Positions 1 to 64,000 of a stretch of 64,000 nucleotides of DNA are shown piece after piece. The DNA lies in the NCBI RefSeq assembly GCF_000203815.1, contig NW_004457734.1:875233-939232 (forward strand), in the 5' to 3' direction. This DNA comes from Cavenderia fasciculata (lineage: Eukaryota; Evosea; Eumycetozoa; Acytosteliales; Cavenderiaceae). The number at the start of each line of letters is the position of its first letter. Within the stretch, counting starts at the first letter, position 1. The translations under genes were made by a program, and so were the position numbers. The notes under the pieces were generated by a model that saw only the letters and a list, made by a program, of their open reading frames with translations, did no database searches and was not told the origin of the DNA.

Positions 1-252
1 TAACACTGCATCGGCGGGCTTTCGTTAAAGTAGATTGTTGTTTTGTGTCTGCTGTAGTTGAACATTCAGTGGTGAGGATGTTGTCGTTTTCGTGATATCA
101 TTGTCGTGGATGTAGATGATATGGTGGAACGTCATTCATCTCTACCTGTGGTCGGGGTTGATGTAGTACCTAGCTCCTCTATTCTCGTATATCCATTTGA
201 CAATGTGCACGTTGGCATGCTCGATTGCGTGCTTTAATGTTTTCGTAAAGGT
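1..252 (-). CDS. Partial ankyrin-type coding piece at window edge
   Basis: Two exon-like blocks read on the minus strand. The upstream block (about 252 down to 146) encodes a peptide containing HANVHIVKWIYENRGARYY, which fits the dictyostelid ankyrin repeat pattern (AIE..NVHIVKWI..NR). A GTAGAG donor follows at 145-144 and an AG acceptor at 53-52 restores the frame into a second open block (51 down to 1) that leaves the window. In-frame stops lie just upstream of the first block, so the start is not visible. This may be an internal exon or a decayed member of the ankyrin family seen four more times in the window. Confidence 0.35.
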
Positions 253-1600
253 ATTATATTATTATTACTATTATTATTATTATTGTAGTTGTTGTTGTCT
301 TGGCTTTGATTCTCTTCTTCTTTTCCTTCTTGTCATATGATGTGATGATGATGATGATGATGCATTCCTCATTCTCGATTAACTTCTTATCTCTTTTTGA
401 ATGATATCAATATTGTCCTTACAATCATCGTCCAATTGTGTGTTGTCTCTACCTCAGGTACAGAGACAGATAAACACCAAACTACCATCATTCTTTAATT
501 ATAACACTTTCCTATAAATGAATAGTCTGACTATTTGGGTTGGTTGGACGATCGACTGGAGCAAATCCCTTGACAGTCGTCGTCGTATCGCTCGAGTAGC
601 TCACATCGTTTTCTTCATCCTCGTCATTGTCAATGGATACGCAGATGGAAAGAAAGTAGAATGATTCGAATATTCCATCTCCATCTTTCACATCAACTTT
701 TCTTTTGAAACCTCTCCACTTCATCGGTTGTAGTTGCTGCTGGTAGTTGCAGTTGCTGCAATTGTTGTTGTATGTAGACGGTCAACTGCAATAATTTGAT
801 TGTTGTTTTGGTTAAAAGAAATCTGCTTCCACCGAATCGAAATGGTGATCATAATAAATTTAAAATTAATTTAATACAATTTTTTTTTTCAACTTGATCG
901 ATAGTCGTCTGGATCAACAATTATAAAAGGATTAGAATAAAAAGATGAATACAAAAGAATGAATAATTACTATAGTAATAATGAATAGAATATAGAATGA
1001 ATATCTTTATATATTCATCTTTTATTATATTATAATTAATCACCACTTTACCATCTAATCTAAAGCTATTATGATTATTTATATGAATATATGGATTTAA
1101 ATAGACAAGAATACAACTACTTGACAATCTCTTATTATTAAAATGTAACCATTTTCTATATTCTGTATAACATTTTAAACAATACCACCATGATCACCTT
1201 TGTCTCCCTTATCATCCACCGTACCATTATTTTTCATCTCCATCCATACGGTAATCACTCTTACCCTTAATAGGATTGTCATGCTCGAGAATATAATATC
1301 ATATTATTGACCTCTAGTATAAAATATCTTTGTGATTATCATCTGTCACCAATCCTATAAATCTCATCTATTTTTCTATTTAATTTTCTCCATTAATTAC
1401 ATCTATCTCTTCTACCAATTCGTCTGCCTCTGCATCCAACCAGAATATTATTTTTATCTCTTGTTGGGATTGGTTTAGTTAAGTCATTTTCATTTCTATT
1501 GTTTCCCAATCATCTTTTCTTTGAACATCTTAGTTGTTTCATGTTTTATATCTGATGTCAACACAAAGCAAAATGATCATTCATGAATCTCATTCTTTTT
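253..1600. other. Intergenic stretch, no convincing gene
   Basis: AT-rich DNA with short ATT/TTG runs (around 255-300) and an ATG-repeat (340-363). A 70-codon minus-strand frame at 512-724 shows no recognisable motif and is not called. A short open frame around 1180-1290 on the minus strand is too small to judge. Confidence 0.5.
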
Positions 1601-1617
1601 TTGTAACATTATTTTAC

Positions 1618-1755
1618 TGACATCTCAATACATGATCTATCGCTCCGCATCTACCTGCAATACCATGGCTCAATAGGACCCAAAACCAATGGCACATAGA
1701 TCCTATCTGGAAACGACTTTTGTCAATCAATTTGAACTGATTCAGACCTAAAAAA
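1618..1755 (+). repeat. Outer arm of inverted repeat around tRNA-Asp pair
   Basis: The segment from CTGACATCTCAAT to GATTCAGACC matches, in reverse complement, the segment at about 3890-3965. The left copy has roughly 60 extra bases in the middle. The right copy joins directly to the tRNA-Asp flank, while the left copy is separated from its tRNA-Asp flank by the element at 1763-3009. The right side therefore preserves the empty site. Confidence 0.7.
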
Positions 1756-1762
1756 ATTAGGG

Positions 1763-3009
1763 TCTGTTCTCTCCTATCGGGAAGAGTAGTACTCAGAAGT
1801 TACAAAGTTTTATTAATTATACATTTTAATTGACCAGCAAGAAATAAAGATTATCTCGAGAAGAATTAAAGTTAATTTGTTCTGGGGGTTGTCCATGTCT
1901 ATGATACATGTTTTATGGACGTTGATCATGTATCTTATTGTATAGTGTCAAGCTTGTTGGATTGTTTTGGATTGTAGGTTGTTCTAAAAATAAATTGGTT
2001 AAAGATATCGCTTTTTTTTTTTTTTTTTTTTTCTCAGCACTATAGGCTGTAATATTGTGTTATATAATTATTCTATGTTATTATTATTATTTAGTAAATT
2101 ATTATATTATTAATATTATTATTGATAGATGAAGAGAGAGAAGAAGATGATGAAGGTGTTGAGGAGGATGAAAAGAATGAGGTTGAGGTGATCGATTATA
2201 GATGTAGTGTACGCAGAGTCTTGTACCTCTCTAAATGACTAGGTAGTGCGATCTTGTAGACAGTAGGATGGTTGTAGTTGGAGGAGAATCGAAGGATGAT
2301 AGTTTGTATTCGTTCTGCAATCGTATGTATTACTGATTCATCGGTTTGGTTCATTAGAGCCAAATGCCATCGATTACATAATTCTAACGTCTTGTCCCAT
2401 TTTACTTTTATAATATGTCGCATATCACTTATCAATCTAGCTCGCAGGTATTGTTCAGTGAATGGTTCATCTCTTTGGTGACGTAGATCATTACGTCGGA
2501 ACCATATTCGTTCTAGTGTTGCAGCGACCAAGTTTATAGTCATTGGAGTTTGTTTGAGGTTGACGCAAATATGGCACCAACTCCGAAATTACCATACTTG
2601 CGGTGAAACCTTAAGCCTTGGGTGCGTCCAAGACCGACTGCCGCTCTCAACTCTCGCGCCGATTTACTCCCCATTGTGGACACTCGTCTTTACGTGTTGC
2701 ATATTGTATTTGAGATGTCAGATGGCTTTCTATCGCGACGGCCCAGTAGGTCCTCCACTACCTTCCCGTTACTTGTTGCAGTCTGGCTACCCAATCTCCT
2801 GCTGAGAAGGGGAAACTAACCCGGTCATCCTTCCGTGGGGGTGTCCTGTCTCTAGATCCCTAGAGTCGGATGGTTTTTCTCCTCAATCCCCCCAATTGTG
2901 TCAAGTTAAACGTTGGCGCCAAAGGTAAAGTTCGAGGGCAGGATTCGAACCTATGACCTTTACGTTCCCGGGATCGCACACTCCCGACTCACTTGCCACG
3001 CCATGCCCT
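1763..3009 (-). mobile_element. Non-LTR-like element with tRNA-like head, left copy
   Basis: Read on the minus strand, it starts at 3009 with a tRNA-like head containing a perfect B box (GGTTCGAATCC, 2951-2941). A GC-richer body follows, then a remnant of a LINE-type reverse transcriptase C terminus (2543-2196), an AT-rich UTR, an internal A21 run (2032-2012), and a tail of about 250 bp. ATTAGGG occurs on both sides (1756-1762 and 3010-3016), a likely target duplication. The undisturbed sequence is visible in the inverted arm near 3884-3896. The element edge lies 55 bp upstream of tRNA-Asp (5' end 3065), the position taken by TRE5-type elements in Dictyostelium. Family assignment to a TRE5-like group is inference. 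Confidence 0.7.
2196..2543 (-). pseudogene. LINE reverse transcriptase C-terminal remnant
   Basis: A 115-codon frame begins TINLVAATLERIWFRRNDLR. The pattern of a hydrophobic helix followed by IWxxRNDLR is typical of the region after the reverse transcriptase core in non-LTR retrotransposons, where consensus forms read like 'IW..RND..F'. The open frame extends upstream of the ATG and contains a CHIC motif, consistent with the Cys-rich region upstream. Only this last part of the polyprotein is present, with no RT catalytic motifs. It sits inside the tRNA-headed element at 1763-3009 and is absent from the sister copy at 4961-5840. Confidence 0.55.
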
Positions 3010-3064
3010 ATTAGGGCGGCTGCCGGGGGGTCAAATATTTAATTTGGGAAATGGCACATATCAG

Positions 3065-3137
3065 TTCCCTTTTGGTCTAGTGGTGAGGATTTTCGCCTGT
3101 CACGCGAAAGGCCCGAGTTCAATTCTCGGAAGGGGAG
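3065..3137 (+). tRNA. tRNA-Asp (GTC)
   Basis: The full cloverleaf can be drawn. The acceptor TTCCCTT pairs with AAGGGGA. The anticodon arm TTCGC-CTGTCAC-GCGAA gives anticodon GTC. The T arm is CCGAG-TTCAATT-CTCGG and the discriminator is G, as expected for Asp. A T6 run follows at about 3143, suitable as a Pol III terminator. There is no intron. The D arm (TGGTCTAGTGG) looks more like eukaryotic tRNA-Glu than typical tRNA-Asp. Confidence 0.93.
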
Positions 3138-3189
3138 ATCCTTTTTTCTTTCTTTTTTTGCCCCCTGCCGCCGCAGCCGCTTGTTTTCA

Positions 3190-3387
3190 TGTTTATCGTG
3201 TTCTCCTCTTCATTTACTATCGATCCATCAAGGTTTCATTCATTTTCATCAAATCCTCGCCGCGAAATCAATAAAAATACATTTTGGTAAAAAAAAAAAG
3301 TTTTAACTCCTTTTTAATGTTTATCGTGTTATCCTCTTTATTTCTGATAGATTCATCAAAGTTTCATTCATTTTCATTAAATCCTAG
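3190..3387 (+). repeat. Direct repeat downstream of tRNA-Asp
   Basis: A unit of about 68 bp starting ATGTTTATCGTGTT and ending AAATCCT occurs at about 3190-3256 and again, diverged, at about 3318-3387. A third copy lies in reverse at about 3645-3713, next to the second tRNA-Asp gene. The unit belongs to the tRNA-Asp downstream flank that was inverted together with the tRNA gene. Confidence 0.65.
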
Positions 3388-3765
3388 GGGAAAAATAATC
3401 AATTCAGACCACCAACAATTTAGAGAGATATTTGATTAAAAGATGTAAAAGTAGACCTTGGAACCCTCCATTAAATGAAATTCCATTTTTTTGACCAAAA
3501 TTGGCAAAAGTGTTGGATATTAATTATTATATAGTTCTTGTTTAAATCGTTTAAAGCACCTTTATCTACATTCATCTTAGTTCTATTTTTTTTTACCATC
3601 GACATTTTTTTTTTTCGTAGTACTTGCTTGAATGATATCTCGGTGAAGATTTGATAAAAATGAATGAAACCTTAGTAAATCGATAGAGAATGAAGAGGAG
3701 AACACGATAAACATGAAAACAAGCGGCTGCGGCGGCAGGGGGCAAAAAAAGAAAGAAAAAAGGAT

Positions 3766-3838
3766 CTCCCCTTCCGAGAATTGAACTCGGGCCTTTCGCG
3801 TGACAGGCGAAAATCCTCACCACTAGACCAAAAGGGAA
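3766..3838 (-). tRNA. tRNA-Asp (GTC), inverted second copy
   Basis: The sequence is identical to the tRNA-Asp at 3065-3137 across the gene, in opposite orientation. It has the same acceptor TTCCCTT/AAGGGGA, anticodon GTC and G discriminator. A T6 run lies directly downstream on the minus strand. The two genes point at each other and are separated by about 630 bp. Confidence 0.93.
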
Positions 3839-3965
3839 CTGATATATGCCATTAACAAAAATTAAATATTTGACCCCCGGCCGCCCTAATTTTTTGGGTC
3901 TGAATCAGCTCAAATTGATTGACAAAAGTAAATTTCCAGATGATGGATCATTGAGATGTCAGAAA

Positions 3966-4825
3966 ATTTGTAGGGTGAAAAGATCAACTTCATTTCCTCT
4001 TTCTAAATTAAAATTTCTAGAAGTTGGTGCTTGATATTGTTGTTTTGGTGCTTGATATTGATGAGTTTGTTGTTGTTGTTGTTGGTGCTTTATATTGAGG
4101 AGCATTAATAATAAGAAATAATAACTGAATTTACCTTTTAGTTATTTATTTCTATTGCAAAACAAGCACAATATGGTCCATTTTAGAAAGTTCCAAGTAA
4201 AACTTTTAATTTTAGGATATTTTTGGCTTGCAATTAACCCTCTAGAATAAAACCCCTCATGTACTGCCAAACAATCCACGAATTATCTACATTCTGAGGG
4301 ACAAAGGTTGCAGTTTTATGACTGAATATAAAGGAAATCACACCCTGTAGAACTAAACCTCTCTCTTTCATTGTGGAGAGAAATGATCAAATGAATTCCT
4401 AGTTAAACTGATTATCATTTCAATACAATTGTTTTTCTTACTCTCAAAACTGTCCACAGAATGGATAAAAGGAATAAATGATTAAAGGATGCCAAATAGA
4501 CCATATAAAGACTTTTCTAGTGCATAAGAGAAACAACCAAATGTAAAACAATTTTCTTTAAATCAATTTTAGACAAGCTGAATGGGGATTATTCAACATT
4601 TCTTGTAAACATTCTATACAAAACCTTGATTGTTTAGGATATTTTTTTTGCCATTTGAAAGCTTGGAAAAAAAAAACAAAAACAAAAGTCAACACTTTTT
4701 TTTTTTTCAACTAATTTTCAATCAGGATTCAACGGAAAACGATAAAAGTTGGATAAAACGATAGCAGACAGTCTGGAGAACCAGATCTGAAAAAAAAATA
4801 CAGAGGCCAGAAAAACAAAAAGATT
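3966..4825. other. Intergenic stretch between tRNA-Asp and tRNA-Val
   Basis: No coding region was recognised. The start has a TTGTTGTTG-rich run (about 4035-4100). The rest is AT-rich with oligo(A) and oligo(T) tracts, including the downstream flank of tRNA-Val with T5 runs on the minus strand. Confidence 0.5.
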
Positions 4826-4899
4826 TATCAAGAATGGGAATCGAACCCATGACCCAAACCGTGTTAAGGTTTTGTGATAACCAACTACACCATCCTGAC
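4826..4899 (-). tRNA. tRNA-Val (AAC)
   Basis: Read on the minus strand, the acceptor GTCAGGA pairs with TCTTGAT, including two G-T pairs. The D arm is GTGTAGTTGGTTATCAC, the anticodon loop TTAACAC gives AAC, the T arm is ATGGG-TTCGATT-CCCAT and the discriminator is A. T-rich runs follow immediately downstream. The 5' end at 4899 lies about 60 bp from the head of the element at 4961-5840. Confidence 0.9.
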
Positions 4900-4960
4900 T
4901 TTAAGATGTCTGCAATGCCAAAACAACCGCCATCATCGCAAAATTTTGTAAAATAATACA

Positions 4961-5840
4961 GGGCATGGCGTGGCAAGTGAGTCGGGAGTGTGCTACCCCG
5001 GGAACGTAAAGGTCATAGGTTCGAATCCTGCCCTCGAACTTTACCTTTGGCGCCAACGTTTAACTTGACACAATTGGGGGGATTGAGGAGAAAAACCATC
5101 CGACTCTAGGGATCTAGAGACAGGACACCCCCACGGAAGGATGACCGGGTTAGTTTCCCCTTCTCAGCAGGAGATTGGGTAGCCAGACTGCAACAAGTAA
5201 CGGGAAGGTAGTGGAGGACCTACTGGGCCGTCGCGATAGAAAGCCATCTGACATCTCAAATACAATATGCAACACGTAAAGACGAGTGTCCACAATGGGG
5301 AGTAAATCGGCGCGAGAGTTGAGAGCGGCAGTCGGTCTTGGACGCACCCAAGGCTTAAGGTTTCACCGCAAGTATGGTACTAAAATTAGAAGAAGATGGG
5401 TGCCATATTTGCGTCAACACCTTCATCTTCTTCTATTCTCTCTTCATCTATCAATAATAATATTAATAATAATAATATTTTAATTTTATTAATAATAATG
5501 ATTACTTAGAATACTTATTTTTCCCACTATTACAGCTTAGAGTGCTGAGAAAAAAAAAAAAAAAAAAAAAGCGATATCTTTAACCAATTTATTTTTAGAA
5601 CAAGCAACAATCCAAAACAATCCAACATGCTTGACACTATACAATAAGATACATGATCAACGTCCATATAACATGTATCATAGACATGGACAACCCCCAG
5701 AACAAATTAACTTTAATTCTTCTCGAGATAATCTTTATTTCTTGCTGGTCAATTAAAATGTATAATTAATAAAACTTTGTAACTTCTGAGTACTACTCTT
5801 CCCGATAGGAGAGAACAGGAAAAGAATTACTTTAAAAAAA
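4961..5840 (+). mobile_element. tRNA-headed element, ORF-less right copy
   Basis: This is the same element as 1763-3009 in opposite orientation. It has the tRNA-like head (B box GGTTCGAATCC at 5018-5028), the same body, UTR, A21 run (5550-5570) and 250-bp tail. It ends with GAAAAGAATTACTTT and a short A run. It lacks about 350-400 bp that hold the LINE remnant in the left copy. Direct repeats close to AATTTTGTAAAATAATACA flank it (about 4942-4960 and 5841-5860), so it is an independent insertion. The head lies about 60 bp upstream of tRNA-Val. It resembles a SINE or non-autonomous derivative with a LINE-like 3' end. Confidence 0.7.
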
Positions 5841-5961
5841 ATTTTTGTAAAATAATACAATAATAAAATAATAACAATATAAGAATAATATAATAATAAT
5901 ATAATAATAATATAATAATAATAATATAAGAAACAATAACACCCAACAACGGGGCTACAAG

Positions 5962-6078
5962 CCCCTATACTAACAGAAACTCTAACTATTTTAATTAAAA
6001 TTAAAACAAATAAACCATAATTACTCTATTGTCCGACGACTAGAGTCCAGATTTATGAAAAAAAAAAAAAAAAAAAAA
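5962..6078 (+). mobile_element. Truncated retroelement 3' end with poly(A)
   Basis: The segment starting CCCCTATACTAACAGAAAC and ending in a long A run is nearly identical to 40242-40354, where clear target duplications bound it. The 5' boundary here is less certain because GGGGCTACAAGC precedes it. No coding sequence remains. It is read as a 5'-truncated non-LTR retroelement tail. Confidence 0.6.
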
Positions 6079-6827
6079 TTTTGGCCGTTTTTTAAAACAA
6101 AATAATTAAACTACTAACCATTGGTATCCTTTCAGGTGTTCTTTGAGATGCAAGGAGTGTACATAGGCAGATCTGTAACTAATTAGGATGAGCTTATTCG
6201 TACTAATTTCGCATCACTATCATCTTACCATCATCAATAAGATCCAGTAATATCATGATACCTTTGAAATAGTTTCGACTGGGTCCTCCTGATGAAAAAT
6301 GTCTCCTAGTTGTTTCAAATCATCTACGCATCCTCCTCAACCCACGAAGAGAACAACCATTCATTGGTTATTATATTTAAGCTAGATAGATTAGGTATGT
6401 CATTAAAGACTAAAGAATTTTATAAAAGTTGGAATTATTATTATTGTGGGCCTTTATGAATACAACCATTATACATAAATAAACGTATTCAAACTATTAT
6501 CCTTTGATTAATCTTCTAGCCTTGATCATCATTCCGACCGTCTCAAAAAATAGAATATATATATTCAAGTTAAATATTATATATATATAACTCTTGAAAC
6601 TCTACTTCATCACCATATTCTTCACTCCCTCTCCCTCTCCCTCTCTATCTCTATCTCTCTCTCTATTACTTTCTATATCATTAATAATAAATAATCAACA
6701 AACAATAAATGAATTGCTAAAATGGTTCACATCCTGAACTTTTAAAAAAAAAATCAATTTTATCAACTTTTGTTTCTTTTAGTTTTTTATATTAATAATT
6801 ATCTCTTTATTATTTATTTTTATTTAT
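6079..6827. other. Intergenic stretch downstream of NmrA-like gene
   Basis: AT-rich with a CTCTCC/CTCTAT pyrimidine run (about 6627-6665) and TTTA repeats near 6811-6835. No gene or RNA was recognised. Confidence 0.5.
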
Positions 6828-7865
6828 TTATTTATTTAATTTGAATCTAAAGTCTTGATAAGATTCACCCTTCCAATTTGTATTTTGAAGGAATTGTTTA
6901 AAGGTTGATTGATTTGGTACGAGTTGATTCGAGAGTGAGGTATCACAGTACTTAAAGACGAACGGATCGAGAACAGACTTTCTGAAATTACTGTACAAGG
7001 CTTTACCCATCATTTGGTATTCTGGGGGTGCTTGGCCGAGTCCAGAGGCATCCAAAAAGTTTTGTTCAGTTTGGAAACGATAGGTGGCCTTGAGACCAGT
7101 GACCTCTGAAAATGTGCTAGCAATGGTGCCAGGTGTGAGATACTCTGCGACGACTGCAAGAGTAGCACGGTTGTACTTGACAGGGTCGTGTAAAAAGAGT
7201 GACACTACGCGACCAGTCGATGTGTATGGATCGACATAGGGAATCTTTTGGTCAACGTCAAATGGAATGGCAAACGTGAATGATTGTGATCCATCAGAAG
7301 AATCAGTCTCTACCAATGGTCTTGAGAATTCAATTAGATTACTATAGAAAAATGATAGATACATTGTTGAAACGTATTTGGTAGTAGACTTTGGATCATT
7401 GGTAGCCTTTTCTTCTAAATACTTTTGAATTGGTGTACGATAGGTGGTGGTGGAGTCATCCAAGACAGTCGTCTGATCATTTGTAAAATGACCGCTATCA
7501 GTACCAGAGATGATGATATGAGTGACTTGAGCTTCAATGGCTGCATCGATTTGTACTTGGAGGGCTGCAAATTCACGTTCTTTAAAGTTTGGTTCAAATG
7601 GAGAGACTAGAGGTTTGACCAAGAATGCTCCATAGGCACCTCTAAACACCTGAACCAATGCATCCTTGTCAGACACGTTACATTGTACTACACGTACTTG
7701 TTTCTCTTGTAATCGTGCGACTTGATCTCGACGACTGTCATCATCAACAGGTTTACTTGTCAATGCAACCAATTGATATTCATTCTCTGATACCAATGTT
7801 TTAATTACACTACTACCTTGTTTACTAAATCCTTGTGTTATAACAAATATTGGTTTTTGATTCAT
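6828..7865 (-). CDS. NmrA-like family NAD(P)-binding protein
   Basis: Single-exon gene of 345 aa. The N terminus has a Rossmann beta strand and a glycine-rich turn (ITQGFSKQGSSVI, residues 8-20) as in NmrA/HSCARG-type atypical short-chain dehydrogenases. A variable region and a conserved-type segment (HIIISGTDSGH, about residues 116-126) follow. NmrA-like proteins bind NAD(P) and often act as redox sensors or as reductases lacking the YxxxK pair. No clear YxxxK catalytic motif is seen here, so a sensor or regulatory role is possible but unproven. The start ATG at 7865 directly precedes the glycine motif at the expected distance. Both flanks are intergenic. Confidence 0.85.
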   Translation of the reverse strand: MNQKPIFVITQGFSKQGSSVIKTLVSENEYQLVALTSKPVDDDSRRDQVARLQEKQVRVVQCNVSDKDALVQVFRGAYGAFLVKPLVSPFEPNFKEREFAALQVQIDAAIEAQVTHIIISGTDSGHFTNDQTTVLDDSTTTYRTPIQKYLEEKATNDPKSTTKYVSTMYLSFFYSNLIEFSRPLVETDSSDGSQSFTFAIPFDVDQKIPYVDPYTSTGRVVSLFLHDPVKYNRATLAVVAEYLTPGTIASTFSEVTGLKATYRFQTEQNFLDASGLGQAPPEYQMMGKALYSNFRKSVLDPFVFKYCDTSLSNQLVPNQSTFKQFLQNTNWKGESYQDFRFKLNK

Positions 7866-8319
7866 TTCTTTTAATAATAATAATAATATTTATATATCGA
7901 GTTGTAGAGTACTTTTTAATCATATTTATACTACTCTTGGTTGTCTTTAAAAATAAAGAGTAGTATAACAAATCATGATGTATGCAAGTTATGTTAAGTT
8001 GAGTTGGTTGATATTATTGGTTGCTTTGTCATCTATTCATTGGTGTGTCTGTTGGTGTGGTTATAAATAAAAAGCTGTGAGGTGACGATGCAATGAAACG
8101 TTTGTTATAAACGAAATTAATTAATGAAATTAAATTTTCATGAGACGAACCATCAGCTTTAAATATATTAAACTTAATATCCGATCTCAGGTTCTTCTTC
8201 ATTTTTGAATTTTTTTTTTTTTTATAAAACATGTGATGAATAAAGAATCGACGATAGTTTAGTTTGTTCAAACTATCTATCTCTTTTCTCTTCTCTTTAT
8301 TTATTTATATTCCAAAAAA
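7866..8319. other. Intergenic, shared upstream region of divergent genes
   Basis: This is the region between the NmrA-like gene (minus) and ankyrin gene A (plus), so it probably holds both promoters. A T11 run (about 8212-8223) and CTCTTTTCTCTTC just before the ATG at 8320 are typical of dictyostelid oligo(dT) promoter tracts. An 80-codon minus-strand frame is not supported. Confidence 0.5.
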
Positions 8320-10542
8320 ATGGATATTAAAATATTAATATTTAAAAATAGATATATTTTTAAAAAGATTATTAAAGAGAGAAATGAATTGTACAAGACA
8401 TGGTATTGGAAGGAATGTCTGTCGAGACCTTTACATTTGATGATTGCAAATGGAGAGTTTGATATGTTAAAATATTCATTGTCAAAGTACAAAGAACAAC
8501 ACTTTATACTATTGTCGTTTGCATTGCAGAGGTCACAGACGAGCTCGTCAGCAACACCAATACAACCAATCGATGCTGCTGCCTTTGCCAATCGTCTAGA
8601 CATTGCAATCTACTTGCACAACTACTTTTCACAAGAAGAAGAAGAGTCTGACAGGTTTACAAAAGCACTCATTCAAACATCCGACGCTATCAACTATGCT
8701 GCTAGAAACCTAAACTTTGAAATGGTCAAGTTTCTAACAAGTACAGTAAACCTAAATTGGAACAAACAAGCTATATTGTCTGCAATCAATCCAACCGTCA
8801 GTGATGGATTTGATGATCTAGTACTTGAAGAAAGAGGATTAGAAATTATAAAATATTTAATGAAACAAGGTAGATATTATACCTATCGAGATAATAGTAC
8901 AAGTCCAATTTACCAAGCCATTCATTGTGGAAAGAAAAAGATATTAGAGTATCTTGTTGGAGTGTGTATATTGGATGTGGCAGAGTTTGGGTCAGAGAGG
9001 TTACTTGGAACACCACCAATACAAAATCGAGCCTATCATTGTGCTCTAAGATCTGGTGATTTGGAGATGATTGATATCATGTGGGCATTCAAGAGTGCTC
9101 ATCATCCAGGTGACCAAAACAAATATCACGAGTCGTTATTGTCTGCCATTGCCTCCAACAAGATAGAGACCGTCAACCATGTCATTGCCAAGTTTCCATC
9201 GCCACCTCCTCACTTTAAACATTGTGCCTATATAGCGTCACCCTTTTTACCAAATGTTGCCCTCTCTGACCAAATGTTGGATTATATTGTCAATCATAAA
9301 GATATTCAATCTTTAATTCAACTATCAATCGATCCATACATTAAAGAAAATAGAATAGATACTATAACAAAATTTAAAAATCTATTTATGGTCTTTGGAC
9401 AAAATGTAACAGATTTGGTAGAACAAGGAAATATTAGAGTATTGAAACATTTGATCACAAATATTGGTATAAAGATGGGTGAAGGAGTATCTATAGTATC
9501 GGCCATTGAAGCTGGTAATCCAGAGATCCTTCAATTTGTTTATGAAAACAAAATTGCAAAATCTGATCCTTCAAGAGAAGATAAACAAATTAAACAAAGT
9601 AAAATTGTTGTAAAATCATTATGGTATCATTCAACTAGAAAACAACAAATAGATGGTAGTGGTAGATATTTGGAATGTTTAAAATTTGCATTAGATACAA
9701 AGATTGTAGAAGTTAGACATATATTAAATGCATTGGTCTATTGGAATGGAGATAAAGATTTATTCAATACGATTCCACAACTATTACCTTTATTTCAAAA
9801 ACTACATCCAAAAAAGTTGATTGGTATATTGGAGCATAAATTAAAAAATATAGAGTCACCAGTATTGACAAATGTACAATTATATTCAAACTCTTTTACA
9901 GAGAGACAACCATTTAGTCATGGTGTAAAGGAATTAATTGAAATATCGCCAACTGTGGAAATGTATTACAAAAAAGAGTGTGATCAACCATTGGGAGATT
10001 GGGCTTGTGAAAGTGACAATTTGGAGCTAGTACAATACCTAGTATCACTTGGTAATCCAAACCTTTTCACTAAAAAGGCTATAGATATATGTTTATATTA
10101 CAACAAGTCATGTGACGTGTTACAGTATCTATCTAGTAACGTATTCCCCATTCCACTGTCATTTGGTGATCAAATGTTGACGGCTCGATTCATTTCACTA
10201 GACTCGCTACAATTTTTATTTCCAGCAGTGGTAGACTGGTCAACCAAAACAACCATTGTCTCATCAGTCAACAGCCTTGAACATGCCTATAAATCTCAAC
10301 GATACCAAAACATCTACTACGCATTACAACAATTTAAAATTGTATCCCCCAAAGAGAAACCACTCAATCCAGAGGTTACCAACCGAGTTACATGTCCCGT
10401 TCGAGTTGGAGGTGATCTTGGGTATTGGCAAGCTTACCCAATCTATGTACTATTAATTCATAAAAAATTATTATCTTTTTATGATAATAGCCTTCTTTTT
10501 ATTAAAGAAAGAAGATCAAGTGGTCTTCTCTGGTATGCCTAA
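8320..10542 (+). CDS. Ankyrin-repeat protein A
   Basis: Single exon, 740 aa. It belongs to a dictyostelid-specific family of large, degenerate ankyrin proteins. The N terminus (IFKNRYIFKKIIKERNELY) is the family's usual helical start, followed by WKECLSRPLHLMIANGEFDML. Scattered repeats show the pattern A..NLNFEMVKFL, SGDLEMIDIMW and SDNLELVQYLVSLGNP. No other domain is visible. It is about the same length as the paralogue at 14404-16614, and the two align from the first residue. The function is unknown; such repeats normally mediate protein binding. The start at 8320 is the first ATG and matches the paralogue start. Confidence 0.85.
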   Translation: MDIKILIFKNRYIFKKIIKERNELYKTWYWKECLSRPLHLMIANGEFDMLKYSLSKYKEQHFILLSFALQRSQTSSSATPIQPIDAAAFANRLDIAIYLHNYFSQEEEESDRFTKALIQTSDAINYAARNLNFEMVKFLTSTVNLNWNKQAILSAINPTVSDGFDDLVLEERGLEIIKYLMKQGRYYTYRDNSTSPIYQAIHCGKKKILEYLVGVCILDVAEFGSERLLGTPPIQNRAYHCALRSGDLEMIDIMWAFKSAHHPGDQNKYHESLLSAIASNKIETVNHVIAKFPSPPPHFKHCAYIASPFLPNVALSDQMLDYIVNHKDIQSLIQLSIDPYIKENRIDTITKFKNLFMVFGQNVTDLVEQGNIRVLKHLITNIGIKMGEGVSIVSAIEAGNPEILQFVYENKIAKSDPSREDKQIKQSKIVVKSLWYHSTRKQQIDGSGRYLECLKFALDTKIVEVRHILNALVYWNGDKDLFNTIPQLLPLFQKLHPKKLIGILEHKLKNIESPVLTNVQLYSNSFTERQPFSHGVKELIEISPTVEMYYKKECDQPLGDWACESDNLELVQYLVSLGNPNLFTKKAIDICLYYNKSCDVLQYLSSNVFPIPLSFGDQMLTARFISLDSLQFLFPAVVDWSTKTTIVSSVNSLEHAYKSQRYQNIYYALQQFKIVSPKEKPLNPEVTNRVTCPVRVGGDLGYWQAYPIYVLLIHKKLLSFYDNSLLFIKERRSSGLLWYA

Positions 10543-10591
10543 AAATAGAAAAAGAAAAAAGAAAAAAAAGAAATGATTTTGACACACCACA

Positions 10592-10738
10592 ATGATGGAA
10601 TGGCAAGAGAGTGTGTCTCGACCATTGCATGTCTCAAAATGTAGAGATGATAAGGTATTCGTTGCACAAGTTTGCTTATCAACACTTTGCAGTACTAAGA
10701 CCCATTGATGCAGCTGCCTCTAATAATAAAGATTGAGA
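10592..10738 (+). pseudogene. Fragment of ankyrin gene B 5' region
   Basis: About 147 bp starting at AATGGCAAGAGAGTGTGTCT closely match the region of the gene at 14404 that encodes EWQESVSRPLH through RPIDTAAY. Two internal blocks are missing: the codons for the VLIAE region, and the stretch between AVL and RPID. The reading frame is broken and soon stops. It is a dead partial copy of the host gene, left between ankyrin gene A and the TRAF genes, and suggests that the cluster grew by duplication. Confidence 0.75.
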
Positions 10739-10940
10739 AAGAAGTGTTATTATCAAGGTTACAATTTCAAGCTATGTGTGGTGGATATATATGTAATCTC
10801 TTATTGGGGTATTGATTGATTTGCATAAACCCTTGGATAAAACAACCTGTAATATTTTTGAATCAACAAATTAATTAATTTGGACACAACATTCTCATTG
10901 TTCTTTTTTTCATGTCACAATAATAATTTAAATAATTAAC

Positions 10941-12428
10941 ATGGCAGATGAAAATAGTTTATTAGTAGAATCATCGATCACGTTGGAGGAAAGATTGGTT
11001 AATCAAGATTATGCAGACTTTACATGTTATCTCTGTTTGGGATTGGTTAATGACACTAGACAATGCTCTATTGGTCACATTGCATGTTTCGAATGCATCA
11101 AACCATTGACTGAAAAAGAGGGCAATAAATGTCACTGTGGTGAACCAATCAACCTACAGAGCCTGAGTAGAAATTTGGTAGCCAACAATAGGGTAAAAAA
11201 ATTAAAAGTATGTGTATGACGATATTTTTAAATTATTAATATAAACAATAAATGCCCATTTATTATTTATTTAACTTTCTTTCTCTTTAAATTAGGTCTA
11301 TTGTGCCAACCATTTTAGATTGGTGGATGGTAAATGGGAAGAATACCTTGATCAACAAGGATGTAACGAAATAACCACGATCGAACAATCAGAGAGTCAT
11401 CAGAAATCATGTCCACTTAACAAGTATAAATGTAAACATGATGGCTGTGATGCACAGTTGGTCAAAGTGGAATTAGATGTACATGAAGAAGAATGTGTTC
11501 ATCAATTGGTAGAATGTTATTTATGTCAGGAAACATTAAAGTCATTGAATATGAGTGATCATTTACTTGTTATGTGTCCTGAAGTAAATGAAGACTGTTT
11601 AAATGGTTGTGGAGATACTTATCCGAGAAAAACAAGAGATGATCATTTTCAAACTTGTCCCGATCAAATTATATGTTGTCCATTTGGTGATGAAATCTGT
11701 AAAGAAAAGGACAAGAGAAAATATATGGACGCTCATGCTCAAGCTTCTTGGCATATTGCTCAACTTGTAATTAAAACGAATCAAAATAATAAGAAATTAA
11801 AGGTATTAAAGGAAACCTTTAAACATCAATTAAAATTTTATTATAATAGTATTATTAACTATCTCTATCTTTTGTGATATAGGAGGAAAACGACAAACTA
11901 AACAATCTAATGGTGCAATTGGTTATAGATAAAATAGCTTTAGGTAGCCAATTAAACAATCTCATCGGGCAATTGGATAAAGATAAAATAGCTTTAGAAA
12001 GCCAAATAGATCTTTGTATCAAAAAGGTATGTTAATATTAATATTATTGCACACCATCATCCATCTTGTTGTTTCAAATCCAACTAAATATATTCTATTA
12101 ATAAAACAAGAAATCAAAGGAATGGATTATTCCAAGTGACCCTAACTCTAGTGGTTGGCAATCAGATAGTTTCAAAATAAGAGGCTGTACTTTTTATTTT
12201 GATTTGTTGAAAACCACTGGTGCAATGGGTTGGTATGTTAATTCTGACAAACCTGCAGTAATCAATTACACTATTGAAGTAACAGAGAAAGATGGTCTAC
12301 TCTTTACAGAAAAAAAAATGGGTCGGGAAATTAAACAATCTATACATTTCCCATCAATGAGTGCATTCCAAAGAAAATCAGAAACAAATATAAAGCTTAC
12401 CATCGGTGTATTATCATACACTAAATAA
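10941..12428 (+). CDS. RING/TRAF-type zinc finger protein, copy 1
   Basis: Four exons, all in phase 0: 10941-11207, 11296-11802, 11883-12026 and 12111-12428, giving 411 aa. Exon 1 encodes a RING-like finger (CYLC..., CSIGHIACFEC, KCHC). The final pair is CxC rather than CxxC, so the RING is degenerate. Exon 2 carries TRAF-type zinc fingers (CKHDGCD, CYLCQETL, CPFGDEICKEKDKR). Exon 3 is a coiled coil with an internal 18-residue duplication. Exon 4 (EWIIPSDPNSSGW onward) looks like a short MATH/TRAF C-terminal domain. Dictyostelids have many such proteins; most are uncharacterised and some may be ubiquitin ligases. It is a tandem paralogue of the next gene. Confidence 0.85.
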
Positions 12429-12744
12429 AATAAACTCACAACAATTTTAATCTTTTTGCAACAACATTCCCACTCAAATTGGATGAACATTCCAATTCAT
12501 CCATTTATGTCAGAGTGCAATAATGAAACACATGTGTTTCAATATATTTAAGAAGTGTGTTAACAATAATCTCTCATCTCATTGTGGGGTATATTGATTG
12601 ATTTGCTTAAACCCACTTGGATATACATATCTCACTCTGTATATTTATGTTACATCAAACAACAAATTAATTTGATAACACAACAATCTCATTGTTCTTT
12701 TCTCACTCATAATAATAATTAACATTACATTAAAACCTGTAAAC

Positions 12745-14230
12745 ATGGCAGATGAAAATAGTATATTTGTAGAATCATCTATCTCGATGGAGGAAAGATT
12801 GGTTAATCAAGATTACACAGACTTGACATGTTATCTCTGTTTGGGATTGGTATTCGACACTAGACAATGCTCTAACGGTCACATTGCATGTTTAGAATGT
12901 GTCAAGCCATTGACTGAAAAAGTGGGTAGTAAATGTCATTGTGGTGAACCAATCAACCTACAGAGCTTGAGTAAAAGTTTGGTAGCTAACAACAGTGTAA
13001 AAAAATTAGAGGTATGTCATAATAATAATAAAATCATGTTTAAATGGTTTCAATATTTATTATTAATTTATTAATATGCATTAAATTATAATAATAAAAT
13101 ACATTTAAATTTCATTCCCTTTAGGTCTATTGTGAAAACCATTTTAGATTAATAAATGGCAAATGGGAAGAATACCTTGATCAACAAGGATGCAATGAAA
13201 TAACCACAATTGAGCAATCAGAGAGTCATCAGAAATCATGTCCATTTAATAAGTATTTATGTCAACATGATGGCTGTGATGTAGAGTTGGTCAGAGTGGA
13301 ATTAGATGTACATGAAAAAGGATGTGTTCATCGATTGGTAAAATGTGATTTATGTCAGGAAACATTAAAGTCAGTGAATATGAATGGTCATATTGTTGCT
13401 CTTTGTCCCGAAATAAATGAAGAGTGTTTAAATGGTTGTGGAGATACTTATCCGAGAAAAACAAGAGATGATCATATTCAAACTTGTCCCGATCAAATGA
13501 TAGGTTGCCCATTTGGTGATGAAATATGTAAAGAAAAGGACAAGAGAAAATATATGGACGCTCATGCTCAGGCTTCTTGGCATATTGCTCAACTTGTAAT
13601 TAAAACAAATCAAAATAATAAGGAATTAAAGGTATATATAGGAGATTTAAAAATCAATTAAAAATTTTATTGTATTAATCAATATCTCTCTCGATCTTTT
13701 GTGTAAATATAGGAGGAAAACGACAAGCTAAACAATCTAATCGAGCAATTGGATTATGATATGATGGTTTTAGAGACACAATTAGATCTTTGTATCAAAA
13801 AGGTATGTTAATATTAATATTATTTATTTATTACAAGACATTTTTGATGTTTCAAATCTAACTAGATTTATTTCTATTATTAATAAACAAGAAATCAATG
13901 GAATGGATTATTCCAAGTGACCCCAAAGCCAGTACCTGGAAATCAAATCGTTTCCAAATAAGAGGTTGTACTTTTTATTTAGATTTTGGGAGAAACCTTT
14001 CAGGTGCAATGAATTGGTATATATTTATCGACAAACCTGCAGCAATCAATTACACTATTGAAGTAACAGAGAAAGATGGTCCACCCTTCACAAAAAAAAA
14101 AATGAGTAAGGAAATTAACCGATTTTTACAAATCTCATCAATGAGTGCATTCCAAAGAAAATCAGAAACAAAGATAAAGCTTACCATCGGTGTATTATCA
14201 TACACTAAACCACTGCCACAAACATACTAA
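12745..14230 (+). CDS. RING/TRAF-type zinc finger protein, copy 2
   Basis: Four exons with the same phases as copy 1: 12745-13011, 13125-13631, 13713-13802 and 13892-14230, giving 400 aa. Domain order is a degenerate RING (CYLC, CSNGHIACLEC, KCHC), TRAF zinc fingers (CDLCQETL, CPFGDEICKEKDKR), a short coiled coil, and a MATH-like C-terminal domain. Exons 1 and 2 have exactly the same length as in copy 1. Exon 3 is 54 nt shorter because it lacks the coiled-coil duplication, and exon 4 has a longer end (KPLPQTY). Upstream DNA also matches copy 1 (GATTGATTTGC, CTCATTGTTCTTTT), so the promoter was duplicated too. Confidence 0.85.
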
Positions 14231-14403
14231 TCTTTTTGGACAAAATCAAAAGTCAATCAAATACTAATACATTCAAGCCCAAGAGAAAAATAAAAATAGA
14301 TATTTTTTTTAAAAGTCTTTTTCTTTTTATTTTCTGATTTTTCTTTTCAAAAAGCACACACCCAGTACTTTTAAAAGTGATTAATATTCTATTCTTTTTA
14401 ATC

Positions 14404-16614
14404 ATGGAATTTATAGAAATAACTTTAAAGAATCATTATTTATTACAAAAGATATTAAAATGTAGAAAGGAATTGGTGAATAGTTTGGAATGGCAAGAAA
14501 GTGTGTCTAGACCATTGCATGTATTAATTGCAGAGCAAAATGTAGAGATGCTGAGATACTCTTTGCACAAGTTTGCTTATCAACACTTTGCAGTACTCTC
14601 ACATGCAATTAAAAATCAATCATCCAATTTATACTCTTCAAACATTCCCATACGTCCCATTGATACGGCTGCCTATGTCAATCGTCTAGATATTCTAAAG
14701 TATCTACATAAAAGATTAGACAAGGTAAAAGAAGAATTCTTTGGTGCACATGTTGGTGATAAATACAATATCTTAATATCACAAGATGCTATTAGTTGGG
14801 CTGCCAGACACTCAAATCTAGAGATGGTTCAATACCTAGCACAAGAATTAAAATGGTCAACTATAACCGACTCAATCATTATTGATGCTATCAATGGTCC
14901 TTCTGGTGGTCTTGATATTATCAAATATCTTAAATCTACAACAACTACCAATTGGGCATTTAAAGATGATGCACTTGGTCCAATTTATAGTGCCATTTCA
15001 AGAGGTGACATTGGAATAGATTCACTTTGCTATTTGGTTCAAGTGTGTACGTTGGAAACTGTTAAAAAGAGTCAAGACGACACACACATTGTCGGCTCTA
15101 GTTTGGTTGCAAATAGAGCATTCCATCATGCCATCAGATCAAGTAATCATAGAGCCATCGAAATTATTTATAACCGAGGTGATGGTATATACAATGAAGA
15201 AGGTGATGAATATAGTTATTGGGAGGCAATCATATCAGCAATCACTTCAAATAATTTAGAAACTATTCATTTTATAATTGATTTATTTAAATTAAAACAT
15301 GAATCAGCTCTTCCTCCAACCAAAAATATTAGAACACCAACACCATTCCTTCAAGACATTGTATTATCAAAAAATATATTAGAATATATACAAAACTTAT
15401 CATCAACCTCTTCAAATTTGATAAGTTTTAAATTTAATTTAAATGTATATATTAATAATGGTAGATTAGATTTGGTAGAATATTTATTAAATAATAATAT
15501 GGCGTATAAAGTATTTGATCCAACAGAGTTGGTTGAAAAAGGAGATTTAACGACAATGCTTCATTTGACAAACAAAGTTAAACTACCAACCTCTCAAAAA
15601 GTATCGATTCTGTCGGCCATTGAAACCGGTAATCTTAAAATGATGCAACACGTTTACAAGAATCTAATGAGAATCGATCCATCTCGGGAAGACAAAGAAA
15701 CCAAACAAAATAAATTGGCTCTCAAATTACTTTGGTATAATACAACTAGAAAACAACAACAAGAAAAAGATGGTAGTGGTAGTGATGGTAGTGGAGGATA
15801 TTTGGAATGTTTAAAATTTGCAGTTGATAATCAAATTATAGATTTAAATAATATAGCAAATTCTTTGGTCTATTGGAATGGAGATAAAGAGTTGATTGAA
15901 AAGATACCAACACTAGTTAAACATTTAAAAAAGAATCAACCAAAAAGAATGGTATCGGTTTTACAATTCAAACTTGAAAACAATGAATCACCAACATTGA
16001 CCTACAACCAACTGTTTAGTAATACTTTTACCAATAGACCATCGTTTTATCATGGAACAAAAGAGATTATCGAAATATTCAAGTCGTATTTTGAATCATC
16101 GATTCAATGTTGTCATCCATTGGGTGATTGGGCATGTCACAATGAAGATTTGGATTTGATCAAATACTTGGTATCAATTGGCAACCCTGCACTTTTCACT
16201 AAAAAAGCAATCGACAATTGTCTACGATACCACAAATCACCAGAGATTTTACAATACCTCATGGACAATGTATTTCAAAATGTAGAACCAACTTTGGAAC
16301 AATTATGTATATCAAGAAATATGTCTATTCAATCATTATTATTAAATTCATATCCTTGGCTGTCAAGTACTTTAGAATCTGCTAGTGTGGCAACCTTTCA
16401 AACTCTATTTCAACAATCGTACATTTCAAAACAATACTGTAATATTTTTCATTTATTGGATCATCCAAATGGAAAAAAAGTGCACTACTCTTTACCACAA
16501 TATACTTTCATGTCATCGGATCCTCTTGATCCTTCTATTAATAGTTTTTGGAAAACTTGTTATCCAATTATTATTTTAATTAGATATTTTAATATTACTC
16601 CAAAATTATGGTAA
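14404..16614 (+). CDS. Ankyrin-repeat protein B
   Basis: Single exon of 736 aa from the ATG at 14404. An in-frame ATG at 14377 would add nine residues, but 14404 (MEFIEITLKNHYLLQKILK) aligns with the start of paralogue A, so it is preferred. The family N-terminal helix is followed by WQESVSRPLHVLIAEQNVEML and degenerate ankyrin units (HSNLEMVQYLAQE, NGRLDLVEYLLNNN, NEDLDLIKYLVSIGNP). Compared with A it has an extra Gly/Ser-Asp stretch (KDGSGSDGSGGYLECL). No catalytic domain is present. It closes the duplication cluster that begins at 8320. Confidence 0.85.
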   Translation: MEFIEITLKNHYLLQKILKCRKELVNSLEWQESVSRPLHVLIAEQNVEMLRYSLHKFAYQHFAVLSHAIKNQSSNLYSSNIPIRPIDTAAYVNRLDILKYLHKRLDKVKEEFFGAHVGDKYNILISQDAISWAARHSNLEMVQYLAQELKWSTITDSIIIDAINGPSGGLDIIKYLKSTTTTNWAFKDDALGPIYSAISRGDIGIDSLCYLVQVCTLETVKKSQDDTHIVGSSLVANRAFHHAIRSSNHRAIEIIYNRGDGIYNEEGDEYSYWEAIISAITSNNLETIHFIIDLFKLKHESALPPTKNIRTPTPFLQDIVLSKNILEYIQNLSSTSSNLISFKFNLNVYINNGRLDLVEYLLNNNMAYKVFDPTELVEKGDLTTMLHLTNKVKLPTSQKVSILSAIETGNLKMMQHVYKNLMRIDPSREDKETKQNKLALKLLWYNTTRKQQQEKDGSGSDGSGGYLECLKFAVDNQIIDLNNIANSLVYWNGDKELIEKIPTLVKHLKKNQPKRMVSVLQFKLENNESPTLTYNQLFSNTFTNRPSFYHGTKEIIEIFKSYFESSIQCCHPLGDWACHNEDLDLIKYLVSIGNPALFTKKAIDNCLRYHKSPEILQYLMDNVFQNVEPTLEQLCISRNMSIQSLLLNSYPWLSSTLESASVATFQTLFQQSYISKQYCNIFHLLDHPNGKKVHYSLPQYTFMSSDPLDPSINSFWKTCYPIIILIRYFNITPKLW

Positions 16615-16907
16615 ATAGAAAAAATAAATAAATAAATCGATTCAAGAGAGAGATTGAAATATCCTTTAATAAAGAATGAAATTTCGGGTTTAACCGTATA
16701 CCGGTAAAAAAAAAAAAAAAGAATCAATGATACTTGTTTCCATTTTTGGATGTTTGTAGCGAGTTTGACAGTGTCAGTGAAATTGACACTATTTTTTTTT
16801 TCATTAATTTTTTTGTTTGCAATTGACCTGCAACCTGGTTTCATTATCTGTTTTACTCTTTTTAGTTCTTATTGTTTTTATTATTATTATTATTATATAA
16901 AAAAGAG

Positions 16908-18351
16908 ATGTCATACGAATCTAGAATTAACATTTTAAGCAATCACCTTTCAACTGGTGTTGTTCATCAAGATGAATATTTATCTTCAAATCCAACTTCT
17001 GCAAAGGGTATAAAGAAACATAGAGAGAGAATAGAGAATAGAGAATAGAAAAAGAGACTAATATATATAAACAAACGTTTTTATTTTTACTTCTTTAGGA
17101 GCCAAGAGTGGAGATGATATTGTAATTGTAGCACCATTCCGTACAGCAGTTGCCAAGGCAAAGAGAGGAGGATTCAAGGATACTTCACCAGATGATATTC
17201 TTGCACCAGTCATTAAACATATTCTCAAGGTTACAAAGATTGATCCATCATTGATTACTGATGTTGTTATGGGTTCAGTTTTACCAAGATCTTCTCAAGT
17301 ATGAAACAAAATCAAATCAAGCAAACGAATCGAATCAAATCGTCTTACATTTTCTTTTATTTTCTTATATTTTTTATTTTAGGGTGCAACAGAAATTAGA
17401 GTAGCATCATTAATTGGAGGATTACCAAAGGAGTCAGCATGTATGACAGTAAATAGACAATGTTCATCTGGTCTTCAAGCTATTGCTAATGTTGCAGCTG
17501 CTGTTGCTGCTGGACACTATGAGGTTGGTTTGGCCGGTGGTGTCGAGTCGATGACTTTGAACCCAATGTCATGGGAAGGTCAATTCAATGAGGTTGCCAT
17601 GAACGATCCAGTTGCAAGCGGATGTTACAATACTATGGGTCAAACCAGCGAAAACGTTGCCGAGCGATTCAACATTTCACGTAAAGAACAAGACGAGTTT
17701 GCTGTCTTGTCTCACAAAAAGGCTGGTGCCGCTCAAGCTGCCGGCAAGTTCAAGGACGAGATTGTCCCAGTCACTGTAAAGACTGAAGATGGCAAGGAAG
17801 TTGTCATTGACAAGGATGAAGGTATCCGTGTCCAAACCACCGTTGCCGATCTTGCCAAGCTCAAGCCAGCCTTCAAGGAAGGTGGTAGCACCACTGCCGG
17901 TAACTCGTCGCAATTGAGTGACGGTGCCGCTGCCTGTTTGGTCATGAAGCGTTCAACTGCTCAACGTCTTGGTCTCCAAGTCGCCCTCATTTTCAGATCA
18001 TTTGTTGCTGTCGGTGTCGAGCCAGCCATCATGGGTGTTGGTCCAGCCGCCGCTATCCCAGCCGCCGTCAAAAAGGCCGGTCTCTCCCTCGCCGACATTG
18101 ACGTCTATGAAATCAACGAAGCCTTTGCCTCGCAAGCCTACTACTCGATCAAACACCTCAACATTCCAATGGAAAAGGTCAATCCAAACGGAGGAGGTAT
18201 TGCCTTGGGTCATCCACTCGGTTGTACCGGTGCTCGTATGACTGCCACCCTCTACAATGAACTTAAACGTCGTAATGCTCGTTATGGTGTTGTTTCAATG
18301 TGTATTGGTACTGGTATGGGTGCTGCTGCCGTTTTTGAAAAGGAAAACTAG
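16908..18351 (+). CDS. Peroxisomal 3-ketoacyl-CoA thiolase
   Basis: Three exons: 16908-17007, 17099-17298 and 17383-18351, giving 422 aa. The enzyme cleaves 3-ketoacyl-CoA with CoA in the last step of fatty-acid beta-oxidation. The nucleophilic Cys is in RQCSSGLQ (about C127). The catalytic His lies in GGGIALGHPLGCTGAR and the second active Cys in CIGTGMG; NEAFA is also present. Exon 1 encodes RINILSNHL, a textbook PTS2 peroxisomal signal that would be missed without the first exon. Length fits the ACAA1/POT1 type (about 420 aa). Exon 3 shifts toward C-ending codons (GCC, GTC, CTC), as in highly expressed dictyostelid genes. Convergent with the Era gene. Confidence 0.93.
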
Positions 18352-18436
18352 AAAAATATTTTGTACAAAAAAATAAATAATAAACAAAGTTTAATAATTA
18401 AATAATAATTCTTTATTTCTTTTAATTCTCCATTTT

Positions 18437-19842
18437 TTAATCATCATCTAAAGGAATATTCTTTTTAACTTTAACAGTTAGGAATAAATGAACACGACGA
18501 TTAAATACTTTTTCCAAATCTTTTTTAGCTTCTAGGTAGATTGATTTGATGGTACGACCACCAGCACCGAGAATGGCAGATTTGTGAGAATCCTTTTGGA
18601 CGATGAGATCGTGATCGATACGTAGATCTCCATTGGAAAAGTTTGTCCAACCGACCATTGCTTGTTGTACGGCGTATGGGATTTCTTGACGCATACGTTC
18701 ATACACCTTTTCTTTTATGATTTCACTTGCACGAAAGATTTCAGTTTGATCAGTCTTTGATTCATCGTCAAATTCCCAATCTCCTTCAACTGCACGTGCC
18801 AACAAACTACCCTTTAAATCACCAACATGAATATTATTGGTTGCTGAAATGATAAAAGTATCTGAAAAGATTGATCCTTCGTTTAGTCGACTGATCAATC
18901 TAAGTAGATCCTCTTTTCTAACGATTAAATCAACCTTGTTTAAAACCAATATAAATTCTTTGACTCTATCAATATCGTCCTGTTGTTGTTGAATCATTTT
19001 CATTTCTTTTAATAGATCCAACATTTGTGATTCCAACAAAGTGACAATATGAGATGTATCGGTGGTTGTTAGAGCAGATGAAGCAGAACCAACGGTTGGT
19101 GAGAATTCGGATTGATGTGCTCCAGCGTCTACCACCAACAATACTACATCGGCCTCTTTTACCACACTCCATGCCATATTTACAAATTCTCTAATCTTTC
19201 CTTTCATTTCAAAGTGTTTAATGATACCAGGTGTATCGTGAAACACCAATTGTGTCTTGTCCTCTGTCAAAATACCAATGATATTGTCTCGAGTAGTATG
19301 TTCTCTACTAGATACCGCACAAATCTTTTCTCCAATAATAGTATTGACCAATGATGATTTACCTGCATTTGGTGCTCCAATCACCGCCACATTTAATCTT
19401 TTACTACCTTCTACTTTTTTTGGTTCTTTTGTCATTGTTTCCATTTCATATATTGCTTAAAATAGAAAAGAGGTAAGTAAATAAATATGATCTATATATA
19501 TATATATCTTATATCTTTTTACATACAAGGAGGAGTAATATTATAATTTCTAACAACTCTTTGATATTGACGAGGTGAAGTTATTAGATCTTCTTCTTTT
19601 TGTTTAACAATCTTTTGTTTTAAATCTTCCAATTCCTTTTTCTTTGGATCTAATGTTTTAGGTTCATATCTATGAATTAATGCATAATCTCTTTTTATAT
19701 ATAAATCATTACTTGTATTATCTTTTCTATATGAAAACAAGTTTGTTGAATGAGTAGTAATGATGTTGGTTTGAATTAAAGTTTTACATATTGATTTAAA
19801 TGATGATTCTAAACAACATTTACTTGTTATTGATGATATCAT
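18437..19842 (-). CDS. Era-like GTPase, probably mitochondrial
   Basis: Two exons on the minus strand: 19842-19527 and 19455-18437, giving 444 aa. Exon 1 encodes about 105 residues rich in Ser, Thr and Lys, acting as a likely mitochondrial presequence and linker. Exon 2 encodes an Era G domain with G1 GAPNAGKSS (about residue 132), HTTRDN switch, G3 DTPG, G4 NKVD and G5 SATN. A C-terminal KH domain carries the GxxGxxI signature (GAGGRTIKSI). Bacterial Era and mitochondrial ERAL1 bind the 3' end of small-subunit rRNA during ribosome assembly. The splice (GTATGT ... TTTTAAG) joins exon 1 in frame (NITPP-SIYEMETMTK). Confidence 0.9.
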
Positions 19843-20033
19843 CTTTTATAGATCACTCTCTACTCTTCTCTCTCTCTTCTTTCTATATCTTTTAAAAAAG
19901 AAATATAAATCTCAAAGAGATTGATTGCTTCTAATATTATTCGTTCGTTTTTTTTTTTTTTTATTTTAATTTTGGAGTCAGATTTTGAAATCAGAGAAAA
20001 GTGATTCTTTTATTTATTTCATTTTGTAGTTTA

Positions 20034-21550
20034 TTAATTTTCAGTTGTTATAACCATTGAAGTATCAACACCAGCAGAAATAAAGATTGGTTTCTTATTT
20101 TCAAAAAATTGAATTAATTTTGGATCGTTTGATAATTCTTCATCTCCGTGTCCAAGTTTACCATCTTCACCACATCCCCAACTATAGACACGTCCGTCTG
20201 TTGTGAGGAGCAAGGAGTGAGCACCACCACAAGACACTTGATCAACTTTGATTCTGTTTTCAGCAAAGAATGGGATCAAGGTGGGGACATAACGATTGAT
20301 GGTATTGTTGCCAAGACCAAGACGTCCTTCAGCACCCCAACCACAAACATAGACCTTGTTACTCTCTGAAAGGAACATGGAATGAGTTGCACCACATGAA
20401 ATGGATTTTATCTTTTCGGGTAGTTGAACCTTTGTTGCTTTTGCAATACGTCCAATTGCATCTTCGCCAAGTCCCAATGTACCAGTTTCATTGTTTCCCA
20501 TTGCATAGACATTACCTCTTGCAGACAGTAAAAATGTACAATCATAACCACAAAATACCTTGGCCACTTTAATTGCCTCCATACCAGGTACCAAAGTTGG
20601 TGTATTATACTCGGCATCTGGATGCATCGTTTTATGTAAATCATGCATATCTTGTTGTTTTTCTTCTCCTGTAGCTTCTACTCTTTCATATTCTACTATT
20701 TTTTGTCCCAATTGTCCTTCAACATTATATCCCCATCCAAATGCATGTCCACTTTCTAGAAAAAGTAAATAAAACTAAGTAAAAGAAATATATTTGGTTT
20801 GTTTTTTAATTCTTACTTGTAACAGCAAAAGAATGATCAAAACCAGCATGCATTGAAACAACATCTTTTAGATTTTGTACAACTTGTAATGTTTGACTTC
20901 CTCTTTGTTCTTGACTTGATATTCCCAATTGACCAAATTCATTTGATCCTATTGATAATACTTTTCCTTGTTCTAAAAAATATATATAAGTAAAAGAGAT
21001 CACACATGACATGTTATTTCTTTTTCTACATACTAGTTAAAATTAATAAAAATGATCTACCCAATGCAACACGTTCAATGTCTAAACCTTTAAACATTTC
21101 AGATTCAGTTGGGTATCTGTATACTTGGTTTCCTGGTAAACCCATTTGACCGTGATTGTTGGTTCCCCACATAAAGATCTTGCTGTCGTTGGTGTGTAGA
21201 AATGATGACATCCATGTAGTACCTCCTTCTTTGACTGATAAAAAGGGAGGAAGATGTGTCACTTTGGTTGGTATTGATCTATGTGATTCTGTCTTTACTC
21301 CCAATTTACCATCTGCACATGATCCAAACATCCATACTGTTTGTCTAATTCGATCTGTATTTGATGCAGTTGATGCAGATGCAGTTGTTGTACATGATCT
21401 TGATATATATAATAATGAAGAAGAGGACGATGATGATGAAACTATAGCATTATTCTTTAAAAGTATATTTGTTGATGGTTTACTTAGAATATTTCGACAA
21501 AGATTGATCATTGTGTTTGCAAATGATTCATTGTCTTGTAAACGAGTCAT
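20034..21550 (-). CDS. RCC1-repeat protein, possible mitochondrial RCC1L
   Basis: Three exons on the minus strand: 21550-21034, 20972-20817 and 20755-20034, giving 464 aa. Seven RCC1-type units are seen (FGSCADGKLG, WGTNNHGQMG, IGSNEFGQLG, WGYNVEGQLG, MGNNETGTLG, CGWGAEGRLG, WGCGEDGKLG), enough for one seven-bladed propeller. The first 75 residues are Ser/Thr/Arg-rich with few acids, which suggests mitochondrial import. Human RCC1L, a mitochondrial member involved in mitoribosome assembly, has a similar size, and the neighbouring gene is a mitochondrial Era type. The orthology is inference; a UVR8- or HERC-like propeller is the alternative. No other domain is present. Confidence 0.82.
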
Positions 21551-21616
21551 TCTTGTTCACATACTTTTTTTTTTTTTAATTTCAAAAAAGTAATATATTA
21601 AATTTAATATGTACAT

Positions 21617-22582
21617 TTATTCTACAAAATCAATTATACAACTATTATTATGATTATTCTTTTTCATTTGGTACATTAATTGGTCTGATTTTTTAATCAA
21701 CTTGTCGACCATGGTTGATTGAGATTTGGTAAATACTACACCACCAAAGGAAAGAGAAACTTTTATATTGGTTTTGCAATTGACTAGATTGATATTTTCA
21801 CTTTGTACATTTGATAAATATTGGTTTATAAATTGGTTGGCTTGTTCAGTTGATTCAATGTCACGTTTGACAATTAGAAATTCATCACCTGATAGTCGTA
21901 CTGGTAGGACTGATTCGTCTGCATATTTTTGGAAACGATTGGCTACAGATCTGAGGACAACATCTCCATTGTCATGTCCATGAATATCATTGATTTGTTT
22001 AAAATGGTCAAGGTCGATAAAATAAATGGCACAATGGTCAGTATTTGATATGGAGCAAAACTTTTGAATCTTTTTATAAAGTTGATATCTATTTTGTAGA
22101 CCTGTCAATGGATCAATTGATAATGTATTTTTTAATCTTTTAAGTTTTAGTTTTTCTTGACTATTATCAATTATGATTCCTTGGAAAAGACTGGTTTTTT
22201 CAATATATTTTCCAGAGAGACGATAGTTTTTGATTGAAAAGTCCAATATTGTACAATTAAAAGAGGTAATTCTTTTTTTTAAAATATCTTGATTGATTTT
22301 ATATGACTGACAAAATTGTTTGATTGAAATAATTTCAGTTGAACCATTTGGTTTGTTGTTGTTGTATTTTACAGTATTTTTGAAAAAATCAATTTCCAAT
22401 ATTAAAATTGATTGGACATTTGATATGATTTCCATAATTTGGTTATTTGATTTCTTTTGAATAGAATAAAAGGTGAAAAATAAAATACATAATATTATAT
22501 AAAAATAATAGTTGATTGGTGAATACAAGAAATAGTCTCTATAAATAATTTGACCCAACATTGGTCTATTCAAATAAATCAT
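21617..22582 (-). CDS. Membrane PAS-GGDEF diguanylate cyclase
   Basis: Single exon; the first true ATG is at 22582 (MIYLNRPMLG), giving 321 aa. One hydrophobic segment (about residues 25-41) precedes a PAS-like region that ends in FQGIIIDNSQEKLKLKRL. A full GGDEF domain follows with DPLTGLQNR, FIDLDHFKQIND, GHDNGD and the active loop RLSGDEF (about 231-235). The catalytic loop is SGDEF instead of GGDEF, a variant that can be active. The RxxD product-inhibition site is absent (DESV at that place). Diguanylate cyclases make c-di-GMP from two GTP. In dictyostelids DgcA produces the c-di-GMP that triggers stalk formation. An upstream exon cannot be excluded. Confidence 0.88.
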   Translation of the reverse strand: MIYLNRPMLGQIIYRDYFLYSPINYYFYIILCILFFTFYSIQKKSNNQIMEIISNVQSILILEIDFFKNTVKYNNNKPNGSTEIISIKQFCQSYKINQDILKKRITSFNCTILDFSIKNYRLSGKYIEKTSLFQGIIIDNSQEKLKLKRLKNTLSIDPLTGLQNRYQLYKKIQKFCSISNTDHCAIYFIDLDHFKQINDIHGHDNGDVVLRSVANRFQKYADESVLPVRLSGDEFLIVKRDIESTEQANQFINQYLSNVQSENINLVNCKTNIKVSLSFGGVVFTKSQSTMVDKLIKKSDQLMYQMKKNNHNNSCIIDFVE

Positions 22583-23104
22583 TTCTGTTTTTATAAATAA
22601 TAAAACCAAATATCTATTCTATTCTAAATATGGATGAAATATTCAAAAAGTAGTATATGGTTGTTCTAGTCTTTATCGATCGATATTTTCAGTTTGTAAG
22701 TTCTTACTCATATAAAAAAACAAAAAAACACTCTGACGCTTTAGATAGATTTAATTTATTGAGAGATTGAAAGATAGATATAGATAAAATAAGTTTTTTT
22801 TTTTTATATTCAACCGCCATCTCTCAAAGAAATTGTATGTTGAAACGTCAACATTCATATACACTATTATGTATTTTTTTTTCGAGTATAGATCCAATTT
22901 GTATAGATTATTATTATTTATTTTTTAACAACATACTATGATAGGTTATAAAACTATTTGTTTATACCTTCCTTTTTGTAGTCGTGGTGGACAAGTTTAT
23001 TTACAAAAAAGGCCCTTATTTACTAAAATATATGGTTTTAATGGTTTCTATCGATAACAACGAGAAAATCAATGACTGGAAAATAATCACAAAAACATAT
23101 TATA
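22583..23104. other. Intergenic, upstream of diguanylate cyclase
   Basis: AT-rich DNA with homopolymer T tracts (about 22796-22805 and near 22872). No gene was recognised. It contains the cyclase promoter and leads into the tRNA-Phe island. Confidence 0.5.
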
Positions 23105-23401
23105 TATGGTGTATATAATATCTACTGCTAATAATGACAATGATGATAAACAAGATAACTAGATAACTGACAAGATACAATAAACTAGACTGAACAAGAC
23201 TCTACACGATAGATATACAATTATAACTAGCTACACGAATTGGGGAAACAAGAATGATCCACCAAGCTCGTCGCGACTTCTATTTATTTGTGTTTTTCAT
23301 ATTTTATGTATTTTCGGAATGCAGGGTGAACCTTGTTCTCTGACACTCTCGCAGTGACACCAAAGGCATGCAGCGTACCACGCCTTCCTTCATTCCTTCT
23401 T
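23105..23401 (+). mobile_element. 297-bp dispersed repeat, copy 1
   Basis: The segment from TATGGTGTATATAAT to CCTTCATTCCTTCTT is almost identical and equal in length (297 bp) to 39719-40015, with only a few substitutions. It lies about 43 bp beyond the 3' end of tRNA-Phe. It has no coding sequence. The family is uncertain: a solo LTR or the end of a TRE3-like element that targets sites downstream of tRNA genes. Near identity between copies implies recent spread. Confidence 0.65.
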
Positions 23402-23443
23402 TTACAGTAGCAAAGAAAAGATCAAAACAGGTGCCTTTTGGGC

Positions 23444-23517
23444 TGCCTTGTGCCGGGATCGAACCAGCGACCTTAAGATCTTCAGTCTTACGCTACTACC
23501 AACTGAGCTAACAAGGC
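23444..23517 (-). tRNA. tRNA-Phe (GAA)
   Basis: Read on the minus strand, the acceptor GCCTTGT pairs with ACAAGGC. The D arm is GCTCAGTTGGTAGTAGC, the anticodon arm TAAGA-CTGAAGA-TCTTA gives GAA, the T arm is GCTGG-TTCGATC-CCGGC and the discriminator is A. All stems pair. The downstream terminator is weak (T4 runs only). Broken copies of its 5' half lie in opposite orientation at 23646, 23757 and 23965. Confidence 0.94.
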
Positions 23518-23645
23518 TTGGATGTTTCCAAAACAAATAATTGAAAATTTGAGCCCCCTAAGCTTTTTTTGACGATTTTTAAGGTTTCCATACTAAAATT
23601 TGGTTTATAAATATATTATTACTTGTTTTGTTTGGGGACATCCAA

Positions 23646-23664
23646 GCCTTGTTAACTCAGTTGT
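23646..23664 (+). pseudogene. tRNA-Phe 5' fragment 1
   Basis: GCCTTGTTAACTCAGTTG matches the first 18 bases of tRNA-Phe with one change. It is preceded by TTTGGGGACATCCAA, which matches the real gene's upstream flank. Similarity then ends. This is a broken tandem copy of the promoter-proximal end of the tRNA gene. Confidence 0.7.
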
Positions 23665-23756
23665 TATCTACTACCGTTGCTTTTTTGGTTTCCTCACTAA
23701 AATTTGGTGATTTTATATCCAAAATATCTTTTTTTTTTTGTTTGGGATCATCAAGG

Positions 23757-23776
23757 GCCTTGTTAACTCAGTTGGT
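23757..23776 (+). pseudogene. tRNA-Phe 5' fragment 2
   Basis: GCCTTGTTAACTCAGTTGGT repeats the tRNA-Phe start with one change, and lies about 111 bp after fragment 1. The DNA between them repeats too (ACTAAAATTTGG in both), so fragments 1 and 2 form a tandem repeat unit that includes the tRNA upstream flank. Confidence 0.7.
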
Positions 23777-23964
23777 TAAGTTTATAATGGTCTTGACCAG
23801 GAGATTTTTTAACAAAAATATAAATAATTGTTTGAAAGAAAATATAAAAGTGTAAAGAACTCAGTCAGACACACTTGTATGTGAGCCCACACAATTCTCA
23901 GGTCTGATGAATTTGACAATGATGTCGAAGAATAATTAATCCTTACAACTTTGAAGATGTGGTA

Positions 23965-24010
23965 CTTGTTAGCTCAGTTGGTAGTAGCGTAAGACTGAAG
24001 ATCTTAAGGT
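23965..24010 (+). pseudogene. tRNA-Phe 5' half, fragment 3
   Basis: This 46-nt stretch covers tRNA-Phe positions 3 to 48, including the D arm and the complete anticodon arm with GAA, with no mismatch seen. The T arm and acceptor 3' strand are absent. It contains an A box but no B box, so it should not be a functional Pol III gene. Confidence 0.75.
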
Positions 24011-24346
24011 AATTGGTTTTTTGGTGATTTTTCACATCGATTTTTTATTAAAAAATGGGTGAAAAGAATCCTCAACAACTTTCTTTTCACCCATTTTAAA
24101 CTTATAAATAATAAAATATTATTATATTATAATTTATAATTTTATATTAAATTATTTATATTATTATTTGTTTTATATTAAATTTAACTATATATTAAAT
24201 TATAGTTTTAAATATTGATATAAATAATAAAATAAATTTCATTTTAAACTTATTTACTAGAGTTAATAGAGATAAATATAACAGATCACAATAATATAAT
24301 AATGAAAGGGGCACCACAACTCTAGAATTAGTAGCAATAATGATGA

Positions 24347-24797
24347 GGTTTAAACCATCACTACCAAAGCCATACACTCACTGTTAACAGTCACTCGGAA
24401 AAGGATATTGTTTCATTGGGTATTAGAGACGAAATAGTCGCCAAGTTAAAAAAGAGATCCTCGAAACCTAACCAACCTCAACAACAAGGTATGTACACAA
24501 CACACGCATCACATACTATGTACTACATTACAAAATCATTCATTTACTAATCATTTAATCAAGCTCTCTACCAAAGGTCTTCCTTTTCTACGAGAGCAGT
24601 GTAGCTCATGACGATCGTCATCATCATCATCATCAGCTCACAAAGCTTGCAAGCTCGACGAGAGAAAAGACTTTGCCAAAGTCGTCGATTTTTTTCTACA
24701 AGATTTATCCAAAGATCCAACAGATAATGCATACAGTTATGCATTCATGATAATGTCCTCTAAACCATTAAACACTTACAACCAAAGCAACTATTAA
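24347..24797 (+). pseudogene. Orphan 3' end of an unknown gene
   Basis: Two coding-like blocks are joined by a good intron. Block 1 (24347-24488) encodes a peptide with SEKDIVSLGIRDEIVAKLKK and ends at a GTATGT donor. Block 2 (24637-24797) encodes a peptide with KDFAKVVDFFLQDLSKDPT and ends at TAA; the phases agree. In-frame stops lie directly upstream of block 1 and no ATG is present, so the 5' part is missing. The break abuts the tRNA-Phe debris, which suggests that the gene was cut by rearrangement there. The protein family was not recognised. A real gene with unseen upstream exons is possible. Confidence 0.4.
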
Positions 24798-24976
24798 TAA
24801 AATAGACAATAATAATAATATGTGTATAAAAATGAAAATTTAAAATAGAATGCGAGCATGATTCCCCCCATTCACACTCACTGATCAGCTCTCTCTGAAA
24901 ATTCATTGTTAAAAATAAATCAACCATCATCAACATAGAGATATATACATATAATCACATAGAAAGATCAATCATC

Positions 24977-27639
24977 ATGGACCCTATCTCACCTCCATTA
25001 AAAGCAAAGACAAATACTACGACTACTAGTAGTACATCATCAACAACAACAACAACTACAACACAACCAACTAGTAAACCAATTTTAACAAGTAGTGCAT
25101 TATTAAACAATACAAATATTCTATTCAACTTTGAAAGAACAAAGAGTGATTCATCATCCTCTTTATCAAAGAAACCAAAAAAAGAAAAGATTAAAGAATC
25201 TACAGCAACAACTACTACAGCTACCCCAACCATTACAAGACCATGTAAAATATGTAACAAAAAGAGTCATCAATGGAAGAATTGTCCTACACCAGATATC
25301 AACAAGACATGTACAAATTGTAACAAGATTGGTCACATTGCTGTAAACTGTAATGTTATCATTTTAAATTTTAAATCTACTAGACACCAACAACAAGAAT
25401 CATCATCATCATCAAGACCACCAAGAAAACAATTCAACAAGGATGAAGAATCGATCAATAACAAAGATATTAAACAATCACCAACAACATCAATGAAAGA
25501 AAAAAAACAACCAAAAGAAACAACCAAACCATCATCATCACCAATACTTTTATCTCAACAACAATCAATCCCAACCATTCCTCCTACTCCAACTACAATT
25601 ACAACGACTATTCAAGAAACATTAAAATATTCAAAAACATTATCAAGTGAACAAATATATTTAACAGATGGAGATGATCAGTGTCATTCACTCTTTGATA
25701 GATTCAATAGTGATGACATTGAATTGGCCATAGATGATCAAATTGAAATATTAAAACAATGCAACATTCATTCAATATGTATCCCAATGAAAACAAAGTC
25801 TGGCTCCATATTTTACACCACCGACAATCAAAAAGTATTGTCAAATCAACAACCAATAGACAATAACAAAATCAATACGATTAAACAATTTATTAAAAAG
25901 GCAAATGCAGCAAATATATCAACACCACTATCAGTCAGTGTTCAATTGGATAATACCAACCTATTAAAAAATCCAAATTGGAAACAACAACCAGAACAAT
26001 TACAATTGATATGTTTAAATAATAAGGAATTTATAGAATATTTTAATATTTTAATTCAAGATTTAATTAATAGATTTAAACAAGATGTTGGAGTTTTTAG
26101 TGGTATCTATTTTGATAATATTCAAACAGACAAGGATTCAGCTCAATGTACATGTCAATATTGTAAAGATTCAACAACAAATCAAGATACATCATCAACA
26201 TTTAAACAAAACCTATCAACATTGATTCGAAATGGTGGAACAACAATCAAAAATAATCAATCAATGAATCAAATTATTCATTTCCAACAATCAAATCAAT
26301 TTGATTCAAATATTAAATTAATTCATTTTAATAATTCATTGTTTGTATCAAAAAGGAAACCTAATTAATTAATTGTATTAACCAATTATATTTATTTAGG
26401 GAATTTTCATTTTTATCAAGATATAATAGAATGATTAATCAAACCATTGGATTAATTAAATTAAACATTCAAAAGATATCATTTGATTGTTTAAAATTTA
26501 GATTATTTTATTCAATGTTGTTAAATGCAAAATGTGGAGTTGAATTGGAAAACAACAAAGATCTTCCCATTCAAATTGCAAATCATCAATCAAAAATCAT
26601 TTTTAAACAATTGAAAAGTGTATTTGAAAAGACTATTTCAATGGAAACACAGGGCAAGGGAATCAAGACATTAAATGATATTGGATTATTTTATCACAAT
26701 GGTGATAACATATTGGATTATTTTAATTTAATTTCCATTTTAGAGGATAAACATTATCAATTTGATATTATAGATGAAAATATTACTCAAGATAAATTAT
26801 CAAATTATAAATTAATTATTTTATCAGAATCTAATAATAATAATAATAATAATAATGGAATATTTAAAAAATTAACAAAATATCAACAAGAACAAGGAGG
26901 ATCAATTTTAATATTTGGTGATATTGGATTTTCAACAACAACAAAGAAATCAATCTTTTCAAATTCTATCAAATATTCAAATATTAATAATAATAATTTG
27001 GTTAATAATGATGTTGATATTATTATAAATGATAATAATATTTCAAAGTATAATATTTTAAATTTAATTGATGAAACCAATTTAATATCAATTTCATCAT
27101 TATATTTACCAACAAGAAAAGGTACAAGAATTGAACCAATTGGAAATGATTGTTTTAATATATTATCAATTAAATCAATCATTGATGATAATTTATCAGA
27201 AGCAGGAATAGTTTATGATAAAAAACAAAGAGTTGTACATGCTATTCATCCATTAGCAAAGATTATGGAACAACAATCAAAACAAGCTATTGGAGAAATT
27301 ATTCATCAATCTATTCGTCTACTATTACCAGAACCAATCGTACAATTAACCAATGACAATGGACAACAATCAATTAAAATTGGTATTCTACATCAACAAC
27401 AATCAATTTCAAAACATCAACATGATCCAATCAATCAATTAATTATTCATCTTGTCAACTCGACTCCAAATATATTTACAAATGTTGATATTAGTATAGT
27501 TTTACCAAAATCAACAAATGTAGAAAATATTATTTCCTCTTCCTCCTCCTCTATTCCATTTAACCAAAAATTACAAATTGTAAATTTTAAAATACCATTT
27601 ATTCAAGATTTACAAACCATTATTATACAATTAAAATAA
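24977..27639 (+). CDS. Zinc-knuckle protein with glycoside hydrolase-like core
   Basis: Two exons, 24977-26340 and 26400-27639, joined by a 59-nt GTTTGT...TTTAG intron (NNSL-EFSFLSRYN), giving 867 aa. The N-terminal 230 residues are Thr/Ser/Lys-rich and hold two classical CCHC zinc knuckles (CKICNKKSHQWKNC and CTNCNKIGHIAVNC, about residues 92-124). The middle looks like a TIM-barrel glycosidase: a strand ending GIYFDNIQ followed by CTCQYC, as in beta-galactosidase-like families. The C-terminal part (GLFYHNGDNILDYF..., LIILSES, GGSILIFGDIGF) resembles a beta-galactosidase trimerisation (GATase-like) domain. There is no signal peptide. Catalysis is unproven because I could not assign the acid/base residues. 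Confidence 0.7.
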
Positions 27640-27672
27640 ATACAATTCTCTCTATATATATTTTTATTTTAT

Positions 27673-30600
27673 TTAATTTATATTAATTAATTGATTATTA
27701 TTTATAAATTGAACATGTTGTTTTTGTTGTAAAAGATAATTTGCAACTGGCGAATTACAAATATTATTTGATTTGTTTTGTAATTCCTGATGAAATAATA
27801 TAGTTTGTGAAAAGTCTGGTATCGTCGATAAATTATTATTACTATTATTATTTTCTATGTTATTTGATAATTTTCCTTTAAAAATTAATAAATCATCCAT
27901 ATACAATTCAAAATCTTCAACACCTCGAGATGTTGATTTACTAAAATTCCATATTTTCAACATGGCAAGTGAGATTGGATGATCAAAATATATACAAATA
28001 CTATTTAAAGGATTACTTTTACTACGACCATTATTGTTGTTTGGATTGAGACTATTATAGATTGGATGATTAAAATTGGTAATCCACATGTGATTTTCAT
28101 CAAAACTATTATTCACTCCATCCAACAATCGATAAATCGTAGGATTATATTGATCATTCAAATCTACAATATTATTATTCGTTTTGATTAAATTTCCTTC
28201 ATAATCATAAAGTTCAATACCATTTAATCCAACTTTTGTTTTATCTCCATGTGTTGATAATATTACCATTTTAAATATAACTAAAAAAAAGAAAATAAAT
28301 AAATAAAACTTATTCTTTTTTTTTTTTTTTTTTTTTTTCTTACTTACAACCAGAAGGTAAAAAAGGAGATTTATAATCTTGAGGAATTAAAATTTCATTT
28401 TCTTTTCTATTTTCGATTTCATCGATAATAATTTTTTGTTTATCAAAATTTGCAAAAGAGATGATTTGACCAAAATCAAAATCAATTGTACCAGGACCTT
28501 TTCTAAATACAAATCCATCAGGTGATAGATTAATATTGTCAAGAGAAATGATTACATTTTTAGCACCTCTAGAAGAATCATCGTGACTCTTGTTGTAATT
28601 ATAAACTCTGATACAACTAATACTATGAATTTGACCCAAGTCAATGGTGAGTGTAGGATCTTCTGGTTGTGAGGAAAATGGAATGAGCCACATGTGTTGA
28701 TCATTGATGGTAATGTTTTCACCATCCACCAATTTGTCCAATGTACGATAATCTCCAGTATGACCAGCTTGATTAATATCTCTTGGAGAGGCATTGATAT
28801 TTTTAATACCAACTCTGATCAATTGATAATTATGATCGAATATTTCAATACCTGTCAATCCAAGATAAAATCTATCACCCCAAGTTGATTGAAATCTAAA
28901 CTTTAAAGTTTTTCCTTTTGGATAGATTAAATTTTGAATATTTTGAGATTTGCTATTATTATTAATTTGATTGGTTGTTGAAATGATCAAAGGAGTATGT
29001 AAAATTTGTTTCATCATCAGTGGATTAAAACTTAGAGCCGATGTCATTGGTCTACCATCTTTATCAAGTTGTACTTTACTATAATGTTCTTGTAATTCTG
29101 TCCAACTTTGTTTTTCTTCCAATTCAAATGTTGTAGAATTATTATTATTATTATTATTATCAGATTTGTTATTATTATTAAATGCTTCTAAAAGTTCTGC
29201 TTGTTGTAATTGTTGTTGATAAATTGATGGTGAATAGGGATCATTTTGTTCAATTGATTGTAGTGTTGTTTCATCATTTGTAAATACTAAATATTCTGCA
29301 CATTCATCACATGAATGAAGTGTTCCTTGTGCTTTTCTAATTGATCCTTTAAATATTATTATATTATCCAATTTAATTTCTATATTTTTAATTCCTCTAT
29401 ATGTATAAATTCTTGATTTATTATAATTCTAAATAAATAAAAAATTAAAATTAAAATTAATATTTTTGTTTTTTCTTTTTTGTTTTTTTTTTTGTTTACC
29501 CAAATTCTAATTAAAGAAATAATTAAAGGATGATCAAAAAGAATTGTAATTGTAATTGGTTGATCTTTTGAAAATGGAGCCAACCATTGATGCATATCAT
29601 CACAAGTTCTTGGTACTTGATCAATTGTACGTTCAATTGTTTTTGGATCATATCCATAAAGTGAGGGGGATTCACCTCCTCCGAGGTCATCATTTTGAAC
29701 ATTTGTTTTGATTTTAGTTTTCAATTCATTTAATTTAATAAAGGAACCAGAACCATCAAATATATCGATACCAGAAAGTCCAACAAAATGATTATCTTCA
29801 TGATTTGAAAGTATTGTCAATGTTAGACATTTACCAAATGGTAAATTTGATATCATAAAATGATCATTTTTCTGTTGTTGTTGTTGTTGTTTTGTTGCTG
29901 CCAAAATATTTAAAGAATTTGCATGTGATGGTTCAATTATATCATGAATTGCTATATTATTTTGATTGTCATCTAAAATATTTTGAATTTGAATTTTTCT
30001 TGGTGATAATAAAATTGATTGTGATGTTGTAGTTGATGTTGTATTTGATGATATTGGTAGATTAACTAATTTATGAATAGCAGTAGTTGATAATTTTCTA
30101 ACTATACCTCTTGGGTATGGTGGAGCTTGTTGTGGGGTTGGTGGTTGTTCCAAATGATCAATGAAATTTTTTGTACCTCTTGGAGAGGTTGCGGTTTGAG
30201 TGGTAGCAGCAGCAGGAGGTGATGGTGATTGTTGATGAAATCTTTGTTCTGGTGATAATGATGATGGTGAAGCTGGATTTTCTAGTCGGGTATTATTCTT
30301 TCCTAATCGAGGAGTGACCGATGGAGATATTATACTTCCAGGAGAAAGCATAGGATCTTGTCTCTTTCTAATACTCGATGGTCTTTCCTTTTTTCGTTCA
30401 TTGATACTTTCCAATTCCTTTTCTGCCAATTTTTCTCTTGGCGAAGGTGATGGAGATGATAGAGGTGATTTTAAACCAAGGTCAAGATGTAGATTCGATC
30501 GGTCATGTAAATGTTGTAATGGTTTTGTTTTTTCAAATAGATAAGATGTTGATTTTCTAGATATAAGTGGGTGTGCTTGTGATTTAAATTGTGTTGTTGG

Positions 30601-32760
30601 TATTGGATTTTCAACTGTTGATTGTTGTTGTTGTGTTGTAGTAGGCAAATTGTCTTGAGAAGGTTTTTTACGATGTGAATGAAATTCCAAATCTAATGAT
30701 CCAAAATTAACATTTGATGATTTTGATATTTTTGGTTTAGTACCAACTGGTAGAGTTGGAGGAAGTTGAGAAACCAGAGGTTGTTGGGGTACGGGGTTTT
30801 GTTGGGATACAGGATTTGGTTGAGAGTTCATTTGTCTTTGTTTTAAAGCCAATTGAATATCAGGTAAATTCATAATTTCCATAAATTCATTATATCTTTC
30901 CTTTGGAATCAAATAATATTGATCCTTTGTTTCTTCAGATTCTACTTGTACAACAGGTTCAACATCACCTCTTTTTAAAGTATGGGGAGATGTATTGATT
31001 GGTGAAGAAGTTTGTGGAGTATGGAATATGGGACCTTGAATGACAGGAGCTGAACTCACACGAGATAAAGGATGTTTATGTGATTTATATGAACCATCAC
31101 TATTTCTTGAACTTGGGTGTATTGGATGTACTACAAGTGGTCTATTAGTAGTACTAGTACTAGTATCCTTTAGATTTTTAGTCTTTTCATCAAATTCACC
31201 ACTACTTCCAAGTTGAACACTATCCTCATTGTCTTCCAACAACTGTGAGGAGGAGGAGGATCCTCCTTTCTTTTTCATATCCAATATATTGGTAGATGAT
31301 TCATTTTTTGACCATGGTGGTTGTTGAGAAGATGATCGTCTTGGAGAAATAAAACCAGAGGTGGTTGATGTTGTACTACTACTACTTGATTGAGGTCCAG
31401 TTACAATACCCAAAGTTGAATGTGATTTGGTTCGATGTTGATGTTGTATTTGAGGTGCATGAGTATTATAAGAGGAAGGTAAAGTTGTTGTTGTTTGTAC
31501 AGATTCCAAAAGTGGTGAAATATTTAATTGTTGTTGTTGTTGACCAATCATTGCTTTTGGTGATATTGAATTGGGTGATGAAGATCGTGATGACAAATTT
31601 GTTGTTTGTTGAACAACATCCAATTGTATATTTAATGGTGGTTTGGTTTTTGATGATATTTCCTTGTCTGAATCATCACTATATTCTTCTTCTTCCTCAA
31701 ATTCAATATCCTCTTCAATATCTTCAATTTCAATATCATCTTCACTTTCAGTTATTGTTGTTTCTTCATCTTTTTGTTGTTGTTGATCTTTTAATGATAT
31801 TTTAAAACTTGTAAAAGAAATATTTCCCAATGATCCTTTTCTAGTTGTTTGTTGTTGTTGTTTCTTTATAATATTTGGTGATGTATGAATACTGTTACCA
31901 GTATTCGAAGTAGTCGAAGTATTCTCCAAAGATGGTGGTAATCCACTAAAAGTAGTAGTATTGGGATTACGATTAAAATATTGTTTTGAAGGTGTCCAAA
32001 GTTTATGAGAAGGAGATAGAGATATTTCTCTTTGATTATGCCTTGGTGTAGCAAATAAACTTGGTGATGAATGTAACGGGATGGAATGAATATTTGGTGT
32101 ACTCATTGATCTTGGTGATACTGTATTTGGATTCATTGGATTAATTGGTACATTATTATTATTATTATTATTTTGATTATTATTATTATTTCTTGGTGAT
32201 AATAATTTGTTTGGACTTGATACTATTGGTGATAGTTGTTGTTGTTGTTGTTGTTGTTGAATAAATAAGTTGTTATCGTTTGATGAATTTAATGTTGATC
32301 TAGAAGAGTTATTATTATTATTATTATTAATGTTATCAAAGTTTGGTGGTGATCCCATTAATATTTGATCAGATAATATAGAATTTGAGGAAGATGATGA
32401 TGAAGAAGGTGAAAAGGTTGGTGATGGTGTTTTACTACTACTACTATTGTTATTATTATTATTATTTATTGTTGATCTATTTACATTATTATCAATATAA
32501 CTTGTATCAAAAGTTACATGTTGTTGCTCTTGCAATATATTATTATTATTCTGTTGTTGTTGTTGTTGATTAAGAGATAGAACTGGAGGTGTTGATGATT
32601 TACCAAGACTATCAACTCTTCTTGATCTTCTTGACTAAAATAGAAAGAGAAAGGAGGAAAGAATGAATAGAAAGAAAGGGATCAATATAACACTCTATAT
32701 CAAAGCAAAAGTAAACTATCACCTTCTTCACTCAACAACTACAACTCATACATTTAACAT
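27673..32760 (-). CDS. KATNIP-like protein (katanin-interacting family)
   Basis: Four exons on the minus strand are proposed: 32760-32752 (M-L-N, tentative), 32634-29500, 29428-28348 and 28280-27673, giving about 1610 aa. The first 900 residues are low complexity (poly-N, Q and S, acidic EDIEIEDIEED). The C-terminal part has three KATNIP-type lectin-like units marked by GLSGIDIFDGSG, GLTGIEIFDHNYQ and GLNGIELYDYEG. Linkers read WNYNKSRIYTYRGIK and VYNYNKSHDDSSRGAKNV, and W-type DMHQWLAPF and HMWLIPF motifs are present. Human KATNIP (KIAA0556) has this repeat layout; it binds microtubules and katanin and is a Joubert syndrome gene of the ciliary base. Exon 1 is the least certain part. Confidence 0.82.
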
Positions 32761-33087
32761 TTTGTTCTATATATATGAGTAAATGAGTTACTCTACTTTT
32801 TGTTTTGAAACTATCTAGTTGTTTGTTTTAATACATCTATGTATATATCTCTTTCTATTTCTCTTTTCTCTCTTCTATCTATCTAATAAATCTATTTTTT
32901 GATGTGTGTCTCTTGAATTTCTTTCTAAATTGGCTGCTTGAAAATGAAAAAACTCTCATGAGTATTGTTCAATTTATTTTAAATCAATTATTAGTTTGTT
33001 GTTATAAGTTAAACTAATTTGGGGTAGGTATTACAAAGGTTGAGAAAAAGAGAGAAAAGAAAAAGAGAGTGTTGGTTGATTGGTTCA
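32761..33087. other. Intergenic, KATNIP-like promoter region
   Basis: AT-rich with pyrimidine-rich runs (TCTTTCTATTTCTCTTTTCTCTC around 32850). It separates the KATNIP-like start from the 3' end of the membrane protein gene on the same strand. No gene was recognised. Confidence 0.5.
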
Positions 33088-34408
33088 TTAATTGATTTGA
33101 ATATTGTGATGAATAAATTGTGGTTGTTGTTGTTGTTGTTGATAAAGCGGAGCATATCCAGCTGGACCATGGTTAACAAAACCTGGATGAATCATTTGAT
33201 TATGTGTTGGGTAAACATAAATGATTTGTTGTTGTTGTTGTTGTGGTTGTTGTGGTTGTTGTGGTCGTAATTGTATTTGTCCAACAGATTGTTGTTGTTG
33301 TTGTGGAACTCTTGATTTAAGAATAAATTTAGATAATAAGATCATTGCAACGTCGCTGGCAAAGAACCAAATATAAGAGGCATTGAGATGTGGACCAACC
33401 AAGAGACACCACTTTTCAGATTTCAAAGTAATGAGGAATCCAATACCACCACTGAGACCTGTTAAAAACAAATAACTAATCTTGGAGAGTAATCTATTAT
33501 TGTACAAATAGATCAATTGTAGTACCAAATAACCAGAACATCCAACTCCGACAACTCCCATGTACAACATTTCCGACCATTCAGTTTTGTTGGTTGCATA
33601 CATATCATCATAAATCCATCCAACAAATAATAATATAATATTTAATATTACCAACTAAATTAAATTAAAAAAATATTAATAAATATTAAATGGAAATAAT
33701 ATATTACTCTATATTTTTTTTTTATACATACAAATTGAATAGATTTCTTTTTTGGATCAACTAATTTATTATCAGATAGACCACACCAGAATAAAAGACA
33801 TGCAATGGATCCAGTAAGAGAGACATCTACAATACTGAAAATAGTGTTCCAAATTTGAGCAAATGGTGGAGCATGGATAAGAGAATCGGCAAGCATTGCA
33901 TTAGTCATCATAATACCATAGGTAAGGAATGTTAATGCATAGAAATAAGTATCTAAATTAAATGTTTAATATTAGTATTTTGAGGTTATTATATTATATA
34001 TTTTTACATACTACTATTCTTCTTTAAAGCAATGAATCTAGATACACCAATATAAAGTGCCCAAATACAAAGTGGAATGAGGAATGGATCATATACTACA
34101 ATGTTGGTAGTACCATTAGTCCATTGAACCCAATCAAAGCACATATTTCCTGTATTATTACCACCTCCACTAATTGATCCACATCCTCCAAATTCTCCAC
34201 TTGAACTTGAACTACTACTGCTGCTGCTGCTACTTGACACAAAATAACTATTGTCACTACTACTGCTTGATCCCCAATTTAGACTATAAGAGTCTGATGA
34301 ACTACTACTAATGCTATTATCCCATCCATTGTGACCATGACCATGACCTGCATGATGTCTGTTGTGATGGTGATTATACCCTTCTCTTGGTTTAAGATAT
34401 AATGACAT
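33088..34408 (-). CDS. Multi-pass membrane protein, unknown family
   Basis: Three exons on the minus strand: 34408-34012, 33952-33732 and 33654-33088, giving 394 aa. The N terminus is His/Gly- and Ser-rich (NHHHNRHHAGHGHGHNGW, then a long Ser run) and probably outside the bilayer core. At least seven hydrophobic segments follow (e.g. FLIPLCIWALYIGVSRF, VSLTGSIACLLFWCGL, LVILNIILLFVGWIY, GVVGVGCSGYLVLQLIYLY, ASDVAMILLSKFIL). The tail is Gln/Pro-rich. There is no cleavable signal peptide. The layout suggests a small transporter- or rhodopsin-like sensor fold, but I do not recognise the family. It is divergent from the SNARE gene at 35348. Confidence 0.78.
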
Positions 34409-35347
34409 CTTTAAAAAGTATAGAGTATAGATATATAAATCTATCTATATATCTGTGTATGTGTAGTGTGTAGTGTGTTTGTGATGGTTATAATAATAAA
34501 AACTTTTAATCTCTGATCGTCATAGCAAGCACGATTCTCTCTCAAAGTAAAAGTGCCCCAACCACAAAATAAAATTTTATCATATGATTTTTTGACCTGA
34601 GTAAGTATCTCTTGCTAGATTCATCATTTAGTTTTTAACACACTCCACAACCCTAATAATAATAATTATCGATATTGACAGATAGGTAGATATACAACAA
34701 CAATCATTTGATAATAAAATTTTAATTAATATACTTTATAAAGTATTTGTAGTGTGATAGGGAGGGGATGTCTTCTATCCATTGACATTCACAGATTTGT
34801 TTTTTGTGAAATTTTGGTGCACTGAGGGGAACGTTATTCATTCGCCATCAACGGTCACAGGCAGCACGATTATTAAATTTTGTGTGTTGTGTGGATGAGG
34901 AGAGACTCTCTTGGTTTAAATTGCTTTCAATATTATAATTCATTACTTTACTGTTTTATTATTATTATTATTATTATTTATTAAACTAGTACTTTTTTCG
35001 TAAATTTACTATTCAACAAAGGAGAGAGATACAAACAACCCCTTCTTATACATACATATACTATCATTATTTATACTACTACGCCTGTATTATTATTCTT
35101 TATTCTTTATTCTTTATTCTTTATTCTTTATTCTTTCATCATCATCATCATCATCATTTATTTCACGCGCACAATAAAGATTAAGATATCTTTACATTCA
35201 TCATAATACATACATAGATACATAACATACACACACATAGTCAATATAAATATAAATCTTCTACTCTCAACACAATCAAAAAAAACAATAACAATAATAA
35301 CGCACAAATCAATATTTAATAACTATACGAGAGAATATACTATATAA
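34409..35347. other. Divergent promoter region with 7-bp microsatellite
   Basis: This region lies between the membrane protein gene (minus) and the SNARE gene (plus). It contains a tandem TTTATTC repeat, about six units (35095-35137), followed by a CATCAT run. A less AT-rich patch (34760-34910) shows no coding frame or tRNA. Confidence 0.55.
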
Positions 35348-36230
35348 ATGGCAGATGCACTAATAGAATATGAATCCGAGTTTATAACGATTACGGATGA
35401 GATTGAAAGAGGTGTAAAGGATTTACCTAGACTAAATAAAAAGCCTGCAGAGTTGAGGTCAAAGGCTGAAATATTAAGATCAAGATTAACTAGAGCAAAA
35501 CAAAGTATGGTGACAAAGATAACACTATAGTCTCTATCTATCTATCACATCTGTACTAATCAATCTTTTCTATAATCGCCTCCACCATTTTACAGTTTTA
35601 AGAAGTTATAAGATTGAAACACGTGAATTACCAAAAGAAGAACAAAGAGAACATATAAACAAAGCAAATTCATTTGAAGAAAGAGTTAAAACAATCGAGA
35701 ATGAATTAAATTGGGCAGAGAAACAAGGAGAAAATGGAGGTGCTGGTGCTGCTGGTGCAGAGGCTACACCACAAGACGATTATAATCAAACCATGATGCA
35801 AGCAAGAGCCATCCAAGAAAAGGATCTTCAAGCAACCGATAGAATCTTGGAAGAAGTCATTCAAATGAATACTGTATGTCAAAAAAAGAAGAAAAGGAGG
35901 ATTGTATGATGATGATTTGGATGATGATTAACATTTCATTTATTTACTATCTTATTAAAGGTTGGTACATCAACATTGGAAGAAATGTCAAAACAAGAAG
36001 AACAAATGAAACGTATTGCAAAGGGAATGGATGAAGTGGATAGTAATTTAAAGTTGGCACAAAGACAAATAAGAGTTTTTGCAAGAAAAATGGCTACCGA
36101 TAAATTGATCATGGGTCTTGTATTACTCATTGTCATTGCCATTGTTGTAACTATCATTGTTTCAATTGTTAAACCTGGTTCAAATGATAAAGTTCGTGAT
36201 AAAGTTGTTGGTAGTGGTTCTCAAGCTTAA
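35348..36230 (+). CDS. NPSN-type Qb-SNARE
   Basis: Three exons: 35348-35504, 35596-35873 and 35961-36230, giving 234 aa. The N-terminal part forms helices (YESEFITITDEIERG..., LRSYKIETRELPKEEQ). The C-terminal SNARE motif runs from about residue 130 (LQATDRILEEVIQMNTVGTS) to RKMATDK, with a Gln at the zero layer (MSKQEEQM). One membrane anchor (LIMGLVLLIVIAIVVTIIVS) and a short tail follow. The VGTSTLEEM...ARKMATDK pattern matches plant novel SNAREs (NPSN11 type; VGTDT...GRQVATDK) better than Vti1. NPSN proteins act in membrane fusion toward the plasma membrane and cell plate. They are absent from animals and fungi but present in several protists. Confidence 0.88.
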
Positions 36231-36628
36231 AAACCAATTTAAATAATAATAATAACGAAACGAATAATAATAACAAAATTAAATAACTAATAATAATAAT
36301 AATAATAATAATAACGTAATTTTTCACACTATATTGAAAAAGAAGATTTATAAATGTATGGATACTACTTTATAGTTAGTTTAATCCATCTTTTTTCTTT
36401 TTCTTTTGTACCAAAATAATAATAATAATAATTAAAATTACATCCCCCCCCCAAAACAAACATCTCTAATAATAATAATAAACATTACTAAACTCCTCCT
36501 CCTTTTTTAAAATCCCTAAAATATTTTGTTTACAATTTGATTATTTATTTATATTTATATTATGTACCATTTTTGATTATTATATTTTATAGTTTATGTT
36601 GTTTTGTTTTACTTTTTTTTTTTTGTTT
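36231..36628. other. Convergent 3' intergenic with C10 tract
   Basis: This is the region between the ends of the SNARE gene (plus) and the proteasome gene (minus). It contains AAT repeats and an isolated C10 run (36444-36453), and otherwise nothing recognisable. Confidence 0.55.
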
Positions 36629-38185
36629 TTAGACAACTAAATCAACAGTTTCAGTTTCAATAGTATTAAGAGATGTTTGAGCCTTTGAAGTCCAATCAAG
36701 GATTTTACCCTTCATGGTTGCAATTTGGTTGAGATCTAGGATTCTTGGTTGTACCCAAGCAATGGCAACGGTTTGATCGATTTGGTCAATGTGTCCCTTG
36801 ATGAGACCCAATGAAAGAGCCTTCATCAACAAATGTTCGATATCGTCCAATGGAAGTTTGGTAGTTTGTGCAATGGTTTTGAATGCAATAGTACGATGTT
36901 CCGATGGTGTTCTAAATGCAAGATCCAATAATGACAAGATTGAAATCTTTTGTAATAATTTTTGTTTATTATTAACAATTGCATCCTACAAATAAAAATC
37001 AAAAAGAAAGAGTATGGTAAGTAAATAACAATTATTTCCTTTTCTTTTGTTCTTATTCTTTTTTGATCTACATACAATTTTTGCAATGGAATCACGATGT
37101 TGATTGGTTAAATTTTCAAATTGAGTAATATCTCCAACATTGAATGCTTTTAATAATTGAATTAACCATGCTGATTGAGTTGATTCTAATGATTTAAGAA
37201 TTGGATGTGTAATCTAGAAAAAGAGAGGAGAGGAGATTTAATTGTTGTTGTTGTTGTTGTATTGTAAAAATATACATATATAAATATATTTACTTACCAA
37301 ATCACCAAAACTATAAACTTCACCAATTAAAGCAGCAATACCCAAATCAAAGGCAAGTGCAGTTTGCTTGTCAACAGACATGGTATCCAATTTACAATAT
37401 GAAAGATATAATAAAGCATTTTGATAAAATTCACTTGCTTGATTTTTAAGCTAAATCAAATCGAAATTATAGGTTAGTATATATATATAATGGTTTATAT
37501 TTAGATATAATATGATTCATACTCTATGATATTCAGTACAGATTTTATAAAATGAAGAGTAAACAATTGGTTCCAAACCAGTTACACCCTTTAATTCATC
37601 TCTAGCAGTTTCAATGGTAGTTTTACATTCTTGTTGGTTTTGTGAGTTCAAATGAATCGATGCGATAAAAGCAAGTGCTAAAATGTAACCTGATTTATCC
37701 TTTTTAACCTTTTGTGAGATTTGTTCAATAAACTTTCTTGCTCCATCATTGTCTAGACAATCAAAAAACAACAGTTAGCTACACGTATATACCTATATAT
37801 ATATTTAGTTAATCTAATAGTCTATTTGGTACAAACCTAATTGTTGAGCAATAACAATACAAATTTCAACCAAACTAAGTGGTTTCATTCTAGTTTCAAA
37901 GTCTTTGATAAAGATTTCATAGAGATTGACCAATTCCTTCTTTGCCAACAATTGTGGTGATTGTATTAATACTTTGATTTGTTCTGTAAGTTGATGCCAT
38001 AATCTAGAATGATTGATTAATTGATGATGATGATGATAATGTATTTATTAGGTTTATAAATTCTATTCTTTTTCTTTATCTCTATTGACATACTTGTTAT
38101 TATAGTAATCTCTTAATAATACGACTTGATCAGTCAACTCTGGGAATGAAACCTTTAAGTGATCTAAATATTCAATTGTTCTCAT
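36629..38185 (-). CDS. psmD13: 26S proteasome regulatory subunit Rpn9/PSMD13
   Basis: Six exons on the minus strand: 38185-38094, 38003-37837, 37752-37523, 37450-37298, 37213-37076 and 36985-36629, giving 378 aa (human PSMD13 is 376). Rpn9 is a non-catalytic lid subunit of the 19S particle. Diagnostic stretches are LWHQLTEQI, KPLSLVEI, the helical repeat region, and the C-terminal PCI domain with LLDLAFRTPSEHRTIAF, MKALSLGLIKGHIDQ and AWVQPRILDLNQI. All junctions are canonical GT-AG and keep the frame. The first ATG at 38185 fits the family start. It is divergent from the gene at 38447 across 261 bp, so the promoter region is shared. Confidence 0.95.
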
Positions 38186-38446
38186 TTCTCTCTATCTATC
38201 TATCTATCTCTTTATTTATCTATTTATCTATATTTATGATTATTTTCTAAATTAAATGAGCCCTCTTTTGTGAACATCATCATCTTCATCACACTTTTTT
38301 TTTTTATTTTTTTTATTTATTTTTTTAATTATTTTCCGACAGTGTTACTATCTTTGTATTTTCTACTTAGCGAGAGCAAAAAAGATGAACGATCATACAT
38401 AAAGAGAGACATACATAGATATATTGATACTAGAAGAGATAGATAG

Positions 38447-39208
38447 ATGAGCCAATACGATAAAGAGATTTACGAGAATGGGTACACTTATTCGTGTGCA
38501 GAGTGCACTAATAATCATCCATGCTTTTCAGGGTTGGGTGTGTTTAATGGGAATGGTCTACCCTATGAAGCATACCTTCGCGCAAAGAATAGAAATGAAG
38601 AGTTGCGTGAGAGAATCAAACAGATTCACTTTGAAACAAGCCCAAAGCATCGTAAACAGTCTTCATCATCACTCTCTTTAGATCAACAAAAGTATGTCAA
38701 TGGATCGTCATCGTCATCGTCATCATCATCATCCTCTGATTATAGTAAAAAACCATATAATCAAACACCTAGACAGTTTGGACCAAACTCTTCGGGATAT
38801 GATCAAAGTCTTTATAAAAGAGATAATATTTGGGATACTGCTAATCGTGAAACACTCAATAAACTGGCAAGAGATGTTGCACACCAAAAGGCAGAATCTG
38901 CAGACGACTGGAACAAATCGTTGAATGCTAGATTATTGGCCGATGATCATGCAACTGGAAAGTATGGTGCTACAGATGCCCGACACGTCAAAGCACAAGA
39001 GTATGCAGAGAAAAAGATGTATCAGGCCGATCCCAACCACACCTACAAACCCAACTATAACCCAACAACCGATAATCCAGTTCGAAACGATCCTTCCTAC
39101 GATCATGGTAACCATTGGGATCAGTTGTCTGCCCATGTCTATGATACGCTTCACCAATTCGATGGTATAACCTATGATACCAATGAATCAAAAGATGACA
39201 ACAAATAG
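38447..39208 (+). CDS. Unknown 253-aa protein with Cys-rich N terminus
   Basis: Single exon. I do not recognise the family. The N terminus has CAECTNNHPCFSGLGVF, three cysteines that could bind a metal or form a small fold. A helical EELRERIKQI segment and a Ser-rich linker follow. The acidic/polar C-terminal half (DTANRETLNKLARDVAHQK, DDWNKSLNARLLADDHATGK) is predicted soluble. There is no signal peptide or membrane segment. Codon use is normal for the region and the reading frame is long and clean, so it is probably expressed. Confidence 0.75.
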   Translation: MSQYDKEIYENGYTYSCAECTNNHPCFSGLGVFNGNGLPYEAYLRAKNRNEELRERIKQIHFETSPKHRKQSSSSLSLDQQKYVNGSSSSSSSSSSSDYSKKPYNQTPRQFGPNSSGYDQSLYKRDNIWDTANRETLNKLARDVAHQKAESADDWNKSLNARLLADDHATGKYGATDARHVKAQEYAEKKMYQADPNHTYKPNYNPTTDNPVRNDPSYDHGNHWDQLSAHVYDTLHQFDGITYDTNESKDDNK

Positions 39209-39718
39209 ATAATTTTAATTTCACAAATGAACGGCTCGAGCGAGACCTCACATGGTAATAGTATCAAATTGATGCCATTCATAATATATTATACATCGGT
39301 AATCATATTTGTAACATAGAATAGAATAATAATGTAAAAAAATATAAATTTATTTTGATTATATATAGCAAAGTATATCCTTTGCTAATAATGAATTCTC
39401 AGTTCAATTTATTAAAACTATTTATAAGAATAATAATAAATCAAATCTTTTCCATGGATTATTGTTTTTTTTTATATCCTTTTTTTTTTTTTTTTTGTAT
39501 GGTTTAGATGGAAATCATTAGAATATATATAAAAGTAAGAAATTGTGAGTACTACAAGAATATCATAAAAAAGGTTGTTGGGTCCTAAAAAAAGATCAAT
39601 AAAATAGCTCCGAGAAGGGATAGTCTATTGTTTTTTTTTTTCCATAATATTTTTTTTACATATTTTCATCGGGAATGGTTTTTGAGCGTCAGGATGTCAC
39701 CAATTTTGTAATATTGTG
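39209..39718. other. Intergenic with decayed tRNA-Asn downstream copy
   Basis: AT-rich with T runs (about 39465-39496 and 39630-39640). The part at about 39509-39622 is a diverged copy of 40033-40122, the DNA just downstream of tRNA-Asn (TACTACAAGAATATCATAAAA, GTTGTTGGGTCCTAAAAAAAG). It ends in a few bases that resemble the tRNA 3' end. Confidence 0.6.
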
Positions 39719-40015
39719 TATGGTGTATATAATATCTACTGCTAATAATGACAATGATGATAAACAAGATAACTAAATAACTGACAAGATACAATAAACT
39801 AGACTGAACAAGACTCTACACGATAGATATACAATTATAACTAGCTACACGAATTGGGGAAACAAGAATAATCCACCAAGCTCGTCGCGACTTCTATTTA
39901 TTTGTGTTTTTCATATTTTATGTATTTTCGGAATGCAGGGTGAACCTTGTTCTCTGACACTCTCGCAGTGACACCAAAGGCATGCAGCGTACCACGCCTT
40001 CCTTCATTCCTTCTT
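39719..40015 (+). mobile_element. 297-bp dispersed repeat, copy 2
   Basis: Same length as, and nearly the same sequence as, 23105-23401. It sits between two copies of the tRNA-Asn downstream flank (39509-39622 and 40033-40122) and about 100 bp beyond the 3' end of tRNA-Asn. Both copies have the same orientation relative to their tRNA gene. The family is undecided (solo LTR or TRE3-like end); the copy looks young. Confidence 0.65.
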
Positions 40016-40116
40016 ATAAATTTCGATGATATATGGATAGAAATGTAGGAAATTGTGGGTACTACAAGAATATCATAAAAAAAGGTTGTTGGGTCCTAAA
40101 AAAAGATGAATAAAGT

Positions 40117-40189
40117 CGCTCCTAGTTGGGATCGAACCAACGACCCTGCGGTTAACAGCCGCATGCTCTGCCTACTGAGCCATAGAAGC
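40117..40189 (-). tRNA. tRNA-Asn (GTT)
   Basis: Read on the minus strand, the acceptor GCTTCTA pairs with TAGGAGC. The D arm is GCTCAGTAGGCAGAGC, the anticodon arm TGCGG-CTGTTAA-CCGCA gives GTT, the T arm is GTTGG-TTCGATC-CCAAC and the discriminator is G. A T7 terminator follows on the minus strand. Two poly(A)-tailed insertions lie upstream. Confidence 0.94.
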
Positions 40190-40241
40190 GTGATTTTTTG
40201 ATAATGGAAAAAACAATTTTCGCCTATTTATAGGCGTCGGG

Positions 40242-40354
40242 CCCCTATACTAACAGAAACTCTAACTATTTTAATTAAAATTAAAACAAATAAACCATAA
40301 TTACTCTATTGTCCGACGACTAGAGTCCAGATTTATTATAAAAAAAAAAAAATA
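40242..40354 (+). mobile_element. Truncated retroelement tail upstream of tRNA-Asn
   Basis: A 113-bp piece beginning CCCCTATACTAACAG ends in an A run. It is flanked by perfect 12-bp duplications ATAGGCGTCGGG (40230-40241 and 40355-40366). It matches 5962-6078. It inserted about 41-52 bp upstream of the tRNA-Asn 5' end, the window used by TRE5-type elements. It is heavily 5'-truncated with no coding part. Confidence 0.75.
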
Positions 40355-40377
40355 ATAGGCGTCGGGGAATAATTTTT

Positions 40378-40706
40378 ATTATTAAAAAAAAATTTAACCG
40401 ACAACAGTCCACGCTCTCAGCTTCACCAAGCAGAGAACACATCACCAACGTTATGTCAATGCTGTTGCTATACCTCTTTCATCGCACGCGATTCTATCAT
40501 GTCAACCTGATCGATGGTCGTTAATAAACCTCGAACTGATCTCAATTCTCTTTCATTTGGGCAAACTTACTACACCCATTCCCTCCTTCCTAACTAAAAC
40601 TAACCACTATCTAACAACTACTACAAATTAAACAACAATAATATTATTAAATTATATGATTTTAGCTGTGAAGAGAGGCCAAAGATTTTATTAAAAAAAA
40701 AAAAAA
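40378..40706 (+). mobile_element. Second poly(A)-tailed insertion upstream of tRNA-Asn
   Basis: A GC-richer stretch (ACAGTCCACGCTCTCAGC onward) ends in an A14 run (40693-40706), followed by ATTATAGGCGCC (40706-40717). This resembles the duplication at 40353-40363 and suggests a further insertion at the same short target. No ORF was recognised and the 5' edge is approximate. It is older than the 113-bp piece if the target mismatches are mutations. Confidence 0.5.
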
Positions 40707-40930
40707 TTATAGGCGCCAGACAATAATTTTTTAACTAAACTTTCAACTCATTATTTTGACATACAACTACTGATTTAATCTTCTCTGTGATCTATTTTAA
40801 TTTCACCCAGGTATACTTTGACTACTGAGCTTAAGTAGTTTTATATATTTATCTATTTTAATTACAAAATTAACAAAATATTCTCCCATTTTTTTTTTTA
40901 GATTAGAAATTGGGCCATCCAACTACTTCT

Positions 40931-43370
40931 TTAACAATTTCTCTGGTGGACCAGCATCTTTTTTATGTATGTAATTAATTCAAAATCGTCACCATATTTT
41001 TTGGAATCCAATAGTCTTTGAAGAAATTCTATTTCAAACTTGTCTGTAGAATGCGAGAGAATCCAATTGACAATATCATAGCGCCCATAAGATGTTGCAG
41101 TTTGTAGTAATTTCTTACCACACTTTCCTTTTCTGACATTTTCTATGAGAAATGATGTCATTTCTAAATATCCATTAAAACAAGCACAATCAATACCATA
41201 TTTTGTACATCCTTCACTTCTATTAAAGTGTAAAAACTATAGAATAATAATAAGAATAATAATGTCAGAGATGATTAAATAGTTTGTTTGATTTGTTTAC
41301 ATACTTTAACTATTTCAATATGATTATTTTCAATTGCACCATCCATAGCCTTGGTTGTTGCACCTTCTTGACGATGTTGATGAAGGAATGTTAAAATTTC
41401 AATGTGACCATTCTGACTCGCCAAATCCATAGCTTTGGTTGTTGCACCTTCACTACGATGTTGATCAAGAAACTTGACCACTTTAATATGATTATTTTCA
41501 GATGCTTTATCCATAGCTTTGGTTGTTGCACCTTCCTTTCTGTTGAAATGAAGAAACTCTACAATTTCTATATGGCCGTTTTCAGCTGCTTTATCCATAG
41601 CATTGGTTGTTGCACCTTCAGGTCTATTGAAATGAAGAAACTTTACAATTTCGATATGGCCGTTTTCAGCTGCTTTATCCATAGCCAATGTCGTTGCACC
41701 CTCACTTCTATTATCATGAAGCATTTTTACAATAGAAAAGTAACCATTTCTAGCAGCAATATCCATAATATCACTTGTCCAAGTATATGATGTATTACCT
41801 CCTTTAGAGATCTCTCCACTAAAGAAATGATTATAAAGAAAATAAAAATGATCCAATTTACCTCGATATAGTAATTCTTTTAAAGTATCTATTTGACATG
41901 TCAATCCTTTTATATTGTCAACTAGATATGATAACATTTCAATGGTTTCATGATTGTTATTTGCTAAGCAGTCAATAATTGATAATGAACAACCTTCTGT
42001 ACGATATTGATAAAGAAACTTTACGACATCCAAATGGTTATTCTTTATAGCATCATCCATAGCCTTGATTGTTGCACCTTCACTTCGATGTTGATCAAGA
42101 AACTTTACTACATTTAAGAATCCATTTCGAGATGCCCCATCCATAGCCTTGGTTGATGCACCTTCAGTTCTGTATTGTTGAAGAAACTCTACTATTTCAA
42201 TGTGCCCGTTTCCAGCTGCATCATCCATTGCATCGGTTCTTGCACCTTCAGTTCTGTTGAAATGAAGGTACTTTACAATTTCAATGTGTCCGTTTCGTGA
42301 TGCCCAATCTATAGCATCAGTTGATACACCATCACTTCTATGTTTATCAAGATATTCTACAACATGAATATGACCATTACTAGATGCAGTATCCATAGTA
42401 TAATCAAAACATCCTTCTTTTCTATTTTCATTTAAAAACTATATATATATATAAAAAATAATAATAATTATTATTAATTATAATAAACAATAATTTCATT
42501 TGTTTTAATATATTATATATACCTTTACAATATCTAAATGACCATTTGTTGCAGAATCATGCAAAGCCATCTCTGTACATCCTTCAGTTCTATTAAAATG
42601 AAGAAACTATATAACATGTTAACAAATTTGATGAATGTATAATTTTATATCCAATCAACCTTTAATATATATATATCATACCTTTACAATATCCAAATGA
42701 TTATTCTTTGCAGCGTTATCCTAAAACAATAATAATTATAATATTAATTAATCAAGTTTGATTCTTCTTCTTTTTCTTTTTTCTTTTTTCTTTTTTTTCT
42801 TCTTACCATTGCATATATAGTACATCCTTGATCAGTTCTATTAAAATGGAGATAATTTACAATAGAGTATGAACCATTTTCACAAGCCTCTTCAAAAGCA
42901 TTCATTAGAAAACCATTCTTTCCAGCATCAGGTGGACACTTCTTGATCATGTGTTCTAGTATATCATGATTTCTTATTTTGATAAAACTATATCTTTCCA
43001 TATAATCCCAATCAAAGTCAATATCGGGAGACCATTCCAATAGATGTAACAGTGTATCCAATGTTGCATTGTTATGATAACAGTATTGAGTGATCACTCT
43101 TTTTCTTCTTCTTTTAACCAATACTTGATTCAAACCACTATCTCGAGGTAGATAATGACAAATAAAGTTCCATGGCATTGCATACTTGCTTATCATTTCA
43201 AGAAGAGGTAATTTTATGATATCTCTTCCTGCCAATGATCGTAATCTACCATCATTACTAGTTCTTATATCATTCCTTGGGTACAATTGTTTCGATATAT
43301 CACCAATATGATTGAATATCAAATGTCTAATATATTTATCTCTAAATATTGAATTAAATGTTACAATCAT
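40931..43370 (-). CDS. Ankyrin-repeat protein C (five exons)
   Basis: Five exons on the minus strand: 43370-42807, 42720-42682, 42606-42523, 42438-41305 and 41236-40931, giving 708 aa. The start at 43370 (MIVTFNSIFRDKYIRHLIF) is the usual family beginning; an ATG 39 nt upstream is less likely. A divergent N-terminal part is followed by at least twelve near-perfect repeats of about 31 residues, such as AMDKAAENGHIEIVKFLHF followed by NRPEGATT. All introns are in phase 0, and several fall at the same point of the repeat, after IVK and before FLHF. The 39-nt exon 2 encodes only DNAAKNNHLDIVK. The function is unknown, presumably protein binding. Confidence 0.85.
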
Positions 43371-43451
43371 CTCGAAAATAACAAAAGAAAAAGAAAAGTT
43401 TTTTTTCAAGAGGGTTTTTTTTCTTTTTCAAAAAATATTTATTTATTTATT

Positions 43452-45839
43452 TTATAATTTAATATTATCAATATATTTTAATACTGCTTTCTTATTTTCA
43501 ATGTCATGATTGTTATTAGCACCTTCTTTGAGGATAGATAGGTATGGATAACATATGTATCCTGGAGCTGTGTAGGTCAAAAGAGTGTGGACCCATTCTT
43601 GTGATCCGTATAGACCAACAATTCGCCAAGTTTCAAAGTCTTGAATAACCAATGGCATGTCAGTCTTTAATAAAATATCTAAATAGTCTATATCAAACTC
43701 TTGAATGGCATGATCGATATGAATAGCAAAATAAGTTTCAACCTTGTGTAAATAAAATGGATCATTTTGATGCGATTGATGATCCTTGAAATAATTGTAA
43801 AGGAAACAAATAATTGATGCCTGTCTAGTCTTTACTGCACGATCTATTAATTGTTTGAAAACTGCATTACATTTGATTCCATATGCATCAGCCACTGTAG
43901 CAAATGAAATTGAAATAATAATACCAAAATTTAATATTTGTTTTACCAATGTCATTAGTTTATCCAAATCATCTAGATCTTGATCCAAATCATCATGATC
44001 AATGATATCTATTTGTTGTGTTGTATCCAATAAATATGCAACCACATCCCATCTTTCTCTTTTGATCATTTGATTTAATAGATAATTTTCTTTTTCTTCA
44101 AAGTTGTGCAACTCGAATGGCATATTTTGTATAATAAATCTTACTACTGATATATCTTTTGGCCATTGTTCAAAATCACAATAGATCTCTCCAAATTGTA
44201 TTTTATCTCTACCACCAATCAATTGATATGATTGTTTTACCAATTCCAAATGACCATGTTTAAATATAAATATAAATCCATATCTTTCCAATAACATTTT
44301 ACAAATATTATTATTATTTTGATTATTTTGATTATTAATATTTTGATTGTTTTTATAAAAATGATTATTTATAAATGTTATTAATTTTATATGATAGGTT
44401 TGAATAATCAATGATACTGGTGATGATGAAGCAGGAGTCATTGAATAATATTTATAATACACTTCCATTGCCCAAAGATAATAATATTCCATTTTTGATT
44501 GAGAAGAAGAAGAGTCGGATTGATTTTGTTGTAATAATGATTCAATAGAATGATTGATATTATTTAAATTAATTAGGGGATGTGAATATTTTGTAAAGAT
44601 TGATAATAAACTATTAAATTGTGATCGTAATTGATTATAATCTTTATCCCAAAGTATCATTCCAATACAATTATTGTGAATATGTTTTATATTATCGTCG
44701 TCGAGTGGTACAGGTGGTGGTGACAGAATATCAATACGATGATTGACAATATACTCCAACGAAGAATAAAAGAATAGACAGAGGAATATTCTTGGTGGCA
44801 ATATAGTAGAGTATTCCTCGGCCATCTCCATGTACCTAGTCCGTAGTCTTTGGTTGAGATAGGGACTGGGTGATAGTTTAGATCCCAATGATGTATAGGC
44901 AGGTCCCATCCCAGTTTCAGACAAATCTTTAAATGGAACCATATATTTGACCAATTTAGATGGTCCGATGCAATGGACGATACTACGCATAATATCTTTT
45001 CTCCCATACACCACACAATACTTTAATAATAAATGTATATAATATCTTTCGGTTGGATGATGTTTTTGAAAGTATTCAAGTACTAATTTGGTATTTATAG
45101 TAGTTTGACTATCATCATCACCACTAGTATTATTTGTTTCATTGTTATTGTTGTTGTTGTTGTTATTATTATTACTCTGAAATATACCTTTAATCTTATC
45201 TATTGTACTCTTCTTTTTGTTGTTTATCAATTTAGTAATATCTTTTAGACATTGATTTGAGACTAAAAAGTTTATAAATAGATTCCAAATATCTATATTA
45301 CCATGATAGACAATGATCCAACCGAAAAAGTCACCAATACTTAACAGAGATTTATGTGTACGTTCAGTGTTGTCATGAGTAAAGTAATCTTTGAATCTGG
45401 TTTGATAGGTTGTCATGAGAAGAGATACAATGTCGACATTGTCAATGGTGGCACTCTCAACGATGATATTGTTTTGTGCTGAAAAGACACCTTGAAAGTG
45501 TAGACGTGACCTTTCTTGACTAGACTCTAGTATATATTTTAATACACCATAATGTTTGTTTCTAACTACCCAAACGAGATCCATTAACAATTGATTATAT
45601 CTCTTTCTCTTTAACTTCATTGCTTTTGGTACACAAGCACCAAGATAATAAACATCATCTCTAATCCTCTTCAAGATATAATTAAACAAATGTTTATTTT
45701 TAAATACTCTTGTAATTGCTTCTGTAGACCCATTTGTTGTTGTTGTTGTTGTATTATCATCTCTATTTATCTGTTTTTCATTATTATTATTATCAGTAGT
45801 AGTAGTAGTAATGTTCGTGGACAATAATATGAAGCCCAT
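43452..45839 (-). CDS. Ankyrin-family protein D
   Basis: Single exon, 795 aa. After a Thr/Asn-rich N terminus comes the family helix VFKNKHLFNYILKRI. Degenerate helical repeats follow (NVDIVSLLMTTYQ, HGNIDIWNLFINFL, YGRKDIMRSIVHCIG, HGHLELVKQSYQLIGG). Poly-N and NQNNQ tracts interrupt it. Repeats are weaker than in protein C, so only the family membership is firm. It is a tail-to-head neighbour of ankyrin gene C (82 bp between D's stop and C's ATG), which suggests tandem origin. Confidence 0.8.
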   Translation of the reverse strand: MGFILLSTNITTTTTDNNNNEKQINRDDNTTTTTTNGSTEAITRVFKNKHLFNYILKRIRDDVYYLGACVPKAMKLKRKRYNQLLMDLVWVVRNKHYGVLKYILESSQERSRLHFQGVFSAQNNIIVESATIDNVDIVSLLMTTYQTRFKDYFTHDNTERTHKSLLSIGDFFGWIIVYHGNIDIWNLFINFLVSNQCLKDITKLINNKKKSTIDKIKGIFQSNNNNNNNNNNNETNNTSGDDDSQTTINTKLVLEYFQKHHPTERYYIHLLLKYCVVYGRKDIMRSIVHCIGPSKLVKYMVPFKDLSETGMGPAYTSLGSKLSPSPYLNQRLRTRYMEMAEEYSTILPPRIFLCLFFYSSLEYIVNHRIDILSPPPVPLDDDNIKHIHNNCIGMILWDKDYNQLRSQFNSLLSIFTKYSHPLINLNNINHSIESLLQQNQSDSSSSQSKMEYYYLWAMEVYYKYYSMTPASSSPVSLIIQTYHIKLITFINNHFYKNNQNINNQNNQNNNNICKMLLERYGFIFIFKHGHLELVKQSYQLIGGRDKIQFGEIYCDFEQWPKDISVVRFIIQNMPFELHNFEEKENYLLNQMIKRERWDVVAYLLDTTQQIDIIDHDDLDQDLDDLDKLMTLVKQILNFGIIISISFATVADAYGIKCNAVFKQLIDRAVKTRQASIICFLYNYFKDHQSHQNDPFYLHKVETYFAIHIDHAIQEFDIDYLDILLKTDMPLVIQDFETWRIVGLYGSQEWVHTLLTYTAPGYICYPYLSILKEGANNNHDIENKKAVLKYIDNIKL

Positions 45840-46367
45840 GATTAGGTGTCTCTCTCTCTCTCTTCTCTTTGTGTGTAGTTGTAAAATTAATTAAAAATAA
45901 AAGTTGTGTGTTTGCTTGGGTTCAGTGACTTGTTCAGATATTCTATGGTTCATCGATAGTTAATCATCATAGTTTGAATGAATATCCACCCCAAGAAAGA
46001 GTCTTCATCTTTATCGATTGCAAGATCATCAAAGCAACACTTCCAAGAATGATAGAAGAAGGCATTCAACCAACAAGTTGCCCCTAAAACATCGATTTGG
46101 ATGATGTTCATCAAAACAATCTTTGTTTTTTTTTGTTGTTATTAGCATCTCGTAATGCCCGAGATAATGATATAAACATATGACAGTCTCCTTTAGAAGA
46201 ATATCAAGGTAACTCACCCATTAAACCCAGTGGTTTGGTTTAAATGCAACAAAAAAGATTGTTGTTGTTGCCTACAATAACAAAAAAAAAAGGGGAACAT
46301 TATTTTATTTAATATTTTCTATTGTACAAACAAATAGACTATTATTATTGTTGGTCTATCTATTGAA
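45840..46367. other. Intergenic, divergent upstream region
   Basis: This region lies between ankyrin gene D (minus) and the large unknown gene (plus). It starts with a CTCTCTCTC pyrimidine run and ends with TATT-rich DNA. A 62-codon minus-strand frame at 46029-46217 has no support. Confidence 0.5.
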
Positions 46368-49300
46368 ATGGTATGTTATAAAAGAAAAGAAATGAGAAAA
46401 AAGGAAGCATTTTGTTAACATTAAAATCTCTCTCACTTATCTACACAAAAAGTCAACAACAATATTAAATAATTTAAAAATACAACAAGAGTATGACCAG
46501 TTTGTAGCAGAGTTAAAGAATACCCATCCATCAGTTCAATTGAACAAATTCACTCAAGTAAATAATATTGTTATATTATTTTGTCATGACAATCAACCAT
46601 CATCATCATCAAAGGGGAATGAAGAAAAAGGATTACCTACATCAAATCAAAAAGGTAAAACCAAAGGAAAAGAAAAAGGTAGTAAAGTCCAAGACCAAGA
46701 ATGGGAGAAATCAATTTTAGAAACTAATCAATTATCACCATATATTAAAGCTGGTAAGACAAAAATATAGATATAATGCTTGGTTATGTTTGCCCTCTAA
46801 CAATTATCTTTCTTTTTCTTTTTTATAATAGTATTAAAAATAATTAAATTAAAGAGATTTCAAACAATATATACAAATATATTAAATTGGGAGATGGTAT
46901 GAATGGATTCTTTATTGCTTACAAAAGTATTAAAATGGTATTAATGTGTGAGGAGGAATACCCAACAAACACAAAATCTACCAACATTCTTTTAGTACAT
47001 GCAATTGATGCCATTCAAAGAAACGACTCATTGTTTGAAAACAATCATTTTCTAAAATATTGTCAAGATGTACTCAATGAACAACAATACTCGTTATTCA
47101 AATCATCGTTGACACCACATCGAGTAGATATCGATTTAATATTATTATGGCATAATATCTACTCTTTTAATTTAAAGTACTCTCCAACATCACCACCACA
47201 AACCAACAATGAAGAATTGAAAACTAAATTTATCAATCATCTCAAATCGATCAATTCATCAATTGATGACTCTGTAATTGGTTGGATTGGTAAAATTATA
47301 CGTTTTAAATTCAAGAATTTGTATATTGAAAAGTGTACAAGACTATTCATGTCGTGTAGTTATCCTACACAGGAATCCATCTTTTTCCAATACGATGTTG
47401 TCGTTCAACATCTTGCTAGTCATAATCTCACCGTTGAATACATCATGGATATGGGTGATGTAGCTATTGACAATCGAAAAGGTGGGTTCCTTTTATTGGT
47501 TACTTGCAAGAATCGTCCACTCGGTCAACAAGCCTATCAACAATTACACCAACTCGACCATCTCAGATTCTACAATGTCACCTCTGCCTTTGGCACCGAT
47601 AATTCTCATCGTCCAGGTGACCCACTTCCAAAATTGACTCCATCTAAAATGTCAACCATCGTCAAAAATTTTGATCAATATTCTGTTGTTGATCATCAAC
47701 AACAACAGTCGTCACAACAACCAAGAGTGATCCCACGAGATTCAAGTCCAATTAAATGGAGAAAGGTTGATAAATTTATATGTGTGAATAGAGTATCACC
47801 TCAGCAACAACAACAACCACAACCAAAGTCTATTGCTAAAATCAATTCATTGTCTTGGCAAATGATTAATAATATAGAGTTTTTCAACTTGATCATTGGT
47901 AATCTAGTCAATAACGAACAAGTATCATTAGTAGTTTGGTTGGAATTTGTTTCATCATTTTATTATGCCATTTCAGAGAGACACCAATTCAAATCAATCT
48001 TTAAAATCATATCCATCAATGATATATTATCAACACCTTCTATTGAACGTTTGACAAGATTTAAAACAGAGGCTGTTGAAATCATCACTGACTTGCAATT
48101 GAAAAAGGCTAGACTATTTATTCAAAATACTCAAATCGTAGAGTTTCAAGGTCGTGGTGTCATGATTGATTTCCTTACTGGCCAAATCTTTTTCATGAAC
48201 CATGGTGATTCACAACAAGAAACCTGCTCCTTGTCAATCAATACAATACTTGATAAAATCTTACAGTCGTTTGACACCTACTATGCATCTTCTGCACGAT
48301 CATCATTTTCAATGTCATCACTTCACCTCACTCAATTCTTTTTGGATCAAACCATCAAGAAAAAAGATGAAAAGGATGCATTTACAGCTGTAAAGACGAA
48401 TGGTAAACAATTTATATTGGATATTTCTACTTGTCTTGAAAAGGTGACAAAGAACAAGGTAGATACCATACTCTATGCAAGAACTACAGTTGGTGATGAA
48501 AACTCTACAAACAACCAAATTGAATTATTGGATCAAATCACTAGCAAAGTTGGTAAAACAAAATCAATCAAATTTGAAAACACATTGGTTCATGATACCT
48601 ATGTTAAAGGTGAAGAAATAGATGATTTAAATGATATCAATTCACCTTTGATAGATACTATTCAAGATCGTATTGATGATAAAAAATCAATGGTCGTTTG
48701 GATGACATCAATTGATATAGCATTTGCCAATCAAGAATATTTGTATATGTTTTTTAAAGAATATCATGATGATGATGATGATGATAAACAATCTGCCATT
48801 GTCAACCTAGTATCGGTATTTGCTCCTTACGAGTACATGAATGTCATCAAGAATAATCGATATCAATTGGAAGAAAATCTATATGAGATTTATCTTATTC
48901 AAAATAATTCAACCAGTGGTGGTGGTAATGATGGAATTCAATCAAAGGAAGAATTTATCAAATCATTGCCAAGTCTTGTTAGATTGTATTCAGAACAATG
49001 TCATTATCTTGCACAATTCATGTCAAATCCTGAACAAGTTAAATTTTATCCATTGTTCTTTCCAACCCCGTTGAATCAATCAAATGTACAAGTTTACATG
49101 GATCATTGTCGTCAAGCTAGTATAACACAAACCGAGTATTATAATGACAAGTTTCCCTATCGATCATCCACTTTTAACTTGCAAGGTAAAAAGAAATCAA
49201 TTGAAGAAGTTATCATTGACTCGAGCAACAACTCGAGACATAAAAATGATTCCAGTCAATTCAAAATTTTTCACAATAATGTTAAAGAAATTAACGATAT

Positions 49301-50314
49301 TTTAAAATCAATGATTCCAAATCGTCAAAATACAAGAGAAAATATAATGTAAGAAAGAAATATTAAAATCATAATAATAATAATTAGAATTAGAATTAAC
49401 TTTGGTTTATTTTTTATAGTGATTTTAAAGAACAATTACAATTATTTTTTAAATCAAAAAAAGTTAATCGATTATATATTGAAACAACTGTTTCTCCAAC
49501 TTTTACAACTTCAACTTCTACTTGTACTTCTACAACCTCTACAAATTGGAATTTTGGTGAAGAAGAAGAAGAAATTGTATCACCCATCAAAAAGAAAAAA
49601 CTTGCAAATGGTCAATCACCAACTTTTAAAGATGGTAATTCTATTGAACACAAGAGAAAGAATGATTTAAATTCAACCAAAGCTAAAAGTTATTCACCAT
49701 TATTTCATAATAATCAACAACAAAAGCAATTTGAACTAGAGGATGAAGAAGATGATAATGAACCAATTTTTATTCCTAAACCAAAACCATCATTTTCAAA
49801 ACCTACTTTTGTCATTTCTCATTTGTTTGTGATTCAAACTCCAATTGGTAAAACCATTCGATCATCAAAATTGTCCTATCAATTCTATTTGGAGAAAACA
49901 TTTATGCAAAAGGTCAATGTCATAAACTTTCACCAAGACAAGGAACAAGATTTATTCTTCTATATGATTACTGTTGGCTCTCAAGAAATCAAAAACCAAA
50001 TCATTCAAAATGCTACTGGAAGATCATTTATTGGTAGTATGGCAAACTTTAATGTCACCTTTACATTTATCGATCCTTTGGAACCAAATTGTATCTTTTA
50101 TTCAAGTTTAAACACCAAAGTTGCCAATGAAACTTTAAACAAACATTTTATTGATCGTATCTGTTTTTGTCAATTTCCAAAGAAACAAGGTTCCAATGAA
50201 ACCATTACCATTGTCAAACTTAAAGACCAATCATCATTTGATCTCGCAAAACAAAGTTTTAAAACTATTCAGAAACTTGATAATAATATCTTTAAACTTT
50301 TTCAACAACAATAA
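46368..50314 (+). CDS. Large unknown protein, about 1230 aa
   Basis: Four exons are proposed: 46368-46370 (ATG only), 46453-46753, 46855-49348 and 49420-50314, all with consistent phases. The family was not recognised. A short N-terminal region and a Lys/Gly-rich linker (KGKTKGKEKGSK) precede a long globular part. Two regions look faintly like RNA-recognition folds (FFQYDVVVQHLASHNLTVEY..., and FYSSLNTKVANETLNKHF with a following ICFCQFPKK). The C-terminal third also has a nuclear-signal-like SPIKKKKLANG and acidic ELEDEEDDNEP. There is no membrane segment. The single-codon first exon is the weakest point of the model. Confidence 0.65.
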
Positions 50315-50409
50315 ATAAAACAATATTAAGTTATTTCTTTTATAATTATTATTATATATTAATATACTTCTTTTTTTTATTATTATTATTTAATTTTTAT
50401 TTTATTAGT

Positions 50410-52334
50410 TTACCAAGGATCACCTTCATCATCATCTAAACTAATGACAGATGGAGGTTTTGTATATTTCTGATAAGGAAATGGATTACTAGCATTGTAT
50501 TTACTAACTGGTGGTGGTTGTGGTGAAAAACTACTATTATTATTTGTTAAATATCTATTAATAGTTGGTTGGTATGAACTATTATTATTATTATTTGGTG
50601 AAAGTGGTGATTTTGTATTATTATTATTATTAATATTATTATTATTTGAGTGATTTTCAAAAGATGCAGAATCTGGAATAATGGTAGATGTTGAAGGTGA
50701 ATAAAAGGATGATAGGTTCCCACTACCATTATTGTTGTTTGAGGTATAACTTGATAATAAAGAATTGGAACTAAGATAGGTCGGTAAATTGAATGGTGGT
50801 TTCTTGATTGATTGTTGTGACGATGATGATGATGTCTGTTGTTCAAGTAATGTTTGTTCGTCTTGCACTTTTTTAGCTGCTTGTTGATCCAATTTATTTT
50901 GATTTGCTTCAATTAATTGTTTAATATGTTCAAGTGATGCTTGAAGATTAATTAAATTATATCTATAAAAAAAATAATAATAAATAAAATTAATACATAT
51001 ATTTTCTATTTCTAATTTCTAATTTCTATTTTATATTTCTTTCTTACTCTAAAGAAGTTGAAGAGATTTTTGATAAAATATAATTTATACAATATTGTAA
51101 ATCAGATTCTAAATTTCGTGGATGAGTTTGAATCAAAAGAAAAGAGATGAGAGGGAAAGCTTCGTCACCAGTGATGGCAAGGGTTTGGTCGCTTAGTTGC
51201 AAGAGACTGGATGCCTTGATCGATGTTTCAATCTCTGATGATGCTTGAATGACGGTGAGAAGTTTGTCAATGGGTGTTAGATCTTGATGTTGGAAATGAA
51301 ACATTGCCTCTAGAGCCTTTGTCATGTGTACTGAAAACGCTCCATTCACTCCCATATCCTCCAGACTCAAATCACTCAACATTAACATTTTTTCATAATA
51401 GAAATTATTCTTTTCTCTATGAATATCTTTTAATCCATTATATACATATTTTCCAATTTTACCAAATATATAACTAAAGAGAAAATTAAAAAATAAATTA
51501 AGTATAAGTAAGTAAAAGTTTAAATATAAGTATAGGTATTTTCTTTCTATTCTATTTTCTTTTTACCTTTCCAAATGCATTGATAAATTATTCATTTGTC
51601 TTTCATTTGATCTTAATTCTTTATATTCTACATTTGCACAAACAAGATCATCCAAATATTTTTCATGTAATCTCTTTAATTGTTCCAATAGTTGTGATTC
51701 ATTGGTTCTTGTCAACACACCAATTTCATTTTGAACTCTTCCAAGATCATCATCCAATTTATTAATAATAATTCTATTACATGGTGTTGATGGTGATAAT
51801 AAAAATGTCTTTGAACTACAAGTATATAAAGAAAAGAAAATTATTAGTTATTATTATTATTAATTAATTAATTATATTTTTTGTTTATAGTTACTGATCA
51901 AAAGTAGGTTTTTGAGGTCTTGAAATTAAACCAAAATCTTCACCATCCATTGAAATGGAAGGCTTTATTCCAGTACCACCAACCAGAGGATACTCTATAC
52001 AAAAGAAACGGTAGGGTTTGAAATCCTTGTTGTAACAAATCTCGTCAAAGAGAATCTTTATCTTTTTCGATGGGTCTGCCTTGTCAATGATCAAACTGTT
52101 TTCAATGGTATAGGTTGCATTTCGATTGTAGGTTTCATACTCGTCTTGATAGAATTTCGATCCAATCAATATATGTGACTCCAATACATGTTGAGTAATA
52201 TTCATTCCATAGAGTGACAGGGAATGTGGAATACAAAGCATATAGCAACTAGACTCTATCACTTGAAATGTTTTTGGATACTTTAGTTTAAGTGTTTTTA
52301 GAAACACATTGTTATATAAATCTTCTGAATCCAT
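50410..52334 (-). CDS. VARP-like VPS9-domain protein (Rab5-type GEF)
   Basis: Four exons on the minus strand: 52334-51895, 51815-51567, 51473-51048 and 50962-50410, giving 555 aa. Residues 1-145 resemble the N-terminal domain of ANKRD27/VARP (DLYNNVFLKTLKLKYPKTF, ESHILIGSKFY, FDEICYNKDFKPYRFFCIEYPL). A helical region (LEQLKRLHEKYLDDL) leads into a VPS9 domain (about 290-370: LTPIDKLLTVIQASSEI, ITGDEAFPLISFLLIQTHP, LQYCINYILSKI). VPS9 domains activate Rab5/Rab21-type GTPases on endosomes. The C terminus is Asn/Ser-rich and disordered, ending SLDDDEGDPW. The ankyrin repeats of animal VARP are absent. Confidence 0.85.
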
Positions 52335-52712
52335 CCTTTAGTATTTATATAACTATCATTTAAAAATGATTCAATTAAATGAATAAATGAATAAATGAAT
52401 GAAGCTGCTGTTTACTACTAAGAAATTAAACTACTATAAAACTTTTATATAAATATATATATATGTTTGTATGATAAATGATGATTTGTATGTTTGTATA
52501 TGATGATAATGATATTATGTAATGATAACAATGTTTGTTCTATTTTAACAAACTCTGATGTGATGGTAGTAAACAATGATGAATAAAGAAGAAGGGGGTA
52601 ATACTGTTGTTGTAATATTATAATGTAATTGTACTATGATTGGGGGTTATTTATGACAGTGATGATTGGTGACTTGAAAAGCGAAAGTAAAAAAAGAAGT
52701 GAAAAAAATGAA

Positions 52713-52750
52713 CCCCCCCCCTTCGAAATGCGTTTCGACCCCCCCCCCCC
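52713..52750 (+). other. Paired C-tracts around a perfect hairpin
   Basis: A C9 run (52713-52721) and a C12 run (52739-52750) flank TTCGAAATGCGTTTCGA, which contains the palindrome TCGAAA-TGCG-TTTCGA. This is striking in DNA of this AT content. It lies about 380 bp upstream of the VARP-like start and 350 bp past the end of the kinase gene. The other strand has two G-tracts. A regulatory or replication role is speculation. Confidence 0.7.
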
Positions 52751-52972
52751 TTTCTTGCCAACTAGTCGTTTCTTTTTTCACAAAAATGGATAGAATGAAT
52801 TAATCACGAGGTAATCAATGATGTGTTTAGTTTGTTTTGATGATCACTATTTAATATTTATTTTTTTAAAATGTATATATTATTATCTTCAATAATAATA
52901 ATAATAAGTAATAAATAATAATATATTTTTGATTGATTGAAAAAAATTGTTTTGGAAATTATATATTATATA

Positions 52973-53004
<32 letters not shown>

Positions 53005-53014
53005 TATTATTACA

Positions 53015-53080
<66 letters not shown>

Positions 53081-53088
53081 TTTATCTT
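52973..53088 (+). repeat. ATT microsatellite
   Basis: About 36 ATT units with two short interruptions (near 53002 and 53012) lie just beyond the stop codon of the kinase gene, so in or near its 3' UTR. Frames through it (poly-L, poly-I, poly-Y) are artefacts. Confidence 0.9.
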
Positions 53089-53098
53089 TATCTATTTT

Positions 53099-54651
53099 TT
53101 ATCTTACAGCTTTTTTTTCTTCCAAAACAGAACTTAAAGATTGTTTTGTAATATTATATTTTTCCATGATGGTTGCAATTTGTTGATCTTTTTCCTTTTC
53201 AATTTCATCCAATTTCTTTACCAATTCATCAAGTGTAAGGTGTTCGAATTTGTTGTTGTTGCTGGTGTTATCCTTTTTTTGGAATTGGTCCATGTAGGCG
53301 GGTACAAATGGTTTCTTGTGATTGTTGTTGTTGTTGTTGGTTGGACGCATGGTACCAGTGTCGCCGTCATCATTGTTGTTGTTTACTACCATCGTGTCGT
53401 ATTGATTGTTGTCTGTGATGACCATGGTGCCACTGTCGTATTCCTCTTCTTCATCGTCTTCGTCGTCTCTGGCCATCGAACGTGGTTTGAGTGGACGTAC
53501 AGTTCCCATATCTCCACCCGATGCATCTGAATCAGTCTCTGAATCTGACTCTTCTTCACGTGACTCTAGTCCAAGGGCTGCTTCACGACCCTTTTCACCA
53601 ATGATAATGTCTTGCTCGTCGATGAGTGGTACCAAGAGGTTGTGTCCGCGTGCACGGGTGATAAAGGGGTGTTTGAGGAGCTCGTCGGCCGATGGACGCT
53701 GTTCGGGCTTTCGCGTCAAACACTTTGCCAAAAAGTCGTTAAACTCGTTGCTCCATCTCTCGGGCTCGCTCAATTTAGGGGGTGGTCTGGTAGGGTTGGG
53801 GATCATAAAGATGACACGCATGGGATGCACGTTGAATAGGGGTGGCTTGCCCTCGGCCATTTCAATGCATGTGATACCGTACGACCAGATATCGGCCTTG
53901 TAGTCGTATCCAACCTCTTGGATGACCTCGGGTGCCATCCAAAACGGCGTGCCAATCACGGTCTGTCTCTTGGCCATCGTGTCGCTCAATTGTCCGCTGA
54001 CACCGAAATCGGCCAGCTTGGACTCACCCATATTGTTGAGTAGAATGTTGCCAGCCTTGATATCTCTATGAATCTTTCTCACCGAATGTAAATAGGCCAA
54101 CCCTTGCAACACATCCTTGCTCACCACTGCAATCTGTTCCTCTGACAATGTTTTAGTTGTAATCTTCATTGCATCACATACTGATCCTGCTCCACAATAT
54201 TCCATTACAATCTAAAAAAAAAGTAGATAGATAGAAACAAATAATAAGTATATTATAATATATTCGATTGATCTATCTATCTATTTTACATACCCAAATT
54301 TCATTATCCTTTCTAAAACTACAATGATAGGTGATAATATAATTACTTTTACATTGTTTCATAAAGTTGATCTCTTTTTCCATATCTTCTAGATCATTAT
54401 CAACAGCTATTCTCTTGATTGCAACTGGTATACCTGTTGCTTTATTAATAGCTTTCCATACTGATCCATATGATCTAAGTAAATAAATATTAAGATTACG
54501 ATGATTAGATTCTCAGCTGTGTGTCTGTATCATTTATTCATTCTTCTTGTTCTTCTTACCCTTCACCTAACTTCTCAACAATTTGAAAGAACTTTTCTGG
54601 ATCCTTTCTACTCATTGTTTCATCAGGTACATTTAATTTCTTTGATGCCAT
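53099..54651 (-). CDS. krsA: Ste20/MST-family kinase, KrsA-like (Hippo)
   Basis: Three exons on the minus strand: 54651-54560, 54474-54294 and 54211-53099, giving 461 aa. The kinase domain has all key motifs: GEGSYGSVW loop, VAIKRI lysine, HRDIKAGN catalytic loop, DFG, GTPFWMAPEV (Ste20 signature) and DIWSYGITCIEM. An acidic linker follows, then a C-terminal SARAH helix (HLTLDELVKKLDEIEKEKD...). The architecture is that of MST1/2, Hippo and dictyostelid Krs1. MST kinases signal through SARAH dimers; in Dictyostelium KrsA acts in adhesion and chemotactic signalling. Splices are canonical. The first exon (MASKKLNVPDETMSRKDPEK) fits MST N termini. Confidence 0.93.
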
Positions 54652-55196
54652 TTCTTTCTATCTCTCTACTCTCTACTCTTTTAATCTTTAAACTTTCTTT
54701 AACTTCTTATACACAACAAATACAAATAATAATAATAATACAAATTATCTGTTCTTCTTTTAGAATAATAATAATAATACAAATGATAGGTTGATATTGA
54801 TAATAATGTTACTGGTTGATAATAATAATAATAATGATACTAACTAATACTGTTCGTTTGTGGTGATCTCGATCATCATCAAATTCTTCAGTGGTTGGCT
54901 TTAAAAACAAAAGAAAGAAAAGTTTGAAAATCGAAATAACAGTGGCTTGGAATTTATGGATCAATCTGTCAGTCGTCCTACCATATTAATTAAAGGGTTT
55001 TGTAGTATTCAATAGATCATTTAACTTTTAAAAAAGATAAATATTAATACAAGAATACAAAACATCATTTTTGTTTGGTGATCAATCATTGAAGTGATAG
55101 GGAAATATATATTAAACCAAATGGATAGATTTATATTTTATTTACAAGTTTTGGGTAACCAATTTATTGTTGATGAATCAATATATATAAACTGGA
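54652..55196. other. Intergenic, kinase promoter side
   Basis: AT-rich DNA with AAT repeats (54727-54780 and 54820-54835) and pyrimidine runs just upstream of the kinase ATG. No gene was recognised. Confidence 0.5.
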
Positions 55197-55555
55197 TTAA
55201 ATTAAATTCTTTATTTTAGAGAACAGACCTCCAAACCAACTACTTTTTTCGGGTACCTCGATCATTGATGGCTGCTGCGAGCAATGATGATGGTCATTGT
55301 TCTTCTTTGTGTCTCCTAACATTTTGATAGCTTCTGGAACTATATAATCTTCGAACCCATCAAGATCTTGTAGATCTTCAACATAACTTTTGGGATCAGC
55401 GTGGTAATGACTAGTTGTCCAAATCATTATGGAAAAACTTAGATCTTTAATTAGTTTATAATCTATAATTCCAGGTAGAGCATATTCTAAAAATATCCAA
55501 AATATAATTATATTACATTAATTATTAATTATAGTATTATTGATTATTTTACTTT

Positions 55556-55599
<44 letters not shown>

Positions 55600-56097
55600 A
55601 AACAACACCTAACTAAACCTACCTGTATAGTGTAGTAAGTAGTGATAGCATTTTGCTCCTTTTTCAAAATGGCTGTGGCTTCGTTTTCTGTAGATAATTA
55701 GATTGTTGATTTATTAGTAATTATTTATATAAACGATTAATTGATTGATTGATACAAACGTATAATAAAACCGAGCAATCCCCAACCTTAAAGTATCTTT
55801 ATTCATTGGATTTGATGGATGGTCCATTTCCAATCCTAAATATTTAGCATCTTTTTCTAATTTTGTTAGATGACCATTATAAATAGAAGTAACAACAAAG
55901 GTGAATACAATGACTGCAGTGCATATTGATATAAATTTAAAAAGGAATAAAGAAAAATGAATAAATTTATTAATCTTTCCACCAACATCATCTCCTCCGT
56001 TCTTCAAACTGATTTGAACCGGATCAATTCGATGTTGATGTGTAATGGTGAGTGGAATTGGTCCTTTTGGTAATTCTGCTCCATCAAACTCCATCAT
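55197..56097 (-). CDS. Small single-pass membrane protein, unknown
   Basis: Three exons on the minus strand: 56097-55760, 55687-55623 and 55486-55197, giving 230 aa (228-230 depending on which of two adjacent Met codons is used). One transmembrane helix is clear (FISICTAVIVFTFVVTSIY, about residues 55-73). The segment after it carries EKDAKYLGLEMDHP and HFEKGAKCYHYLLHYTG. The C terminus is acidic, then ends WFGGLFSKIKNLI, a possible amphipathic helix. There is no signal peptide. The family was not recognised. Introns contain a CAA repeat (55561-55600). Confidence 0.75.
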
Positions 56098-58947
56098 TTT
56101 TAAAAAAAATATAAATATATCTAAAAAAAAAAATGCTAATCCTTTGGTTGGAATGAATGTGAATGATAATTTTTAATAATCAGTTATTAATATAATTATT
56201 AACATGTTGATGACAATGCAAATCACATATATTTTAATCAATCAATTAAATTCAACAATACCACTACTAGGAGACCACAAGTGCACACAATCATGGTCAA
56301 TAATGAATGTGATCAATAAATAAATAAATACCCACCCCCACCCACCACCAATACGAAATTGAATAATTATTTTTTACAATGGGATATGTGTGTGTACAAA
56401 CATCCTTTTCGAAATGATATATCTCCAGTAGCAGGTAATGGAGATTGAACAACTATACATGATTGTGTCTCTCAGCAATACCAAATCCTCTGATGGTAGG
56501 TATCAATTGTTACACCAGCCTATGAATAAAAGTGTTTGGCCGCTCAATTACCACGAACATAACCCTGAACTAGACCAACCGAGTTGTTGTGGATTAAAAT
56601 GAGGTCGAAACTGACCGAGCTGCTATCAAATCAATTCCTGAGCTTTGACTTGCTTGATGATTATTTACCACCAATGTAATTTGCACCAAGCCCACCTCAT
56701 TTGCATGCAAATGGCCATGCAAACCCAAGATACATCGTATTGAGCCTAGCCTACCAAACACTGCAAAGATAGATTTCTTGGTTCGGTTTTTTTCTCGCTT
56801 CCAGACTAAGGTCTCATTCCTAGAGCAGAGTAGAGAGGGAATTCCTCCAGGTCTACTACTAGAGTTCTAGAACTTTTAATTCTAATCTATAGATATAATC
56901 TATCTATGATTTCTTTTACAATAATCTTTGAAAAGTAGAGTAGTGTTGTTTGGGATAAAGTATTTTTAGATTAAATTTTATAAAATAGTGTTTGTCTTGT
57001 TGTGGATTTCAACAACGAGTATTGTCTTGTCGTTGGTGTTTATGACATCAATTAAAAAAGAAGCCATAGTACTTTAAAACGATGGTTTTTTTGAAGGCGA
57101 TCATTCAATGAACGCTTTGGCTTTTTCAAAGACGCGCGCTCGCTGCCTTGTGATTCGGCATGATTTCGAGTTCTGTTGCTTTGCAGCTCGCAATACACTA
57201 TTTTATGGGCATGGCCCTAACAATGGACATAGAGGTAAAAATTAATTTGGTCAGAGCATCGTGATGATGGGTGCATGAACCACGACCCTTGTATACCACC
57301 AATTGGGAAGTGTGTACTACTTGTTGGGAGCTGAGTGGTGATGGTGATGATAAGATCTGGGTGGAGCACTAGTACTACTCTCCCTCGATCACTCGTGTTG
57401 ATAACGATGCAAGCTCTAGATCAACCCCCCGCGACACAACGAATAATACATTGTTTGTTGTTTTATTGTGTCTATAATGATGGGTGCTATATAGGGTATA
57501 CACTGCCATTGTCTGTTGTAGAGTGAGTGGGTGGGTAGTTGGTTGGTTAGGGTCATCGTTTTTTTTTGTGTGTGTTGGGTGCTGGTCACATCTCACTCAC
57601 TCATCAAACACCCAATTAACAAGATGAGTGTTTGATGTCCGATAAACTGACAACAACAACATTAATATTTCTATTTTTAAATTTATTTACACAGCACAGA
57701 CAGACAGATAGATACACACACAACACACACAAACAAGTACACAACAACAACACAAACTCAATCCAACGCAACAATCAATTAATCAATTATCAAAGAAGAT
57801 TGACTAATCTCTTTGTTTCATAGCCTTTTAAGAGAGATAGATACAGAAAAGGAAAATATACTTAGACTTTGTAAAAAAAAAAATACACAAGAGAGGAGAA
57901 ACAATAATTAATTGTTGCCAAGTGGTAAGTTTTAAATTAAATTTATTTTTCCCATGCATCAACTTTACCCTATCACAGTATCTCAGTAGTAGTAGTTGTT
58001 GAAAAAAGGAGTAGTAGTAACACATGTAATAGTAGTAGTTGTAATAATAATAATCATCCTTCCTATCTACCTTCAATCGATTGATCTCAAACATGTTGGA
58101 AGTGTAGTTGTAAAGTTATCACACCCACACACCATTACCTTCCTTTCTTCCTTCCCTACACCCAAAAACAGTGGTGGTGCATCAAATCAGTTCCCCCCTG
58201 CCATACCCCCTCAACTCACACACACAACACACACACAATCACAGATTAATTTTTTTTTTTGTTGGTTGTTATTGATTGATGGCAAAGAAGAACATTTTGT
58301 GTGAGAGAGAGAGCGAGAGTGACTTGGGTTGTTATTATTTATTCCGAGTTGTTGTTGGTACTGATTTACTGCACTACCTCTCTTGTTGTTGTTGTGTTGT
58401 CCTTTGGATTCTTCTTATTTCTTCTCTACCTTTTTTATTATTATTATTATTTATTATTATTTATTATTTATTTCAAATTTGTGTATAATACAGAATAGAC
58501 AGAACAAACAAACAGCACAGACAGCACAGACAGCAAACAGCAAAAGCAAGCATCACAACAAACAGACTCTTACTCACACACCCATACATTATACTATTGT
58601 GTTTGTCTTTAACCAATCAATCAATCAAATTTTTGTTGTTGTGAGACAATTGACTGCGTTGTCAACTGACTCGTCTTTTTATTTTTTTATTTTTCTTGTC
58701 TCAATAGTAGTATTAGTAGTAGTAGTAAACAAACAATACAATATTTATTCTATTCTATCAAGCAACAACAACATCTCCCAATTCATTGCCATTACATCAT
58801 CATCATCTTTATAATTTATTTATTAATTTATAAATTCCCTTTTATAAAGATAGACAGACAGACAGATATATAATATTGGTTAAAGCAACAACAAGAAATA
58901 AAACAACTAAATAGAGATACAATATATAATCATAGATCATAGATAGA
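56098..58947. other. Long gene-poor region upstream of RasGAP gene
   Basis: No gene could be supported over 2.8 kb. 56400-57500 is less AT-rich than usual and of mixed composition, with no open frame longer than about 70 codons, no tRNA and no repeat copy elsewhere in the window. 57650-58940 has CA-, CAA- and ATT-rich tracts and pyrimidine runs, and probably includes the promoter and a long 5' leader of the RasGAP gene. Frames there are low-complexity artefacts. Confidence 0.5.
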
Positions 58948-61900
58948 ATGAATGGTCACGGAGATACAGCAGTCTCTTCCCCTAATGGGAACACATCGTC
59001 ATCATCATCATCGTCGACATCAACGATGGTTTTTGGATCAAAATACAAGCACAATTTAAGGAGCCATCAATCAGTTGATAAAGTTCCTCAAAAATATAAT
59101 GAAATTATCGAGGTAATTACCAATAACAACCACAACGACAGATAGAGAAAGAGAGAAAGAGATGTTTACCAAAGATAGTCATTGGGGACATGCCACCTTG
59201 TTGTTGGGGATTTTTTTTTTTACAACGATGAAAAAAAAAACAACAATTAAGGGGGCAGGCATCACATGACACATGTGTATTGTTTCAATTGAAACCCATT
59301 ACTATTATTACCGGATTTGCCGTATCCATTAGCTATCATCTCTCTTTCTCTCTCTTTTTCAAAAGAAATAATATCTTTCTTTTAGAATCACAAATGATTT
59401 ATTAAAATTAATTTTAATTTAATATATTTTTTTAGTTAATATTATCACCACAATTAGAATTGGTAAATGTATTATGTTCGATAACATTGGTAAAAGAGAC
59501 AGTACCAAATACAGTGAATATATCAGAGGCATTGGTCAACTTTTTTGAAATACATTGTAATTTGAGATCTAGCTATTTATTAAAGTGGGCAATCGACAAG
59601 GAGATTGAATGTACCGCAAACTCGGCCACACTTTTCCGTGGTCTTAGCACAGCCACCCGATTGATATCGGCATTCTATAAACGAGCGGGTGACCAATACC
59701 TCAAATACCTACTCCAACCATTTGTACTCGATCTCTGCTCGAGAAACTTTAGTTTTGAAATCGACCCCGAAAAAGCATCCAAAGGCATGGATGTCAAATC
59801 AAACCTTGAAAGATTAATTACAATCACTCAACAATTATTGGATAAAATTTTAGATTCTTTTACTCTATGTCCAATGTATGTAAATAGAAAGAAAGAGAGA
59901 AACTAATTAACTAATTTACTAATACTTTTGTTTTAATTTATTTGTTTGATTAGAGCAATTCGAAATATATTACAACATACACAAGATAAAGTTGAAAAGA
60001 AGTTCCCAGAGATGAAGACAACTGTAGTGGGAGGATTTATATTTTTGAGATATATATGTCCTGCTATCGTTGCACCCGAGGTGTTTGGATTGATTCAAGA
60101 TACTCCGACGACAGACTCGCGTCGTGGACTTGTATTGGTTTCAAAGCTACTTCAAAATTTGGCCAACGAGATGCCATTTGGTGTTGGTATCAAGGAAGAG
60201 TATATGACCTACTTGAATCGTTTCATTTCAAACAACTCTGAAAGAATTCATATCTTTTTTAATGATTTGGCAAATGTTCATGGAAATCACAACAACAGTC
60301 ATCACAGTCATCAAATATCGCAACAATTGATGGAACATCAATCATCTGCATCAACAGCAGAGGTTGCTGAAAACGATTCTAGAAGTCGGTCAAGAAGTGA
60401 GAGTCCCCCATTAAAGCCAATTGGGTCGGTGCAGAAACTGATCAATGTCTCTAATATGGCCGAGGACAAACCGGTCGTGTACACGGATGACGCGGTCAAT
60501 GAAAACATGTCGATGCTCATCTCGCAGCTATTCGAGCACCGCGACAAGATCGAGAGTGTCTTGGCCGAGACGGTCGACTCGGACTTTATCAAAAAGTTTG
60601 AGTCGGCCATGAACGCGCTCAAGCAGCAAAAACAGCTGTTTTTCTGCCTTGGAGCAGCAGCAGCAAAAAGAAACAACAGGAACGCGAACGTGAAAAAGAG
60701 CGTGAGCGTGACAACACGAGTGGGAGCAGCGGTGCAAGCGGCGCCTCTTCCAACAATAATAATGGCAATGTCCATGGTTCTCCTGTGCATAGCAGCTCTC
60801 TGCTATCGAGTGGTATGGTGACCGTCTCTGGAAAACACAAAAAGAATGGTGGGAGTATTTTCGCAGGCGGGTCACTCAACAACATCAAGACGAGTATCTC
60901 GTCCACTTCCATTGACATGCCCGAGGAAGACGTCCAGACCAGTCTGCTGACATCAGTCGCCGAGTACCAAGCATACTACCGCCACAAGCTCGAGCTCAAG
61001 GACATCGAGTTGAAGGGGTATCTCGACGAGATAGCCCACTTGAAAAAGGAACTAGACGACCACAAGAGTCGAAGCAGTCTCATGAAAAAACTACGAGACG
61101 AGGTGGAAAAAGAAAAGAAAAAGACTAAAGAGGCAGAGAGCCAGTTGAAAAAGGCCAATGACAAGCTCAAGAGCGTCGGTCTCGACCAGACCGCCGAGTC
61201 CATGTCACGCGACGAAGACTGTTATTCTGACATGTCCAGCGTTGCCGGTGACGATGACAACAGTTTTAAAAAGAAAAAGTCAGCCTCCAACACATCCATT
61301 TCAAACTTGGTGCGCAAGTCTGAGTCGTCCGCCAGCCTCATGAGCCCAGTTAGTGCAACCACCACTCCGTCCACACCCACCTTGCCACCCGTCTACCCAT
61401 CCCCTTCAGCCATGCTCCAACAAAGCTCGACCTATGGTATGAACATGACCAAGAGTCCGTCCAACCATGACATGGTCGATTCTGACAGCACTCCCATCCG
61501 TCGCTCAACAACCAATACTAGTAATTTTGAAGGTGACGATACTGCTAGTAACGGAGGTGGTGGAAGTAGTCTTAGTGTTAGTAGAGTAGTTGTCACTAAT
61601 GGCTCGACCAATGGTCAACAAAAACCAAGTACTCACAAACGAACAGAGTCGGCCGACCCAAGTGGCGACCTCAGCAGTGACTATGATGCCGAGACAGAAG
61701 ACCGTATCATACAAGCATGTGTAGATGGCGAACTAGAAGAGGATGACCAAGGAATGGACCTACTTCAGTTCCTCAAAGAGTTTGGTGAAAAACAATCATC
61801 TAATGGTGCCAACAAGGATGGTGGCGACTCATCAACCAACTCCAACTCCAACGACAAGAAAAAGAAGTCAACTGGTCGATTCCTAGGTATCTTTGGAAAT

Positions 61901-62101
61901 AAGGATAACAGTTCATCAAACAACAATAGTAATAATAATAATACCAAAGATAAAAAAGATAAAGATAAAGAAAAAGAAAAGGAAAAAGAAAAAGAAAAAG
62001 AAAAGGAGAAAGAAAGAGACCAAAAGAAATTAAAAGAAAAAGGGTTACAATCACCTCCAACTACTTCTCAAAATTTATCAACTAGCGTTCAACAACAATA
62101 A
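58948..62101 (+). CDS. RasGAP-domain protein with coiled coil
   Basis: Three exons: 58948-59112, 59436-59875 and 59954-62101. After a Ser-rich start (NGNTSSSSSSSTST) comes a RasGAP domain with TLFRGLSTATRLISAFY, the invariant-type FLRYICPAIVAPE and LVLVSKLLQNLANEMPFG. An Arg-finger candidate lies in TLFRG. The C-terminal half has a coiled coil (ELKDIELKGYLDEIAHLKKE...), Ser-rich linkers and a Lys/Glu tail. RasGAPs switch off Ras in chemotaxis and macropinocytosis. The frame changes between about 60620 and 60670: the RasGAP frame runs into nonsense while another frame (KKKQQEREREKERERD) continues to 62101. One missing base in an A or T run would explain it; about 917 aa in total. Confidence 0.82.
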
Positions 62102-63611
62102 CAATAATATATATATAATAATAATAATACTCACCCAACCCAAACAAACCATGTAAATTTATCTCTACGTTCGACAATTTAAAATCCAGTTCATATACCA
62201 ACTATACTATACTATATATATTTATATTTATAACATATATCTATTTATCCTCAAACCCAATAATAATAATAACTTATATTAATAATAACAAACAACAAGT
62301 AACTATATCATTTGATTTTTTCCCCATCATCCACCCATCTCCTCTTCCTCCTGTATTTAATTATATCACAAACAAAACCTTTCACAAAATAAACCTATTA
62401 ACACAATCACTCATCTCAAACACACAACACATCTTTAATGTTATGATAAACAACAACAACAACAATATATATAATAAATTAATAAATAAAACATTGATGT
62501 GTCATCATGATTTTACAATATAACAATTAAAACAAAAAGGCAAAGGTTGAGTTAAGTTTGATAATAATGATTGTTTATTTAGATTCGGATTCATTCTTAA
62601 ATAAATGTTCAAGGATCAAGATTTATATGTTAAAGCCTTTAAGTAATGAAGAAGAGGAAAAAGGTTAATTAATTGTTCAAATAAGAGATATATATTTGAT
62701 AAAGAAGAATAGATAGATAATATAATATATAGTGGTGGGTCAGAGAATGGATAAACGTAACTAATCACTAGCGTCATGGAGAGGTGCCTAGGTCCAATAA
62801 AACATCAGAGTCTAAGTCTCTCCGCGACACTCATTTTAGACCCGTTTAGTGAAATTTCATCATTCCCAACCAACTAATTCTATTATCTATAATCTATCTT
62901 GCTTCCATTGAATAATAATAATTGTTATAACATACATTAATGTGTTTGTGCTGATGAAAAATAATGGTTCGCTCGGTCGTCTTATGTTGCTTTTTCGAAA
63001 AGCAAAATAAAATTTAAATCGAAAAAAAAGATAATTAGAACACACAAACAAAGAATTTTAAAAAAAGCCCACTCTCTTAGATGATCATAACAGTTATAAC
63101 ATCTCTCTTTCTTTTTTTTTACAAAGGGTCTCATATTAACAAGTTAGAACTATGATACTTACTACTATAGCTATGCATATATCATATCATGGTTCGTGAA
63201 CACTATTCGATTCATTGTGATTGAATGATCTAATCTAACCATCGATGATAGAACCCACACCAACTAGGGGGTTTGATCAAAAAAAAAAAAAAAAAAAAGG
63301 TTCTCTGTGTTTGTTCGAATGCCAGCGAAGATATTATATAATATATTCTCTCCTTCTCTCTTCTTTGCTCTTCTCTTCATGTCTAAGTTATGCAAATTAT
63401 TAATCACCAATATTAAATTTCAGGGAAAACTCAACTCTTTGTAAATAATTAATAATATTATTGTGATGGTTTGTCTGTCTCTTCCAACCAAAATGTATAA
63501 ATAGACGTGGAGAGTTTCATACTTATAAATATCAAATCAAACAACTAAACAAACTAACCAACCAACAAACAATAATTAATTATTATTATTTTTTACCAAT
63601 TATAAAAAAAA
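62102..63611. other. Intergenic with a GC-richer patch
   Basis: This region lies between the RasGAP and GST genes. It is mostly AT-rich with AAT and CAA repeats (62100-62480). A patch at about 62740-62875 is richer in G and C, has no open frame and can form a GGAGAG/CTCTCC hairpin. Another oligo(A) run is at 63281-63298. The GST promoter (TATAAATAGA at about 63496) precedes the ATG by about 115 bp. Confidence 0.5.
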
Positions 63612-64000
63612 ATGTCGCAACAACCAACTTTATATTATGTACGTTTAAATTAAAAGATATCTGATGCACATCAGTAATAATTGCACCCAATTAATATTAA
63701 TCTTCTTTTTTCTAATTTTTGTTTTAATTTTCCAACAACCTATAGTTTAACGGAAGAGGATTTGGAGAATTACCAAGACTTATTTTAAATTTTGCTGGTG
63801 TCCAATTCACTGATGTTCGTGTAGAGGATATTGATGATGCACTTAGGGCTCGTCTTCCATTTGGACAAATTCCATTCTTTGAAGATGGTAAAATCGAGTT
63901 GTCACAATCAAGATCCATTGTTAGATTCCTTTCATCAAAATACAAGATTGCTGGAAAGGATGAAAATGAAATTGCTCTAGTCGATGCTGTGGCCGAAAGT
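63612..64000 (+). CDS. Glutathione S-transferase, 5' part
   Basis: Exon 1 is 63612-63638 (MSQQPTLYY). After a 107-nt intron, exon 2 starts at 63746 and runs off the window at 64000; 94 aa are visible. The thioredoxin-like N-terminal domain is complete in outline: the catalytic Tyr of sigma/alpha-type GSTs in LYYFNGRGFGELPRLIL, PFGQIPFFEDG with the cis-Pro, and the glutathione-binding QSRSIVRFLSSKY. The helical C-terminal domain begins at the window end. GSTs conjugate glutathione to electrophiles in the cytosol. A TATA-like box lies about 115 bp upstream. Confidence 0.9.

Follow-up and report, generated by a model that had tools for sequence, protein, structure and literature searches.

A probable SINE-like retroelement family carried to tRNA genes by a TRE5-like LINE in Cavenderia fasciculata

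The Cavenderia fasciculata genome contains a family of short, SINE-like, non-autonomous retroelements that a resident TRE5-like LINE probably mobilises in trans. The copies begin with a non-coding head, about 448 bp in length, whose 5' end is constant and which carries a B box, and in 29 of the 29 places found the head is directly followed by LINE 3' sequence, in all cases from one TRE5-like LINE. Two copies are located in the window, the 64,000-nucleotide stretch analysed here (contig NW_004457734.1, positions 875,233 to 939,232, forward strand). The assembly containing the window comprises 31.0 Mb in 21 contigs, and all genome-wide copy counts are lower bounds. The features of the first copy (L001), in window coordinates, are as follows.

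1756..1762: target-site duplication of copy 1, 3' side, ATTAGGG, 7 bp
1763..3009, minus strand: short element copy 1, type I (head, LINE ORF2 remnant and 3' UTR)
1764..2010, minus strand: 3' tail, common to LINE copies
2012..2032, minus strand: internal A21 run within the LINE-derived 3' sequence
2196..2561, minus strand: LINE ORF2 C-terminal remnant, 121 codons plus stop
2559..2566, minus strand: head/LINE junction, GCG-TC-AAC
2564..2602, minus strand: hairpin ending the head, stem CGCAAGTATGG/CCATATTTGCG, z -4.2
2941..2951, minus strand: exact B box GGTTCGAATCC
2984..2998, minus strand: weak A-box-like stretch TGGCAAGTGAGTCGG (by-eye comparison, two mismatches to the A-box consensus)
3010..3016: target-site duplication of copy 1, 5' side, ATTAGGG on the plus strand
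3065..3138, plus strand: tRNA-Asp gene targeted by copy 1, gap 55 bp (ARAGORN)
3885..3929: empty site matching that of copy 1, adjacent to the inverted tRNA-Asp duplicate

The preliminary description, made from the letters of the window, had proposed a single unit combining a tRNA-like head with a perfect B box, a piece of a LINE reverse transcriptase (RT), an A21 run and a further 3' tail. All of the named parts are present on the minus strand, bounded by the 7-bp duplication, with the B box, the A21 run and the tail as described; the RT remnant is also present but is 121 codons plus stop in length, not 115. The start sequence GGGCATGGCG lies at the 3009 side, and the final portion of the usual 3' end (GGAAAAGAATTACTTT plus oligo A) is missing. 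Copy 1 points away from the tRNA-Asp gene and starts 55 bp upstream of it. This gene and its flanks form an inverted duplication (arms 3018-3275 and 3628-3885, 258 nt, 90%), and the flanks of copy 1, when joined, correspond to the unfilled site next to the other arm.

The second copy is inserted on the plus strand and lacks the RT piece.

4826..4899, minus strand: tRNA-Val gene targeted by copy 2, gap 60 bp (ARAGORN)
4944..4960: target-site duplication of copy 2, 17 bp, 5' side
4961..5842, plus strand: short element copy 2, type II (head joined to LINE 3' UTR), its 3' end uncertain by 1 base
5018..5028, plus strand: B box of copy 2
5367..5413, plus strand: hairpin closing the head, with type II loop, z -6.5
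5550..5570, plus strand: A21 run of copy 2
5818..5841, plus strand: conserved 3' end GGAAAAGAATTACTTT plus oligo A
5843..5859: target-site duplication of copy 2, 17 bp, 3' side

The heads of the two copies differ by 2 substitutions in about 420 bp, and the GC content of the copy 2 head is 53%, against 32% for the window. Like copy 1, copy 2 is directed away from its tRNA gene, starting 60 bp upstream of it. Further along, a repeated stretch CACCCAACAACGGGGCTACAAGCCCCTATACTAACAGA occupies positions 5940-6078 and runs into an A-rich run near 6058-6078; similar letters occur in L039 and in the 3' flanks of L027 and L043, near tRNA genes, and this stretch is perhaps another tRNA-associated element. 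The window also encodes two ankyrin-repeat ORFs (8263-10542 and 14338-16614; 759 and 758 aa), possibly paralogues. Ten ORFs near or flanking the element, scanned with Pfam, contained no family diagnostic of dictyostelids.

The genome search with the head returned 31 matching stretches representing at least 29 distinct places, two stretches being pieces of L022 and L027. Five kinds of join between head and LINE sequence were distinguished: type I, with the RT remnant (five copies: L001, L006, L007, L008 and L028); type II, a join in the 3' UTR (20 of the 29 places, L020 being put here by hand); type III, at a later point in ORF2 (L010 and L018); and, both named by hand, type IIb (L013) and type IV, just before the A run (L029). 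The long RT piece is a property of one of several joins and no defining mark of the family. ORF2 sequence is limited to the five type I copies, that of L028 being cut short, and, in shorter form, to the two type III copies. No complete RT or endonuclease was found in the short elements at the 29 places.

The copies have several of the properties expected of SINEs: they are non-coding and non-autonomous, carry the 3' end of a partner LINE and show target-site duplications together with an A-rich 3' end. The 18 copies complete at the 5' end start with GGGCATGGCG in all but one case, and complete copies are about 0.84-1.27 kb long. Oligo A was measured in 23 of 29 copies. An exact flank match of at least 11 nt was present in 19 of 29 copies, as compared with 3 of 300 random flank pairs, and in 11 of these 19 the duplication is separated from the head by 1-4 additional nucleotides; extra nucleotides at this position are also described for TRE5-A insertions in the available part of PMC5391098. 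A tRNA gene lies on the opposite strand, 55-70 bp from the 5' end, in 24 of 29 copies, the exceptions being L002 (145), L016 (12), L026 (680), L027 (157) and L029 (1276). The preliminary description would have been refuted had head and tail never occurred together elsewhere; both are joined in 29 places. An unrelated tRNA pseudogene placed by chance beside a LINE fragment at this locus would account for a head whose B box alone is clearly tRNA-like; but head and LINE tail accompany each other at all 29 places, in most cases with the same ends and with target-site duplications, which makes such a coincidence hardly credible.

Sensitive searches did not enlarge the family: no distant relatives of the head beyond the known copies were detected in the genome DNA at E up to 10, none by a model search of the window, and no match was found in the plasmid collection.

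The exact B-box pattern GGTTCGANTCC occurs three times in the window, where 0.02 matches are expected; the matches other than copy 1 are copy 2 and the tRNA-Val gene. Genome-wide, the B box is present in 20 copies; among the copies that extend to this point on the 5' side, L022 has a deletion and L027 a break here. The tRNA-like character attributed to the head is confirmed as regards the B box, but likeness beyond it was not recognised. ARAGORN called no tRNA in the head, Rfam gave no tRNA match for copy 2 at E up to 5 and 10, and these programs and alignment revealed no likeness to tRNA, 7SL or 5S RNA outside the B box. The head as a recognisable tRNA was rejected, the best alignment score being 16 against a shuffle mean of 11.25 and maximum of 18 (33 tRNA genes, 200 shuffles). 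A tRNA origin of the head is weakly suggested. The first 76 nt fold no better than shuffles (z +0.57) and the 420-nt head is less stable than shuffles (z +1.8), so that an overall RNA structure was rejected and the only strong element is the terminal hairpin.

The position of the B box relative to the 5' end is compatible with an internal Pol III promoter, the A box being weak. The head may supply an internal promoter of the Pol III type, a reading with less support than that of template switching. The type II elements contain T4-T5 tracts at positions 518, 524, 558 and 632, and the type I elements at 835 and 1019; such tracts could stop Pol III and count against transcription by this polymerase. 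In this genome the first downstream T tract is T4 or T5 in 31 of 52 tRNA genes. Head position 86 separates L001-L008, L010 and L018 from L009, L011-L017, L019, L020 and L022: the T4 tract CTTTT right after the B-box region reads CCTTT in one of the two sets, so that a potential premature Pol III terminator would be lost.

The head was also considered as the start of a coding ORF1. This was rejected, since 14 of 15 distinct substitutions are nonsynonymous and the small ORF is unconserved as a protein. A protein search with the head ORF gave 45 matches, which are only pieces of the short family and of its LINE part, one match near 615,400 on C7 being left aside.

The partner LINE is represented by many longer copies that match the 3' part of the short elements and have no head. 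Two of them, L036 and L038, each have a frame that stays open for 621 codons, to the limit of the sequence examined, and match the RVT_1 profile (E=6.7e-12 and E=6.6e-14, respectively), zf-RVT remaining under its cut-off; PDB matches of the LINE RT are to R2 and LINE-1 ORF2. In 13 of 25 LINE loci examined the LINE begins upstream of a tRNA gene at a distance of 49-66 bp, in 3 the distance is greater, and in the remaining 9 a tRNA gene is absent upstream inside the stretch examined. This tRNA-gene habit, in which LINE copies behave like the short elements, points to the short elements as non-autonomous riders of the LINE. As the 3' end is shared, the LINE enzyme would copy the short RNA as its own and take it to tRNA genes.

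The preliminary description proposed to test whether a complete LINE shares the 3' part of the element; the sharing is evident in the LINE copies, but a complete LINE was not found. The four longest copies have open frames ending 702, 687, 631 and 819 codons upstream, and these differing ends suggest 5' truncation. L038 (C7), one of the 9 loci with no tRNA gene in range, proved after extension by 391 bases through L091 to be truncated as well, about 55 bp from a tRNA-Glu gene, and has the duplication GGCATGTTATGA. Among nine PF03372 matches none lies beside a LINE copy, and PF14529 gave no matches, the LINE 5' ends examined being truncated. Since no full-length LINE was found in the 31.0-Mb, 21-contig assembly, the LINE is a presumed source of the enzyme and statements about its 5' end are limited. 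Contig C15 begins inside a LINE copy (C15:1-241), and a longer LINE may thus be lost in an assembly gap. Distant RT frames with 28-51% identity to the LINE and long open frames are present at C21:2271411-2272610, C4:1111145-1112617, C16:206574-207065 and C17:2552-3682; these probably represent other non-LTR families.

The tail was found in 49 matches. At the 30 loci examined among them it belongs either to the LINE, in some cases truncated within the UTR, or to head-bearing elements, and no other head was seen on it. Truncation inside the UTR is found in L087 and in one tandem unit (L067/L086).

These results bear on an alternative in which the head is the 5' UTR and promoter, equivalent to the A-module, of an autonomous TRE5-like LINE, and the short elements are internal deletions transcribed by Pol II, as TRE5-A reportedly is, going by the title of a paper. 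Since the searches yielded no complete LINE, the head may yet prove to be the 5' end of the LINE itself, and both the T tracts in the type II body, which argue against Pol III, and the absence of a second kind of head among 30 of the 49 tail matches are in keeping with this. In Dictyostelium discoideum the A-module promoter drives transcription of TRE5-A (available part of PMC4559204), and TRE5-A.2 is a non-autonomous derivative mobilised in trans (PMC5391098 and PMC5633606, in the parts available). However, the head does not run into LINE sequence lying 5' of the type I join at any of the 29 places, and searches with the short head gave known copies only. ORF1 is not retained and the head ORF is unconstrained. 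In eight junctions the head breaks within a few nucleotides at the hairpin base, where repeated internal deletions should scatter, and a B box at a SINE-like position is improbable by chance. We consider this origin of the head unlikely, and the reading of the short elements as SINE-like riders with a head of their own is followed below.

The 3' tails were compared as haplotypes (42 rows, 9 informative columns), and most tails of short copies have haplotypes in common with LINE copies. In the RT piece, L008 is identical to LINE copies L036-L039 (lineage A) and L006 to L045-L047 (lineage B), while L007 has one difference from B and L001 five from the nearest LINE. The identity of L006 and L008 to LINE lineages indicates recent joining to the head. 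Compared codon by codon with L038 (lineage A), L008 has no differences, L006 seven and L007 eight, all synonymous, whereas L001 has six, of which four are synonymous and two nonsynonymous. Among nine LINE copies, nonsynonymous differences from L038 are absent from L036, L037, L039 and L035, number one in L049 and 4-7 in L040, L041, L043 and L044, so the all-synonymous pattern applies to lineage B only. A synonymous-only difference between A and B indicates that the sequence evolved as a gene in the LINE.

In some pairs of copies, nearly identical heads are combined with 3' halves of different LINE lineages. L007 and L008 differ at 0 of 448 head positions and 35 of 818 in the 3' half (Fisher p 2e-7), L009 and L020 at 1/427 and 21/416 (p 4e-6), L002 and L005 at 0/455 and 22/409 (p 5e-8), and L006 and L001 at 2/447 and 32/597 (p 2e-6). 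Two pairs without a mosaic, L010/L018 (5/440, 9/519) and L011/L012 (0/455, 2/415), are not significant, and L002 and L004 are identical throughout, with no difference in head or tail. The seven pairs were picked after the RT-piece comparison had been viewed, and the p-values are descriptive. Past the junction, all 38 diagnostic columns show the A state in L008 and the B state in L007; at all 25 such columns compared in the other pair, L009 has the A state and L020 the B state. Lineages A and B are separated by 39 columns, and two earlier columns, alike in type II copies, were read as head. Lineage is patchy in L003, L005 and L006, and L001 resembles L040; in comparison with 15 LINE copies, L001 has at least 16 substitutions and L005 at least 19.

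Exchange between genomic copies, by gene conversion or unequal exchange, could also produce mosaic 3' halves. The copies are near-identical, several stand in tandem at the same tRNA gene, and the patchy lineage of L003, L005 and L006 fits conversion. Against it, L007, L008, L009 and L020 belong to one lineage from the junction to the 3' end, unpatched, and lie at different tRNA genes (Ala, Glu, Val and Ile); three of the four are flanked by duplications of 14-17 bp, which in L007 consist of a simple repeat, and L009 has only a 7-nt match. Exchange between copies is therefore an improbable source of the mosaics. Identical heads with 3' halves of different LINE lineages point instead to template switching.

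The idea of a SINE ancestor, or half-SINE generated from a LINE, put forward in the preliminary description holds in that the element is of non-LTR type and its B-box head is joined to a LINE 3' part including coding sequence, but not as regards a single fossil ancestor: with 0-1 differences from present LINEs, the RT pieces of L006, L007 and L008 look like recent re-joinings. L028, in which the head is more diverged and the LINE part at the joint is closest to L041, suggests that an RT-bearing form existed early.

The joins themselves occupy one position of the head. Eight junctions, covering types I, II, III, IIb and IV, were read. In each, a single hairpin (CGCAAGTATGG...CCATATTTGCG, with one base changed in L018) closes the head, which stops at the hairpin base, and T or TC comes next. 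Hairpin energies of types I, II and IV are -16.7, -21.2 and -19.0 kcal/mol (z -4.2, -6.5 and -6.0). The loop varies by type, and the stem of L029 has a wobble-to-Watson-Crick change. On the LINE side, CTCCTC occurs three times in 1916 nt of lineage A, and all three occurrences are join sites (types I, II and III); this motif was noticed post hoc, and its TC is common to the head, so the agreement is partly given. The joins of type IIb and of L020 fall in pyrimidine tracts other than CTCCTC, and that of type IV in none. In L020 the lineage B sequence begins immediately past the joint, which occupies a position homologous to the joint of L002.

Splicing was rejected as the origin of the joins: no AG precedes them, and GCG-T or GCG-TC closes the constant part. 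Pairing between the head loop and a LINE arm ranks in the top 0.8% of LINE positions for type II and at 6-10% for type I; it was rejected as a general cause, types III, IIb and IV not being significant. In the type II hairpin region (window 5367-5440), the loop includes TAGAAGAAGATG, whose reverse complement, CATCTTCTTCTA, stands in the LINE just past the joint.

In the template-switching mechanism proposed here, the LINE RT would begin on the 3' end of LINE RNA by target-primed reverse transcription and could then switch to the short-element RNA at the hairpin base, via 1-5 nt of shared sequence (T, TC, TCA or TCAAC). Such a switch would create and renew chimeras, finishing with the head. It would account for the pairing of identical heads with several LINE tails, for the clustering of joins at a single head position and for the microhomology there. 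More tentatively, as a possibility that falls somewhat short of even chances, the terminal hairpin may act as a recombination hinge: the enzyme would leave the LINE RNA at pyrimidine-rich CTCC-TC or homologous sites and resume at the hairpin base, one promoter head would time and again receive the 3' end of the LINE lineage active at the moment, and the SINE would track its partner by tail swapping, not by mutation, inheriting tRNA-gene targeting.

How SINEs arise from a partner LINE and stay matched to it has mostly been inferred from old, diverged copies. In this small genome, identical heads with several LINE lineages, linked at several joints, have been caught before divergence, and the place of the switch is readable from single nucleotides. 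If template switching is true, the mosaic copies would show how parasites stay matched to their helpers. The combination of a SINE-like element with the tRNA-gene targeting of a LINE also makes the question of Pol III or Pol II transcription testable in culturable amoebae.

Among known systems, the closest in behaviour is TRE5-A.2 of Dictyostelium discoideum, which is likewise moved in trans by a TRE5-type LINE and inserts about 50 bp upstream of tRNA genes in the opposite orientation (PMC5391098, PMC5633606 and PMC5911963, in the parts available). TRE5 insertion is placed 44-54 bp upstream of tRNA genes, in opposite orientation, in the available part of PMC5911963. According to the accessible text of PMC5391098, TRE5-A.2 lacks ORF2, and a marked version built on it keeps ORF1. 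In the present short elements, by contrast, ORF1 is absent, at most the last 121 ORF2 codons are present, and the B-box head is unseen on the LINE copies found; instead of ORF1 kept and ORF2 lost, there is no ORF1-sized frame in the head. The TRE5-like LINEs of dictyostelids, including those reported from D. fasciculatum, correspond to the partner and not to the short element: likened by description, they agree with the partner LINE in having an RT domain, in where and in which direction they insert at tRNA genes, in being 5' truncated and in carrying an oligo-A tail.

tRNA-headed SINEs combine a B-box head, an unrelated body, the 3' end of a partner LINE, an oligo-A end and target-site duplications. 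The present elements carry all of these features. They differ in that the head matches no particular tRNA and ends in a hairpin bearing several joins, the elements are long (about 0.84-1.27 kb), the tail may include ORF2 codons, and insertion is targeted to tRNA genes. The RIME/ingi and NARTc/L1Tc pairs of trypanosomes are also alike in that a short non-autonomous element shares sequence with its LINE. RIME has both ends in common with ingi, whereas in the present elements only the 3' part is common to the LINE copies found. No SINE or SINE-like element in a dictyostelid is named in the open-licence literature searched. Riders of TRE5 elements, such as TRE5-A.2, and SINEs with LINE tails are thus each known already, while their combination with repeated re-joining at a hairpin is new as far as the searches go.
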